A stretch of DNA of 51,673 nucleotides from Phreatobacter sp. (GTDB lineage Bacteria > Pseudomonadota > Alphaproteobacteria > Rhizobiales > Phreatobacteraceae). Made by a program: the position numbers and the translations under genes. The notes below the pieces were generated by a model. That model searched no databases. It was not told where the DNA came from and saw only the letters and a list, made by a program, of their open reading frames with translations. This document shows positions 1-51,673 of this stretch, piece after piece (position 1 is the first letter of the stretch; every line of letters begins with the position of its first letter). The stretch is from positions 1 through 51,673 of the forward strand of contig NZ_JALHMP010000030.1 in assembly GCF_022843985.1 (NCBI RefSeq). The letters run 5' to 3'.

Positions 1-1
1 C

Positions 2-454
2 GTCGCAGCCGCGCCGACATCGCAACCGGCGGCCGCAGCGGTGCGGGCCGGCAGCCTGACCATCGCCCAGCCGTGGGCGCGCGCGACGCCCGGTGGCGCA
101 AGGGTCGCCGGCGGCTACCTGACCGTGACCAATACGGGGGCAGTCCCCGACAGGCTGATCGGCGGCAGCGCGGCCTTCGCCGAGCGGGTAGAGATCCACG
201 AGATGGCGACGCGCGACGGCGTCATGACGATGCGCGCGCTGCCGGCAGGCCTCACCATCGCACCGGGCCAGACGGTCGCGCTGAAGCCCGGGGGCCTGCA
301 TGTCATGTTCATGGAGCTGAGGACGCCGCTTGCGGAAGGCCAGACCGTGAAGGTCACTCTGGATTTCGAGAAGGCCGGCAAGGTCTCGCTCGACTTCCGC
401 ATCGGCAGTCTCGGCGGCCGGGCAGCCCCCGGGGGAGAGCACCACCACCACTGA
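2..454 (+). CDS. Periplasmic copper chaperone, PCu(A)C family (5' end missing)
   Basis: The frame is open from base 2, so the start lies left of the window; a GTG at 41 is internal, because the Ala/Pro-rich residues before it look like the linker after a signal peptide. The visible part has the core of the PCu(A)C (DUF461) family: VEIHEM, then a methionine pair (VMTM), then GLHVMFM, i.e. the His/Met pattern that binds Cu(I) in the periplasm and hands it on, classically for cytochrome oxidase CuA assembly. The protein ends in EHHHH, a possible extra metal-binding tail. No partner gene (Sco, copper permease) is visible, so the operon context is unknown. Confidence 0.85.
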   Translation, partial: VAAAPTSQPAAAAVRAGSLTIAQPWARATPGGARVAGGYLTVTNTGAVPDRLIGGSAAFAERVEIHEMATRDGVMTMRALPAGLTIAPGQTVALKPGGLHVMFMELRTPLAEGQTVKVTLDFEKAGKVSLDFRIGSLGGRAAPGGEHHHH

Positions 455-852
455 GCGCCGGCAAGGCGATCGCAGCGGCGCTGCCCGCATGCCGCCTGAT
501 CCGATTGACGCGAGCGGTCGTGCCGGGGTCCGCCCGTCCGCCAATCGGTGCGTGGACGGCGGCCTCACGCGCAAGGCTTTGTCAGCCGCTCCCGACCTTT
601 GGCTCTTGCCGCCTCGGCGCGCTTTTCCAAAGCTGGTCCGGCAGGAATCGCACGAGGTCCTGCAATGGTCCGGCTGCGTCCGCGGGGGCGCGGCCTTTCC
701 TTGGGTTCCCGGCGGGGTGGAAAGGGAGCCCTGCCGGAAAACAGGGCTCCGGCTCTGGCGCGAGGCGTGTGATCGGTGGCAGTTTGCGCGCCCGACCCGG
801 GTCCATCGCCGGACCTGCGGATTCCGTCTTGCACCTACGGAGGACGACAACG
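455..852. other. Intergenic region, no gene seen
   Basis: 398 bp between the copper chaperone and the aldehyde dehydrogenase. Long open frames cross it on both strands but look like GC-rich noise: they resemble no family and continue antisense or out of frame into the neighbours. The one structured element is the 9-bp hairpin at 725-750, listed separately. A good ribosome site (GGAGGA, about 8 nt before the ATG) lies at the right edge. Confidence 0.6.
725..750 (+). promoter_or_regulatory. Perfect 9-bp inverted repeat upstream of the aldehyde dehydrogenase
   Basis: GGAGCCCTG (725-733) and CAGGGCTCC (742-750) are exact reverse complements around an 8-nt loop. There is no T-tract, so it is not a canonical terminator. 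It lies about 100 nt before the start codon and could be an RNA leader hairpin or a protein-binding site. Confidence 0.4.
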
Positions 853-2283
853 ATGTCCAACAACCTCAAGTTCTACATCAACGGCGAATGGGTCGCCCCG
901 ACCGGCGGCGCGACCCTCGACGTGATCGATCCCTCGACCGAAGAGCCCTTCACGCAGATCGCGCTCGGCACCGAGGCCGATGTCGACAAGGCGGTGAAGG
1001 CCGCCCGCGAGGCGTTCAAGACCTTCTCGCAGACCACCAAGGCCGAGCGGCTGGCGCTGATGCGCAAGCTTCTCGAGGTCTACAACAAGCGCTTCGCGGA
1101 CGTCGCCGACGCCCTCTCCCGCGAAATGGGCGCGCCGAAGAAGCTCGCCCACACCGCCCAGGCCGGCATGGGCACGGCCCACCTGTCGAAGATGATCGAG
1201 ACGCTCGAGACCTTCGCATTCGAGGAGTTGCGCGGCACGACCCTGATCGCAAAGGAGCCGATCGGCGTCGTCGGCATGATCACGCCATGGAACTGGCCGA
1301 TCAACCAGATCATGTGCAAGGTCGCCCCGGCGCTCGCCGCCGGCTGCACGATGGTGCTGAAGCCGAGCGAGATCGCGCCGATCAACGCCATCATCTTCGC
1401 CGAGATCATGCACGAGGCCGGCGTGCCGAAGGGCGTGTTCAACCTCGTCAACGGCGACGGCCCGACGGTGGGCGAGGCGATCGCCCGCCATCCCGGCGTC
1501 GACATGGTGTCCTTCACCGGCTCCACCCGCGCCGGCGTGCTGGTGGCCAAGGCCGCCGCCGACACGGTCAAGCGCGTTCACCAGGAGCTCGGCGGCAAGT
1601 CGGCCAACATCATCCTGCCGGATGCGGACATCGCCAGGGCGGTGAAGCTCGGCGTCGAGGGCATGATGCGCAATTCGGGTCAGTCCTGTAACGCGCCGAC
1701 GCGCATGTTCGTCCCTGCCGCCCGGCACGACGAGGCCAAACAGGTCGCCAAGGAGACCGCCGAGAAGCTGAAGGTCGGTCCGGCATCGGCAGAGGACAGC
1801 TGGATGGGCCCGGTGGTCAGCGAGGTGCAGTTCAACAAGATCCAGAAGCTGATCGAGAGCGGCATCAAGGAGGGCGCCGAGGTCGTCACCGGCGGCACCG
1901 GTCGTCCGGAGGGGCTCAATCGCGGCTACTATGTGCGCCCGACAGTCTTCGCCGGCGTCACCGACGACATGACCATTGCGAAGGAAGAAATCTTCGGGCC
2001 CGTCCTGTCGATCCTGCCTTACGACAGCGAGGCCGAGATCGTCGAGCGCGCCAACAACACGCCCTACGGCCTCGCCTCCTATGTCCAGTCGGGATCCCTG
2101 GACAAGGCCCGCAAGCTCGCGGCTCAGATGCGCTCGGGCAACGTTTACATCAACTACCCCGCCTGGGACGCCGGGGCGCCCTTCGGCGGCTACAAGCAGT
2201 CCGGCAACGGCCGCGAATATGCCGAGTTCGGCCTCGAGGAGTTCCTCGAGATCAAGGGCACGGTCGGCTACGGCGCCGCCTGA
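853..2283 (+). CDS. Aldehyde dehydrogenase, NAD(P)-dependent
   Basis: 476 residues, the usual length of the ALDH superfamily; it oxidises an aldehyde to the acid with NAD(P)+ in the cytoplasm. Visible hallmarks are the cofactor-fold segment GMITPWNWP, the general base Glu245 in QELGGKS and the nucleophile Cys279 in GQSCNAP, 34 residues apart as in active enzymes. IFGPV and PFGGYKQSG are also present. The ATG at 853 follows a strong GGAGGA ribosome site. The gene appears monocistronic: about 400 bp of non-coding DNA upstream and a terminator downstream. The substrate cannot be read from sequence. Confidence 0.95.
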   Translation: MSNNLKFYINGEWVAPTGGATLDVIDPSTEEPFTQIALGTEADVDKAVKAAREAFKTFSQTTKAERLALMRKLLEVYNKRFADVADALSREMGAPKKLAHTAQAGMGTAHLSKMIETLETFAFEELRGTTLIAKEPIGVVGMITPWNWPINQIMCKVAPALAAGCTMVLKPSEIAPINAIIFAEIMHEAGVPKGVFNLVNGDGPTVGEAIARHPGVDMVSFTGSTRAGVLVAKAAADTVKRVHQELGGKSANIILPDADIARAVKLGVEGMMRNSGQSCNAPTRMFVPAARHDEAKQVAKETAEKLKVGPASAEDSWMGPVVSEVQFNKIQKLIESGIKEGAEVVTGGTGRPEGLNRGYYVRPTVFAGVTDDMTIAKEEIFGPVLSILPYDSEAEIVERANNTPYGLASYVQSGSLDKARKLAAQMRSGNVYINYPAWDAGAPFGGYKQSGNGREYAEFGLEEFLEIKGTVGYGAA

Positions 2284-2311
2284 TCGGCGCAAACCCTCCC
2301 TGACGGCGAAG

Positions 2312-2334
2312 GGCGGCCCATGGGCCGCCTTTTT
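2312..2334 (+). terminator. Rho-independent terminator of the aldehyde dehydrogenase
   Basis: GGCGGCCCA followed directly by TGGGCCGCC is an 18-bp perfect palindrome that can fold as a 7-bp G/C stem with a CATG loop, followed by TTTTT. It starts about 30 nt after the stop codon. Confidence 0.9.
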
Positions 2335-2435
2335 CGTTGGTGGTCTTGGCTGCTCTGTCGCTGGGGTCCTCTGCCTCGGCCGCGGAGGGCTGGTCCGAGC
2401 AACGGCGCCACTGCCGTTGCGAAACCCAAGCAACC

Positions 2436-2453
2436 GTGTCACTCAACTGTCAT
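2436..2453 (+). promoter_or_regulatory. Pho box (PhoB operator) upstream of phnD
   Basis: GTGTCAC-TCAA-CTGTCAT: two 7-mers at an 11-bp period. The second matches the PhoB half-site CTGTCAT 7/7 and the first 5/7. It lies 44 bp before the phnD ATG, a normal place for a PhoB-activated promoter. This suggests the operon is induced by phosphate starvation. Confidence 0.7.
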
Positions 2454-2497
2454 GCAATTCATGTTTCTCGCCGGGACACCTTGATCAGGAGCCATTT

Positions 2498-3451
2498 ATG
2501 GGAAGTCTGTTCCGAGCTGCCGCCCTCATCGCGACCATGACGCTCAGCATGCTTTCGAGCGCCTTCGCCCTCGATTCCCGTTACCGCGACACCGATGGTG
2601 ATCTGGTCGCTGACATTCCGGCCGCCGCAGACCAGGTCGATCCCGCGGTGCTGATCTTCGCCTACACCCCCGTCGAGGATCCCTCGGTCTATGCGCGCGT
2701 CTGGGATTCCTTCCTGCAGCACATGGCACGGGTCACGGGCAAGCGCGTCCAGTTCTTCCCGGTGCAGTCCAATGCGGCGCAGATCGAGGCGTTGCGCGCC
2801 GGTCGGCTCCACGTGGCCGGCTTCAACACGGGCTCGACGCCGCTCGCCGTCAACTGCGCGGGTTTCCGGCCCATGTTCATCATGGCCGCCAATGACGGCG
2901 ATTTCGGCTACCGGATGCAGTTCATCACGCATCCCGGATCCGGTGTTGAGAAGATGGAGGACATCCGGGGACGGCGCGTCGCCTTCACCTCCGAGACCTC
3001 GAATTCCGGCTACAAGGCGCCGTCGGCGCTGTTGCGCGACACCTACAGGCTTGAGGCCAACCGCGACTTCACGCCGGTCTTCTCCGGCCGGCACGACAAT
3101 TCGGTGCTCGGCGTCGCCAACCGCGACTATCCGGTCGCCGCCATTGCGAGCGAAGTCGCGCGGCGCATGGTCGCACGCAACGTCGTCCGCGCCGATGCAT
3201 TCCGGGTGATCTACGAGTCGGACCGCTTCCCGACCACAGCCTACGGGGTGGCGCACAACCTGCGCGCCGACCTGCAGGACAAGATCCGCGAAGCTTTCGC
3301 CACCTTCCAGTGGGCCGGCACCGCTCTTGCGGAGGAGTTCGGCAAGACCATTCCGGCCGGTGAGCGTTTCATGCCGATCACCTATCGCGACGCCTGGAAA
3401 GTCGTGCGCGACGTCGACGCTTCCGTCGGCGTACAGTACACCTGCCGCTGA
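2498..3451 (+). CDS. phnD: Phosphonate/phosphate ABC transporter, periplasmic binding protein
   Basis: 317 residues with a signal peptide (positively charged start, hydrophobic stretch, cleavage near residue 24 after FA-L). The body has the PhnD-family features QIEALRAGRLHVAGFNTG, the SETSNSGYKAPS ligand loop and VQYTCR at the end. PhnD-type proteins capture phosphonates, phosphite or phosphate esters; in rhizobia the related PhoD serves high-affinity phosphate uptake. A short Asp-rich loop (DTDGDLVAD) near the mature N-terminus looks like a calcium-type loop. First gene of phnD-phnC-phnE-phnE, preceded by a Pho box and followed by a strong hairpin. No C-P lyase genes are present, so uptake only. 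Confidence 0.92.
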   Translation: MGSLFRAAALIATMTLSMLSSAFALDSRYRDTDGDLVADIPAAADQVDPAVLIFAYTPVEDPSVYARVWDSFLQHMARVTGKRVQFFPVQSNAAQIEALRAGRLHVAGFNTGSTPLAVNCAGFRPMFIMAANDGDFGYRMQFITHPGSGVEKMEDIRGRRVAFTSETSNSGYKAPSALLRDTYRLEANRDFTPVFSGRHDNSVLGVANRDYPVAAIASEVARRMVARNVVRADAFRVIYESDRFPTTAYGVAHNLRADLQDKIREAFATFQWAGTALAEEFGKTIPAGERFMPITYRDAWKVVRDVDASVGVQYTCR

Positions 3452-3479
3452 TCGAAGCTGGCGATCGACTGACCGGTCA

Positions 3480-3504
3480 CCCCGCGCCGCCTGTCGGCGC
3501 GGGG
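3480..3504 (+). promoter_or_regulatory. Intercistronic hairpin between phnD and phnC
   Basis: CCCCGCGCCG (3480-3489) and CGGCGCGGGG (3495-3504) form a perfect 10-bp stem with a 5-nt loop. Only two T follow, so read-through is expected. Its place just after the binding-protein gene fits an mRNA-stabilising or attenuating element giving more PhnD than membrane complex. Confidence 0.7.
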
Positions 3505-3535
3505 TTCCGCCGGAACTGATGAGGATTTGCGCCCG

Positions 3536-4375
3536 GTGCTGCGGATCGACAGTCTGACGAAGCGCTACAAGACCGGCGACATGGCGCTCAGGGGCGTATC
3601 CTTCACGGTCCAGCCGGGTGAACTGGTCGGTCTCATCGGTCCCTCAGGCGCCGGCAAATCCACCCTGATCCGCTGCGTCAACCGACTGGTCGAGCCCACC
3701 GCAGGCTCGATCCGCCTCGGCGACGTCGTACTGACCGACCTCGGCGGCAGGGACCTGCGCAAGGCTCGCCGTCGCATCGGCATGATCTTCCAGGAATTCG
3801 CACTGGTCGAGCGCCTCACGGTGATGGAGAACGTGCTGTCGGGGCGCCTGGGCTATGTCGGCTTCTTCGCCAGCTGGCTGCGCCGGTTCCCCGAAGCCGA
3901 TATCCAGCGCGCCTTCTCGCTCCTTGACCGTGTCGGCCTCACCGACCATGTCGACAAGCGGGCTGATGCTCTTTCCGGCGGCCAGCGCCAGCGCGTCGGA
4001 ATCGCGCGGGCGCTCGCCCAGGACCCCGAATTGCTGCTGATCGACGAGCCAACCGCGAGCCTCGATCCCAAGACCTCCCGGCAGGTGATGCGCCTGATCA
4101 CGACGCTCTGCGCCGAGAGGGGACTGGCAGGGATCGTGAACATCCATGATGTGGCGCTGGCGCAGATGTTCCTGCCGCGGATCATCGGCCTGCGCGCCGG
4201 CGAGGTGGTGTATGACGGACCCGCCGCGGGGCTGTCCGCCGACGTTCTCACGCGCATCTATGGCGAGGAGGACTGGTCGAAGCCGATCGGCGAGGCCGAA
4301 GACGAGGACGATCTGCCGGCCGCCACGACACGGTCCGCGGACGGTCCCGTGGGCGACCCGCTGGCGGTGCGCTGA
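3536..4375 (+). CDS. phnC: Phosphonate/phosphate ABC transporter, ATPase
   Basis: 279 residues from the GTG at 3536. An upstream TTG at 3527 is in frame but sits only 1 nt from the GAGGA ribosome site, whereas the GTG has a 10-nt spacing. Walker [10 protein letters not shown] is at residues 35-43, followed by the Q-loop (IFQEFALV), the signature LSGGQRQR, Walker B LLLIDEP and the switch His in NIHD. The C-terminal tail is acidic (EAEDEDD) and probably dispensable. It powers the two PhnE permeases that follow; its stop codon is 2 nt before the next start. Confidence 0.95.
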
Positions 4376-4377
4376 AC

Positions 4378-5193
4378 GTGGACGGACATCTCACCGCGCC
4401 AGCCGGGCCGCGTCTCTGGACACGCCCGCGGCTGATCAAGCAGGCATGGCTGCGCTGGGCGATCATTCTCTGCGCGGTTCTCTATCTCGTCCTCGCGATC
4501 GGCAGCGTCGAGGTGAACTGGACGCGCGTGTCCGAAGGGCTCGTCCGCGCCGCGCGCCTCTTCGCGGGCTTCCTCCAGCCAGACTTCATCTCCCGCTGGA
4601 GCGACATTCAGCAAGGATTGATCGAAAGCCTGACGATGACGGTTTGTGCGACCGTCTTCGGCGTGATCCTGGCGCTGCCCATCGGGCTCGGCGCGGCCCG
4701 TAACGTCGCCCCCACCTGGCTCTATGGCATCTGCCGGGCCATCATCGCGGTGGCGCGCGCCTTCCAGGAGATCATCGTCGCCATCCTCTTCGTCGCCATG
4801 TTCGGCTTCGGGACCTTTGCGGGCTTCCTCACCCTGTCGCTGTCGACGATCGGCTTCCTGTCGAAGCTGATCGCCGACGACATCGAGGAGATCGACGAAA
4901 GCCAGGTGGAGGCGATCCGGTCTACCGGCGGCGGCTTCTGGCAGGTGATCGACTATGCGGTCGCCTCGCAGGTCATGCCGCGGCTGGCAGGGCTGATCGC
5001 CTACAAGTTCGACATCAATTTTCGCGAGAGCTCGGTGATCGGGATCGTCGGCGCGGGCGGCATCGGCGCCACGCTCAACACCGCGCTGGATCGCTACGAA
5101 TTCGATTCCGCCGCGGCGATCCTGCTGATCATCATCGGCATCGTCATGCTGTGTGAATATGCCTCGGGCTGGATCCGCAAGAGGATGGCCTGA
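4378..5193 (+). CDS. phnE: Phosphonate/phosphate ABC transporter permease 1
   Basis: 271 residues, GTG start 2 nt after the phnC stop (translational coupling). It has an N-terminal membrane segment, then the six-helix binding-protein-dependent permease fold. The ATPase-docking EAA loop is EAIRSTGGGFWQVIDY. PhnE-family features include FRESSVIGIVGAGGIG near the C-terminus. It forms the inner-membrane channel with the second PhnE. Two different PhnE proteins rather than one homodimer is the arrangement known from the rhizobial phoCDET operon. Confidence 0.92.
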   Translation: MDGHLTAPAGPRLWTRPRLIKQAWLRWAIILCAVLYLVLAIGSVEVNWTRVSEGLVRAARLFAGFLQPDFISRWSDIQQGLIESLTMTVCATVFGVILALPIGLGAARNVAPTWLYGICRAIIAVARAFQEIIVAILFVAMFGFGTFAGFLTLSLSTIGFLSKLIADDIEEIDESQVEAIRSTGGGFWQVIDYAVASQVMPRLAGLIAYKFDINFRESSVIGIVGAGGIGATLNTALDRYEFDSAAAILLIIIGIVMLCEYASGWIRKRMA

Positions 5194-5209
5194 GATGAGG
5201 ACGGGCTGA

Positions 5210-6028
5210 ATGGCGGTTCTGCAGGGAGAGGACGGGGCGCGCGGCTGGCGGCTTCTGACGATGGAACAGCGCCGCTGGCGCTGGTTCGGGTGGTTCGCGC
5301 TCGTCGCCGTCACGGTGCTGTCTTGGCGCGTCATGACGCAGGACACGATCTGGGCCTTCATCAGCGACGCACCACGTCAGGCTCAGGACATTTTCGGCCG
5401 GATGCTGCCGCCGCGCTGGTCCTACATGGACCGGCTCTGGCAGCCGCTCTGGGATACGATCAACATCGCCACGCTCGGAACGTTGATCGCCATCGTCATC
5501 GCCACCCCGCTGGCCTTCCTTGCCGCCCGCAACACCACGCCAAGCGTACTGTTTGTGCGCCCGGTGGTGTTGTTCATCATCGTGGCGTCCCGCTCGATCA
5601 ACGCGCTGATCTGGGGTCTGCTGCTGGTGGCTGTCCTGGGGCCCGGCGTACTCGCGGGCATCATCGCCATCGCGTTGCGCTCCATCGGCTTCATCGGCAA
5701 GCTGCTCTATGAGGCTATCGAGGAGATCGACGAGACGCAGGTCGAGGCGATCCGCGCCACCGGAGCCCATCCCGCGCAGGTGATGAGCTACGGTATCTGG
5801 CCGCAGATCCTGCCGGCCTTCGCGACGATCGGGGTCTTCCGCTGGGACATCAACATTCGCGAATCGACCGTCCTGGGCCTCGTTGGCGCAGGCGGCCTTG
5901 GGCTTGCGCTGGAAAGCTCGCTCAATACGCTGGCCTGGCCGCAGGTCTCGCTGATCCTGCTGATCATCCTTGGCACGGTGGTGCTCAGCGAATGGCTGAC
6001 CGCGCGGGTCCGCAAAGCCATTATCTGA
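5210..6028 (+). CDS. phnE: Phosphonate/phosphate ABC transporter permease 2
   Basis: 272 residues, ATG 16 nt after permease 1. It has the same fold and EAA loop (EAIRATGAHPAQVMSYG) and the same RESTVLGLVGAGGLG segment, and is clearly homologous to but diverged from permease 1. Last gene of the operon; no clear terminator follows. Confidence 0.92.
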   Translation: MAVLQGEDGARGWRLLTMEQRRWRWFGWFALVAVTVLSWRVMTQDTIWAFISDAPRQAQDIFGRMLPPRWSYMDRLWQPLWDTINIATLGTLIAIVIATPLAFLAARNTTPSVLFVRPVVLFIIVASRSINALIWGLLLVAVLGPGVLAGIIAIALRSIGFIGKLLYEAIEEIDETQVEAIRATGAHPAQVMSYGIWPQILPAFATIGVFRWDINIRESTVLGLVGAGGLGLALESSLNTLAWPQVSLILLIILGTVVLSEWLTARVRKAII

Positions 6029-6238
6029 GCCTCGGAGGACCGGCATTTCGAGGACCGGCCTTCCCGGCGTGCACCATGGAGCGGCGCAGGCAGCTTCGAC
6101 GGCGTGACAGGGGTCTCACCATGTGCCCATGTTCTGGCGGCGGTGCGCATGCGACCGGCTTCATCGCCCGCGGGATGGCGCCGGGTGCTCTGACCGAAGC
6201 CGGCCGATCGCGTCGGTGCGCCGGCACCGGGATCACAC

Positions 6239-6937
6239 ATGGCCGCTCGTAATCCGGCCAATCGTCCCCACATGCACGAGATGACCAGGATCGGAAAACG
6301 GATGGGGATCGGCCTTGGCTTGCTTGTCGGTCTGGGGGTGCTGGGCGCCGGCCTCTGGCTCTATCTCATGAGCAATGTCGAGCAGCCGCGCTACGGGCTC
6401 GTCATGCGCGACGGACCTGTCGAGGTGCGCGACTATCCGGCCATGGTGGTGGCGGAGGTGACGCGGGCCGGTGACCGGGGCAGTGCGGTCCGCGCCGGCT
6501 TCAGACCGCTCGCCGCCTATATCTTCGCCAGGGATCGCGGCGGCGAGAGCGTCTCCATGACGGCGCCGGTGACGCAGCAGCGCGAGACCATCGCCATGAC
6601 GGCGCCGGTCACGCAGATGCCGGCGCGCTCGGAAGCGGGCGAGGCCTGGATCGTCCGCTTCATCATGCCGTCGAAATACACGCTCGAGACCCTGCCGAAG
6701 GCGGCGGGCGACGATGTAAGGCTGCTACCGGTGCCAGCCGCGCGGCGTGCCGCGATCCGCTTTTCCGGGGTCGCAACCGATGAACTGATCGCATCGAACG
6801 AGGCGGCGCTGCGGATCTGGCTGGCAGGGCGGGGCTTCACAATCCTCGGCGCGCCGACCTATGCCTATTACAACGACCCCTTCACACCCGGTTTCCTCAG
6901 ACGCAACGAGGTGCTGTTCGAGGTCGCAGGCCCCTGA
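6239..6937 (+). CDS. SOUL-family haem-binding protein, membrane-anchored
   Basis: 232 residues. An N-terminal membrane segment (about residues 23-42, GIGLGLLVGLGVLGAGLWLY) is followed by a SOUL/HBP domain starting at VEQPRYGLV. The typical MTAPVTQ motif occurs twice about 15 residues apart, as is common in bacterial members, and the YAYYNDPFTPGFLRRNEV segment ends the fold. Family members bind haem or other tetrapyrroles; the bacterial role is poorly known. The domain probably faces the periplasm. ATG codons at 6272, 6281 and 6302 are alternative starts. No functionally linked neighbour. Confidence 0.88.
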   Translation: MAARNPANRPHMHEMTRIGKRMGIGLGLLVGLGVLGAGLWLYLMSNVEQPRYGLVMRDGPVEVRDYPAMVVAEVTRAGDRGSAVRAGFRPLAAYIFARDRGGESVSMTAPVTQQRETIAMTAPVTQMPARSEAGEAWIVRFIMPSKYTLETLPKAAGDDVRLLPVPAARRAAIRFSGVATDELIASNEAALRIWLAGRGFTILGAPTYAYYNDPFTPGFLRRNEVLFEVAGP

Positions 6938-7393
6938 CCACACCAACCGCGCCCTGATCTCGGCGGTCGCCCGAACCACGATATGACGGGCCGCCGCACA
7001 TTCCCGGTCAATGCCGCGGGGTGATGCGGCCACGGATCGCCACGGCGCGAAGGCCTGTCTGCGGCCCGGCCGCGTTCTACCGCCCTGCCGGGTGGCGGAG
7101 CCGGACCCGCATCTCCCGTGCAAGCCCTCCAGCCTCACACCATGCATCAGCTTGCCTGTCCGCAAGGTGGCGCCGTTCACAGCCGCGCGACTGATCCTCA
7201 CGAAATTGCCAGTATGCACATATGCAATCGTTTACTTGCGCTCATTATTGCATTTTCTCAAGTTCGTGATTGGCAAGTGAATAGGCCGAGGTCCATTTCA
7301 GGGTTGTCGACGGCGGACACCTCCCGCCGACACAGCAACACCTTCCGGTCGGCGCGTGTCCCTCCCCGCCCGGGTTCGAATGGAGTGAAGACC
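6938..7393. other. Intergenic region with an AT-rich regulatory segment
   Basis: 456 bp between the SOUL gene and the first small secreted protein gene. The left two thirds are ordinary GC-rich sequence with no convincing gene. From about 7195 to 7290 base composition drops sharply to AT-rich with several TGCA and TTGC words (for example ATATGCAAT and ATTATTGCAT). This is probably the promoter/operator region of the triplicated gene cluster. Confidence 0.6.
7211..7260 (+). promoter_or_regulatory. AT-rich TGCA-repeat region upstream of the triplicated genes
   Basis: The segment holds TGCA at 7215-7218 and 7223-7226, TTGCG at 7236-7240 and ATTATTGCAT at 7243-7252. The last 10-mer recurs exactly inside the operator upstream of the first phasin gene (9349-9358), suggesting a shared regulator. 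I see no certain -10/-35 pair. Confidence 0.4.
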
Positions 7394-7606
7394 ATGAAGA
7401 AGATCATCCTCGCCGCCGCTCTGCTGGCCCCCCTTGCAGCCGCGCCGGCCTCCGCCCAGGTCGAGGCCACGGAAGCCAACACCGTGACCCAGTACCAGAC
7501 GCAGGCGCCGCGCGAGTTCACCGCCCGCCGCGCCGCCTATGCGCCGGTCGCCGCCGTCCGCTCGGACGTGCAGTCCGACCGACAGGGCCCGGCCGGCAAT
7601 TTCTGA
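7394..7606 (+). CDS. Small secreted protein, triplicated family, copy 1
   Basis: 70 residues, family not recognised. A clear signal peptide (MKKIILAAALLAPLAAAPA) ends in an ASA-Q cleavage site near residue 22, leaving about 48 mature residues. The mature part is polar, begins QVEATE, carries TQYQTQAPREFTARRA and ends in AGNF. It has no cysteine, no lipobox and no membrane segment, so it should be a free periplasmic or secreted peptide. The ribosome site is GGAG 8 nt before the ATG, different from copies 2 and 3. This copy lies nearest the AT-rich promoter region. Confidence 0.8.
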   Translation: MKKIILAAALLAPLAAAPASAQVEATEANTVTQYQTQAPREFTARRAAYAPVAAVRSDVQSDRQGPAGNF

Positions 7607-7702
7607 CGCAGTCCTTCCCCCTTGACCCGCCGGCGGGCTCTGCTCCGCCGCACCACGACCGGCAGCGCCGCAACGGCACGCCGCCCCAACAGGAGACCCA
7701 TC

Positions 7703-7915
7703 ATGAAGAAGATCATTCTCGCCGCCGCTCTGCTGGCCCCCCTTGCAGCCGCGCCGGCCTCCGCCCAGGTCGAGGCCACGGAAGCCAACACCGTGACCCA
7801 GTACCAGACGCAGGCGCCGCGCGAGTTCACCGCCCGCCGCGCCGCCTATGCGCCGGTCGCCGCCGTCCGCTCGGACGTGCAGTCCGACCGACAGGGCCCG
7901 GCCGGCAATTTCTGA
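7703..7915 (+). CDS. Small secreted protein, triplicated family, copy 2
   Basis: 70 residues with a protein sequence identical to copy 1; I saw only one silent change (ATC to ATT at codon 5). The ribosome site is AGGAGA with a 6-nt spacing, stronger than for copy 1. Same signal peptide and mature peptide. The 96-bp spacer before it contains no obvious promoter, so it is probably cotranscribed with copy 1. Confidence 0.8.
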   Translation: MKKIILAAALLAPLAAAPASAQVEATEANTVTQYQTQAPREFTARRAAYAPVAAVRSDVQSDRQGPAGNF

Positions 7916-8011
7916 CGCAGTCCTTCCCCCTTGACCCGCCGGCGGGCTCTGCTCCGCCGCACCACGACCGGCAGCGCCGCAACGGCACGCCGCCCCAACA
8001 GGAGACCCATC

Positions 8012-8224
8012 ATGAAGAAGATCATTCTCGCCGCCGCTCTGCTGGCCCCCCTTGCAGCCGCGCCGGCCTCCGCCCAGGTCGAGGCCACGGAAGCCAACTC
8101 CGTGACCCAGTACCAGACGCAGGCGCCGCGCGAGTTCACCGCCCGCCGCGCCACCTATGCGCCGATCACCGCCGACCGCTCGGACGTGCAGTCCGACCGG
8201 CAGGGTCTGTCCGGCAACTTCTGA
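8012..8224 (+). CDS. Small secreted protein, triplicated family, copy 3 (diverged)
   Basis: 70 residues. The signal peptide is identical to copy 2, but seven substitutions fall in the mature peptide (for example YAPVAAV to YAPITAD and GPAGNF to GLSGNF). The upstream spacer and AGGAGA ribosome site are the same as for copy 2. A strong terminator follows 22 bp after the stop, closing the three-gene transcript. Confidence 0.8.
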   Translation: MKKIILAAALLAPLAAAPASAQVEATEANSVTQYQTQAPREFTARRATYAPITADRSDVQSDRQGLSGNF

Positions 8225-8246
8225 CGCCGGATCATCGGGCCAACGC

Positions 8247-8274
8247 AAACGCCGGGGCAGAGCCCCGGCGTTTT
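8247..8274 (+). terminator. Rho-independent terminator after the triplicated genes
   Basis: AAACGCCGGGGC (8247-8258), loop AGA, GCCCCGGCGTTT (8262-8273): a perfect 12-bp stem running into TTTT. Confidence 0.92.
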
Positions 8275-8340
8275 CGCGTTGGGGAACCGGAACGCTCCAC
8301 TGGCAACGGTGACAGCGCTGAATCCTGCCAAGGGGAAGAA

Positions 8341-8417
8341 TGGTACAGCCGCCCCGAATTGAACGGGGGACCTCCAGAGCCACAATCTGGCGCTCTAACC
8401 AACTGAGCTACGGCTGC
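8341..8417 (-). tRNA. tRNA-His (GTG anticodon)
   Basis: 77 nt on the minus strand including the encoded CCA. Acceptor GCAGCCG pairs with CGGCTGT (one G-U), the anticodon stem CCAGA/TCTGG encloses loop TTGTGGC (anticodon GTG), and the T-arm is CCCCG-TTCAATT-CGGGG. There is no encoded G at -1 opposite the discriminator, and the discriminator is A. That is the known aberrant tRNA-His of many alphaproteobacteria, which have a matching divergent HisRS. Confidence 0.97.
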
Positions 8418-8579
8418 ACATGCCCGGCCTGATGGAAAACCAACCGAGCGGCGCGCAACCTAGTCCGAAGGTCAGGGCAATGCAAGGCGCCTGACGCGAC
8501 CATCGCAGAGCCATGGCCTCTTTTCGCAAGACTTTGACGACGTTGAGGGATTTTGACACCGGAACGGGCTGCACAACAG

Positions 8580-8603
8580 AAAAAACCCGGGCACTGGCCC
8601 GGG
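8580..8603 (-). terminator. Rho-independent terminator of the first phasin gene
   Basis: Read on the minus strand, CCCGGGC-CAGT-GCCCGGG is followed by six T: a perfect 7-bp G/C stem. It lies about 75 bp after the phasin stop codon. Confidence 0.85.
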
Positions 8604-8678
8604 CTCGCAGTTTTGACCGCAGCTGCAAGAACGCGGTCGGGAGGAATATCATGCGGCCGCCCGCAGGCGGCGGCATGG

Positions 8679-9206
8679 TCAGATGGCGGCAGTCTTCATG
8701 ACCTTGCCAACCTTCTCCTTGACCGGCTCGACGGTGTCGGTGGCGGTCTTCTGGACGACGGCCGAGAGGTCCTTGCCCTGGGCCTGGACGGTCTCGAACA
8801 TCTTGCGGGCATAGGCCGTCTGCAGTTCGATGAACTCGGCCAGCGACTTGGCGCCCATCAGGTCTCGGGCATGGTCGAAACCGGCATTCATGTTGAGACG
8901 GGCGGCCTCGAGGGCCTTCAGGTTGAAGTCCTTCACGCCGGCGCTCGCGGTGGAATAGGTGTCCTCGACCAGATCGGTGGTCTCTTCGGCAGCCGCCTTC
9001 ATCTTGGCATAGCCGTCCTTGATCTGCGCCACGGCCTTTTCGGCGGCCTCGCGCATGGCGGCGGGCACCTCGGCCTTGGCGAAGTCGAAGGGGGCGGCGT
9101 CGAACTTCGGCATCTCGAACTTGGTCAGGTCGAAGGTCGGGAAGGGGAAGATCTGCGCGGCGGTCGCCGGCTTCTCGGTTTTCGGCGCTTTTGCAGCCTG
9201 GCTCAT
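8679..9206 (-). CDS. Phasin (polyhydroxyalkanoate granule-associated protein)
   Basis: 175 residues. A Pro/Phe-rich N-terminus (FPFPTFDLTKFEMPKFD) precedes a helical Phasin_2-type domain with ARLNMNAGFDHARDLMGAKS and FIELQTAYARKMFE. It is rich in Ala, Lys and Glu with no cysteine, as phasins are. Phasins coat PHA granules and control their size and number. The ATG has a perfect AGGAGG ribosome site. An inverted repeat of TGC-N3-GCA elements upstream is a candidate operator; a terminator follows. A second phasin gene lies just upstream on the same strand. Confidence 0.9.
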   Translation of the reverse strand: MSQAAKAPKTEKPATAAQIFPFPTFDLTKFEMPKFDAAPFDFAKAEVPAAMREAAEKAVAQIKDGYAKMKAAAEETTDLVEDTYSTASAGVKDFNLKALEAARLNMNAGFDHARDLMGAKSLAEFIELQTAYARKMFETVQAQGKDLSAVVQKTATDTVEPVKEKVGKVMKTAAI

Positions 9207-9335
9207 GATGGGCCTCCTCGCGGGGTCGCTTGAACGGTATGACGCCGCGACCGTTTCCCCGCCGGAACTGGCACGACGCGCCGGTCCGCATTGAGATTGC
9301 AGACCATCACGACGTGGTCATACGCCAAAACATGG

Positions 9336-9362
9336 TGCGTTGCAACAAATTATTGCATCGCA
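9336..9362 (-). promoter_or_regulatory. Candidate PHA-regulator (PhaR-like) operator upstream of phasin 1
   Basis: TGCGTTGCA (9336-9344) and TGCATCGCA (9354-9362) are inverted with respect to each other with one mismatch and are spaced by 9 bp of AT-rich DNA. Each arm is itself TGC-N3-GCA. PhaR repressors of phasin genes in related bacteria bind TGC/GCA-rich sites, so this is a plausible operator 130 bp upstream of the phasin start. The regulator gene is not in the window. Confidence 0.55.
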
Positions 9363-9380
9363 CAAACTGTAGGACAGCCG

Positions 9381-9755
9381 TCAGTCCTGTCGCGTTGCCG
9401 ATTTCAGGGCGAGGGCTTCGCCGAGTTCGCGCGCCTGTTCTTCCATCGCCTTCATCTGCTCCTGCAGGAAACGGGTCTGGATCTCCATCACCTCGGACAT
9501 GTCGCGGGCCTGAACGAGGCGCTGGGCATAGGCAAAGCTGGCGGCAACATTGGTCTCGGCAAAGGCGATGGCCTTGCGACTGACGTCCTGGGCGCTGGAC
9601 TGCACCGAGCCGCCCGATCCGTCCATCGCCGAGACCGTGCGCTGGGCGGCGCCGACGAAGCCGTCGAACGCCTTGCGCGCCTGCTCGACGCTCTTGTCGG
9701 CAAACTCGCGCATTTCCTGGGGAATTTCGTAGGCACCAGGGGTCCTGCCGACCAT
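9381..9755 (-). CDS. Second, shorter phasin-family protein
   Basis: 124 residues with a helical phasin-like domain: EMREFADKSVEQARKAFDGF, then NVAASFAYAQRLVQARDMSE and EIQTRFLQEQMKAMEEQARE. It lacks the Pro/Phe-rich N-terminal extension of its neighbour. The start is fixed by a GGGAGG ribosome site 5 nt before the ATG. Likely granule coating, but the family assignment is weaker than for the neighbour because the protein is short. Confidence 0.82.
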   Translation of the reverse strand: MVGRTPGAYEIPQEMREFADKSVEQARKAFDGFVGAAQRTVSAMDGSGGSVQSSAQDVSRKAIAFAETNVAASFAYAQRLVQARDMSEVMEIQTRFLQEQMKAMEEQARELGEALALKSATRQD

Positions 9756-9861
9756 GCAAACCTCCCGAATCGCGTCGCGCGGGGAACGCGTTCCATCCTA
9801 AGCTGCCGCGTGGCATCTGCGATAGCTGTTGTCGGTTACGCCTTCGGGCGGCGGTCGGATC

Positions 9862-10683
9862 TCACGCGCCGCCGGTCTCGGGCGGGCGCTGGAGGCGCGC
9901 CAGTTCGCCGCGCACCAGGGCGAGTTCGGCGACAATGGTGTCGAGACGGGCGTTGAGCTGGGCCTCCGCACCCGCCGGGTGCGTCAGCTTCGGCTGTCCG
10001 TCATCCGTTTCGGCGTCGAGCGCCGTGACGACGACACCGATGAAAAGGTTCAGCGCCATGAAGGTGGTCAGCACCATGAAGGTGATGATGATGAACCAGC
10101 CGAAGGGGAACCCCTTTTCTGCTAGCGGCTTGACGATGCCGCCGGACCAGTCGTCGAAGGTCATGGCCTGGAACAGCGTGTAGGCGGAGGCGCCGATGCT
10201 GCCGAAATGGTCCGGCAGTGCCTGGCCATAGAGCTTCGTGACGATCACCGCGAAGACGTAGAAGATCAGCCCGAGCAGCAGGCCGATGGAGCCCATGCCG
10301 GGCAGGGCCGAGATGAGGCCGCCGACCACCCGTCGCAGCGCCGGCACGGCCGTGACCAGGCGCAGAACCCGGAGGATGCGCAGGGCGCGCAGCACCGAGA
10401 GGCTGTCGGAGGCCGGAACCAGCGCGATCGCGACCACGAAGAGATCGAAAAGGCTCCAGGGGTCGCGGAAAAAGGCGCCACGCTTCACGGCGATCCGCGC
10501 AAGGATTTCGGCGACGAAGATCGTCAGGACGATATTGTCGATCGTCAGCAGGAGGCCGCCCATCTGGGCCATGACTGTGGGACTGGTCTCAAGGCCGAGC
10601 GTGATGGCGTTGATGACGATGAGCACGATGATGGCGGTCTCGAACCGCGGATGCTGGATCAGGGCGCGCAGCTTGTCGATCAT
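9862..10683 (-). CDS. Voltage-gated cation channel of the NaChBac family
   Basis: 273 residues with one six-helix channel unit that should assemble as a tetramer. S4 is SVLRALRILRVLRLV with gating arginines at 99, 102, 105 and 108. The pore loop carries TFDDWSG at residues 175-181, where well-studied sodium channels of this family have TLESWSM or TLESWAS. Helix S6 (FMVLTTFMALNLFIGVVV) follows, then a C-terminal helix (about 240-266) of the kind that bundles the tetramer. The Asp-Asp filter resembles engineered calcium-selective variants of NavAb, so ion selectivity should not be assumed to be sodium. It stands alone, divergent from the large kinase gene. Confidence 0.9.
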   Translation of the reverse strand: MIDKLRALIQHPRFETAIIVLIVINAITLGLETSPTVMAQMGGLLLTIDNIVLTIFVAEILARIAVKRGAFFRDPWSLFDLFVVAIALVPASDSLSVLRALRILRVLRLVTAVPALRRVVGGLISALPGMGSIGLLLGLIFYVFAVIVTKLYGQALPDHFGSIGASAYTLFQAMTFDDWSGGIVKPLAEKGFPFGWFIIITFMVLTTFMALNLFIGVVVTALDAETDDGQPKLTHPAGAEAQLNARLDTIVAELALVRGELARLQRPPETGGA

Positions 10684-10934
10684 GGGGGAGGCCGGTGGTC
10701 TTAAGGATGGGAATTAACCCTGCCTAACACGGGCTCTTGACTGCCGCCACGGCAGCGCGGGCACAGACGGTTCCGTGATGCATCTGGATTAACCCTAACT
10801 GCGGGTTGACGCTCCGGAAGACCCTTCGCGACATGGACGTTTCGGCTCTGTTCCGACACAATTGATCAACACATCCTTTACCAATGCGGCGTGCCCGATG
10901 TGGCACGCCTCGCCTCGTGCCCGGAAGCGACCGC

Positions 10935-13900
10935 ATGACATCCGCGTTCCCCAGCCTGTCGACGATCCTGTCGGAGCCGGACGTCGCGCGCCTCATGGCG
11001 GAACCTGGCCCGTGGTGGCTGTGGACCGCCGATGCGAGCCGCCTCGTCGTCGCCAACACCACCGGTGCCCGCGCCATGGGCGCCAGCGGCCTCGCCGCCG
11101 CCCTCGACCGCGACTATCCCGGGACCCATGCCTTCGCCGCCCAGATCGGGCGGCTCGCGCCAACCCTGCCGGCCGACGGAACGCCGCGCAGCGAGCGCCT
11201 GCGCATCGCCGGACGGTTCGGGTCGGAGAGTGTCGTCGCCGAGGCCTGCCGCATCAGGGCCGGCGCGCTCAGCCTCATCGCGGTACGGTTGCCCTCCCTG
11301 CGGCGCGAAACGTCCCGCGAGGCGGCCCTCGGCTTCATCGCGACATTGCGGATTCCCGCCCTCGCCTTCGACCGCGCCGGCGTGCCGCTGGCGGCGAGCG
11401 ACGCCGCCTCCGCTCTGGCGGCGACGCCGCTGCGGGACCTCGTCGGACCCGTCGCCGAATCGATCTTCGACAGTGTCGGCGACACGGGCCGCGCCGCGGT
11501 GGACCTCGTAAACGGGCCGATGACGGTCGTCGCGCTGCCGGAAGCAGGGCTTATCGTCGCCCTGCTCGCCCCCCTCGCCAAGAGCCTCCCCGAAGCCGGT
11601 CTGCGGTTGGTTGCCGGGGGCGTCGACCCGGCCGCAGCGCCCGACACGGATGCCGCAGCGGAGGAGGCTTCCCCCATCGCCGACCTCGCAGCCGGCGAGG
11701 CGGTCGACGACACCGCACAGGCGGCACCGGTCGCGGCGCCGGCAATGCCCCTTGCCGAGGCGGAAGAGATCGCGACGCTCCCGGCGGCGACCAAATCCGA
11801 GGCGCCGGTTCCTGCCCCCATCGCCGCCATGGACCCGGCTTCTTCCGTTCGTACCGTGGCGGGCGGCCATGACGAGGAAACGGTTGACGGCGCGCAGGAC
11901 GCGGCACCCGAGACGGTCTCCCGGGAGATTCTGGCGCAAACGGGTCCGGACCAGCCCGCCAGCGCGGCAATGCCGGAGGTTGAGCCGGCCGAGACGGTCG
12001 TCGCCGTTCCCGCCGTGCCGCAGCGGTTCTCCTGGCGGATGGATGGGGACTATCGCTTTCACACCATCGCACCGGAGGAGGTCGCCGGCCTCGCCGGTGA
12101 GACTCTCGACGCGGCAACGGCCCGCTTGGGCATCGACCCCAGTGGTGTCCTGACGACCGCCGTGACCGCCCGCAGGCCGTTCAGCGGCGTCGCTGCCCTC
12201 TGGCCGCTGGGCCGGGCGGGGCGCAGGCTGGCGGTGACGCTCGCCGCCTTCCCGGCGCTGCGCGACGGCGCCTTCCAGGGCTATTCCGGCTTCGGACTCG
12301 TGGTCGAGGAAGCCTCACCGGTCGCTCCGCCGTCGGAAACCGAGACCCTGTCGCCGGACGCGCCGGTCTCCGTCACCGCGGCCGCGGAAACCGCCGTATC
12401 GGCGGGCGAGGTCCCGCCAGCGAACGCCCTGAACGAGGCCGTCGCAACCGTGGACGCGGATCCGCAGGACGTGTCGGAGCCTTCCGACGCGGTCACCACC
12501 GAGGACGATTCCGCTGTCACGGCTCCGATCGCCGCAGCGGCAGCGGACGACGCCATCGTGGCAGGCGAGGCAGATGACACCGCCGGTGCGACGGAAGCCC
12601 CGGCATTCGCCCGGGCGGAAGAGGCTGCGGCCCTTTCCGGCGCGCGCGCGGGCGAGGATGCCGATCCGGTGGCCGCGGACGCTGAGCCGCTGGACCGGTC
12701 GGAGCCTGCCGACCCGAGCACCGCCGACGACGATTCTGCGGTCACGGCTCCGATCGCCGCTGCGACAGCGGACGATGCCATCGTCGCAGGCGAGGCAGAT
12801 GACGCCGCCGGCGCGGCGGAAGCCCCGGACCTCGCCGGGGCGGAAGACGACACGGCCCTGTCCGGCGCGCCTGCGGAGGAGGATGCCGATCCGGTGGCAG
12901 CGACGGTTGCGACCCTGCCCGACGTCACGGCTTCCGAGCCGACGGCGACCGGCAGCGGTGAAGAGCTGCCCGAGGAGGCCCAGTCAGGCGACCCCACCCC
13001 CGATGCCGATGCGACGCGGCCTGTGGCTGAGACGCGTCCGGTCCTGACTGTCCATACCAATCCGCCCAATGTCGTCGCGCTCCGGACCTCCGTCGGACAG
13101 GACAGCAAGCGCCCGCAATTGTCGCCGGGCGAACGCAACGCCTTCCGCGAGATCGCCCGCGCCCTCGGCGCCCGCACCAGCGACCCGATCCCCGCGGACG
13201 AGGATGGCACGCGCCCGCCCGAAGCCCCGCCGCCGCCCGCCGAACAGGCGGCCCCCGGCGCGCAGCTCCCGCCGCCAGTGGCTCCGGTTGCAACGGAACC
13301 GCTCGACAGCAGGGACAGTCTACCGGAGACGCGATCCCCCGACACGGCGGGAGAAGCGCCGGCCCGCGCCTTCGTCGATTCGGGAACACCTTTCGGTCCG
13401 CTGCCGAGCGCCTTTGGCGCCGATCCCGCGGCAAGCGGGCCCGACCAGGGGGCCGATCTCGCCGCGCTCCTCGACAAGGTGCCGACCGGCCTCATCATCC
13501 ACCGCGGCAATGCGGTGCTCTTCGCCAACCGCACGCTGCTCGACTGGGTCGGCTTCCCCGATGCGGCGGCGCTGGAGGAGGCGGGCGGTGTCTCGCGCCT
13601 CTTCGCCGGCGGGCCGGACGACGGCAGTGAGTCGGTGTCGCTGACGACGGTGGAGGGCAGTGCGCTCCCGGTCGAGGCGCATCTGTCGCGGGTCACCTGG
13701 GCGGGGCAGTCGGCCTTCCTGTTCACTTTGACCCGGGCACCGGCGGGAGACGTCGCCAGCGACCATGAATCGACGACGCTGAGCGAGTTGCGCGGCCGTC
13801 TCGAGGAGGTCGAGCAGATCCTCGATACGGCGACCGACGGCATTGTCATTGTCACCGCCGATGGCGCGATCGAGAGCATGAACCGTTCCGCAGAAGCCCT

Positions 13901-14912
13901 GTTCGGCTATGAATCGGCCGAGGTGAAGGGAATGTCGGTGACGACGCTCTTTGCTCCGGAGAGCCACCGGTCGGCGCTCGACTATTGCGACGGGCTCCTG
14001 TCCAACGGCGTCGCCAGCGTCCTCAATGACGGCCGCCAGATCATCGGACGGGTCAAGCAGGGGGGCCTCATCCCGCTCTACATGACCATGGGCAGGACCG
14101 GGCCGGCGGCCCGGCCGAAGCTCGCCGCCGTGTTCCGTGACATGACGCACTGGAAGAAGGCGGAGGAGGACCTCATCGCCGCCAAGCGGCAGGCCGAGCA
14201 GGCCTCGTCGCAGAAGTCGGACTTCCTCGCCAAGATCAGCCACGAGATCCGCACGCCGCTGAACGCCATCATCGGCTTCTCCGAGGTGATGATGGAGGAG
14301 CGTTTCGGCCCGGTCGGCAACGAGCGCTACCGCGACTACCTGAAGGACATCCACGCCTCGGGCGGCCATGTCCTCTCCCTCATCAACGACCTGCTCGACC
14401 TCTCCAAGATCGAGGCCGGCAAGCTGGAACTCGCCTTCACCAGCGTCGACCTCAATGACATGGTGCAGTCGACGGTGGCGATCATGCAGCCGCAGGCCAA
14501 CCGCGAGCGCGTCATCATCCGTTCCTCGCTGCAGCCGCGCCTGCCGAACGTGGTGGCCGATTCCCGCTCGCTGCGGCAGATCGTGCTGAACCTTCTGTCC
14601 AACTCGGTGAAGTTCACGCCGGCCGGCGGGCAGATCATCGTCTCCACCGGCCTGTCGGAGGCCGGCGAGGCGGTGCTGCGCGTGCGCGACACCGGCGTCG
14701 GCATGACCGAGACCGAACTGAAGGCCGCCATGGAGCCGTTCCGGCAGGTGGCGACCTCGAACCCGCGCGCGGCCAAGGGCACCGGCCTCGGCCTGCCGCT
14801 GACCAAGGCGCTGGTGGAGGCGAACCGGGCGAGCTTCGGCATTTCCTCGACGCCGAACCAGGGAACGCTGGTGGAGGTGGTCTTCCCGCCGACGCGCGTG
14901 CTGGCGGAGTAG
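10935..14912 (+). CDS. Large PAS-domain sensor histidine kinase, PdhS/PleC-like
   Basis: 1325 residues from the ATG at 10935; an in-frame ATG 51 nt earlier lacks a ribosome site. The N-terminal half (to about residue 840) is Ala/Glu/Asp/Pro-rich with some PAS-like islands and contains an internal 75-residue repeat. Then come a PAS domain (about 845-945, from LLDKVPTGLIIHRGN), a second PAS (about 959-1070), HisKA with phospho-acceptor His1103 in KISHEIRTPLNAIIGFSEVM and a HATPase (NLLSNSVKFTP, DTGVGMT, GTGLGLPL). No membrane segment is seen, so it is probably cytoplasmic. The HisKA sequence is of the PleC/DivJ/PdhS class that acts on DivK, and long Ala-rich N-termini are known from PdhS; the exact orthologue is uncertain. 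Confidence 0.88.
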   Translation: MTSAFPSLSTILSEPDVARLMAEPGPWWLWTADASRLVVANTTGARAMGASGLAAALDRDYPGTHAFAAQIGRLAPTLPADGTPRSERLRIAGRFGSESVVAEACRIRAGALSLIAVRLPSLRRETSREAALGFIATLRIPALAFDRAGVPLAASDAASALAATPLRDLVGPVAESIFDSVGDTGRAAVDLVNGPMTVVALPEAGLIVALLAPLAKSLPEAGLRLVAGGVDPAAAPDTDAAAEEASPIADLAAGEAVDDTAQAAPVAAPAMPLAEAEEIATLPAATKSEAPVPAPIAAMDPASSVRTVAGGHDEETVDGAQDAAPETVSREILAQTGPDQPASAAMPEVEPAETVVAVPAVPQRFSWRMDGDYRFHTIAPEEVAGLAGETLDAATARLGIDPSGVLTTAVTARRPFSGVAALWPLGRAGRRLAVTLAAFPALRDGAFQGYSGFGLVVEEASPVAPPSETETLSPDAPVSVTAAAETAVSAGEVPPANALNEAVATVDADPQDVSEPSDAVTTEDDSAVTAPIAAAAADDAIVAGEADDTAGATEAPAFARAEEAAALSGARAGEDADPVAADAEPLDRSEPADPSTADDDSAVTAPIAAATADDAIVAGEADDAAGAAEAPDLAGAEDDTALSGAPAEEDADPVAATVATLPDVTASEPTATGSGEELPEEAQSGDPTPDADATRPVAETRPVLTVHTNPPNVVALRTSVGQDSKRPQLSPGERNAFREIARALGARTSDPIPADEDGTRPPEAPPPPAEQAAPGAQLPPPVAPVATEPLDSRDSLPETRSPDTAGEAPARAFVDSGTPFGPLPSAFGADPAASGPDQGADLAALLDKVPTGLIIHRGNAVLFANRTLLDWVGFPDAAALEEAGGVSRLFAGGPDDGSESVSLTTVEGSALPVEAHLSRVTWAGQSAFLFTLTRAPAGDVASDHESTTLSELRGRLEEVEQILDTATDGIVIVTADGAIESMNRSAEALFGYESAEVKGMSVTTLFAPESHRSALDYCDGLLSNGVASVLNDGRQIIGRVKQGGLIPLYMTMGRTGPAARPKLAAVFRDMTHWKKAEEDLIAAKRQAEQASSQKSDFLAKISHEIRTPLNAIIGFSEVMMEERFGPVGNERYRDYLKDIHASGGHVLSLINDLLDLSKIEAGKLELAFTSVDLNDMVQSTVAIMQPQANRERVIIRSSLQPRLPNVVADSRSLRQIVLNLLSNSVKFTPAGGQIIVSTGLSEAGEAVLRVRDTGVGMTETELKAAMEPFRQVATSNPRAAKGTGLGLPLTKALVEANRASFGISSTPNQGTLVEVVFPPTRVLAE
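12501..12910 (+). repeat. Internal 225-bp repeat inside the kinase gene
   Basis: Two copies start at 12501 and 12726 (75 codons apart, in frame). They share DDSAVTAPIAA, ADDAIVAGEADD and DADPVAA, with a partial third match just upstream. The acidic, Ala-rich units are likely disordered linker. Confidence 0.85.
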
Positions 14913-14915
14913 GTC

Positions 14916-15317
14916 TCAGGCGGGGGTTATCAGCTCCAGGCCCGGAAACCAGGTGCGGTAGCGGCGGGCACCGCGCGTTATTAGCGGCCAGCCGCGGACC
15001 GCCGCGTGGGCGCCGATGAAGAAATCCGGCAGAACGCCGCTGCGCGGGCCGCCCGCGCGGCGATAGCCCCGGAAAGCCTTACCGGCGAGGAACAGGGCCT
15101 CGCGGGGGATCGGATCGATTTCTATCCCCGCGCTGGCCAGGGCCGCGTCGACGTCATCGATCCGCTCGAAGCGCACCGACAACCCGGCAAAGACGACGTC
15201 GTTGATGGCGACGGGCCCGAGGATCAGGGCAGCGTCCAGCCTGGCGGTCGACCAGTCTGCCCAGACCGGATCATCGGTAAAGATGTCGAGCAGGACATTG
15301 GTGTCAGCCAGGATCAT
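14916..15317 (-). CDS. vapC: PIN-domain VapC-like toxin with missing active-site acids
   Basis: 133 residues matching a common VapC family along its whole length (ADTNVLLDIFTDDPVWADWS; LPDFFIGAHAAV; YRTWFPGLELI). VapC toxins are Mg-dependent RNases that use a cluster of acidic residues. Here Asp5 and Asp98 are present, but the family Glu (usually in VxYAELS) is Gly45 (VVFAGLS, codon GGG) and the family Asp in TRD is Gly116 (ITRGARRY, codon GGT). Each can arise by a single A-to-G change. The protein may be catalytically dead yet still bind its antitoxin. It overlaps vapB by 4 bp and converges on the kinase gene with a 3-bp gap. Confidence 0.85.
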   Translation of the reverse strand: MILADTNVLLDIFTDDPVWADWSTARLDAALILGPVAINDVVFAGLSVRFERIDDVDAALASAGIEIDPIPREALFLAGKAFRGYRRAGGPRSGVLPDFFIGAHAAVRGWPLITRGARRYRTWFPGLELITPA

Positions 15318-15562
15318 TCGTTCAGATCGCCGCGGGTAAGGGCCATGATCTCGTCCGTCGTCATGCCGGGCCCAGCAATGCCGCGCAGATGCGTCAAGCG
15401 GCTCGGCCGGTTGCCGGTACCCTCCCCCTCGGCCCTGGTCAGCACGATCTGCCCATCGGCGCCGGACCTGAACTCGACCTTGCTGCCGGGCACGATGCCG
15501 AGCGCATCCCGCACCCTTTTCGGGATCGTCACTTGGCCCTTCGTCGTCACTGTCGTCGCCAT
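15314..15562 (-). CDS. vapB: AbrB/MazE-type antitoxin of the VapBC pair
   Basis: 82 residues. The N-terminal SpoVT-AbrB swapped-hairpin DNA-binding domain ([20 protein letters not shown], then GSKVEFR) is followed by a C-terminal tail ([13 protein letters not shown]) that in such antitoxins wraps the toxin. First gene of the pair, with a 4-bp overlap with vapC; such pairs usually repress their own promoter. Confidence 0.92.
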
Positions 15563-15735
15563 GGCGAAGCTCCAGTCATACCTCTTGTGGCCGAAGTATT
15601 ACCGCGTTCGCCACTTCGCCGCCATGCCGGACGGGAGTCGCACCCTTTACCAGCCTTGAATCCCCCCACGCCGCATGCGAGGAAGCCCGCCTTCGGGACG
15701 GCAGACAGCTGCCCCTGCTCTGGGAATCCACCACC

Positions 15736-16773
15736 ATGGCGACCTTCAAGCCGCTCGTCTTCTCGGGCATGCAGCCTTCCGGCGACCTGCACCTCGGCAA
15801 TTATCTCGGCGCCCTGGTGAACTGGGTGGCGATGCAGGAGACACATGACTGCATCTATTGCGTCGTCGACATGCACGCGATCACCGTCTGGCAGGACCCC
15901 AAGGCCCTGCAGAAGGCCATTCGCGAGGTTACCGCCGCCTATATCGCCGCCGGTATCGACCCGCAGCGTTCGATCCTGTTCAACCAGAGCCAGGTGCACG
16001 AGCACGCCGAACTCGCCTGGGTGTTCAACTGCATCGCCCGCATCGGCTGGATGAGCAGGATGACCCAGTTCAAGGACAAGGCCGGCAAGGACAAGGAGAA
16101 TGCCTCGCTCGGCCTCTTCGCCTATCCGAGCCTGATGGCGGCCGACATCCTTGCCTATCGCGCCACCCACGTGCCGGTGGGCGAGGACCAGAAGCAGCAC
16201 CTGGAACTGACCCGCGACATCGCCATCAAGTTCAACAACGACTATGCCACGCGGATCGCCGAACTCGGCCTGGGGGACGCCTTCTTCCCCGTCACCGAGC
16301 CGGTGATCATGGGGCCGGCGACGCGGGTCATGAGCCTGCGCGACGGAACGAAGAAGATGTCGAAGTCGGACCCTTCCGACTATTCGCGCATCGCGCTGAC
16401 GGATGATGCCGACACCATCGCCCAGAAGATCCGCAAGGCGCGGACCGACCCGGAGGCGCTGCCCTCGGAAGAGGCGGGCCTGAAAGGCCGGGCCGAGGCT
16501 GACAATCTCGTCGGCATCTTCGCCGCCCTGTCCGGACGGACCAAGGCCGACGTCCTCGCCGAATTCGGCGGCGGACAGTTCTCCGGCTTCAAGACGGCGC
16601 TTGCCGACCTTTCGGTCGCCAAGCTGTCGCCGATCACGGGCGAGATGAAGCGTCTCGTCGCCGATCCCGCCGAGATCGACCGCATCCTGGCGAGGGGCGC
16701 CGAGCGGGCCCGGGCCATCGCTCGCCCGGTGATGGATTCGGTGAAGGACATCGTCGGCTTCGTGCGGGGCTGA
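15736..16773 (+). CDS. trpS: Tryptophanyl-tRNA synthetase
   Basis: 345 residues, a class I aminoacyl-tRNA synthetase that charges tRNA-Trp. Both signature motifs are visible: HLGN at residues 19-22 and KMSKS at 207-211. [13 protein letters not shown] and [10 protein letters not shown] are typical of bacterial TrpRS. Monocistronic, divergent from vapBC across about 170 bp. Confidence 0.98.
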
Positions 16774-16893
16774 CGGAAAACCTCTGGCGCGACAGCGCAT
16801 CAGACAGTTGACTCTTTCCTCCCACCTTCCGAGTGTGGCGCAGGATTTTCTCCGGCCGGACCATCCCGTCGGAGCCTACCGGGAGCCTCTTCC

Positions 16894-17931
16894 ATGACCC
16901 TTCTCGCCCGTGGCGCGCTCGGCGCTGCCATCCTTGCACTCGGCGCCGGCGCCGCCACCGCCCAGCAGCTCGCACCCTCGCCGACGCTGGATGCGATCCG
17001 CGCCCGCGGCCATCTGGAATGTGGCGTGCACCTCGGCCTGCCGGGCTTCTCCTTCGCCAACGACAGGGGCGAGTGGACCGGCCTCGATGTCGACTTCTGC
17101 CGCGCCGTGGCCGCCGCTGTCCTCGGCGACGCCAACAAGGTGCGCTACACGCCGACTTCGGTGCAGCAGCGCTGGCCAGTGCTGCAATCAGGCCAGGTCG
17201 ACCTTCTTTCGCGCAACACCACCATCACCTTCTCGCGCAACGCCTCGCTCGGTGTGAACTTCCAGGGCATCAACTTCTACGAGGGCCAGACCTTCATCGT
17301 GCGCACCGCCTCGGGCGCGAAGAAGCCGACGGACCTCGAGAATGCCTCGATCTGTGTCGCCGCCGGATCGACCGAGGAGCGCATGGCCGCCGATTATTTC
17401 CGCGAGCGCAACCTCAAGGTGTCGATCATCAACTTTCAGAAGAACGACGACGCCATCGCCGCCTATGACGCCGGCCGCTGCGACAGCTACACCGCCGGCA
17501 TAGGCGCCCTGGCCGGCCAGCGCATCAAGCTGAAGACCCCGGGCGACCATTTCATCATGACCGAGACCATCTCCAACGACCCGCAGGGTCCGGTCACCCG
17601 CTGGGGCGACGAGCGCTGGCAGGCCGTGGTGCGCTGGGTGCTCAATGGCATGATTGCCGCCGAGCACCTCGGCGTCACGAGCAGGAATGTCGACGACATG
17701 CGCGCCAATTCGCGTAATGCCGAGATCCGCCGCCTGCTCGGCGCCGACGGCAATTTCGGCGCCATGCTGGGCCTTCCGAACGACTGGATGTTCAACGCCA
17801 TCAAGCAGGTCGGCAATTATGCCGAGAGCTTCGAGCGAACCGTCGGCAAGGGCTCGCCGCTCGGCCTCGAGCGCGGCCAGAACGCCCTGTGGACCCGCGG
17901 CGGCATCCTGTTCACCTCGCCGTTCCAGTGA
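16894..17931 (+). CDS. aapJ: General L-amino acid ABC transporter, periplasmic binding protein
   Basis: 345 residues with a signal peptide (cleavage near ATAQQ, residue 24). The family-3 solute-binding fold starts at LDAIRARGHLECGVHLGLPG, with GLDVDFCRAVAAAVLGD and the AapJ-type ending RGGILFTSPFQ. AapJ binds a broad range of L-amino acids in rhizobia. First gene of aapJ-aapQ-aapM; a strong hairpin separates it from aapQ. Confidence 0.95.
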   Translation: MTLLARGALGAAILALGAGAATAQQLAPSPTLDAIRARGHLECGVHLGLPGFSFANDRGEWTGLDVDFCRAVAAAVLGDANKVRYTPTSVQQRWPVLQSGQVDLLSRNTTITFSRNASLGVNFQGINFYEGQTFIVRTASGAKKPTDLENASICVAAGSTEERMAADYFRERNLKVSIINFQKNDDAIAAYDAGRCDSYTAGIGALAGQRIKLKTPGDHFIMTETISNDPQGPVTRWGDERWQAVVRWVLNGMIAAEHLGVTSRNVDDMRANSRNAEIRRLLGADGNFGAMLGLPNDWMFNAIKQVGNYAESFERTVGKGSPLGLERGQNALWTRGGILFTSPFQ

Positions 17932-17959
17932 ACGGCACAGCCTGAACCCTCCTTCGATC

Positions 17960-17985
17960 GGCCTCCCGCCCCCCGGCGGGAGGCC
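17960..17985 (+). promoter_or_regulatory. Intercistronic hairpin between aapJ and aapQ
   Basis: GGCCTCCCGCC (17960-17970), loop CCCC, GGCGGGAGGCC (17975-17985), followed by TTCTTCC. The stem is a perfect 11 bp, but the T-tract is interrupted, so partial termination or 3'-end protection of the aapJ message is likely rather than a full stop. Confidence 0.75.
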
Positions 17986-18014
17986 TTCTTCCGTCCAAGA
18001 TCCCGGCCGGTGAC

Positions 18015-19169
18015 GTGACCCGCTATTTCTACGACAAGCGCGTGCGCGAAATCTTCTGGCAGGCCGCCCTCCTGGCCGGTCTCGCCGGCACGATCATCCT
18101 GATCGTCCGCAATGCCTCGCAGAACATGGTCAATGCCGGCATGGCCTCCGGCTTCGACTTCCTTTGGCGGACGTCGGGCATCGACGTGTCCTTCGTGCTG
18201 ACGGCCTACACGCCCGATGCCAATATCCTCGCCCTCCTGTGGGTCGGCGTCGCCAACACGCTGGTCATCACCTTCGTAGCGGCCATCGCCGCGACGCTTC
18301 TCGGCTTCGTGGTCGGCATCGCGCGGCTGTCGCCGAACAAGCTGCTGGCGGGCCTCGCCGGCGCCTATATCGAGTTCGTCCGCAACATCCCGCTGCTGTT
18401 CTTCGTGCTGTTCTGGTATTTCGGCGTCATTGCCGCGCTGCCGGGACCGCGCCAGTCCATCGGCTTCTTCGCGGTCGCCTTCCTCAACAACCGCGGCCTG
18501 ACCATTCCGGTCCCGACCGACGGCACCGCCTTCCGCATCGCCGCCCTTGTCGTGCTGGCAGGCTTCGTCGCGCAGGCCGCCATCGCCGTCTGGGCGAAGC
18601 GGCGACGCGACGCGACGGGGCTGATCTTCCCGGTCTGGGCCAGCGGCCTCGCCCTCTTCATCGCCCTGCCGGCGCTGGCCTTCGGCATCGCCGCGGCGCT
18701 GAGCAGCTGGGACGTGCCGGCGCTGCGCGGCTTCAACTATCGCGGCGGCTTCGTACTGGTGCCGGAATTCGTGGCGCTGTTCGCGGCGCTCGCCACCTAC
18801 ACGGCCGGCTTCATCGCCGAGATTGTGCGCGGTGGCATCCAGTCCGTGGTCAAGGGCCAGTGGGAGGCCGCCTATGCGCTGGGACTCAGGCCCAACCGGG
18901 CGCTGAGCCTCATCGTCATCCCCCAGGCGATGCGGGTGATGGTGCCGCCGCTGACCAGCCAGTATCTCAATGTGCTGAAAAACTCGTCCTTCGGCGCCGC
19001 CATCGCCTTTCCCGAGCTGGTCAGCCTCTTCGTTGGCTCGGCGCTGACCAATACCGGCCAGGCCATCGAGATCATCGCCATCACGCTGGCCATCTATCTT
19101 GCCCTGGGCCTCGCGGTGTCGGGCTTCATGAACTGGTACAATGCCCGCACCCGACTGGTGACGCGATGA
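18015..19169 (+). CDS. aapQ: General L-amino acid ABC transporter permease Q
   Basis: 384 residues, GTG start. It has several membrane segments, and the permease domain occurs in two parts separated by an insertion, as in AapQ proteins. The LSPNKLLAGLAGAYIEFVRN and EAAYALGLRPNRALSLIVIP (EAA loop) motifs are clear. It forms the membrane channel with AapM and overlaps the next start (ATGA). Confidence 0.93.
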   Translation: MTRYFYDKRVREIFWQAALLAGLAGTIILIVRNASQNMVNAGMASGFDFLWRTSGIDVSFVLTAYTPDANILALLWVGVANTLVITFVAAIAATLLGFVVGIARLSPNKLLAGLAGAYIEFVRNIPLLFFVLFWYFGVIAALPGPRQSIGFFAVAFLNNRGLTIPVPTDGTAFRIAALVVLAGFVAQAAIAVWAKRRRDATGLIFPVWASGLALFIALPALAFGIAAALSSWDVPALRGFNYRGGFVLVPEFVALFAALATYTAGFIAEIVRGGIQSVVKGQWEAAYALGLRPNRALSLIVIPQAMRVMVPPLTSQYLNVLKNSSFGAAIAFPELVSLFVGSALTNTGQAIEIIAITLAIYLALGLAVSGFMNWYNARTRLVTR

Positions 19170-20245
19170 CGGCCGCCGGCACCCTCGGCGTCAGGCCGGT
19201 CCGCGCCTCGCTGCTCCGCCGGATCAAGGCGGATTATTTCGCGACGCCGCTGAACGCGGTCGTGTCGCTCCTGTGTATCGCCGCCATCATCGCTATCGTC
19301 GTGCCCATCGTCCGCTGGGCGCTGATCGACGCCCATTTTGCCGGCACGACCCGCGCCGACTGCACCGGCAGCGGCGCCTGCTGGGTCTTCGTCAAGGCCC
19401 GGTTCGGACAGTTCATGTACGGCTTCTATCCGCCCGCGGAGCGCTGGCGGGTCAACCTCGCCGCCGTCCTGATGATCGCCGCGGCCGTGCTGTCCTTCTG
19501 GCCCGGCCTGCCGCGCCGGGCGCTGGCGGTGCCGCTGATCTGGGCCGGTTTCCTCGTCATCGCCACCTGGCTGCTCTCCGGCGGAGCCGGCCTGACGCGG
19601 GTGGAGACGCGCCAGTGGGGCGGGCTAATGCTCACCGTCTTCCTGTCGGTCTATGCCGGAGCACTGGCCGTGCCGCTGGGCATCCTGCTCGCCCTCGGCC
19701 GACAATCGGAACTGCCGGTGATCCGGCTGGTCGCGACCATCTTCATCGAGTTCTGGCGCGGCGTGCCGATCATCACCGTCATCTTCCTTGCCTCGCTTCT
19801 CCTGCCGCTGGTCATGCCGGCGGGCTGGGATATCGACCGACTCGTCCGCGCCCTGGTCGGCCTGGCCTTCGTCATCGCCGCCTATATGGCGGAGGCGGTC
19901 CGCGGAGGCCTGCAGGCCATTCCCAAGGGCCAGGCGGAGGCAGCGAGCGCCCAGGGGCTCGGTTACTGGCAGACCACGGGCCTCGTCGTCCTGCCGCAGG
20001 CCCTGCGCATCTCCATGCCGGCGATGACGAACGAGTTCATCGCCCTGGTGAAGAACACCTCGCTGGTCTCCATCGTGTCGATCTTCGATCTCCTGGGCAT
20101 CGCCCAGGCCTCGCTCGCCGACCCCGCCTGGGTTGGCATGAACATGGAGGCCTATGCCTTTGCCGGCACGGTCTACTGGCTGATCTGCTTCGGCCTGTCG
20201 CGCTGGTCGCGGCATCTCGAAGCGGGACGCAAGACGACGCATTGA
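19166..20245 (+). CDS. aapM: General L-amino acid ABC transporter permease M
   Basis: 359 residues, ATG overlapping the aapQ stop. The C-terminal permease domain contains the EAA loop EAASAQGLGYWQTTGLVVLP and a typical ending (CFGLSRWSRHLE). The ATPase gene aapP that normally follows is absent; a CoA-transferase gene comes next after 82 bp. The ATPase must be encoded elsewhere or shared with another system. Confidence 0.93.
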   Translation: MTAAGTLGVRPVRASLLRRIKADYFATPLNAVVSLLCIAAIIAIVVPIVRWALIDAHFAGTTRADCTGSGACWVFVKARFGQFMYGFYPPAERWRVNLAAVLMIAAAVLSFWPGLPRRALAVPLIWAGFLVIATWLLSGGAGLTRVETRQWGGLMLTVFLSVYAGALAVPLGILLALGRQSELPVIRLVATIFIEFWRGVPIITVIFLASLLLPLVMPAGWDIDRLVRALVGLAFVIAAYMAEAVRGGLQAIPKGQAEAASAQGLGYWQTTGLVVLPQALRISMPAMTNEFIALVKNTSLVSIVSIFDLLGIAQASLADPAWVGMNMEAYAFAGTVYWLICFGLSRWSRHLEAGRKTTH

Positions 20246-20327
20246 CGGCACGGGTGCCCTGCCGGCGGACCATTGCCCGCCGCCGGCCGCAGGGCTAGGT
20301 CTCGGCATCGCCGCGAGAGACCCGACC

Positions 20328-21548
20328 ATGACCGCATCGACCGAGACCCCCGCGACCGGCCCGTTATCCGACATCAAGGTGGTCGAACTCGGCTCCTTCA
20401 TCGCCGGTCCCTATTGCGGCCAGCTCCTCGCCGACATGGGCGCCGATGTCGTGAAGTTCGAGGATCCCGGCAAGGGCGACCCGATGCGGCAATGGGGCTT
20501 TGCCAAGAAGGACGGCGCCTCGGTCTGGTGGCCTGTGATCGGCCGCAACAAGAAGAGCGTCACCATCGACCTGCGCAAGGCCGGCGGGCAGGACATCCTG
20601 CGCCGGCTGCTGACGGAGGCCGACGTCCTGCTGGAGAATTTCCGGCCGGGCACCCTGGAGAAATGGGGCCTCACCGTCGAGGCCCTGCAGGCGCTCAATC
20701 CGAAGCTGATCATCGCCCGGGTCTCGGGCTACGGCCAGTACGGCCCCTATGCCGAGAAGGCGGGATTTGCTGCCGTCGCCGAGGCGATGGGCGGGATGCG
20801 CACCATCAACGGCTATCCCGACCGGCTGCCGACCCGGACCGGCCTGTCGATCGGCGACACGCTGGCCGGCATCTATACCGCCTTCGGCGTGCTGGCAGCG
20901 CTGCACCAGCGCAGCCGCGACGGCCGGGGACAGGTGATCGATGTCGGCCTGACCGACGCGATCCTCGCCGCGATCGAGGGGATCGTGGCGGAATATTCGG
21001 TGACGGGCCATGTGCGCGGCCGCACCGGCCTGACCTCGCCGGGCTTCGCGCCGTCGAACATCTATCCGACGCTGGACGGCCACCACATCGTCATCGGCGC
21101 CAATGCCGACACGATCTGCCGGCGGCTCTTCGCCGTCATGGGCATGGACTTCCTCATGGAGGACCCGCGCTTTTCAACCCACGGCGCCCGCGGCCAGCCG
21201 GACAACCAGGCCGAGATCGACCGCATCATCGCCGACTGGACGCGCACCAAGCCGCGCGACACATTGCTGCAGCTGCTCGACGGCGCCTCGGTGCCGGCCG
21301 GCGGCGTGAACGACGCCGCGGCGGTCGCCGCCGATCCGCATTTCCGTGCCCGCGACATGATCGTCGAGGTCGACGCGCCCGGTCTCGGCCGCATGCTGAT
21401 GCAGGGCATCGTGCCGAAACTGACCCGCACGCCCGGCGCCATCCGCTGGACCGGGGCAAAGCTGGGCGAGCATACGGACGCGGTGCTGACGGCCGCGGGC
21501 TATTCGCAGGACGCGATCGCGGCCATGCGGAAGGGTGGGGTGCTCTAG
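20328..21548 (+). CDS. CaiB/BaiF family (class III) CoA-transferase
   Basis: 406 residues, the normal length. Family features are VVELGSFIAGPYCGQLLADMGADVVKFE split over residues 18-45, ENFRPGTLEKWGL and VSGYGQYGPY. The presumed catalytic aspartate is in GLTDAILA. These enzymes move CoA between acids via a covalent Asp intermediate. The substrate is unknown, and neighbours (amino-acid permeases upstream, purine deaminase downstream) give no clear clue. Confidence 0.93.
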   Translation: MTASTETPATGPLSDIKVVELGSFIAGPYCGQLLADMGADVVKFEDPGKGDPMRQWGFAKKDGASVWWPVIGRNKKSVTIDLRKAGGQDILRRLLTEADVLLENFRPGTLEKWGLTVEALQALNPKLIIARVSGYGQYGPYAEKAGFAAVAEAMGGMRTINGYPDRLPTRTGLSIGDTLAGIYTAFGVLAALHQRSRDGRGQVIDVGLTDAILAAIEGIVAEYSVTGHVRGRTGLTSPGFAPSNIYPTLDGHHIVIGANADTICRRLFAVMGMDFLMEDPRFSTHGARGQPDNQAEIDRIIADWTRTKPRDTLLQLLDGASVPAGGVNDAAAVAADPHFRARDMIVEVDAPGLGRMLMQGIVPKLTRTPGAIRWTGAKLGEHTDAVLTAAGYSQDAIAAMRKGGVL

Positions 21549-21655
21549 GAAACAGGTCGAAGGGCACCGTTCGAAGCTCGCCTTTAAGGCCCGCTCGTCT
21601 CACCCCGTTACCGATCCGAATTGACTTCCCGCCACGCCCCGCGTGAGATCGGCCG

Positions 21656-22134
21656 ATGAGCCCCGATCTCGACGCCCTGTTCATGGACCGCACCGTCGCC
21701 CTGTCGCGCGAGCATATGCAGGCCGGCCATGGCGGCCCCTTCGGCGCCGTGGTGGTGATGGACGGCCAGGTGGTGGCCGAGGGCTGGAACCAGGTCACGT
21801 CGACCAACGATCCCACCGCCCATGCCGAGGTCGTCGCCATCCGCCGTGCCTGCACGGCGCTGGGCCGCTTCGACCTCCGGGGCGCGACCCTCTATTCGAG
21901 CTGCGAGCCCTGCCCCATGTGCCTCGCCGCAGCGCTCTGGGCGCGCGTCGACCGCATCGTATACGGCAATACGCGCCAGGACGCCGCCGCCATCGGCTTC
22001 GACGACGCGCCCTTCTATGCGGAGATGTCGCGCGCACCCGCCATCACCATGGCACAGATGGAGCATCGCCCCTCGGCCGCGGCGGCCAGCGTCTTCGGCG
22101 AATGGGCCGCCAAGCCCGACAAGGTCGCCTATTG

Positions 22135-22135
<1 letters not shown>
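21656..22135 (+). CDS. guaD: Guanine deaminase-like nucleobase deaminase
   Basis: 159 residues of the cytidine-deaminase fold. Zinc ligands are in PTAHAEV (with the proton-shuttle Glu) and SSCEPCPMC. GGPFGAVVV, DAAAIGFDDAPFY and the C-terminal KPDKVAY match the short GuaD type, whose C-terminus closes over the active site. It would convert guanine to xanthine. Its stop overlaps the start of the following nucleoside ABC transporter ATPase (TGATG), so uptake and deamination are coupled. Confidence 0.88.
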
Positions 22136-23636
<1,501 letters not shown>

Positions 23637-23640
<4 letters not shown>

Positions 23641-24713
23641 GGCTGATCCTCGAACGCCGCGACGACCGTCCCGCCTGGCTCGCGCTGGCCTCGCCGCTCG
23701 TCGCTGTGACCCTCACCCTGATCGCCGGGGCCGTGCTCTTCGCCCTGCTCGGCAAGGACCCGCTCGCCGCCCTGAAGGTGTTCTTCGTCGACCCGCTGAG
23801 CGACGGCTGGGCGCTGCAGGAACTGGCCGTGAAGGCGACGCCGCTGATCCTCATCGCCGTCGGCCTGACCCTCTGCTACCGCTCCAACACCTGGAATATC
23901 GGCGCCGAGGGCCAGTTGGTCATGGGCGCGGTCTTCGGGTCCTGGCTGGCGCTCGCCACCCACGGGTCGGCGAACGGACCCTGGGTCCTGCCGGCCATGC
24001 TCCTCCTCGGTATTCTCGGCGGCATGGCCTGGGCGCTGATCCCGGCGCTCCTGAAGGCGCGGCTCGGCGTCAACGAGATCCTGACCAGCCTCATGCTGGT
24101 CTATGTCGCCGAACTCCTGCTCGACTATCTGGTGCGCGGCCGCTGGCGCGATCCGCAGGGGTTCAACTTCCCGCAATCGGTGAGTTTCGAGCCGGAAGCG
24201 ACCATGCCCATCCTGTTCGGCGCCGGGCGCCTGCATGTCGGCTTCGCCATCGCGGTCGTCGTGGCGCTCATCGCCGCGCTGCTGATGGCGCGCAGCCTCA
24301 AGGGCTTCGAGATCCGCCTCGCTGGCGAGGCACCGCGCGCCGCCCGTTTCGCCGGCTTCGACACGGCGCGGACGACGCTCCTGGTCTTTGCCGTCTCGGG
24401 GGGCCTCGCCGGCCTTGCCGGCATCATCGAGGTGGCCGGGCCGCTCGGCCAGCTCCAGCCCTCGATCTCGCCCGGCTACGGCTTCACCGCCATCATCGTC
24501 GCCTTCCTCGGCCGACTGAACCCGATCGGCGCGCTGATCGCCGGGCTGTTCCTGGCGCTCACCTTCATCGGCGGCGAGAATGCCCAGATCGCCATGCGCA
24601 TCCCCCTCGACGTGACGCGCGTCTTTCAGGGTCTGCTGCTCTTCTTCGTGCTCGGCTGCGACACGTTCCTTCTCTACCGGCTGCGCCGGGTCCCCAGCGT
24701 GAGGGCCGCCTGA
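23637..24713 (+). CDS. Nucleoside-type ABC transporter permease 1
   Basis: 358 residues, ATG overlapping the ATPase stop by 4 bp. It is a multi-spanning BPD_transp_2 permease with the hallmark YRSNTWNIGAEGQLVMG and GEAPRAARFAGFD. Its close partner is the following gene, and the pair resembles the two-permease BMP-family nucleoside importers. Confidence 0.93.
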
Positions 24714-25630
24714 TGGGCATGACGGAAGCGATCCTGCTGACCATCATCACCGCGGCAACACCGCTGCTGATCGCCGCACTCGGCGAACTGGTGGTCGAAC
24801 GGTCGGGCGTCCTCAATCTCGGCGTCGAGGGCATGATGATCGTCGGGGCCGCCACCGGTTTCGCGGCGGCAATCCTGACCGGCTCGACCGTCATCGGCAT
24901 CCTCGCGGGGATCGGCGCCGGCATGATCCTCGCCGCGATCTTCGCCGCCCTGGCGCTGGGTCTGGCGGCCAACCAGGTGGCGACGGGCCTGGCGCTGACC
25001 ATCCTCGGCCTCGGCGCCTCGGGGCTGATCGGCAGCGCCTTCGTCGGCGCCCGGCGCGACGCCCTTGCCAAGATCGACCTGCCCTGGCTCACCGACCTGC
25101 CGGTGGTGGGCAAGGTTCTCTTCGGGCAGGACCCGCTCGTCTATGTGTCGGCGCTCCTCGCCGTCGGGGTCTGGTGGTTCCTGTGGAAGACCCGGGCAGG
25201 CCTCGTGCTCCGGGCGGTGGGGGAAAGCCATGGCGCGGCCCATGCGCTCGGCTACTCGGTGCTGAAGATCCGCTTCCTGGCGGTGCTGTTCGGCGGTGGC
25301 TGCGCCGGCCTTGCAGGGGCCTATCTGTCACTCGCCTACACGCCCTTCTGGTCGCCCGGCATGACGGCGGGGCGCGGCTGGATCGCTCTGGCGATCGTCG
25401 TCTTCGCCTCCTGGCTGCCGCTGAGGGCGGTGATTGGCGCCTATCTCTTCGGTGGCGTCACGGTGCTGCAGCTCCATGCCCAGGCGCGCGGCTGGGGCAT
25501 TCCGAGCCAGGCCATGTCGGCGCTTCCCTATCTGGCGACGATCCTGGTGCTCGTCCTCATCAGCGTGCGGCGGCGCGGCGATGCGCAGGCGCCGGCATCC
25601 CTCGGCACACCCTTCGTCCCCGACCGGTGA
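24713..25630 (+). CDS. Nucleoside-type ABC transporter permease 2
   Basis: 305 residues, overlapping the previous stop by 1 bp; a second in-frame ATG at 24719 is an alternative. Hallmarks are ATPLLIAALGELVVERSGVL, NLGVEGMM and VGESHGAAHALGYSV. Last gene of guaD-ATPase-permease-permease. No BMP-type binding protein gene follows. Confidence 0.93.
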   Translation: MGMTEAILLTIITAATPLLIAALGELVVERSGVLNLGVEGMMIVGAATGFAAAILTGSTVIGILAGIGAGMILAAIFAALALGLAANQVATGLALTILGLGASGLIGSAFVGARRDALAKIDLPWLTDLPVVGKVLFGQDPLVYVSALLAVGVWWFLWKTRAGLVLRAVGESHGAAHALGYSVLKIRFLAVLFGGGCAGLAGAYLSLAYTPFWSPGMTAGRGWIALAIVVFASWLPLRAVIGAYLFGGVTVLQLHAQARGWGIPSQAMSALPYLATILVLVLISVRRRGDAQAPASLGTPFVPDR

Positions 25631-25874
25631 GGGCCGCGCCGTCACCGGCTCCCACAGGCGCGACACCGGCGCTGTCCCTGTCGACGATTCGGCGCGATTT
25701 CAATGGCTTGCATCTTCGCTGACGCCGGCGCAGGACGCAGGCGCAGCATGGCTCCGGCTGCTGGTCGCATTGACTTGTCCCAAGGCAGACCTTACCCGTT
25801 GTGACCATAAGAAGACGGCTTCGGGGTGCTGCCCTTCGGCGGCGCAGGATCGAACAGACAATCGGAGGAGCCCC

Positions 25875-26462
25875 ATGGCTCTGCGCATTTCCGGCAAGAA
25901 TCTCGACATCGGCGATGCCCTGCGAGAGAGGATCGCGGGGCGAGTCGGAGAAGCGGCGCAGCGTTATCTCGACGGGCGGGTGACGGGCCATGTGACCGTC
26001 GAAAAGGAAGCCCACGGCTTTCGCACGATCGCAGCCCTGCATCTTCCCACAGGCACGTCGCTCCAGGCCGAGGCCTTCGCTGCGGATGCCTATGCCGCCT
26101 GCGATCTGGGCGTGGAGCGGATCGAGAAGCGGCTGAGGCGCTATGCGCGCCGGCTCAAGGACCGGACCGGCCACCAGGCCCATCCGATCGCCATGGAGAT
26201 GCCCTATGTCGTCATCGAGGCGCCCAAGGAGGCACCCGAGGACGAGTCGGAAGGGCCCTTCGAACCCGTCATCATCGCCGAGCAGACCTCGTCGATGCGG
26301 CGGATGACCGTGGCGGATGCAGTGATCGAACTCGATCTGACGGGGGCCGCCGCGCTGGTCTTCCATCACGCTGTTCACGGTCGTGTGAATGTAGTTTACA
26401 GGCGACCGGACGGTCATGTCGGCTGGATCGACCCGCCGGCCGTGGCGAGCGGCTCCGCCTGA
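25875..26462 (+). CDS. hpf: Ribosome hibernation promoting factor, long form
   Basis: 195 residues. The N-terminal S30AE domain (LRISGKNLDIGDALRERI, then HVTVEKEAHGFRT) binds the decoding region of the 30S subunit. A linker leads to a C-terminal domain (MRRMTVADAVIELDLTGA to WIDPP) that dimerises to pair 70S ribosomes into 100S particles, as in long HPF. The start follows GGAGGAG with 4-nt spacing. It is followed by ptsN, the usual alphaproteobacterial order; rpoN, which often precedes hpf, is absent here. A TTGACT (25770-25775) upstream could be a -35 element, but I see no clear -10. Confidence 0.94.
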   Translation: MALRISGKNLDIGDALRERIAGRVGEAAQRYLDGRVTGHVTVEKEAHGFRTIAALHLPTGTSLQAEAFAADAYAACDLGVERIEKRLRRYARRLKDRTGHQAHPIAMEMPYVVIEAPKEAPEDESEGPFEPVIIAEQTSSMRRMTVADAVIELDLTGAAALVFHHAVHGRVNVVYRRPDGHVGWIDPPAVASGSA

Positions 26463-26543
26463 GCGCGTCATGGCACCGTCATTGCATGGAGATTAATGGC
26501 GGGCCTGACGAATCGGTCCGCACCTTATTCGAGAAGGCAGCCC

Positions 26544-27008
26544 ATGCCGCTTCCAGACATCATTGCCGACGGCGCGATCATTCCCGCCCTGCGGGCGACG
26601 TCGAAGAAACATCTGCTCCAGGAGCTCGCGGAACGCGCGGCCACCCTGACGGGCCGGCCCGCCAAGGACATTTTCGACACGCTTGTCGAGCGCGAGAACC
26701 TCGGCTCGACGGGGGCGGGGAGCGGCATCGCGATTCCGCACGGCAAGCTGCCCAAGCTGGAGAGGGTGTTCGGCCTGTTCGCACGGCTTGAGCGTCCGGT
26801 GGATTTCGACGCGATCGACGGCCAGCCGGTCGACCTCGTGTTCACGCTGCTCGCCCCCGAAGGCGCCGGCGCGGACCACCTGAAGGCGCTGTCGCGCATC
26901 GCCCGGCTCACCCGCGATCCCGCCAATGTGCAGAAGCTGCGCAGCGCCCGCGATGAAGCGACGCTGCGCGCCCTTCTGGCGAGTTCCCCGGAAACCCACG
27001 CGGCGTGA
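26544..27008 (+). CDS. ptsN: PTS nitrogen-regulatory IIA protein
   Basis: 154 residues. The EIIA domain has phospho-acceptor His66 in GIAIPHGKLPKL, preceded by ERENLGSTGAGS, and VDLVFTLLAPEGAGADHLKAL is typical of EIIA-Ntr. It takes phosphate from PtsO and signals to potassium, nitrogen and PHB metabolism. The ATG at 26544, with AGAAGG upstream, is preferred over earlier in-frame starts. It lies 81 bp after hpf, and its stop overlaps the next gene. Confidence 0.95.
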   Translation: MPLPDIIADGAIIPALRATSKKHLLQELAERAATLTGRPAKDIFDTLVERENLGSTGAGSGIAIPHGKLPKLERVFGLFARLERPVDFDAIDGQPVDLVFTLLAPEGAGADHLKALSRIARLTRDPANVQKLRSARDEATLRALLASSPETHAA

Positions 27009-27823
27009 AACGCCCCGCCATCGCCGCGGCCCTGCTCGCCGCCGGTTTCGCCCTCGCCGCAGCCCCCGCCGGCGCGTCGCCCCAGCGCGTCGTCTCCCTC
27101 AATCTGTGCGCCGACCAGCTCCTGCTGGCGCTCGCCGACCGCAGCCAGATCGCCGCCCTGTCGGCGCTCGCCCGCGACCCCGTCGCTTCGGCGGCGGCCG
27201 AGGCGGCGCAAGGTCTCCCGCAGACGCGCGGCACGGCCGAGGAGGCGCTGGCGCTGGCGCCCGACCTCGTGCTTCTCGGCCCGCTCGACCGCCTCGGGAC
27301 AGGGCGGGTACTGGCCGCACGGGGCCTTCGTGTCGAAAGGCTCGCCCTCCCCGCCTCTCTCGCCGAGGCCCAGGCGCTGGTGCGCCGGACGGCGGCGCTG
27401 CTCGGCCATCCCGAACGGGGCGAGGCCCTGGCACGGCAGATGGACCTGCCCCCGCCGCAGGACGGGCGGACGCCCTCGGCGCTGCCCTATGAGCGGCGCG
27501 GCTATGCCGCGGGTCCGCAGTCCGTTCTCGGTGAACTGATCGCACGGGCGGGCTTCCGCCATGCCGGACCTGGCACCGGTCTCGGCGGGTTCGTCAGCCT
27601 CGAGACGGTGGTGGCACGCCGCCCCGATGTTCTGATCGTCGGGTCAGGGACAATTGGTGCCGCAGACCAGGGCGCGGCCCTCCTGGCCCATCCGGCTCTC
27701 GTCCGCGTCTATCCCGCAGAGCGGCGGATCGTCGTGCCGGATGCCCTGACCGTCTGCCCGGGACCGGGCTTCCTTGCCGCCATCGCGCGGCTCCGGCAGG
27801 CCCGCGAGACCCTGTCACCCTGA
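27005..27823 (+). CDS. BtuF/FepB-like periplasmic binding protein of an iron- or cobalamin-type ABC transporter
   Basis: 272 residues with a GTG start overlapping the ptsN stop (GTGA). Signal peptide to about residue 24 (AGASP). The COG0614 fold starts RVVSLNLCADQLLLALAD and contains EEALALAPDLVLL and LETVVARRPDVLIV. Such proteins bind vitamin B12 or ferric siderophores. No permease or ATPase gene lies next to it, so it is an orphan; the tight overlap with ptsN suggests cotranscription. Confidence 0.88.
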   Translation: MKRPAIAAALLAAGFALAAAPAGASPQRVVSLNLCADQLLLALADRSQIAALSALARDPVASAAAEAAQGLPQTRGTAEEALALAPDLVLLGPLDRLGTGRVLAARGLRVERLALPASLAEAQALVRRTAALLGHPERGEALARQMDLPPPQDGRTPSALPYERRGYAAGPQSVLGELIARAGFRHAGPGTGLGGFVSLETVVARRPDVLIVGSGTIGAADQGAALLAHPALVRVYPAERRIVVPDALTVCPGPGFLAAIARLRQARETLSP

Positions 27824-27950
27824 CGGCGGGCATGGTCACGCCGCAATTGGCCGCCAGCATCCGCAGCACTCTCGACTTGCCCGCGGCGCCGGCCGCGATA
27901 AAGTCCTCCGGGGACGCATCGCCCTTATCCGATGCCAGAGCGGAGCCAGC

Positions 27951-28508
27951 GTGTCCGACCGGATTGCCTTCGACGAATGCCTGCAGCTCGTGCTGAAGCT
28001 CGACGCCATGAAGCCGGCCAAGGGCCAGCCCAAGCGGCTCGACGCGCTGTTCCGCGACCTCGCGCGGTTCAAGCCGCACCTGCCGGCCTATGAACTGCAG
28101 GACCTCATCTGGGCGATCTGGACCAATCACGAGGACGGCTATGCCGACGAGGCGATGGAACAGGCGATCAATGCCATCGCGGTGAAGGATTACGACGTCG
28201 CCCAGCTCGTGCTCGATGCGCTGGTCGATGCGCGGCCGGAATGGTCCGAGGCCTGGAACAAGCGGGCCACGCTCAATTTCATCCGTGGCGACGACGCCTA
28301 TGCGGTGCGCGACGTGATGGAGGCGCTGCGGCGCGAACCCCGCCATTTCGGTGCGCTGTCCGGCTTCGCCCAGATCTGCCTGCGCCATGGCCGCGAGATG
28401 GAGGCCCTCATCGCCTTCGAAGCGGCGCTGGCGGTGAACCCGCATCTCGAGGGCGTGGCGGCGCTGGTCGCCGAGATGCACGCCAATGGCGGGCGCGTCC
28501 TGCACTGA
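27951..28508 (+). CDS. Tetratricopeptide-like helical repeat protein, function unknown
   Basis: 185 residues from the GTG at 27951 (CGGAG upstream); the longer frame starting at 27774 overlaps the previous gene out of frame and is less likely. The second half has TPR-like helix pairs: WSEAWNKRATLNFIRGDDAY, ALRREPRHFGALSGFAQICL, AFEAALAVNPHLE. No signal peptide, so cytoplasmic. No partner can be inferred from context. Confidence 0.75.
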   Translation: MSDRIAFDECLQLVLKLDAMKPAKGQPKRLDALFRDLARFKPHLPAYELQDLIWAIWTNHEDGYADEAMEQAINAIAVKDYDVAQLVLDALVDARPEWSEAWNKRATLNFIRGDDAYAVRDVMEALRREPRHFGALSGFAQICLRHGREMEALIAFEAALAVNPHLEGVAALVAEMHANGGRVLH

Positions 28509-28575
28509 GACAGCTGCCTCACGGCCGGGGAAGCGGCTAGACCTCGGGTCCCTCCGGCCGGCGCGTGCTGATCCC

Positions 28576-29358
28576 GTGTTTCTCCTCTCCCTCATCCTGA
28601 AGGCTGCGACGACGGCGATCATCGTCGTCACCGCCTCGCTCGTCGCCGAGCGCTCCCGGCCCTTCGTCGCCGCCCTGGTGCTGGCGCTGCCGGTTTCGAC
28701 CGGGCCGGCCTATGTGCTGCTGGCGCTCGATCACGACGCCGCCTTCATCGCCGATGCGGCCTTGTCGAGCCTCGCGGGCAATGTCGCCATCGTCCCGGCG
28801 GCACTCGCCTATGCCGTCCTCGCCCGCCGCGGCGCCGGCCTTGTCCCTGCCTATGCCGGCATGCTGGCCGCCTGGCTGGCCGCAGCGCTGGCGGTGAAGG
28901 CCTTCGACTGGACCATCGTCTCGGCGCTGGTGCTCAATCTGGTCGTCTTTGCCGGCGCGGGGGCGATCACCTGGTCGTGGCGGGGCGGCGAGAAGCCGCC
29001 GGCCATGCGGCGGCGCTGGTACGACGTGCCGCTGCGCGCGGCGATCGTCGTCACGGTGGTGGTCGGCATCATCCTCGTCTCCGAGCGCGTCGGGCCGGCG
29101 GCGACGGGCATAGCGGCGCTGTTCCCGGCGAGCTTTTCCAGCTTCATCCTGCTAATGCATCGGCGCCTCGGCGGTCCGGCGGTCGCCGCCGCCTTCATCA
29201 ACGGCATGACCATGATCTTCGGCTTCACCGGCTACCTGCTGGTGATGCATCTCTTCGCGCTGCGCGGCGAGGTCTGGGCCGGCATGGCGATCGGCCTCGC
29301 CATTCCGCTCGCCTGGTCGGCGCTGCTGCTGGTGTTCAACCGGGTCAGGGCACCCTGA
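28576..29358 (+). CDS. Multi-spanning inner-membrane protein, function unknown
   Basis: About 260 residues from the GTG at 28576; an ATG at 28486 would add a non-hydrophobic leader overlapping the previous gene, so the GTG is preferred. About seven or eight hydrophobic helices cover nearly the whole chain, with a basic loop [11 protein letters not shown] in the middle. No motif I recognise. Its last 14 bp overlap the 3' end of mutS on the other strand. Confidence 0.75.
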
Positions 29359-32065
29359 TCCGCCGCGCCTTCAGCGCATAGAGCGCCTCGTGCGCCTCGC
29401 GCGGCGTCATGTCGTCGGGGTCCATGCCATCGAGCAGATCGAGGACCGGATCGGGCGCAGGGGCCGCCACCGGCCGCGGCGCCGCCGCGAAGAGGGGCAG
29501 ATCGTCCACCATGCGTCGGGCCGGCGCCGACCGGTCGGTTGCCTCCAGTTCCGCCAGCACCTGCCGCGCCCGTTCGACCACGGCGGCGGGAAGGCCGGCG
29601 AGCTTGGCCACCTGGATGCCGTAGGAGCGGTCGGCGGCTCCCTCGGTGACCTCGTGCAGGAAGATCACGTCGCCGCGCCATTCCTTCACCCGCATGGTGG
29701 CGTTGGAGAGGCGGTCGAGCCGGTGCGACAGCACGGTGAGCTCGTGGAAATGCGTGGCGAAGAGCGCCCGGCAGCGGTTCGTCTCGTGCAGATGTTCCAC
29801 CGCCGCCCAGGCGATGGAGAGGCCGTCGAAGGTCGCCGTGCCGCGGCCGATCTCGTCGAGGATGACGAGGGCGCGCGGCCCCGACTGGTTGAGGATCGCC
29901 GCCGTCTCGACCATCTCGACCATGAAGGTGGACCGGCCGCGGGCGAGGTCGTCGGCCGCGCCGACGCGCGAGAACAGCCGGTCGACGATGCCGATATGGG
30001 CGGAGGCCGCAGGCACGAAGGCGCCGGCCTGGGCGAGCACGGCGACGAGGGCGTTCTGCCTGAGGAAGGTCGACTTGCCCGCCATGTTGGGGCCGGTGAC
30101 GAGCCAGATGCGGCCGCGCGGCTCTTGGCCCCTGGCCTCGCTGCCCGAGAGGTCGCAGTCATTGGCAACGAAGGGCGCACGGCCGCGGATTGCCTGTTCC
30201 ACCACGGGATGGCGCGCCTGTTTCACCGCGAAGGCGAGGGAATGGTCCACCAGCGGCCGGCACCAGGCCTCTTCCGCCGCCAGCGTGGCATTGGCGGCGG
30301 CGACGTCGAGCACGGCGATGGCCGCCGCTGCGGCGCGGATCGCCTCGGACCTGTCGAGCACGGCGCGGGCGAGATCAGCGAAGATGTCGAGTTCGATGCC
30401 AAGTGCCCGGTCGGCAGCACCCGCTATCTTCGCCTCCAACTGGCCAAGCTCGGTGGTCGAGAAGCGCATCGCGCCGGCCATGGTTTGACGGTGGATGAAG
30501 GTCTCGTTGAGCGGCGCCTTCAGGAAGGTCTCGCCGTGCTGCTGCGCCACCTCGACGAAATAGCCGAGAACGTTGTTGTGCTTGACCTTGAGGGCGCGGA
30601 TGCCGGTCTCCTCGGCGTAGCGGGTCTGCAGCGAGGCGATGACGCGGCGGCTCTCGTCGCGCAGGGCCCGTGTCTCGTCGAGGCCTGCCCGGAACCCCGG
30701 GCGGACGAAGCCGCCGTCACGCTTGAGGAGCGGCAGGTCGTCGGCCAGCGCCGCCGCGAGATGGGCGGCCAGCGCCCCGTCCGGGCGGGCGAGGCCTTCG
30801 GCGGCAAAAGCGAGTTCGCCGGCGGAGGCACCGGCGAGGAGATCGGCGAGGCTCGCCGCGGCGACAAGGCCCTGGCCGATGGCGGCGAGATCGCGCGGAC
30901 CGCCGCGCTCCATGGCGATGCGGGTCAGGGCGCGGGCCATATCCGGTGCGTTATGCAGGCGGGAGCGGATCTCGGCGCGCAGCGCAGGCGCCTGGACGAG
31001 CCCGCCCACCGCATCGAGCCGGGCGTCGATGGCGACGGGGTCGGTCAGGGGGCTGGCGAGGCGGGCCGCGAGCAGGCGGGCGCCGGCCGCCGTCACGGTC
31101 CGGTCGATGGCAGCGAGCAGCGAGCCCTGACGCTCGCCGGCGAGGGTGCGGACGAGCTCGAGATTGGCGCGCGTCGCCGCGTCGATGAGCATGGCGGCGC
31201 CGGCCGGCTCGCGCACCGGCGGGGAGAGCGGCGCGCGCGTGGCGATCTGGGTGCGCTCGACATAGGTGGCGACCGCCGCAGCCGCCGACAGTTCGAGCCG
31301 CGAGAAGGCGCCGAATCCGTCAAGCGTGCCGACGCCGAAATAGGCGGCGAGCCGACGCTCGGCGCTCGCCCCGTCGAAGAGGTCGCGCGGCGCCGGGGAG
31401 ACCGCCTTGAAGCCGCGCCAGAAATCGGCGAGGGCGGGATCGGCGTGGAGCGCGTCGGAGATGACGATCTCGCGCGGGTCGACCCGGGCGATGTCGGCAC
31501 CGAGGCGACCGCCATCGGTCTCAGCGACGCGGAACTCGCCGGTGGAGATGTCGACCCAGGCAAGGCCGAAGCCCTCGCCGCTGCCGACCGAGGCTGTACG
31601 GGCGCGGGCGACCGCCAGGAGGTAGTTGCTGCGGCGCGGCTCGAGCAGCGAATCCTCGGTCAGCGTACCCGGCGTGACAAGGCGGACGACGTCGCGCTTC
31701 ACCACCGATTTGGAGCCGCGCTTCCTGGCTTCCGCCGGGTCCTCGACCTGTTCGCAGACCGCCACCTTGAAGCCGAGCTGGATGAGCCGCTGGAGATAGT
31801 CGTCGGCGGCGTGGATGGGCACGCCGGCCATGGGGATGTCCTCGCCGAGATGCTTGCCGCGCTTGGTCAGCGCAATGCCGAGGGCCCGCGAGGCGGCCAC
31901 CGCATCATCGAAGAACAGCTCGTAGAAGTCGCCCATCCGGTAGAACAGGAGCGAATCCGGGTTCGCCGCCTTGATCTCGATATACTGCTCCATCAGCGGC
32001 GTGACGCGGCTGTCCGGCTCGGCGGGCGGGGTCGGCGCAGGCTGATGGTCAGGAGCGTCGGGCAT
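29345..32065 (-). CDS. mutS: DNA mismatch repair ATPase
   Basis: 906 residues, full length. The N-terminal mismatch-reading motif is present ([15 protein letters not shown], with the Phe-x-Glu), as are the core and clamp. The ABC-type ATPase has Walker [11 protein letters not shown] (about residue 655) and Walker [17 protein letters not shown]. The C-terminal dimer/MutL region ends in [16 protein letters not shown]. It binds mispairs and recruits MutL. Confidence 0.98.
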
Positions 32066-32196
32066 CGGCGGCGACGCTCGCAGGTGGGGCCTTCGGATTC
32101 AACCGCCGCGGCGCAAAGCCCACAGGCTTTGGGGCAGCCGAGGCCGACACGTGCCGCGCAAGGGCCTCTCACCCTTGATGGCCCCTCACCCTCGGC

Positions 32197-32985
32197 TCAC
32201 AGGACGCGCGCGAGGTCCGCCTGGACCGACTGCAACCGCGGCAGGAATTCCCGGACCAGAGCCGCGGGAGGGAAGCGAGCCGCCTGGGTGCCGATATTGA
32301 TGGCGGCGAGGACACGGCCGGCCCGGTCGGCGACCGGCACGGCGATGGAGGTGAGGCCGATCTCCAGTTCTTGGTCGATGACCGCATGGCCCTCGGCGCG
32401 GGCACGGGCAAGCCGCGCCATGATCGCCTCGACGCCGGTGACGGTGCGGGCGGTCAGCGCCCGCCGGTCAGCGGCCTCGACCAGGGCCCGCGCCTCTGCC
32501 TCAGGCAGGGCCGCGAGCAGGACACGGCCCATCGAGGTGCAATAGGCCGGCAACCGCGCCCCGACGGCAAGGCCGACCGACATGATGCGCTTGGTGGCGG
32601 CGCGGGCGACATAGACGATCTCGCCGCCGTCAAGGATGGAGGCGGAAGAACTCTCGCCGATCGTCTCGCTCAGCCGCTCCAGCGCGCTCTGCAGGACAGC
32701 GGTGAGCGGGGTGGCGGCAAGATAGGCATAGCCGAGCTTGAGGACGCGGGGCGTCAGGGTGAAGAAGCGCCCGTCGGTTTCGGCATAGCCGATGCGGACG
32801 AGGGTGATCAGGCAGCGGCGGGCGGTGGCCCGCGTCAGGCCGGTCATCCGCGCCACGTCGGCGATGGTCAGGCGCGGATGGGTGCCGTCGAAACAGGCGA
32901 TGCAGGCCAGGCCCTTCTCGAGGCCGAGCATGTGATCGCGGTCGATCTGGCGAAACGGGACGGCCGGCGGGTCCGAGGAAGGCAC
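32197..32985 (-). CDS. IclR-family transcriptional regulator, PcaR/PobR-like
   Basis: 262 residues with an N-terminal winged helix-turn-helix (ARMTGLTRATARRCLITLVR) and a C-terminal IclR effector-binding domain (SVGLAVGARLPAYCTSMGRV; IDQELEIGLTSIAVPV). Overall it is closest to the PcaR/PcaU/PobR subgroup that senses aromatic acids, but no aromatic catabolic genes are nearby. A perfect 21-bp palindrome lies just upstream of its start, shared with the divergent amidotransferase gene; autoregulation and control of that gene are likely. Confidence 0.92.
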   Translation of the reverse strand: MPSSDPPAVPFRQIDRDHMLGLEKGLACIACFDGTHPRLTIADVARMTGLTRATARRCLITLVRIGYAETDGRFFTLTPRVLKLGYAYLAATPLTAVLQSALERLSETIGESSSASILDGGEIVYVARAATKRIMSVGLAVGARLPAYCTSMGRVLLAALPEAEARALVEAADRRALTARTVTGVEAIMARLARARAEGHAVIDQELEIGLTSIAVPVADRAGRVLAAINIGTQAARFPPAALVREFLPRLQSVQADLARVL

Positions 32986-32998
32986 GAGGGCTCACATG

Positions 32999-33019
32999 AC
33001 TGTGCGGTCACCGCACAGT
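32999..33019. promoter_or_regulatory. Perfect palindromic operator between the IclR regulator and the amidotransferase
   Basis: ACTGTGCGGT (32999-33008), one central C, ACCGCACAGT (33010-33019): 10-bp arms with no mismatch. It begins 13 bp upstream of the regulator's start codon and ends about 100 bp before the divergent gene. A likely binding site for the IclR-type regulator itself. Confidence 0.75.
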
Positions 33020-33121
33020 GTCGCGCCTTCCTGCGATGCCGGCAATGGCCGCGCCCCATTTTCCTCCGCAGCGCGATGTGCCATTTCAGGGCCGATCGTC
33101 ACCCCCCGCAGCAGGCCCTTC

Positions 33122-33985
33122 ATGTCCCTCCGCCTCCTCGTCGTCGAAGGCAATACGGCCACCGACCGCGCCCGCCATGCCGGCAGCCGCGGCGCGACGC
33201 CGTCACAAGCCTATGCCGAGGTGCTGCGCGACCTCGCGCCGGACGCCGTGATCGACATTGCCTTCCCGGCCGATCGCGGCGCCAACCTGCCGGATTCCGG
33301 CGGGCTCGCCGGTTATGATGGCGTGGCGCTGACCGGGTCCTCCCTGAACCTCTACGACATGACGCCGGAGATCCGCGCCCAGGTCGATCTGGCCCGCGAG
33401 GTCCTGGCCTCGGGCACGCCGGTCTTCGGCTCGTGCTGGGGATTGCAGGTGCTGACGACGGCGGCCGGCGGGGTCGTCAGGCGCAATCCGAAGGGCCGCG
33501 AAATGGGCTTCGCCCGCAAGATCGTGCCGACGGAAGCCGGCCGCAGCCATCCGATGCTGGCGGGCCGGCCCGCCGCTTTCGACGCGCCGGCGGTCCACCA
33601 GGACGAGGTGGAGACCATGGCGCCGGGGACGGTGCTGCTCGCCTCCAACGGCATGAGCGAGGTGCAGGCGGTGGAGATCCGCGTCGGCCAGGCGGTGGCC
33701 TGGGCCGTGCAGTATCACCCGGAGTTCTCGCTGGCGGAGGTCGCCGCGATCGGCAGGGCGATCGGCCCGCGGCTGACGGAAGAGGGCTTCTTCGAGGACG
33801 ACGCGGCCGTGGCCCGGTGGAGCGCGGATCTCGTCGCCCTTGATGCCGACCCTGCCAACCGGACCATTGCCTGGCGCCACGGCCTCGACGGCGAACTGCT
33901 CGATGCGGGCCGGCGCCGGACTGAAATCGCCAACTGGCTCGCCGCGCAGGTCCGGCCGACGAAAAGCCGGCGCGGGCGGGGCTGA
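33122..33985 (+). CDS. Class I glutamine amidotransferase-like protein
   Basis: 287 residues. The triad is visible: Cys in FGSCWGLQ, His and Glu in QYHPEFS. The fold is like the GMP-synthase amidotransferase domain, and no synthetase domain is fused, so it may be a free-standing glutaminase or gamma-glutamyl hydrolase. The C-terminal 70 residues are a family extension of unknown role. Divergent from the IclR regulator and probably its target. Confidence 0.88.
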   Translation: MSLRLLVVEGNTATDRARHAGSRGATPSQAYAEVLRDLAPDAVIDIAFPADRGANLPDSGGLAGYDGVALTGSSLNLYDMTPEIRAQVDLAREVLASGTPVFGSCWGLQVLTTAAGGVVRRNPKGREMGFARKIVPTEAGRSHPMLAGRPAAFDAPAVHQDEVETMAPGTVLLASNGMSEVQAVEIRVGQAVAWAVQYHPEFSLAEVAAIGRAIGPRLTEEGFFEDDAAVARWSADLVALDADPANRTIAWRHGLDGELLDAGRRRTEIANWLAAQVRPTKSRRGRG

Positions 33986-33989
33986 CGGG

Positions 33990-35804
33990 TCACGCGTCCA
34001 TCTTCAGGGCGGCGATGAAGGCTTCCTGCGGGATGTCGACCTTGCCGAACTGGCGCATCTTCTTCTTGCCCTCCTTCTGCTTGTCGAGAAGCTTGCGCTT
34101 TCGGGAGATGTCGCCGCCGTAGCACTTGGCGGTGACGTCCTTGCGCAGGGCCGAGATGGTCTCGCGGGCGATGACCTTGGCGCCGATCGAGGCCTGGATC
34201 GGGATCTTGAAGAGATGCTGCGGGATGAGATCCTTCAGCTTCTCGCACATGGCGCGGCCGCGACTCTCGGCGCGGTTCCTGTGGACCAGCATGGAGAGGG
34301 CATCGACCGGCTCGCCATTGACCAGGATCGACATCTTCACGAGGTCGCCCTCGCGGTAGTCGGTGATCTGGTAGTCGAAGGAGGCATAGCCCTTCGAGAT
34401 CGACTTCAGCCGGTCGTAGAAGTCGAAGACCACCTCGTTGAGCGGCAGGTCGTAGGTGACCATGGCGCGCGAGCCGACATAGGTCAGGTCGATCTGGACG
34501 CCGCGGCGGTCCTGGCAGAGCTTCAGCACCGAGCCGAGATAATCGTCCGGCGTCATGATCTTGGCGCGGATCCACGGCTCCGAGATGATCTCGATCTTCA
34601 TCGGATCGGGCATGTCGGCGGGGTTGTGCAGTTCGAGCAGCGTGCCGTCGCGCTGCATGATCTGGTAGACGACCGAGGGGGCGGTGGCGATCAGGTCGAG
34701 ATTGAACTCGCGCTCCAGCCGCTCCTGGATGATCTCCAGGTGCAGGAGGCCGAGGAAGCCGCAGCGGAAGCCGAAGCCCAGCGCCGCCGAGCTCTCCATC
34801 TCGAAGGAGAAGCTGGCGTCGTTGAGCCGGAGACGGCCCATGGCGGCGCGCAGGTCCTCGAAATCGGCGGCGTCCTGCGGGAAAAGGCCGCAGAACACCA
34901 CCGGCTGCGCCGGCTTGAACCCGGGCAGGGCCTTTTCGGTCGGCTTCTTGTCGTCGGTGATCGTGTCGCCGACGCGCGTGTCCGCGACCTCCTTGATCGA
35001 GGCGGTGATGAAGCCGACCTCGCCGGGGCCGAGATCGCTGACGTCCTTCATCTTCGGGGTGAAGACGCCGATCTTGTCGATGTCATAGACCGCGTCGGTG
35101 CCCATCATCTTGATGCGCTGATGCTTCTTCATGACGCCGTCGATGATGCGGACCAGCACGACGACGCCGAGATAGGGGTCGTACCAACTGTCGACCAGCA
35201 TGGCCTTCAGCGGCGCGGCGCGGTCTCCCTTCGGTGGCGGCAGGCGGGTGACGATGGCCTCCAGCACGCCCTCGATATTGATGCCGGTCTTGGCGGAGAC
35301 CTCGATGGCTTCGGAGGCGTCGAGGCCGATGACGTCCTCGATCTGCTGCTTGACGCGCTCCGGCTCGGCGGCCGGCAGGTCGATCTTGTTGAGGACGGGC
35401 ACGATCTCGTGGCCGGCATCGAGCGCCTGGTAGACATTGGCGAGGGTCTGCGCCTCGACGCCCTGCGAGGCGTCGACGACGAGGATGGAGCCCTCGCAGG
35501 CGGCGAGCGAGCGCGACACCTCATAGGCGAAGTCGACGTGGCCGGGCGTGTCCATCAGATTGAGGACATAGGTCTTGCCGTCCTTGGCCGGATAGTCGAG
35601 GCGCACGGTCTGCGCCTTGATGGTGATGCCGCGTTCCTTCTCGATATCCATGTTGTCGAGGACCTGTTCGGTCATCTCGCGCGCGGTAAGGCCTCCCGTC
35701 ACCTGGATGAGGCGGTCAGCGAGGGTTGATTTCCCGTGGTCGATATGGGCCACGATCGAGAAGTTGCGGATCAGGTCGAGCGGCGTGTCGGTCATGGTCC
35801 GCAC
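33990..35804 (-). CDS. lepA: Elongation factor 4 (back-translocating GTPase)
   Basis: 604 residues, full length. G1 is AHIDHGKST (residues 19-27), and the G3 segment DTPGHVDF and the NKIDLP motif are intact. The LepA-specific C-terminal domain ends [14 protein letters not shown] followed by the lysine-rich [16 protein letters not shown]. It acts on stalled or mistranslocated ribosomes. ATG 35804 is given; the in-frame ATG three codons later is also possible. Confidence 0.98.
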
Positions 35805-35841
35805 ATAGCAGCGAAGCGGCCGGTTTGGAAGGATTGCGACA

Positions 35842-36915
35842 CTAACGTTCGCCTGATGGGACAGCTATGCCGCCGATACCGGCGGCGACCGGCGGCAGCG
35901 GTCTCGGCCGGGCGCTGCGCAGGAACCGCATCAGCGGCTTTTCGACGATCAGGTGCACGCCGATCCCGACCGCGACGGCAGCCGTTCCGATCGCGAGTGC
36001 CAGGACCGGCTGATCGAGAGCCGGGCCGGTCGCCCAGCCGGCCCGGCGGCTGGCGAACGAGAGGACCGATATGGCGATGCCGTGGCTCAGATAGACGGCA
36101 TAGGAGGCATCGCCGAGAAGCAGCGGGAAGGGGTGCGCGCCGATCCGGCGGGCATCGTCGAGGATTACGGCGCCGGTGACGAGGGCAAGCGCCGGCAGGC
36201 CCCACCAGAAGATGCGCGGCCAGCCTTCGGGCGCGCCCGCGAAGCCGGCTGCGGCAATGAAGCCGATGACGCCGAACCCGACCAGCAGCTGGCCCGATGC
36301 GGCAGGGAGCCTGCCGCCGGCCTGACGCCAGGTCCCGAAGAGATAACCGGCGAGAAACTCGAGGAGCAGCGGGCTGGTGAAGGAGATGCCCATCGGGCCC
36401 TGCGGCTCCAGGATCGCTCCGATCGCCACCAGGGAGAGCAGGACGACCGAGAGGATGACCGCCTGGTGGCGGCGCGACACGAGCATGGCGGCGAGGACGA
36501 GGAGGTAGAACAGCGCCTCGAACCACAGGGTCCAGCCCTGATAAAGGAAGGGAAACCGGTCGGCGGTGCCCGGAACGACGGTCGGGATCAGCAGGAACGA
36601 GCTGACGATCCAGCCTGTATCGAGGGGCAGCCGCGGCAGAAGGTCGGGCGCCAGCAGTTTGGTCGCGACCAGAAGCGCCGTGAACAGCCAGTAGAGCGGC
36701 AGGATGCGCGCGACCCGGTCATAGGCGAAGATGACCGGCCGAACCGGCTTCACGGCCGTGACCATGGCGATCACCAGACCGCTGATGACGAAAAACACGT
36801 CGACGCCCGCCGACCCGACGACCGCGACATCGCCGAACACGTGATAGGCGACGACCATCAATGCGGCGGCCGCCCGGAGATACTGGATCGATGCGAGGCG
36901 GTCGTTCGGTGTCAT
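35842..36915 (-). CDS. Acyltransferase family 3 membrane protein
   Basis: 357 residues with about ten membrane segments. The start [19 protein letters not shown] has the family's catalytic His in VVAYHVFG, and the [15 protein letters not shown] segment is diagnostic. The family O-acylates extracellular sugars (LPS, capsule, exopolysaccharide, peptidoglycan). The upstream in-frame ATG at 37011 is rejected because the family start fits 36915. No sugar-biosynthesis genes nearby show the target. Confidence 0.92.
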
Positions 36916-37142
36916 GCGGTCCCGTCGGTCGGCTGTTGTGCCGCAGATGCGCTTGCCTAAGGTCATTCCGGCACAGGCCTGCGCCGAAAGGAGCCAGACG
37001 GGAGGCGCCATCCCGCCGGCGCCGTTTCAACCGCAAGGACCGCGCCAGAGCCGGCCGGCGCGCCCATCACGACCCGAGCTGCTTGCCAAGCCCGAGCGCC
37101 GGGTGCGACATAGCGCCTGTTGCGGTGCAGAGAGAGGCCCCG

Positions 37143-37640
37143 ATGACCCGCAAACGCGAAGCCTATCAATCCGGCCACACGCCGAAATTCATGGTCGTGA
37201 TCGACGATTCGCAGGAATGCGACCGCGCCATCGTCTTCGCCGCGCGCCGGGCGTCCCGCACCGGCCACAGGCTCCAGATGCTGGCCGTGGTGGAACCGCG
37301 AATCGGCGACGGCCAGGCGCTGTTCGGCGTCGCCGACGTCATGCGCGCGGAAGCCCATGCCGATGCCCGCGCCAAGCTCGATGCGGCCGCCGACCGCGCC
37401 ATGAAGCTCGTCGGCGTCGAGCCCGAACTGGTGGTGCGTGAGGGTACGCTGGCCGAGGCGATCCTCGCCCAGATCGAGGACGACCCGGACATCTCGATCC
37501 TGGTTCTCGCCGCCAGCGCCGGCAAGGACGGGCCGGGACCCCTGGTCTCCAGCCTCGCCCGCACGGCGGGGTCCTATCCGATCCCCGTCGCCATCGTGCC
37601 CGGCCAGCTTTCCGACGACGAGATCGCGGCGCTGGCCTGA
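37143..37640 (+). CDS. Universal stress protein, UspA family
   Basis: 165 residues, single Usp domain. FMVVIDDSQECDRAIVFAAR opens the fold; the ATP-binding loop region near the C-terminus (AASAGKDGPGPLVSSLAR) is diverged from the classic G-x2-G-x9-G(S/T). ATP binding is therefore uncertain. The ATG follows GAGAGG. It converges on the Tat hydrolase gene with a 7-bp gap. Confidence 0.88.
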   Translation: MTRKREAYQSGHTPKFMVVIDDSQECDRAIVFAARRASRTGHRLQMLAVVEPRIGDGQALFGVADVMRAEAHADARAKLDAAADRAMKLVGVEPELVVREGTLAEAILAQIEDDPDISILVLAASAGKDGPGPLVSSLARTAGSYPIPVAIVPGQLSDDEIAALA

Positions 37641-37647
37641 GCCGGCC

Positions 37648-38991
37648 TCACCAGGTCAGTTCGGCGATGGCGACTCGGTTCTCAGCGACGCCCCAGGCGC
37701 GCAGGGCAATCCGCTCCTCGTTGAACAGGCCGACGATCGTCCGCCCGATCTCCGCAGCGGGCAGCCGGAGGACGGTGGCGGAATCGGTGGCCACGCCCTT
37801 GGTCACGTCTGCGGGTTCCTTGCCGTCGAGGAGGACGACGTCGCGGGGAATGCCGAAATAGCCACGCGGCCGCGTCATCTGCACGACGGCGCCGGCGGCC
37901 CGGTCGGCCTCCGACAGGGGGCGCGCCGGGCGCAGATGCACCACCTCCGAGGACCGGAGGAAGGGCGAACGGTAGATGTGCGTTAGCGGATGGCCGGGCA
38001 CGGCGAGGACGAATTCCAGCGGATCGGAAGGGCCGGCGACGAGCGCGCCCCAGGCGCCGTCCGGTCCCGTGGTCTGCTTCAGGAGGACCTCGCCCTGTCG
38101 CGCGCCGGTCACCGGATCAACGCGATGGACTTCGATGGTCGCACCCTCAACCGGGCGATTGCTGGGTACGCCGCCGGCATTGCCGGTGACGAGACCGGAA
38201 AGACGGACGCGTGGTTCCGGCGCCACCGCCAGCATCGCGGGCTCGCGACCGGCGATGAAACGATAGATCTCGCGGAAGGCGCGTGGGTGAAAGGCCACCT
38301 CGCGGTGGTCGAGCTGGCCGAGCACGATATTGGTCGCGCCGCGGAGCGCCGGGCCCTCGGCGGTGATGCCCGTCGCCACCCCCGACCGCCCGATGAGTCG
38401 TCCGTCGGGCTGCGCGAACTTGTCGTTGCCGTCGCTCCGCAGGGTGAGGAAGGCCGTGCCGGGCACAACGTCGCTGTCGCGGCGGTTGAGCATGGTGAGG
38501 AAGGGACCGCGGCCGTTGAACTCGCTGCCGGGGCTGGCCTCCCAGTCGAACACGCCACGGTTCGGCGTGCCGCACAGCACGGCATGGCTGACGCGGGCGG
38601 CACCGCCGGATTCGACGACGTAGTTGCGCACCGCATTGCCGCCGCGCGAACTGGCGACGAGGGCGATGCGGTGCGCCCCGGTGCGGGCACAGAGGGCCTC
38701 GACCGCCGCGGCGAGCTCGCGCAGCTGGTCCGCGGTGCCCGAACGGCCCGGCTGGGCCGCAGCGTCGTCGCTGCGGGACAGGGGATCGGTGAAGTTGAAG
38801 GCGTGCAACCGGTCGCGCGGCCAGCCATTGGTCTCGAAACGCCAGAGCGTCGTCATCCACAGCGCCGCATGATCGCCGTTGCCATGGACGAAGAGGATGG
38901 GGACAGGCGGGGCAGACTGGGCGCGCAGGGGGCCGGTGGTGGCGAGAGCCAGGGCGGATCCGCCCAGCAGGATGGTCCGGCGTGTCGGCAT
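37648..38991 (-). CDS. Tat-exported alpha/beta hydrolase (lipase-like)
   Basis: 447 residues. A twin-arginine signal (MPTRRTILLGGSALALATTG) directs folded export. The alpha/beta hydrolase domain has the oxyanion segment PILFVHGNGDHAALW, a nucleophile elbow ASSRGGN and CGTPNRGVF, typical of lipase/triacylglycerol-hydrolase relatives. A C-terminal segment (GATIEVHRVDPVTGARQGEV) looks like a carboxypeptidase-regulatory-type beta domain. A role with polyesters or lipids outside the cytoplasm is possible but not shown. The much longer upstream frame is not coding. Confidence 0.85.
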   Translation of the reverse strand: MPTRRTILLGGSALALATTGPLRAQSAPPVPILFVHGNGDHAALWMTTLWRFETNGWPRDRLHAFNFTDPLSRSDDAAAQPGRSGTADQLRELAAAVEALCARTGAHRIALVASSRGGNAVRNYVVESGGAARVSHAVLCGTPNRGVFDWEASPGSEFNGRGPFLTMLNRRDSDVVPGTAFLTLRSDGNDKFAQPDGRLIGRSGVATGITAEGPALRGATNIVLGQLDHREVAFHPRAFREIYRFIAGREPAMLAVAPEPRVRLSGLVTGNAGGVPSNRPVEGATIEVHRVDPVTGARQGEVLLKQTTGPDGAWGALVAGPSDPLEFVLAVPGHPLTHIYRSPFLRSSEVVHLRPARPLSEADRAAGAVVQMTRPRGYFGIPRDVVLLDGKEPADVTKGVATDSATVLRLPAAEIGRTIVGLFNEERIALRAWGVAENRVAIAELTW

Positions 38992-39150
38992 GGATGGTCT
39001 CCCGATCCGGCGATGCGCGGCAGCCGGCCCGTCCGGCCGCGGGTCTTTGCGGTTGACGGCAGGCCCTAGCATCGCCACATGCTGTTTGGAAGAATTCGCT
39101 TGAATCATTCCAGTCCGCTCGGCCTTGAACCGGAGCGCGTGGAGACACCC

Positions 39151-39711
39151 ATGTTCATCCAGACGGAAGCGACCCCCAACCCGGCGACCCTGAAGTTCCT
39201 GCCTGGCCGCACCGTGCTCCCCGAGGGCACGCTCCACATGCCCAATGCGGAGGCGGCGCGCCAGTCGCCGCTGGCCGAGAAGCTCTTCGCCATCGACGGC
39301 ATCGCCGGCGTCTTCTTCGGCAATGACTTCATCACCGTGACCAAGGGCGCGGCCGAATGGCCGCACCTGAAGCCCGCCATCCTCGGCGCCATCATGGAAC
39401 ATTTCATGTCGGGTCAGCCGCTGGTGCGCAGCGATGCCTCGCTCGCTCCGGGCGGGGACGAGGAGTTCTTCGACCCGGCCGATGCCGGCACGGTCGAGAC
39501 GATCAAGGAACTCCTGGAGACGCGGGTGCGCCCGGCGGTCGCCGCCGATGGCGGCGACATCACGTTCCGCGGCTTCAAGGACGGCATCGTTTATCTCGCC
39601 ATGCAGGGCTCCTGCGCCGGCTGCCCGTCCTCCACCGCGACGCTGAAGCACGGCATCCAGAACCTGATGCGCCACTTCCTTCCCGACGTGCGGGAAGTCC
39701 AGTCCATCTGA
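39151..39711 (+). CDS. nfuA: NifU-family Fe-S scaffold protein
   Basis: 186 residues. The N-terminal Nfu-N domain starts MFIQTEATPNPATLKFLPG, and the C-terminal NifU domain has the cluster-binding CAGC (in GSCAGCPSSTATLKHGI). It carries and delivers Fe-S clusters. The ATG at 39151, with GGAGA upstream, is chosen over an earlier in-frame ATG at 39079 because it matches the family start. Confidence 0.95.
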   Translation: MFIQTEATPNPATLKFLPGRTVLPEGTLHMPNAEAARQSPLAEKLFAIDGIAGVFFGNDFITVTKGAAEWPHLKPAILGAIMEHFMSGQPLVRSDASLAPGGDEEFFDPADAGTVETIKELLETRVRPAVAADGGDITFRGFKDGIVYLAMQGSCAGCPSSTATLKHGIQNLMRHFLPDVREVQSI

Positions 39712-39770
39712 CGCGGGCGATCCGCCGCCAGGCTCTTTCCGCTCCGCCTTGGACGGTGTAGCACCGGCAG

Positions 39771-40463
39771 ATGCTCGTTCTTGCCCTCGACACGGCGCTC
39801 GGCGCCTGTTCGGCCGCCGTCCTCGACACCACGTCGGGGCAGCTGCTTGCCGTACGGTCAGAGCCCATGGAGCGCGGCCATGCGGAACGGCTGATCCCGC
39901 TCGCCGCCGAGACCTGCGCGCAGGCCGGCATCGCACCCGGCGCCTGCCGGCGGTTCGTCGCGACGACCGGGCCCGGCAGTTTCACCGGCCTGAGGGTCGC
40001 CGTCGCCGCGGCGCGGGCCATGGCGCTCGCGACGGGGGGCGAGTCCGTCGGCCTGTCGACCCTCGCCGTGCTGGCGGAACCCTATCTCGCGGCGGCGGAG
40101 CCCCTGGCCGTGCTCGTCGCCATCGATGCGCGCCACGGCCATGTCTATGCCGCGCTCACCGCCGCCGACCGGTCGCAGATCCTGCCCCCCGCCTATGTTC
40201 CGGTCGCCGAGGCGGCCCGGCGCGCGGCCGCCATGCCGGTGGCCATCGTCGGCCCGGGCGCCGAGGCCATCCTCGCCGCCTGGCCGGAGGGCGCCTCCGC
40301 CCCGGTGATCCTCGACGGACGGGCGGCGCCTGATATCGGCCTCCTCGCCCGCCTCGGCGCCACTGTCGCGGCCGCGACGGCGCCCTGCAAGCCGCTTTAC
40401 CTGAAGGCGGTGGACGCCAAGCCGCAGGCGTCGCCGCCGGCGATCAGCGGGCCCATGACATGA
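39771..40463 (+). CDS. tsaB: tRNA threonylcarbamoyladenosine (t6A) biosynthesis protein
   Basis: 230 residues of the ASKHA fold. MLVLALDTALGACSAAV, ERGHAERLIP and the diagnostic GPGSFTGLRVAVAAARAMA are present. TsaB is the partner of TsaD in making t6A at position 37 of ANN-decoding tRNAs. It overlaps rimI by 4 bp. tsaE, another member of the pathway, lies 3.2 kb downstream as part of a fusion. Confidence 0.95.
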   Translation: MLVLALDTALGACSAAVLDTTSGQLLAVRSEPMERGHAERLIPLAAETCAQAGIAPGACRRFVATTGPGSFTGLRVAVAAARAMALATGGESVGLSTLAVLAEPYLAAAEPLAVLVAIDARHGHVYAALTAADRSQILPPAYVPVAEAARRAAAMPVAIVGPGAEAILAAWPEGASAPVILDGRAAPDIGLLARLGATVAAATAPCKPLYLKAVDAKPQASPPAISGPMT

Positions 40464-40960
40464 CCCTGATCTCCGATCTGGTGTTCTGGTGGCCGCGGCC
40501 GGACCCTGTCGTCGGGCGGGCGACGACGGCCGATTGTGACGATCTCGCCGCCATCCATGCCGCCTCCTTCCATCGCGGCTGGGGGGCGGAGGACCTCGCC
40601 GCCATGCTGACGGAGGCCTCCGTTATCGCCCATGTCATCCGCCGCCGGCCGGCGGCGTCCCCCGCAGGCTTCATCCTCAGCCGCATCGCCGGTGACGAGG
40701 CGGAAATCCTCACCGTTGCCGTCGCGCCGCGGCTGCGCGGCCGGGGCTATGCCGGCCGGCTGATCGCTGCCCATCTGCCGGATCTGATGCGGGCCGGAGT
40801 GCGCACGCTTTTCCTCGAAGTCGAGGCGGAGAACGCAGCCGCCCTGAAGCTCTATGCCCGCACCGGGTTCGAGCCTGTCGGCCGGCGGAAGGCCTATTAT
40901 CGGACGGCGCAGGGGGCGGCGGATGCCCTGACGATGCGGCGGCTGCTGCCCGCCATCTGA
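40460..40960 (+). CDS. rimI: Ribosomal-protein-S18-alanine N-acetyltransferase, GNAT family
   Basis: 166 residues. The GNAT acetyl-CoA loop is RLRGRGYAGRLI, and the RimI-type ending is LEVEAENAAALKLYARTGFE. It acetylates the N-terminal alanine of S18. Its ATG overlaps the tsaB stop, the standard tsaB-rimI pairing. Confidence 0.93.
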   Translation: MTLISDLVFWWPRPDPVVGRATTADCDDLAAIHAASFHRGWGAEDLAAMLTEASVIAHVIRRRPAASPAGFILSRIAGDEAEILTVAVAPRLRGRGYAGRLIAAHLPDLMRAGVRTLFLEVEAENAAALKLYARTGFEPVGRRKAYYRTAQGAADALTMRRLLPAI

Positions 40961-41011
40961 CGCCGAAGCACGCCGGGAGGCCGGAAAATTCCCGCTGCCG
41001 TTCCCGTTCTG

Positions 41012-41057
41012 GACTCTTAGACCGCGAGTCTCCGCAAGGTTAGATTGATCGTGATTC
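41012..41057 (+). promoter_or_regulatory. Cluster of three GANTC (CcrM) sites upstream of divL
   Basis: GACTC (41012-41016), GAGTC (41026-41030) and GATTC (41053-41057) lie within 46 bp, 70-117 bp before the divL start. In alphaproteobacteria GANTC is methylated by CcrM and read by GcrA at cell-cycle promoters. At this base composition one site per several hundred bp is expected. No -10/-35 is assigned. Confidence 0.45.
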
Positions 41058-41128
41058 GCGCCGCGGGCGGCACTGGCGCGGATCCCTCATCCCGCACCCG
41101 TGCCGCATCGTGGACGTAAGGATACGAG

Positions 41129-43660
41129 ATGCCGGGCCTGCCAAGGGTCGACGACGCATCCTGCCGGGAGAGCGCGCCGCAGCCGAAGCCGGCATCGCGG
41201 GCCATCCGGCTCGCCCCGGCGACCGCGGCCGCCCTGCTGGCCAGCACGGCGCTCGTCGCCGCGAACGAAGCCTCTCCCATGCTGTCGCGCCTCGTCGGCG
41301 CTATCCCGGCCCATGAATGGGCGGCCTTCGGGCTCAATGTCGGCGTCGTGGTCTTCGGCGTCGTTACCGCCATCGGCCTCCTGCGGACCCGCGCGAACGC
41401 CGCCGCGGCAGCCCGCCAGTCGCGCCGGGAAATCAACGAGTTGCGCCTTGCCCTCGATCGCAACGCCGAGCTGCTGACGCTCGATCCGCATGTGGTCGTC
41501 GTCTGGGGTGGCGATCGCGACGAGCCGGAGATCGCCGGTGACGTGGCGCTCGTCACCGATCTGCCGGTGGCGCGACGCGTGCTGGCCTTCGGCACCTGGC
41601 TGCCGGCCGAGAAGGCCGCGGAGCTGGAGCGGGCGGTTGATGCGCTGCGGCTGTCGGGAACGCCGTTCCGCCTTGACGTTGTCAGCCAGGCCGGCCGGCC
41701 GATCGAGGCCGAGGGCCGCCCCATCGGCGGGCGTGCCGTGCTGCGGCTGCGCCTCGTCGCCGGCGTGCGCGAGGAGCTGATCCAGCTTCGGGCGAGCCAT
41801 GACGCCCTGGTGCGCGAAACCGCGACGATCCGCTCCTTTCTCGGTGCGCTCGCCCTGCCGGTCTGGCTGCGCGATGCGGAAGGCCGCATCACCTGGGTCA
41901 ACACCGCCTATGCCGCGGCCACCGATGCCGCCGACGGCCAGCGCGCCGTGGCCGCGGGGGTCGAACTGCTCGACCCCGCCGACCGCCACGAGGCGGCGCG
42001 CCACCGCTCCGCGCGCAAGCCCTTCGCGCGCCGGGTCGCGGCGGTCGCCGCCGGCCAGCGGCGCATCTTCGACATCATCGAGACGCCGGCCGGGGCCGGC
42101 TCGGCCGGGATCGCCGTCGACGTCACCGATCTCGAGACCGTCCGTTCCGAACTCTCGGTGGAGATGGAGACGCACAAGCGCACCCTCGACCAGCTGGCGA
42201 CGGCGGTGGCGATCTTCGACGCTGGCAAGCGCCTGGTCTTCAACAACGAGGCCTTCCGCCAGCTCTGGGACCTCGAGCCCGCCTTTCTCCACCAGGCGCC
42301 GACCGATGGCGACATCCTCGACCGGCTGCGCGAGCGGCGGCTCCTGCCGGAACAGTCCAACTACCGCGAGTGGAAGAAGACGCTGCACTGGGTCTACGAG
42401 GCGGTGGATACCGAGCCGCGCATCCTCGAATGGCCGCTCCCCGACGGGCGGTTCCTGCGCGTCGTCCAGAACCCGGATCCGGCCGGCGGCGTCACCTATG
42501 TCTTCGAGGACCTGACCCAGCGGCTGCAGCTGGAGACCCAGGTCCAGGCCCTCGGCCGGGTCCAGCGCGAGACCATCGACAATCTCGACGAGGCCGTGGC
42601 GGTGTTCGGATCGGATGCCCGCCTGTCGCTGTCAAACCGCGCCTTCGCCACCCTGTGGGAGTTCGACCCGAAGGTCCTCGACGGCCGGCCGAAGATCGAC
42701 CAGGTCGCCGGCCTCTGCATGCCCTATGTCCGTGACGGCGGCATCTGGGCGGAGGTGCGCGCGGCCGTCACCGCTCTCGCCGACGAGCGGCGCCAGCGTA
42801 GCTTCCGCATCGAGCGCACCGACGGCTCGGTGCTCGACACCGGCACCGCCCCCCTGCCGGGCGGCGCGACGCTGGTCACCTTCAGGAACGTCACCAACAT
42901 GGTGATGGTCGAGCGGGCCCTGACCGAGCGCAACGAGGCGCTGGAATCGGCGGCCAAGCTGCGCAACGACTTCGTCCACCACGTTTCCTACCAGCTGCGC
43001 ACGCCGCTCACGACGATCATCGGCTTCGCCCAGGTCCTCGACGACCCCTCCATCGGCCCGCTCAACGACAAGCAGCGGGAATATCTCGGCTATATCGGCG
43101 CCTCCTCAGCCTCGCTGCTGTCGATCATCAACGACGTGCTCGACCTCGCCACCATCGATGCCGGCGTGATGGAGCTCGAGCTCGGTGAGGTCGACATCCG
43201 TGCCACCATCCAGGCGGCGGTGGACGCGGTGCGCGACCGCATCACCGAGAGCCAGATCCGCATCGAGACGCGCATCACCAAGGATATCGGCACGTTCCGC
43301 GCCGATGCCCAGCGCGTCAGGCAGGTGCTGTTCAACCTCCTGTCCAACGCCATCGGCTTTTCCGATCGCGGCGGCCTCGTGGTGCTCGATGCGACACGCG
43401 AGGGCGAGGAGATCGTCTTCAAGGTGCGCGACCAGGGCGCCGGGATCGCCCCCGACATGGTCGGCCGCATGTTCGAGCGCTTCGAGACGCGGTCCACCGG
43501 CACCCGCCACCGCGGCGCCGGCCTTGGCCTCTCCATCGTCCAGAGCTTCGTCCAGCTGCATCGCGGCCGCATCGAGGTCGAGACCGCGCCGGGCAGCGGC
43601 ACCCAGGTCAAGGTCACCTTCCCGGCCCATCTCGAGGATTTCTCCAAGGCCGCCGAATGA
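41129..43660 (+). CDS. divL: Cell-cycle pseudokinase DivL
   Basis: 843 residues. Two N-terminal membrane segments (about 26-48 and 62-85) anchor it; several PAS-like regions follow. The HisKA box reads FVHHVSYQLRTPLTTIIGFA with Tyr621 where kinases have the phospho-His, the hallmark of DivL. The HATPase (NLLSNAIGFSDRGG, DQGAGIAPDM, GAGLGLSIV) looks intact. DivL reads phosphorylated DivK and controls CckA-CtrA. The start follows AAGGAT. The 3' end overlaps the tsaE fusion by 4 bp, the conserved alphaproteobacterial order. Confidence 0.95.
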   Translation: MPGLPRVDDASCRESAPQPKPASRAIRLAPATAAALLASTALVAANEASPMLSRLVGAIPAHEWAAFGLNVGVVVFGVVTAIGLLRTRANAAAAARQSRREINELRLALDRNAELLTLDPHVVVVWGGDRDEPEIAGDVALVTDLPVARRVLAFGTWLPAEKAAELERAVDALRLSGTPFRLDVVSQAGRPIEAEGRPIGGRAVLRLRLVAGVREELIQLRASHDALVRETATIRSFLGALALPVWLRDAEGRITWVNTAYAAATDAADGQRAVAAGVELLDPADRHEAARHRSARKPFARRVAAVAAGQRRIFDIIETPAGAGSAGIAVDVTDLETVRSELSVEMETHKRTLDQLATAVAIFDAGKRLVFNNEAFRQLWDLEPAFLHQAPTDGDILDRLRERRLLPEQSNYREWKKTLHWVYEAVDTEPRILEWPLPDGRFLRVVQNPDPAGGVTYVFEDLTQRLQLETQVQALGRVQRETIDNLDEAVAVFGSDARLSLSNRAFATLWEFDPKVLDGRPKIDQVAGLCMPYVRDGGIWAEVRAAVTALADERRQRSFRIERTDGSVLDTGTAPLPGGATLVTFRNVTNMVMVERALTERNEALESAAKLRNDFVHHVSYQLRTPLTTIIGFAQVLDDPSIGPLNDKQREYLGYIGASSASLLSIINDVLDLATIDAGVMELELGEVDIRATIQAAVDAVRDRITESQIRIETRITKDIGTFRADAQRVRQVLFNLLSNAIGFSDRGGLVVLDATREGEEIVFKVRDQGAGIAPDMVGRMFERFETRSTGTRHRGAGLGLSIVQSFVQLHRGRIEVETAPGSGTQVKVTFPAHLEDFSKAAE

Positions 43661-45165
43661 CCGAACCCTTTCGTCACCACCGCATGCTCGCCAACGAGGC
43701 GGAGACGCGCGAACTCGCCATGGACCTTGCCATGGCCGCCCAGCCCCATGACGTGGTGACGCTGGAAGGCGATCTCGGTGCCGGCAAGTCGACCCTTGCC
43801 CGCGCCCTCATCCGCGCCATCGCCGAGGACGAGAAGCTGGAGGTGCCGAGCCCGACCTTCGCGCTGATCCAGCCCTATGACCTGAAGCGCCTGCCGGTCA
43901 TCCATGCCGATCTCTACCGGGTGACCTCGCCCGACGAGATCGCCGAACTCGGCTGGGACGAGGCGGCCGAGGGCGCCCTGCTCATCGTCGAATGGCCGGA
44001 CCGCCTGGGCGGCGCGCTCTCCGGCGACCGGCTGGAGATCGCCCTGGCGCTGGTCCCGGCCCGCGGGCCCAATGCCCGCAGCGCCACCCTGACGGGCCAT
44101 GGCGCCTGGGCAGGGCGGCTGGCGCGGCTCGTCGCCCTGCGCGGTTTCCTCAACAATGCGGGCTGGGGCGGCTCGCTGCGCCGGCACCTGCAGGGGGACG
44201 CATCTTCGCGGTCCTACGAGCGGCTGCTCGACGGCCAGCGCCGCGCCGTGCTGATGAACGCGCCGAAGAAGCCGGACGGGCCGCCGGTGAAGAACGGGCT
44301 TCCCTACAGCCGCATCGCCCATCTCGCCGAGGACATGGTGCCCTTCGTCGCCATGGCCGAGGGCCTGCGCGACATCGGGCTCTCGGCGCCGGAGATCGAG
44401 GCTGTCGATCTCGACCAGGGATTCCTCATCATCGAGGATCTCGGCGGCGAAGGCGTCATCAGCGACGGAATGCCCATCACCGAGCGCTACATGGCTGCGG
44501 TGGACGTGCTGGCACTGATCCATGCGCGGCCGCGCCCCGCGACTCTGGCGACGCCGAAGGGCGCCTATGCGCTGCCGGCCTATGACAAGGAGGCGCTCAG
44601 CATCGAGGTGGAACTCCTCCTCGACTGGTACCTGCCGATGAAGGACGCGCGCATTCCGGCGAGCGAGAAATATGTCTTCCTGCAGCGCTGGGGCGATCTC
44701 TTCGCCGAGGTGGAGGCGGCGACGCGGACCTGGGTCCTGCGCGACTTCCATTCGCCGAACCTGATCTGGCTCTCCGGCCGCGAAGGGATCGAGAAGGTCG
44801 GCCTGATCGACTTCCAGGACGCGCTGATGGGCCCTGCCGCCTATGACGTCGCCTCGCTCCTGCAGGATGCGCGCATCACCGTGCCGGAGGAGCTCGAGCT
44901 GCAATTGCTGTCGCGCTATGCCGCGGCGCGCAGGGCGGTCGATCCCGGCTTCGACATGGCCGCCTTCGCCCGGCTCTATGCCATCATGGGGGCGCAGCGG
45001 GCGACCAAGATTCTCGGCATCTTCGCCCGCCTCGACAAGCGCGACGGCAAGCCGCAATACCTCGCCCATCTGCCGCGCATCTGGGCCTATCTGCAGCGCT
45101 GCCTCGCCCATCCGGCTCTCATTCAGGTGAAGCGCTGGGTCGACGACCGGGTGCCGCCGCCGTGA
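43657..45165 (+). CDS. Fusion of t6A ATPase TsaE and MurNAc/GlcNAc anomeric kinase AmgK
   Basis: 502 residues. Residues 1 to about 155 are TsaE: Walker A GDLGAGKST (38-46), PSPTFALIQPYD and HADLYRV. Residues about 160-502 are an aminoglycoside-phosphotransferase-fold kinase with VLRDFHSPNLIWL (catalytic loop) and LIDFQDA (metal site), matching AmgK. TsaE serves tRNA t6A synthesis; AmgK phosphorylates recycled MurNAc at C1. With murU next, the second half is clearly the recycling enzyme. Overlaps divL and murU by 4 bp each. Confidence 0.9.
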   Translation: MTEPFRHHRMLANEAETRELAMDLAMAAQPHDVVTLEGDLGAGKSTLARALIRAIAEDEKLEVPSPTFALIQPYDLKRLPVIHADLYRVTSPDEIAELGWDEAAEGALLIVEWPDRLGGALSGDRLEIALALVPARGPNARSATLTGHGAWAGRLARLVALRGFLNNAGWGGSLRRHLQGDASSRSYERLLDGQRRAVLMNAPKKPDGPPVKNGLPYSRIAHLAEDMVPFVAMAEGLRDIGLSAPEIEAVDLDQGFLIIEDLGGEGVISDGMPITERYMAAVDVLALIHARPRPATLATPKGAYALPAYDKEALSIEVELLLDWYLPMKDARIPASEKYVFLQRWGDLFAEVEAATRTWVLRDFHSPNLIWLSGREGIEKVGLIDFQDALMGPAAYDVASLLQDARITVPEELELQLLSRYAAARRAVDPGFDMAAFARLYAIMGAQRATKILGIFARLDKRDGKPQYLAHLPRIWAYLQRCLAHPALIQVKRWVDDRVPPP

Positions 45166-45881
45166 GCCCCATCGACACCGCCATGGTGCTGGCGGCGGGC
45201 CTCGGCACGCGGATGCGGCCGATCACCGACCGCATCCCGAAGCCGCTGGTATCGGTCGCCGGCAAGACCCTGCTCGACCATGTGCTCGACCCGCTGGCGG
45301 AGGCCGGCGTGAGGCGCGCCGTGGTCAATGTCCACCACCTGGCCGACCAGATCGAGGCCGCCGTGGCGGGCCGCACGGCCCCGGCCGTGGTCATTTCCGA
45401 CGAGCGGGCGGAGATTCTTGACTCCGGCGGCGGCGTCACCCGCGCCCTGACGCATCTCGGCGAGGCCTTCATCATCCGCAACGCCGATTCGTTCTGGACC
45501 GACCGGCAGGGTGCGAACCTGTCGCGGATGATCGCCGCCTTCGATCCCGCCCGGATGGATTCGCTGCTGCTGCTGGCGGCGATGGAGGGAAGCGTCGGCT
45601 TCGACGGGCCGGGCGACTTCTTCCTCGGCCCGGACGGAGGCCTGACCCGGCGCGGATCGGCGGCGCGGGCGCCCTATGCCTATGCCGGGGCCGCAATCAT
45701 GCGGAAGGCGGACTTCGCCGGCCGGACCGACGGCGATGTCTTCTCGCTCAACGCCCTTTGGAACGCCTCGCTGGCGCAGGGCCGTCTGCACGGCCTGGTG
45801 CTCGACGGGCTCTGGCTGCATGTCGGCACGCCCGCGGCCATCGGCGAAGCGGAACGGGCGATGGCGGCAGGCCGCGGATAA
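45162..45881 (+). CDS. murU: N-acetylmuramate-1-phosphate uridylyltransferase-like nucleotidyltransferase
   Basis: 239 residues, GTG start overlapping the previous stop. Nucleotidyltransferase signature [20 protein letters not shown], then [14 protein letters not shown] and the metal-binding NAD of RNADSFW. Paired with AmgK it would turn MurNAc-1-P into UDP-MurNAc, bypassing the early Mur steps. The addB-addA genes that often follow in related genomes are absent. Confidence 0.9.
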
Positions 45882-45981
45882 CGGCCCCCAACCCTTCCCT
45901 TTCGCGCCCTCAGGGTGTATGTGCCCGCCTCCCCTTTCCACTTCCACCCGGTCCGACCCCGGGCGAAGGACACGAGCGACC

Positions 45982-46386
45982 ATGGCCAAGCGTTTCGACA
46001 CGGGCACCGGCCCGTCCCAGCGGCAGTTGCGCGTCGGCGAGCTCATGCGGCACGCCCTCTCCGAGGTGCTCGCCCGCGGCGAGATCCACGACCCCGTGCT
46101 GCAGACGAACGTGGTGACCGTGCCGGAGGTGCGCATGTCGCCGGATCTCAAGATCGCCACCTGCTTCGTCATGCCGCTGGGCGGCAAAGACCAGCCGGAG
46201 GTGATCCAGGCTCTGGCCCGCAACAAGCGCTACCTGCGCGGCGAGCTCGCCCATCGCACCAACCTGAAATTCGCGCCCGACCTGCGTTTCCGCATCGACG
46301 AGTCCTTCGAGGAGGGTTCGCGCATCGACCGCCTGCTAGAGAGCGACGAGGTGCGCCGCGACGTCCAGAAGGACGGCGAGGCATGA
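45982..46386 (+). CDS. rbfA: 30S ribosome-binding factor A
   Basis: 134 residues, KH-type fold: [19 protein letters not shown], then [19 protein letters not shown] and [19 protein letters not shown]. It helps 16S rRNA maturation. Overlaps truB by 4 bp. The infB-nusA genes that usually precede it are not here. Confidence 0.96.
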
Positions 46387-47306
46387 ACCAGCCGCGCTCG
46401 AAGAAGATCGACGTCCATGGCTGGGTGATCCTCGACAAGGATCTCGACCAGACCTCCACCCATGCGGTGTCGCAGGTGCGGCGCCTGTTCAATGCCAAGA
46501 AGGGCGGCCATGCCGGCACGCTCGACCCGCGCGCCACCGGCCTGCTGCCGATCGCGCTGGGGGAGGCGACCAAGACCGTCCCCTTCGTCATGGACGGCCG
46601 CAAGACCTATCGCTTCACTGTCGCCTGGGGGACCGAGACGGCCACGGACGACACCGAGGGCGGTGTCACCGCCCGCTCCGACCTCCGGCCCACACGCGAG
46701 GCCGTGGAGGCGCTGCTGCCGCGCTATACCGGCACGATCATGCAGGTGCCGCCGCAGTTCTCCGCCATCAAGATCGGCGGAGAGCGCGCCTATGACCTCG
46801 CCCGCGACGGCGAGGCGGTGGTGCTGGAGGCCCGGCCGATCACGGTGGACAGCCTGCGCCTCACCGCCTTCTCCGCCGAGAGCGCGGAATTCGAGGCCGA
46901 GTGCGGGAAGGGCACCTATGTGCGCGCCATTGCCCGCGACATCGGCCGTGATCTCGGCTGCCTCGGCCATGTCACGGCGCTGCGCCGCACCCGTGTCGGC
47001 CCCTTCGGCGAGGACGACACGGTGACGCTCGAGGAGTTGCGCGAGCTCGCCGAGGGCAAGATCGCCGGCCAGGCGCTGGAGGACGCTCTGCTGCCCGTCG
47101 AGGCGGCCCTCGCCGAGGTCCCGGAGGTCAAGGTGACGCGGGACGTGGCCGCCCGCCTGCTGCGCGGCCAGAGCGCAATTCTGCGCGGCCGCGATGCGCC
47201 GATCGCGGGGGCGGTCTGGGCCTCATCGGCCGGCGATCCCATCGCCCTCTGCGAGGTCGAGGCCGGCGAACTCGTGCCCAGACGCGTCTTCGTCTTCGGG
47301 CCGTGA
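46383..47306 (+). CDS. truB: tRNA pseudouridine-55 synthase
   Basis: 307 residues. The catalytic loop is [18 protein letters not shown] with Asp48; [15 protein letters not shown] and [15 protein letters not shown] are further TruB motifs, and a C-terminal PUA-like part completes it. It makes pseudouridine 55 in the T-loop. rpsO and pnp, the usual next genes, are missing; a tRNA-Leu and a genomic island follow. Confidence 0.97.
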
Positions 47307-47378
47307 CGCCGGTGCAGGCCCTGTCCTGCAAAGAGCACGTTGACGGGTCCCGCCACACTCGCTATGAGAGCCGCCTTC

Positions 47379-47463
47379 GCCCAGATGGCGGAATTGGTAG
47401 ACGCACTGCTTTCAGGTAGCAGCGCCGCGAGGCGTGGAGGTTCGAGTCCTCTTCTGGGCACCA
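47379..47463 (+). tRNA. tRNA-Leu (CAG anticodon)
   Basis: 85 nt including encoded CCA. Acceptor GCCCAGA pairs with TCTGGGC, the anticodon stem CTGCT/AGCAG encloses TTCAGGT (anticodon CAG), a long variable arm follows, and the T-arm holds GTTCGAGTC. Discriminator A, as expected for leucine. An integrase gene starts 86 bp downstream, so this tRNA is the integration site of the island. Confidence 0.97.
47439..47463 (+). other. Presumed left attachment site (3' end of tRNA-Leu)
   Basis: Tyrosine integrases next to a tRNA normally cross over in its T-arm and 3' end, restoring the tRNA. The last 25 bp of this tRNA are the likely attL core. I found no second copy inside the window, so the right end of the element lies beyond it. 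Confidence 0.5.
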
Positions 47464-47549
47464 TTCCCTTCTTAAGTCCTTGATCGGACGAAAGAAGCAG
47501 CCGAAACAACGAGTTGGCTTCCCGCGACAGGTACACGCGGGAGGCACAC

Positions 47550-49163
47550 ATGGTAATCCGAATGCCCCGTCCATGGTCCCATCCCAAGACGGGGATGTTC
47601 TACTTCCGGGCTCGCATCCCCGCAGACATCAGCAACAAGGTCCTCGGTGAGTCGCTCACCGTGGTCATCGCTGATGGCGTGGTGTCGAAGACCAAGCTCG
47701 GGCCCGGCCCAGTGAAGCTCTCCCTGCACACCAAGGACTCTCGCGTGGCGAAAGTGCGCCATGCTTCGGTGGAGGCCCTCATCCAGAAGCGGTGGGATGC
47801 TGTTCGCCAAGGTCCTGCTGAACTGTCCCACAAGCAGCTCCGTGCCCTCGCCGGGGAATGGCACCGGGCGCTGGTCAGGCAGCATGAGGACGAGCCGGGG
47901 AGCGAGGTCGGCTGGGATGCCACCCGGGACGTGCTCATCGACGCGCTTCGGTACCTCTACCCCGACAGCGATGGCTCCGAGGCACCTGCGCATGACCCAG
48001 ACCGGGGGTACAAGCTGTTGGCTCGGGTGATCGATCTCGATGCGTTTCTCGATGAGCGGTCGCTGGTCGTCACGGAAGCCTCCCGGCTGGCGCTCCTGCA
48101 CCAGATGGCCTTGGCGCATGTCAAAGCCGCAACGACCCTCATCAAGCGTGCCGAGGGCGACTACAGCCGCGACCGAGAAGCCGACCGCTATCCAGACTTC
48201 GAGCAGGCCAAGCCGAGTGTGGCCACCCGGTCAGCGGTTCCGTTCAAGACGCTGATCGAGGGCTGGGCCAAGGAGAAGCAGCCGAAGCCGGCCACCCTCC
48301 AGCTCTACACCACGTACATCACCCGCTTCTCCGAGTTCGTCGGGCACGACGATGCCAGCCGTGTCACGAAGAAAGACGTGGTGGGGTGGAAGCAGCGCCT
48401 GCTCGATGCCGGGGATGCCCCGAAGACGATCAACGGGGCCAAATTGGCCGCTGTGAAGGCGGTGTTCTCATGGGCCGTCGAGAACGACCTCGTCAGCGAC
48501 AATCCCGGAGCCCGTGTCTCGGTTGTCAGGAAAGCCAAGCCGAACGACCGGATGCAAGCGTTCACCCCTGAGGAAGCCAGGGTCATTCTCACGGCTTCGG
48601 CCAAGGAGAAAAGTCCCGTTCGTCGGTGGGTACCCCTCCTCTGTGCCCAGTCGGGAGCCCGGGTGGCGGAAGTCTGTCAGCTCCGCAAGGAGGACATCCG
48701 GGAAGAGAAGGGCATCTGGTTCATTCGGATCACCGGCGAGGCTGGGTCCATCAAGAACGCGAACTCCGAGCGAGACGTGCCGTTGCACCCTGATGTGATC
48801 GCCGCCGGCTTCCTCGACTTCGTGAAGGCGAAGCCCGAAGGCCCCCTCTTCTACGACCCGAAGAGACGGCGGGAGGGTTCCACCAGGCCCCCGGCCAAGA
48901 TCATTGCCAAGAACCTCGCCTCGTGGGTCCACACGCTCGGGCTCAAGGTCGGTCGGGAGCATCGGAAAGACCCGAACCACGCATGGCGGCACTACTTCAA
49001 GACGGTCGCCCGTGCGCATGGGGTGCAGGACAGCGTGTCCGACCGGATCACGGGACATGCCGCTGCGAACGAGGGTCAGAACTACGGCGGCCTGTGGCTG
49101 GAGACGCTGCATGAGGCCGTGGCCAAGCTGCCCCTACCCGGAATATCTGCAGAGCAGATGTGA
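47550..49163 (+). CDS. Tyrosine recombinase (island integrase)
   Basis: 537 residues from the ATG at 47550 (GGGAGG 5 nt upstream); an in-frame TTG at 47514 is less likely. The N-terminus is of the RPWSHPKTGMFYFRARIPAD type found in many proteobacterial island integrases. A SAM-like core-binding domain lies at about 230-330, and the catalytic domain follows with Arg in SGARVAEVCQL, His-x-x-Arg in HAWRHYFK, GH in ITGHAAAN and a likely nucleophile Tyr in QNYGGLW. It should integrate and excise the island at the tRNA-Leu. Codon use is less GC-extreme than in the genes to the left. Confidence 0.93.
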   Translation: MVIRMPRPWSHPKTGMFYFRARIPADISNKVLGESLTVVIADGVVSKTKLGPGPVKLSLHTKDSRVAKVRHASVEALIQKRWDAVRQGPAELSHKQLRALAGEWHRALVRQHEDEPGSEVGWDATRDVLIDALRYLYPDSDGSEAPAHDPDRGYKLLARVIDLDAFLDERSLVVTEASRLALLHQMALAHVKAATTLIKRAEGDYSRDREADRYPDFEQAKPSVATRSAVPFKTLIEGWAKEKQPKPATLQLYTTYITRFSEFVGHDDASRVTKKDVVGWKQRLLDAGDAPKTINGAKLAAVKAVFSWAVENDLVSDNPGARVSVVRKAKPNDRMQAFTPEEARVILTASAKEKSPVRRWVPLLCAQSGARVAEVCQLRKEDIREEKGIWFIRITGEAGSIKNANSERDVPLHPDVIAAGFLDFVKAKPEGPLFYDPKRRREGSTRPPAKIIAKNLASWVHTLGLKVGREHRKDPNHAWRHYFKTVARAHGVQDSVSDRITGHAAANEGQNYGGLWLETLHEAVAKLPLPGISAEQM

Positions 49164-49187
49164 GAGTTCATCGATCCTGCGGCGCGG

Positions 49188-50099
49188 TCAGGGTTTCCCC
49201 CCACCGGGGGAGGCCCCTCGCCGCAGTGCTTGAAGCTGTGAACGGATTGCATCCCGCTGCTTTCCGCAATGAGCCTCGCGATGGTGGGCAGGGCAGAGGC
49301 ACGCAACATTCTCTTCGATGTCCGGGCCACCTTCGGCCAAGGGGACGATATGGTGGACCTCGCAGTAGGCTGTTTCATCGTCCATGAGGAACGGCAGCAC
49401 CGTGCAACCCGGCAACTCGCAGCGGTTCTTGGCTCGATCCAGCGCGTAAGCCTTCACAATCTCGGCACGCTGGTAGATGCGAACGGCTGCGACGCGCGTT
49501 GACGGCCCGGCCGGCCGCCGGGACGCGTATTCATCGTAGAGCCTCCGCAACTCTGCGGTCGAAGTCGTTCTGGCAAGATGGCGTGCAACTTCATCGGACC
49601 GTTCCAACGCCTCCTCTGGAACACTGACACGCAGTTCCAGCGGAGCAGCGGCCTCCCATACTGCGGCAAGATGAGCAGCCATCGCTGCCGGTACGAGGTA
49701 CGTGGTCTTGGAGAGAAACCGAAGGTTGGGGAGGTCCCGTAACACCGGATCACTCTTCAGGAGTTCAGCCGGTAACACTCCGCCCGATGGAGCAACAGCG
49801 TCGAGCCGCAGCGAGGCTCTCATCTCATCGACCGCTCCTCGCGCATCCCCGCCTCTCCAGAACGGCTTCGCGTCCTCACTCTCAGGCCTCAGTCGAGGGC
49901 GCTCGATGACGGTTGCGGATGCGATGATGCCTGCTGGGCTGCGCTTCTTGCCTGCCGCCCGCCATAGAAACACCCTGTCGCCAACGGCCATCTCCCTCGC
50001 ATGATGGCTGACGTACCACAGGACGGGGTGTGGACTTGTCGCCATATAACCGTCGATGTCGAAGCTGTCCGGGTTCCCCTGAAAGATGAAGGTCCTCAC
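49188..50099 (-). CDS. EVE-domain HNH endonuclease, candidate modified-DNA restriction enzyme
   Basis: 303 residues from the GTG at 50099, which gives the expected EVE start VRTFIFQGNPDSFDIDGYM. The N-terminal EVE domain (about 1-135; WYVSHHAREMAVGDRVFLWR, then AGIIASATV) is a PUA-superfamily pocket that reads modified bases. The C-terminal HNH domain (about 225-285) has CELPGC, EVHHIVPLAEGG, EEN and CLCPAHHREAH: zinc cysteines and catalytic His/Asn intact. The architecture suggests cutting of DNA with modified cytosine, i.e. defence against phages with modified genomes; no methylase is next to it, consistent with a modification-dependent enzyme. Convergent with the integrase (24-bp gap), divergent from the serine recombinase. 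The much longer frame upstream is antisense noise. Confidence 0.85.
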   Translation of the reverse strand: MRTFIFQGNPDSFDIDGYMATSPHPVLWYVSHHAREMAVGDRVFLWRAAGKKRSPAGIIASATVIERPRLRPESEDAKPFWRGGDARGAVDEMRASLRLDAVAPSGGVLPAELLKSDPVLRDLPNLRFLSKTTYLVPAAMAAHLAAVWEAAAPLELRVSVPEEALERSDEVARHLARTTSTAELRRLYDEYASRRPAGPSTRVAAVRIYQRAEIVKAYALDRAKNRCELPGCTVLPFLMDDETAYCEVHHIVPLAEGGPDIEENVACLCPAHHREAHCGKQRDAIRSQLQALRRGASPGGGKP

Positions 50100-50160
50100 G
50101 CGACGCGCCTTTCTCGTTCCGCCGATGTGGCGCACGTTACCCGAGTTGACCCTCGCTGCA

Positions 50161-50177
50161 AGATGTGTGACACATCT
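50161..50177. promoter_or_regulatory. Perfect 17-bp palindrome between the EVE-HNH and recombinase genes
   Basis: AGATGTGT, central G, ACACATCT: 8-bp arms without mismatch, in the 108-bp divergent promoter region. It could be an operator controlling both genes, or part of the recombinase's crossover site. Confidence 0.6.
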
Positions 50178-50178
50178 G

Positions 50179-50192
50179 ACAACGCTCGTTGT
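50179..50192. promoter_or_regulatory. Second palindrome in the same divergent region
   Basis: ACAACG-CT-CGTTGT, perfect 6-bp arms, starting 2 bp after the first palindrome and 16 bp before the recombinase ATG. The two together look like adjacent sites for a dimeric protein. Confidence 0.5.
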
Positions 50193-50207
50193 TGGAACCG
50201 TCACACC

Positions 50208-50888
50208 ATGGCTCAGGGCTTGTTCGTCGCGTACTACCGCGTCTCCACCGAGGATCAGGGTCGGTCGGGCCTTGGGCTCGAAGCCCAGCGTGCCAGTGTC
50301 CACCGTTTCCTCAGCGGCGGGGACTGGACCTTGGTCGGTGAGTTCACCGAGGTCGAGAGCGGTCGCAAGAACGACAGGCCGATGCTGGAGCAGGCGCTGC
50401 GGGCCTGCCGGGTACATCGGGCGACCCTCGTCATCTCGAAGCTGGACCGCCTGTCCCGCGATGCGCACTTCCTGTTCGGGCTGGAGAAGGCCGGGGTGGA
50501 GTTCGTCGCGGTGGACAACCCCCACGCCAACAGGCTGACCATCGGCATCATGGCCGTCATCGCAGACGAGGAGCGGAGGGTCATCTCGGAACGGACCAAG
50601 GCGGCCCTTGGGGCGGCTAAGGAGCGTGGTCGGAAGCTCGGTGGCTTCAGGGGCACCATCATCGCCCCGGAGACGCGGGAGAAGGCCCTGAGGGCCAAGA
50701 AGGCCAAGGCTGATGGACGTGCGTCCGACCTCGCTCCGGTGGTCGAGGAGGTCATGGCTTCCGGCCTGTCGTCGCTGCGGGAGATTGCTGCGGCACTCAA
50801 CGAACGGGGCATCCCCACGGCCACGGGTCGAGGGGCCTGGCAGGCAACGCAGGTGCGCCGTCTCATGGATGCCATGACCCGGGCCTGA
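50208..50888 (+). CDS. Serine recombinase, resolvase/invertase family
   Basis: 226 residues from the ATG at 50208; the longer frame from 50001 runs antisense into the EVE-HNH gene. Catalytic serine in YYRVSTEDQGRSG, then LEQALRACRVHRATLVISKL DRLSRDA (split here) and the E-helix IMAVIADEERRVISERTKAAL. A C-terminal helix-turn-helix (SLREIAAALNERGIP) binds DNA. Its size fits resolvases or invertases rather than large integrases. It may resolve, invert or mobilise part of the island; sites could be the palindromes just upstream of it. Confidence 0.92.
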   Translation: MAQGLFVAYYRVSTEDQGRSGLGLEAQRASVHRFLSGGDWTLVGEFTEVESGRKNDRPMLEQALRACRVHRATLVISKLDRLSRDAHFLFGLEKAGVEFVAVDNPHANRLTIGIMAVIADEERRVISERTKAALGAAKERGRKLGGFRGTIIAPETREKALRAKKAKADGRASDLAPVVEEVMASGLSSLREIAAALNERGIPTATGRGAWQATQVRRLMDAMTRA

Positions 50889-51063
50889 GCCTCCGGCAGC
50901 CGGCCGGGAGTGGCCCCACTCAAGGAAAGCCCGCGCCGGTCCAACACCCCCCACTAGGAGAAACACAGCTCCGGCACGGGGTTTATCACCCCGCCAGAGA
51001 TGTTCGCGTCCGCCTGCGGGACAGGACGCCTAACCCTTTTGCCCTTCACTCAGAAAGCAGCGC

Positions 51064-51579
51064 ATGCCGAACCCGCCGAAGCTCTCCTCGTCGCCCAAGA
51101 CTGACCTCATCGAGCTGGAAACCATCGTGGTGAACGACCGGTGGCAGGTGCGAGGCGCGTTGGACAGCGCCACGGTCAAGAGATACGCGGACGCGATGAG
51201 CGCCGGAGCACAGTTCCCGCCCATCGTCTTGGCCAGCCTCAACGGTGCCCTGATCCTCGTCTCTGGCTTCCACCGGTACCATGCGGCGAAGCTGGCCCGG
51301 CAGACTGCCCTCATGGCTGAGGTCCATCAGGCCAAGCCTGAGCGACTTCTCTGGCGGGCCGCGGCGGAGAACCTGGCACACGGGCTCCCAATGAAGGCTA
51401 AGGACCACCGAGGCGCGTTCCGGGCCTACGTGCAGTCGGGAATGCACCGTCTTCCCAACGGCAAGGTGAAAGCATCACGCACCATCGCTGAGGAGCTCAA
51501 CAACATCCGCAGCCATGCCACCATCCTCAACTGGATGCGGTCGGACTTTCCATCGGTGTCAATCGGCGTCCAAAGTTGA
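51064..51579 (+). pseudogene. ParB-like nuclease-domain protein, apparently cut by an IS element
   Basis: The frame codes 171 residues. ParB/Srx-like features are visible: LIELETIVVNDRWQVRGALD, PPIVLASLNGALILVSGFHR (the dispensable-for-binding GFHR box) and AENLAHGLPMKAKDHRGAFR. A helix-turn-helix region begins at about residue 135 (SRTIAEELNN, then ATILNWMRSD). From about base 51557 the sequence matches an insertion-sequence end with direct repeats, so the last seven or so residues are IS-derived and the true C-terminus is lost. Such free-standing ParB-like proteins are common in mobile elements; partition partner parA is not seen. Confidence 0.7.
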
Positions 51580-51673
51580 CCCCTTTTCGGCGTCCAAAGT
51601 TGACCCCCTTGCAGTCCGGCAGCGGACGCCCCGACGCAGCTGGTCGGGATTGCGCAGTCGGGGCGACCGCGGT
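51557..51673. mobile_element. Left end of an IS21-like insertion sequence (continues beyond the window)
   Basis: Starting with TGTCAAT, two 21-bp direct repeats (51563-51583 and 51587-51607, both containing GGCGTCCAAAGTTGACCCC) lie at a 24-bp period. Repeated terminal elements beginning TGT and carrying TTGACCC words are typical of IS21-family ends, where IstA binds. Transposase genes would lie to the right, outside the window. The last 65 bp show no gene. Confidence 0.55.
51563..51607. repeat. Two direct repeats at the IS end
   Basis: 21-bp identical units at a 24-bp spacing, each reading TCGGCGTCC then AAAGTTGACCCC. Presumed transposase-binding repeats of the IS terminus. Confidence 0.85.

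Follow-up and report, generated by a model that had tools for sequence, protein, structure and literature searches.

A compact EVE-HNH protein on a tRNA-Leu island of Phreatobacter sp. as a probable modification-dependent restriction endonuclease

The 51,673-nucleotide stretch of Phreatobacter sp. DNA analyzed here (the window, contig C30) encodes a compact protein that joins an N-terminal EVE domain to an HNH nuclease domain. We consider it probable that this protein belongs to the EVE-HNH class of modification-dependent (type IV) restriction endonucleases, acting as a single protein without need for NTP and by the mechanism proposed below. This reading is the best supported because EVE-HNH proteins are a published class with tested members, VcaM4I and TspA15I (PMC7897488). 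VcaM4I restricts a 5hmC phage (PMC7897488), as does TspA15I by the account given there. Bell et al. (2020) predict a variety of other type IV EVE-HNH enzymes with a role in modification-dependent restriction (PMC7641849), and PMC7897488, PMC7641849 and PMC12707154 place the class in print by 2020-2021. The window protein is a further member of this class; the class itself was already known. An earlier note had proposed a stand-alone modification-dependent restriction system. Restriction remains the best-supported reading, but enzymes of this class had been published before, a second restriction-type gene is probably present on the island, and the host has a cytosine-5 methylase gene.

The union of EVE and HNH described in that note is borne out by an intact ORF (Table 1) in which each domain exceeds its curated Pfam cut-off: PF01878 at residues 3-123 (E 2.2e-6, 28.1 bits against a cut-off of 23) and PF01844 at residues 244-277 (E 2e-6, 28.3 bits against 21.4). 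The mREase_IV models of PADLOC match the HNH part (residues 205-282, best E 2.8e-16), and its best phmmer match in the PDB is EcoKMcrA (6ghc_A; residues 192-283, E 1.9e-14), followed by ScoMcrA (1.3e-5) and then TagI (6.1e-5). For the EVE part, a five-row profile made of the window protein, one EVE remnant and three EVE regions from plasmid loci matches four solved EVE proteins in the PDB (E 1.4e-6, 2.2e-4, 3.3e-4 and 9.7e-4), three of which are also matched, more weakly, by a 12-row profile (best E 0.0011). By the EcoKMcrA and EVE-profile matches, the presence of both domains in one protein is beyond chance. The start of the EVE domain lines up with the start MRTWIFQGNP of an EVE-HNH fusion from Synechococcus sp. 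1G10 (L063). Upstream of the gene an AGAAAGG motif ends 8 bases before the GTG; no sigma-70-type promoter was found near the gene in a search with 0.2 hits expected by chance, which alphaproteobacterial-type promoters may escape.

Table 1. Coordinates of the EVE-HNH gene, its domains, its island and the methylase genes (window positions unless another contig is named).
Feature	Position	Strand	Basis or remark
tRNA-Leu(CAG), integration site	47379..47463	plus	last 19 bases (47445-47463) repeated on contig C50
Tyrosine integrase of the island	47514..49163	plus	PF00589 and PF20172 above cut-off
EVE-HNH gene, 303 aa	49188..50099	minus	GTG start (50099), stop at 49188-49190
HNH nuclease domain, EcoKMcrA-like (taken as residues 205-292)	49224..49487	minus	PF01844, PADLOC, 6ghc_A
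Linker (residues 151-204), candidate auto-inhibitory	49488..49649	minus	low-confidence predicted helices; VcaM4I analogy
EVE domain, candidate base-flipping sensor (taken as residues 1-150)	49650..50099	minus	PF01878, Foldseek, alignment
Small serine recombinase, divergent from the EVE-HNH gene	50208..50888	plus	PF00239, E 1.4e-28
ParB-like ORF (weak)	51064..51579	plus	ParB_N 15.7 bits, below cut-off 26.3
MmeI-like type IIG restriction-methylase frame, 868 aa	L085 (contig C50) 12230-14836		next to the 19-base repeat
Cytosine-5 methylase gene	L076 (contig C14) about 2101-3282	minus	PF00145; NCBIfam superfamily model above cut-off

The nuclease domain has its catalytic residues, as had been claimed: alignment and numbering put H249-H250, N264 and H273 in the HNH places, matching EcoKMcrA, with both the HH pair and the asparagine present. 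The zinc cysteines of the earlier note are correct when read as three cysteines and one histidine (C227, C232, C269 and H272, candidates by alignment), because C227 and C269 fall on cysteines of EcoKMcrA, C232 makes a CX4C pair, lying two residues off the second cysteine of the EcoKMcrA CX2C, and H272 takes the place of another EcoKMcrA cysteine.

The EVE pocket can be followed in part. Tryptophan 26 and tyrosine 82 of 2eve are the two residues earlier emphasized for this pocket; in VcaM4I the former is not conserved, and W82, the counterpart of the latter, stacks against the flipped base (PMC7897488). In a 19-row alignment W28 and W81 of the window protein lie on 2eve W26 and Y82, and in the alignment of the 12-row profile W81 sits two residues away from Y82. 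W28 is identical in 12/12 EVE rows and W81 in 11, with a gap in the remaining row; position 134, a tyrosine in the window protein, is tyrosine or phenylalanine in 11 of the 12 rows, again with one gap. No equivalent of Y130, the third pocket wall of VcaM4I, was found in the window protein, the residue-by-residue comparison with VcaM4I covering its HNH half. Of the aromatic cage named as a check on the earlier proposal, two aromatics are thus placed, one of them subject to a two-residue shift.

An AlphaFold model built from 12 sequences (mean pLDDT 75.5, pTM 0.52) scores mostly 78-97 by block in the EVE domain, with one block at 68, then 62-89 in the HNH domain and about 40-57 in the linker. 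Foldseek against the PDB ranks EcoKMcrA first and has EVE proteins among its top matches; THYN1 with 5mC DNA, PSPTO5229 and ScoMcrA also appear, as do many YTH domains, including YTH m6A readers. Full-length VcaM4I (6yex_A) is at rank 16, with 309 alignment columns, E 9.7e-6 and an rmsd of 23.2. The entries 6yex, 6yjb, 6ykf and 6ymg have this one VcaM4I sequence in common. The relative placement of the domains is unsupported because the rmsd exceeds 20 for the two-domain matches, and the position of EVE against HNH in the model is not reliable. Helices are predicted with low confidence at residues 162-177 and 181-193 of the linker, and pLDDT falls below 50 in 154-179 and 195-209. The linker helix of VcaM4I is 148-178 (PMC7897488).

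By analogy with VcaM4I, the protein most likely flips a modified cytosine and cuts nearby. The base turned out of the helix by the EVE domain would be 5hmC and/or 5mC, received in an aromatic pocket with W28 and W81 among its residues; the EcoKMcrA-like HNH domain would dimerize and cut DNA in the vicinity, and the helical linker may keep the nuclease inactive until modified DNA is bound. The gene came in on an integrase-driven island in tRNA-Leu that probably holds the MmeI-like type IIG gene as well. If both enzymes work, one may act against unmodified and the other against modified incoming DNA. The analysis shows the domains, the catalytic and pocket residues (by alignment) and the borders of the island, from which base flipping, the substrate, dimerization, auto-inhibition, a role in phage defence and this division of labour are inferred.

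It is also conceivable, though somewhat unlikely, that the protein is a modification-dependent nuclease whose EVE domain reads another base, such as a hypermodified thymine, a modified adenine or some other phage base. The domain begins with QGNP (or QSNP) in the window protein and in the EVE regions L032, L033, L034 and L037, whereas 4/4 solved EVE rows and the household EVE protein of the host (L058) have KSEP there; those four regions are a biased sample because they were found by their likeness to the window protein. Bell et al. suggest that other bases may be targets of some EVE domains (PMC7641849), the fold matches include YTH m6A readers, and the cytosine-5 methylase gene of the host argues against broad cutting at 5mC. 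Against this, VcaM4I and TspA15I act on modified cytosine (PMC7897488), and both pocket aromatics are kept in the 19-row alignment. Defence-type EVE domains start with QGNP, QSNP or QGNT where the solved household EVE proteins and L058 have KSEP. The QGNP type is also present in the EVE region of a DUF3578 protein and in an EVE protein encoded next to a DUF499 gene. It is tempting to speculate, although we regard the idea as doubtful, that QGNP-start defence-type EVE domains are a clade of sensors preferring another base than VcaM4I does; in this host the enzyme would then ignore the 5mC made by an active cytosine-5 methylase and read a phage-specific base.

The fresh island inferred earlier holds up well. 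The tRNA-Leu is followed by the tyrosine integrase, and GC content is 0.63-0.66 in the island part of the window but 0.68-0.74 in segments between 40000 and 47000. A copy of the last 19 bases of the tRNA lies on contig C50 at 11962-11980 (search E 0.011), where ARAGORN finds no tRNA. The C50 flank follows tRNA-Leu directly in 5/11 same-genus genomes (L087, L088, L089, L090 and L095; 84-96% identity over 96-108 bases), which are empty sites. Contigs C30 and C50 therefore hold the two ends of the insertion, given the 19-base copy and the flank seen at these sites; tandem insertions between these ends are possible. The remaining six genomes have other sequence directly after tRNA-Leu, and two of them (L092 and L096) have a more distant part of the C50 flank further downstream. 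The EVE-HNH gene is patchily spread, being present in one of the 12 genus genomes, the host itself; the other 11 give no match with the whole protein at E 0.001 or with the EVE part at E 0.01. At positions 51563-51610, near the contig end, two head-to-tail copies of a 24-base motif include the end of the ParB-like ORF; the repeat resembles what we take to be an IS end.

The EVE-HNH gene lies between the integrase and the serine recombinase, and HNH domains are known in homing enzymes. That its product is a nuclease serving homing or mobility of the island instead of defence is nevertheless very unlikely, and we rejected this identity: its HNH domain is closest to EcoKMcrA and the mREase_IV models, in several phyla the EVE reader is found with HNH partners from two Pfam families, and two EVE-HNH relatives (L065 and L069) adjoin defence-type genes.

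The statement that no methylase is nearby has to be limited to the window part of the island, where a Pfam scan found none among the four ORFs, because the C50 end carries an MmeI-like frame with a methylase domain. This 868-residue frame, which stops 97 bases short of the contig end, matches the N-terminal, spacer and methyltransferase domains of MmeI; a type IIG model of 1136 positions aligns with it as far as position 822, at 1022 bits. The island thus probably carries a second restriction-type gene with a methylase domain of its own. Beyond the frame, murA lies in the chromosome. Elsewhere in the host, one PF00145 gene was found, the cytosine-5 methylase on contig C14, close relatives of which occur in 2/12 genus genomes, host included. 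Searches of the frame next to it against Pfam, PADLOC and NCBIfam gave nothing within the limits used.

The coexistence of the EVE-HNH gene with this methylase raises a question of self-cutting and is the most interesting point of the locus. An enzyme that cuts any 5mC is expected to harm a host with a cytosine-5 methylase gene if both genes are active. The host would be spared if either gene is silent, or if the type of mark or the surrounding sequence makes a difference. In Pectobacterium, silencing of a methylation-dependent HNH gene resolves a comparable conflict (PMC8989522). With this precedent and the methylase gene in view, the EVE-HNH gene could be genuine and yet be silent in this host or have lost its activity, a reading we hold to be unlikely. 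It gains from a codon-position GC that is flatter than in the island neighbours (0.69/0.52/0.67 at positions 1-3, against 0.66/0.46/0.81 for the integrase, 0.68/0.50/0.85 for the recombinase and 0.63/0.46/0.81 for the ParB-like ORF) and from the broken state of some relatives (L066, L067/L037 and L073). It loses from a frame that is intact over 303 residues and from catalytic and pocket positions that are kept.

Relatives that share the EVE domain are scattered. Single-protein scans of genome contigs and viral contigs found none, and a search with a two-row EVE alignment found 13 loci in genome contigs and one, decayed, in viral contigs. By record titles, the 13 loci belong to Planctomycetota, Synechococcus, Bacillales, other Bacillota-type bacteria, several Pseudomonadota and one archaeon; the set is biased, as one of the two patterns used to fetch L060-L072 contains QGN. 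Six of them have an uninterrupted EVE-HNH frame (L060, L063, L064, L065, L068 and L069). L066 has an EVE-HNH frame with in-frame stops, L062 and L071 end at a contig end, L061 has a frame that stops 96 bases before the contig end and is without an HNH, and L067 is a short EVE remnant identical in sequence to L037. The remaining two, L070 (under the Pfam EVE cut-off) and L072 (no Pfam EVE match), are EVE-like frames without HNH. The decayed EVE-HNH or EVE remnants L066 and L037/L067 lie in Sporosarcina and a Magnetococcales genome. About 95-100 extra residues after EVE ('GVYNK...DPR') are common to L060, L061, L062, L063 and L064 and absent from the window protein.

The nuclease joined to EVE differs among these relatives: PF01844 in L063, L068, L069 and, weakly, L064 (20.5 bits, just under the Pfam cut-off of 21.4), and PF13391 in L060 and L065. 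The HNH of L065 matches VcaM4I at E 5.2e-33, and the HNH nearest to that of the window protein is the one in L063. One EVE type is thus joined to different nucleases, since these two HNH domains, one VcaM4I-like and one like that of the window protein, come from two Pfam families. Judged by these comparisons, sensor and cutter have been exchanged among EVE-HNH relatives.

When 10 chosen neighbour proteins from four loci were run against PADLOC, seven matched: one of three at L065 (Orf5, HEC-06 and mREase_IV models), all four at L069 (AbiLi, AbiLii, type III restriction and PDC-S37), both at the EVE-only L072, and 0/1 at L063. At L069 801-13538 the EVE-HNH gene sits within a cluster of AbiL-like, type III restriction-like and PDC-S37-like genes. 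At L063 8157-8837, about 2.7 kb from the EVE-HNH gene, is a serine-recombinase-like frame that resembles, by eye, the one in the window.

Broader searches return mostly the nuclease. Among 199 genomes drawn as relatives, four match at E <= 0.001, host included, the other three partially. In the class, 9/385 genomes match at 1e-8, host included, and all eight others by HNH only; in the phylum, 23/398 match at 1e-6, host included, the others by HNH except L037, which matches by the EVE start only. The match covers the HNH part only in 37 of the 40 plasmid records listed (49 have a match) and in 6/6 phage records with a match. These HNH-side matches were not counted as EVE-HNH proteins; their N-termini look different by eye in 17 frames and in the frames from the phylum search. 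The EVE part alone gives 10 matches besides the host in 297 genomes, all weak (E 3.6e-4 to 0.0085).

The window protein is a compact EVE-HNH protein in which an EVE sensor is coupled to an EcoKMcrA-type cutter, from a family whose sensors and cutters have been exchanged between unrelated bacteria. Provided that it is active, it could usefully serve as another case for learning what EVE domains read, and the presence of a cytosine-5 methylase gene in the same genome makes it a natural test for discrimination between phage and host marks by such enzymes. A literature search by title found no publication on EVE joined to an EcoKMcrA-type HNH, which does not prove that none exists.

Among named systems, VcaM4I shares the overall plan of an N-terminal EVE, a linker and a C-terminal HNH in one protein of about 300 residues, with a fold match that spans both domains (309 columns), and its W82 stands at the place of 2eve Y82, where the window protein has W81 in the 19-row alignment. 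The two differ in sequence, with no match at E up to 10 for the whole protein or the EVE profiles, and VcaM4I is linked to the window protein only by fold and through an intermediate HNH. The active site of VcaM4I comprises H224, N241, D250 and D254, with a serine before the first histidine (PMC7897488), whereas the HNH of the window protein is of the HH...N...H, EcoKMcrA type; 2eve W26, not kept in VcaM4I, is W28 in the window protein. EcoKMcrA (6ghc) is the closest solved HNH by sequence and the best Foldseek match, but its modified-cytosine sensor is the NEco domain, unrelated to the EVE of the window protein, and it has a cysteine in place of H272. A NEco-HNH identity was rejected, as the N-terminal half is EVE and the EcoKMcrA sequence match is confined to residues 192-283. 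SRA-HNH (TagI) and SBD-SRA-HNH (ScoMcrA) identities were rejected as well, TagI matching only residues 198-274 and ScoMcrA only 197-289; no SRA or sulfur-binding domain was listed among Pfam matches up to E 10, where filters drop most matches above 0.1. A type IV enzyme with a GIY-YIG nuclease is also described (PMC12923530). The type IV EVE-HNH enzymes predicted by Bell et al. share core architecture and predicted role with the window protein (PMC7641849). The Synechococcus sp. 1G10 fusion shares both the EVE and the HNH type with the window protein (54 identities over 149 aligned positions in the EVE part, 43 over 90 in the HNH part) but carries about 95 further residues between EVE and HNH; the window protein is the compact form.
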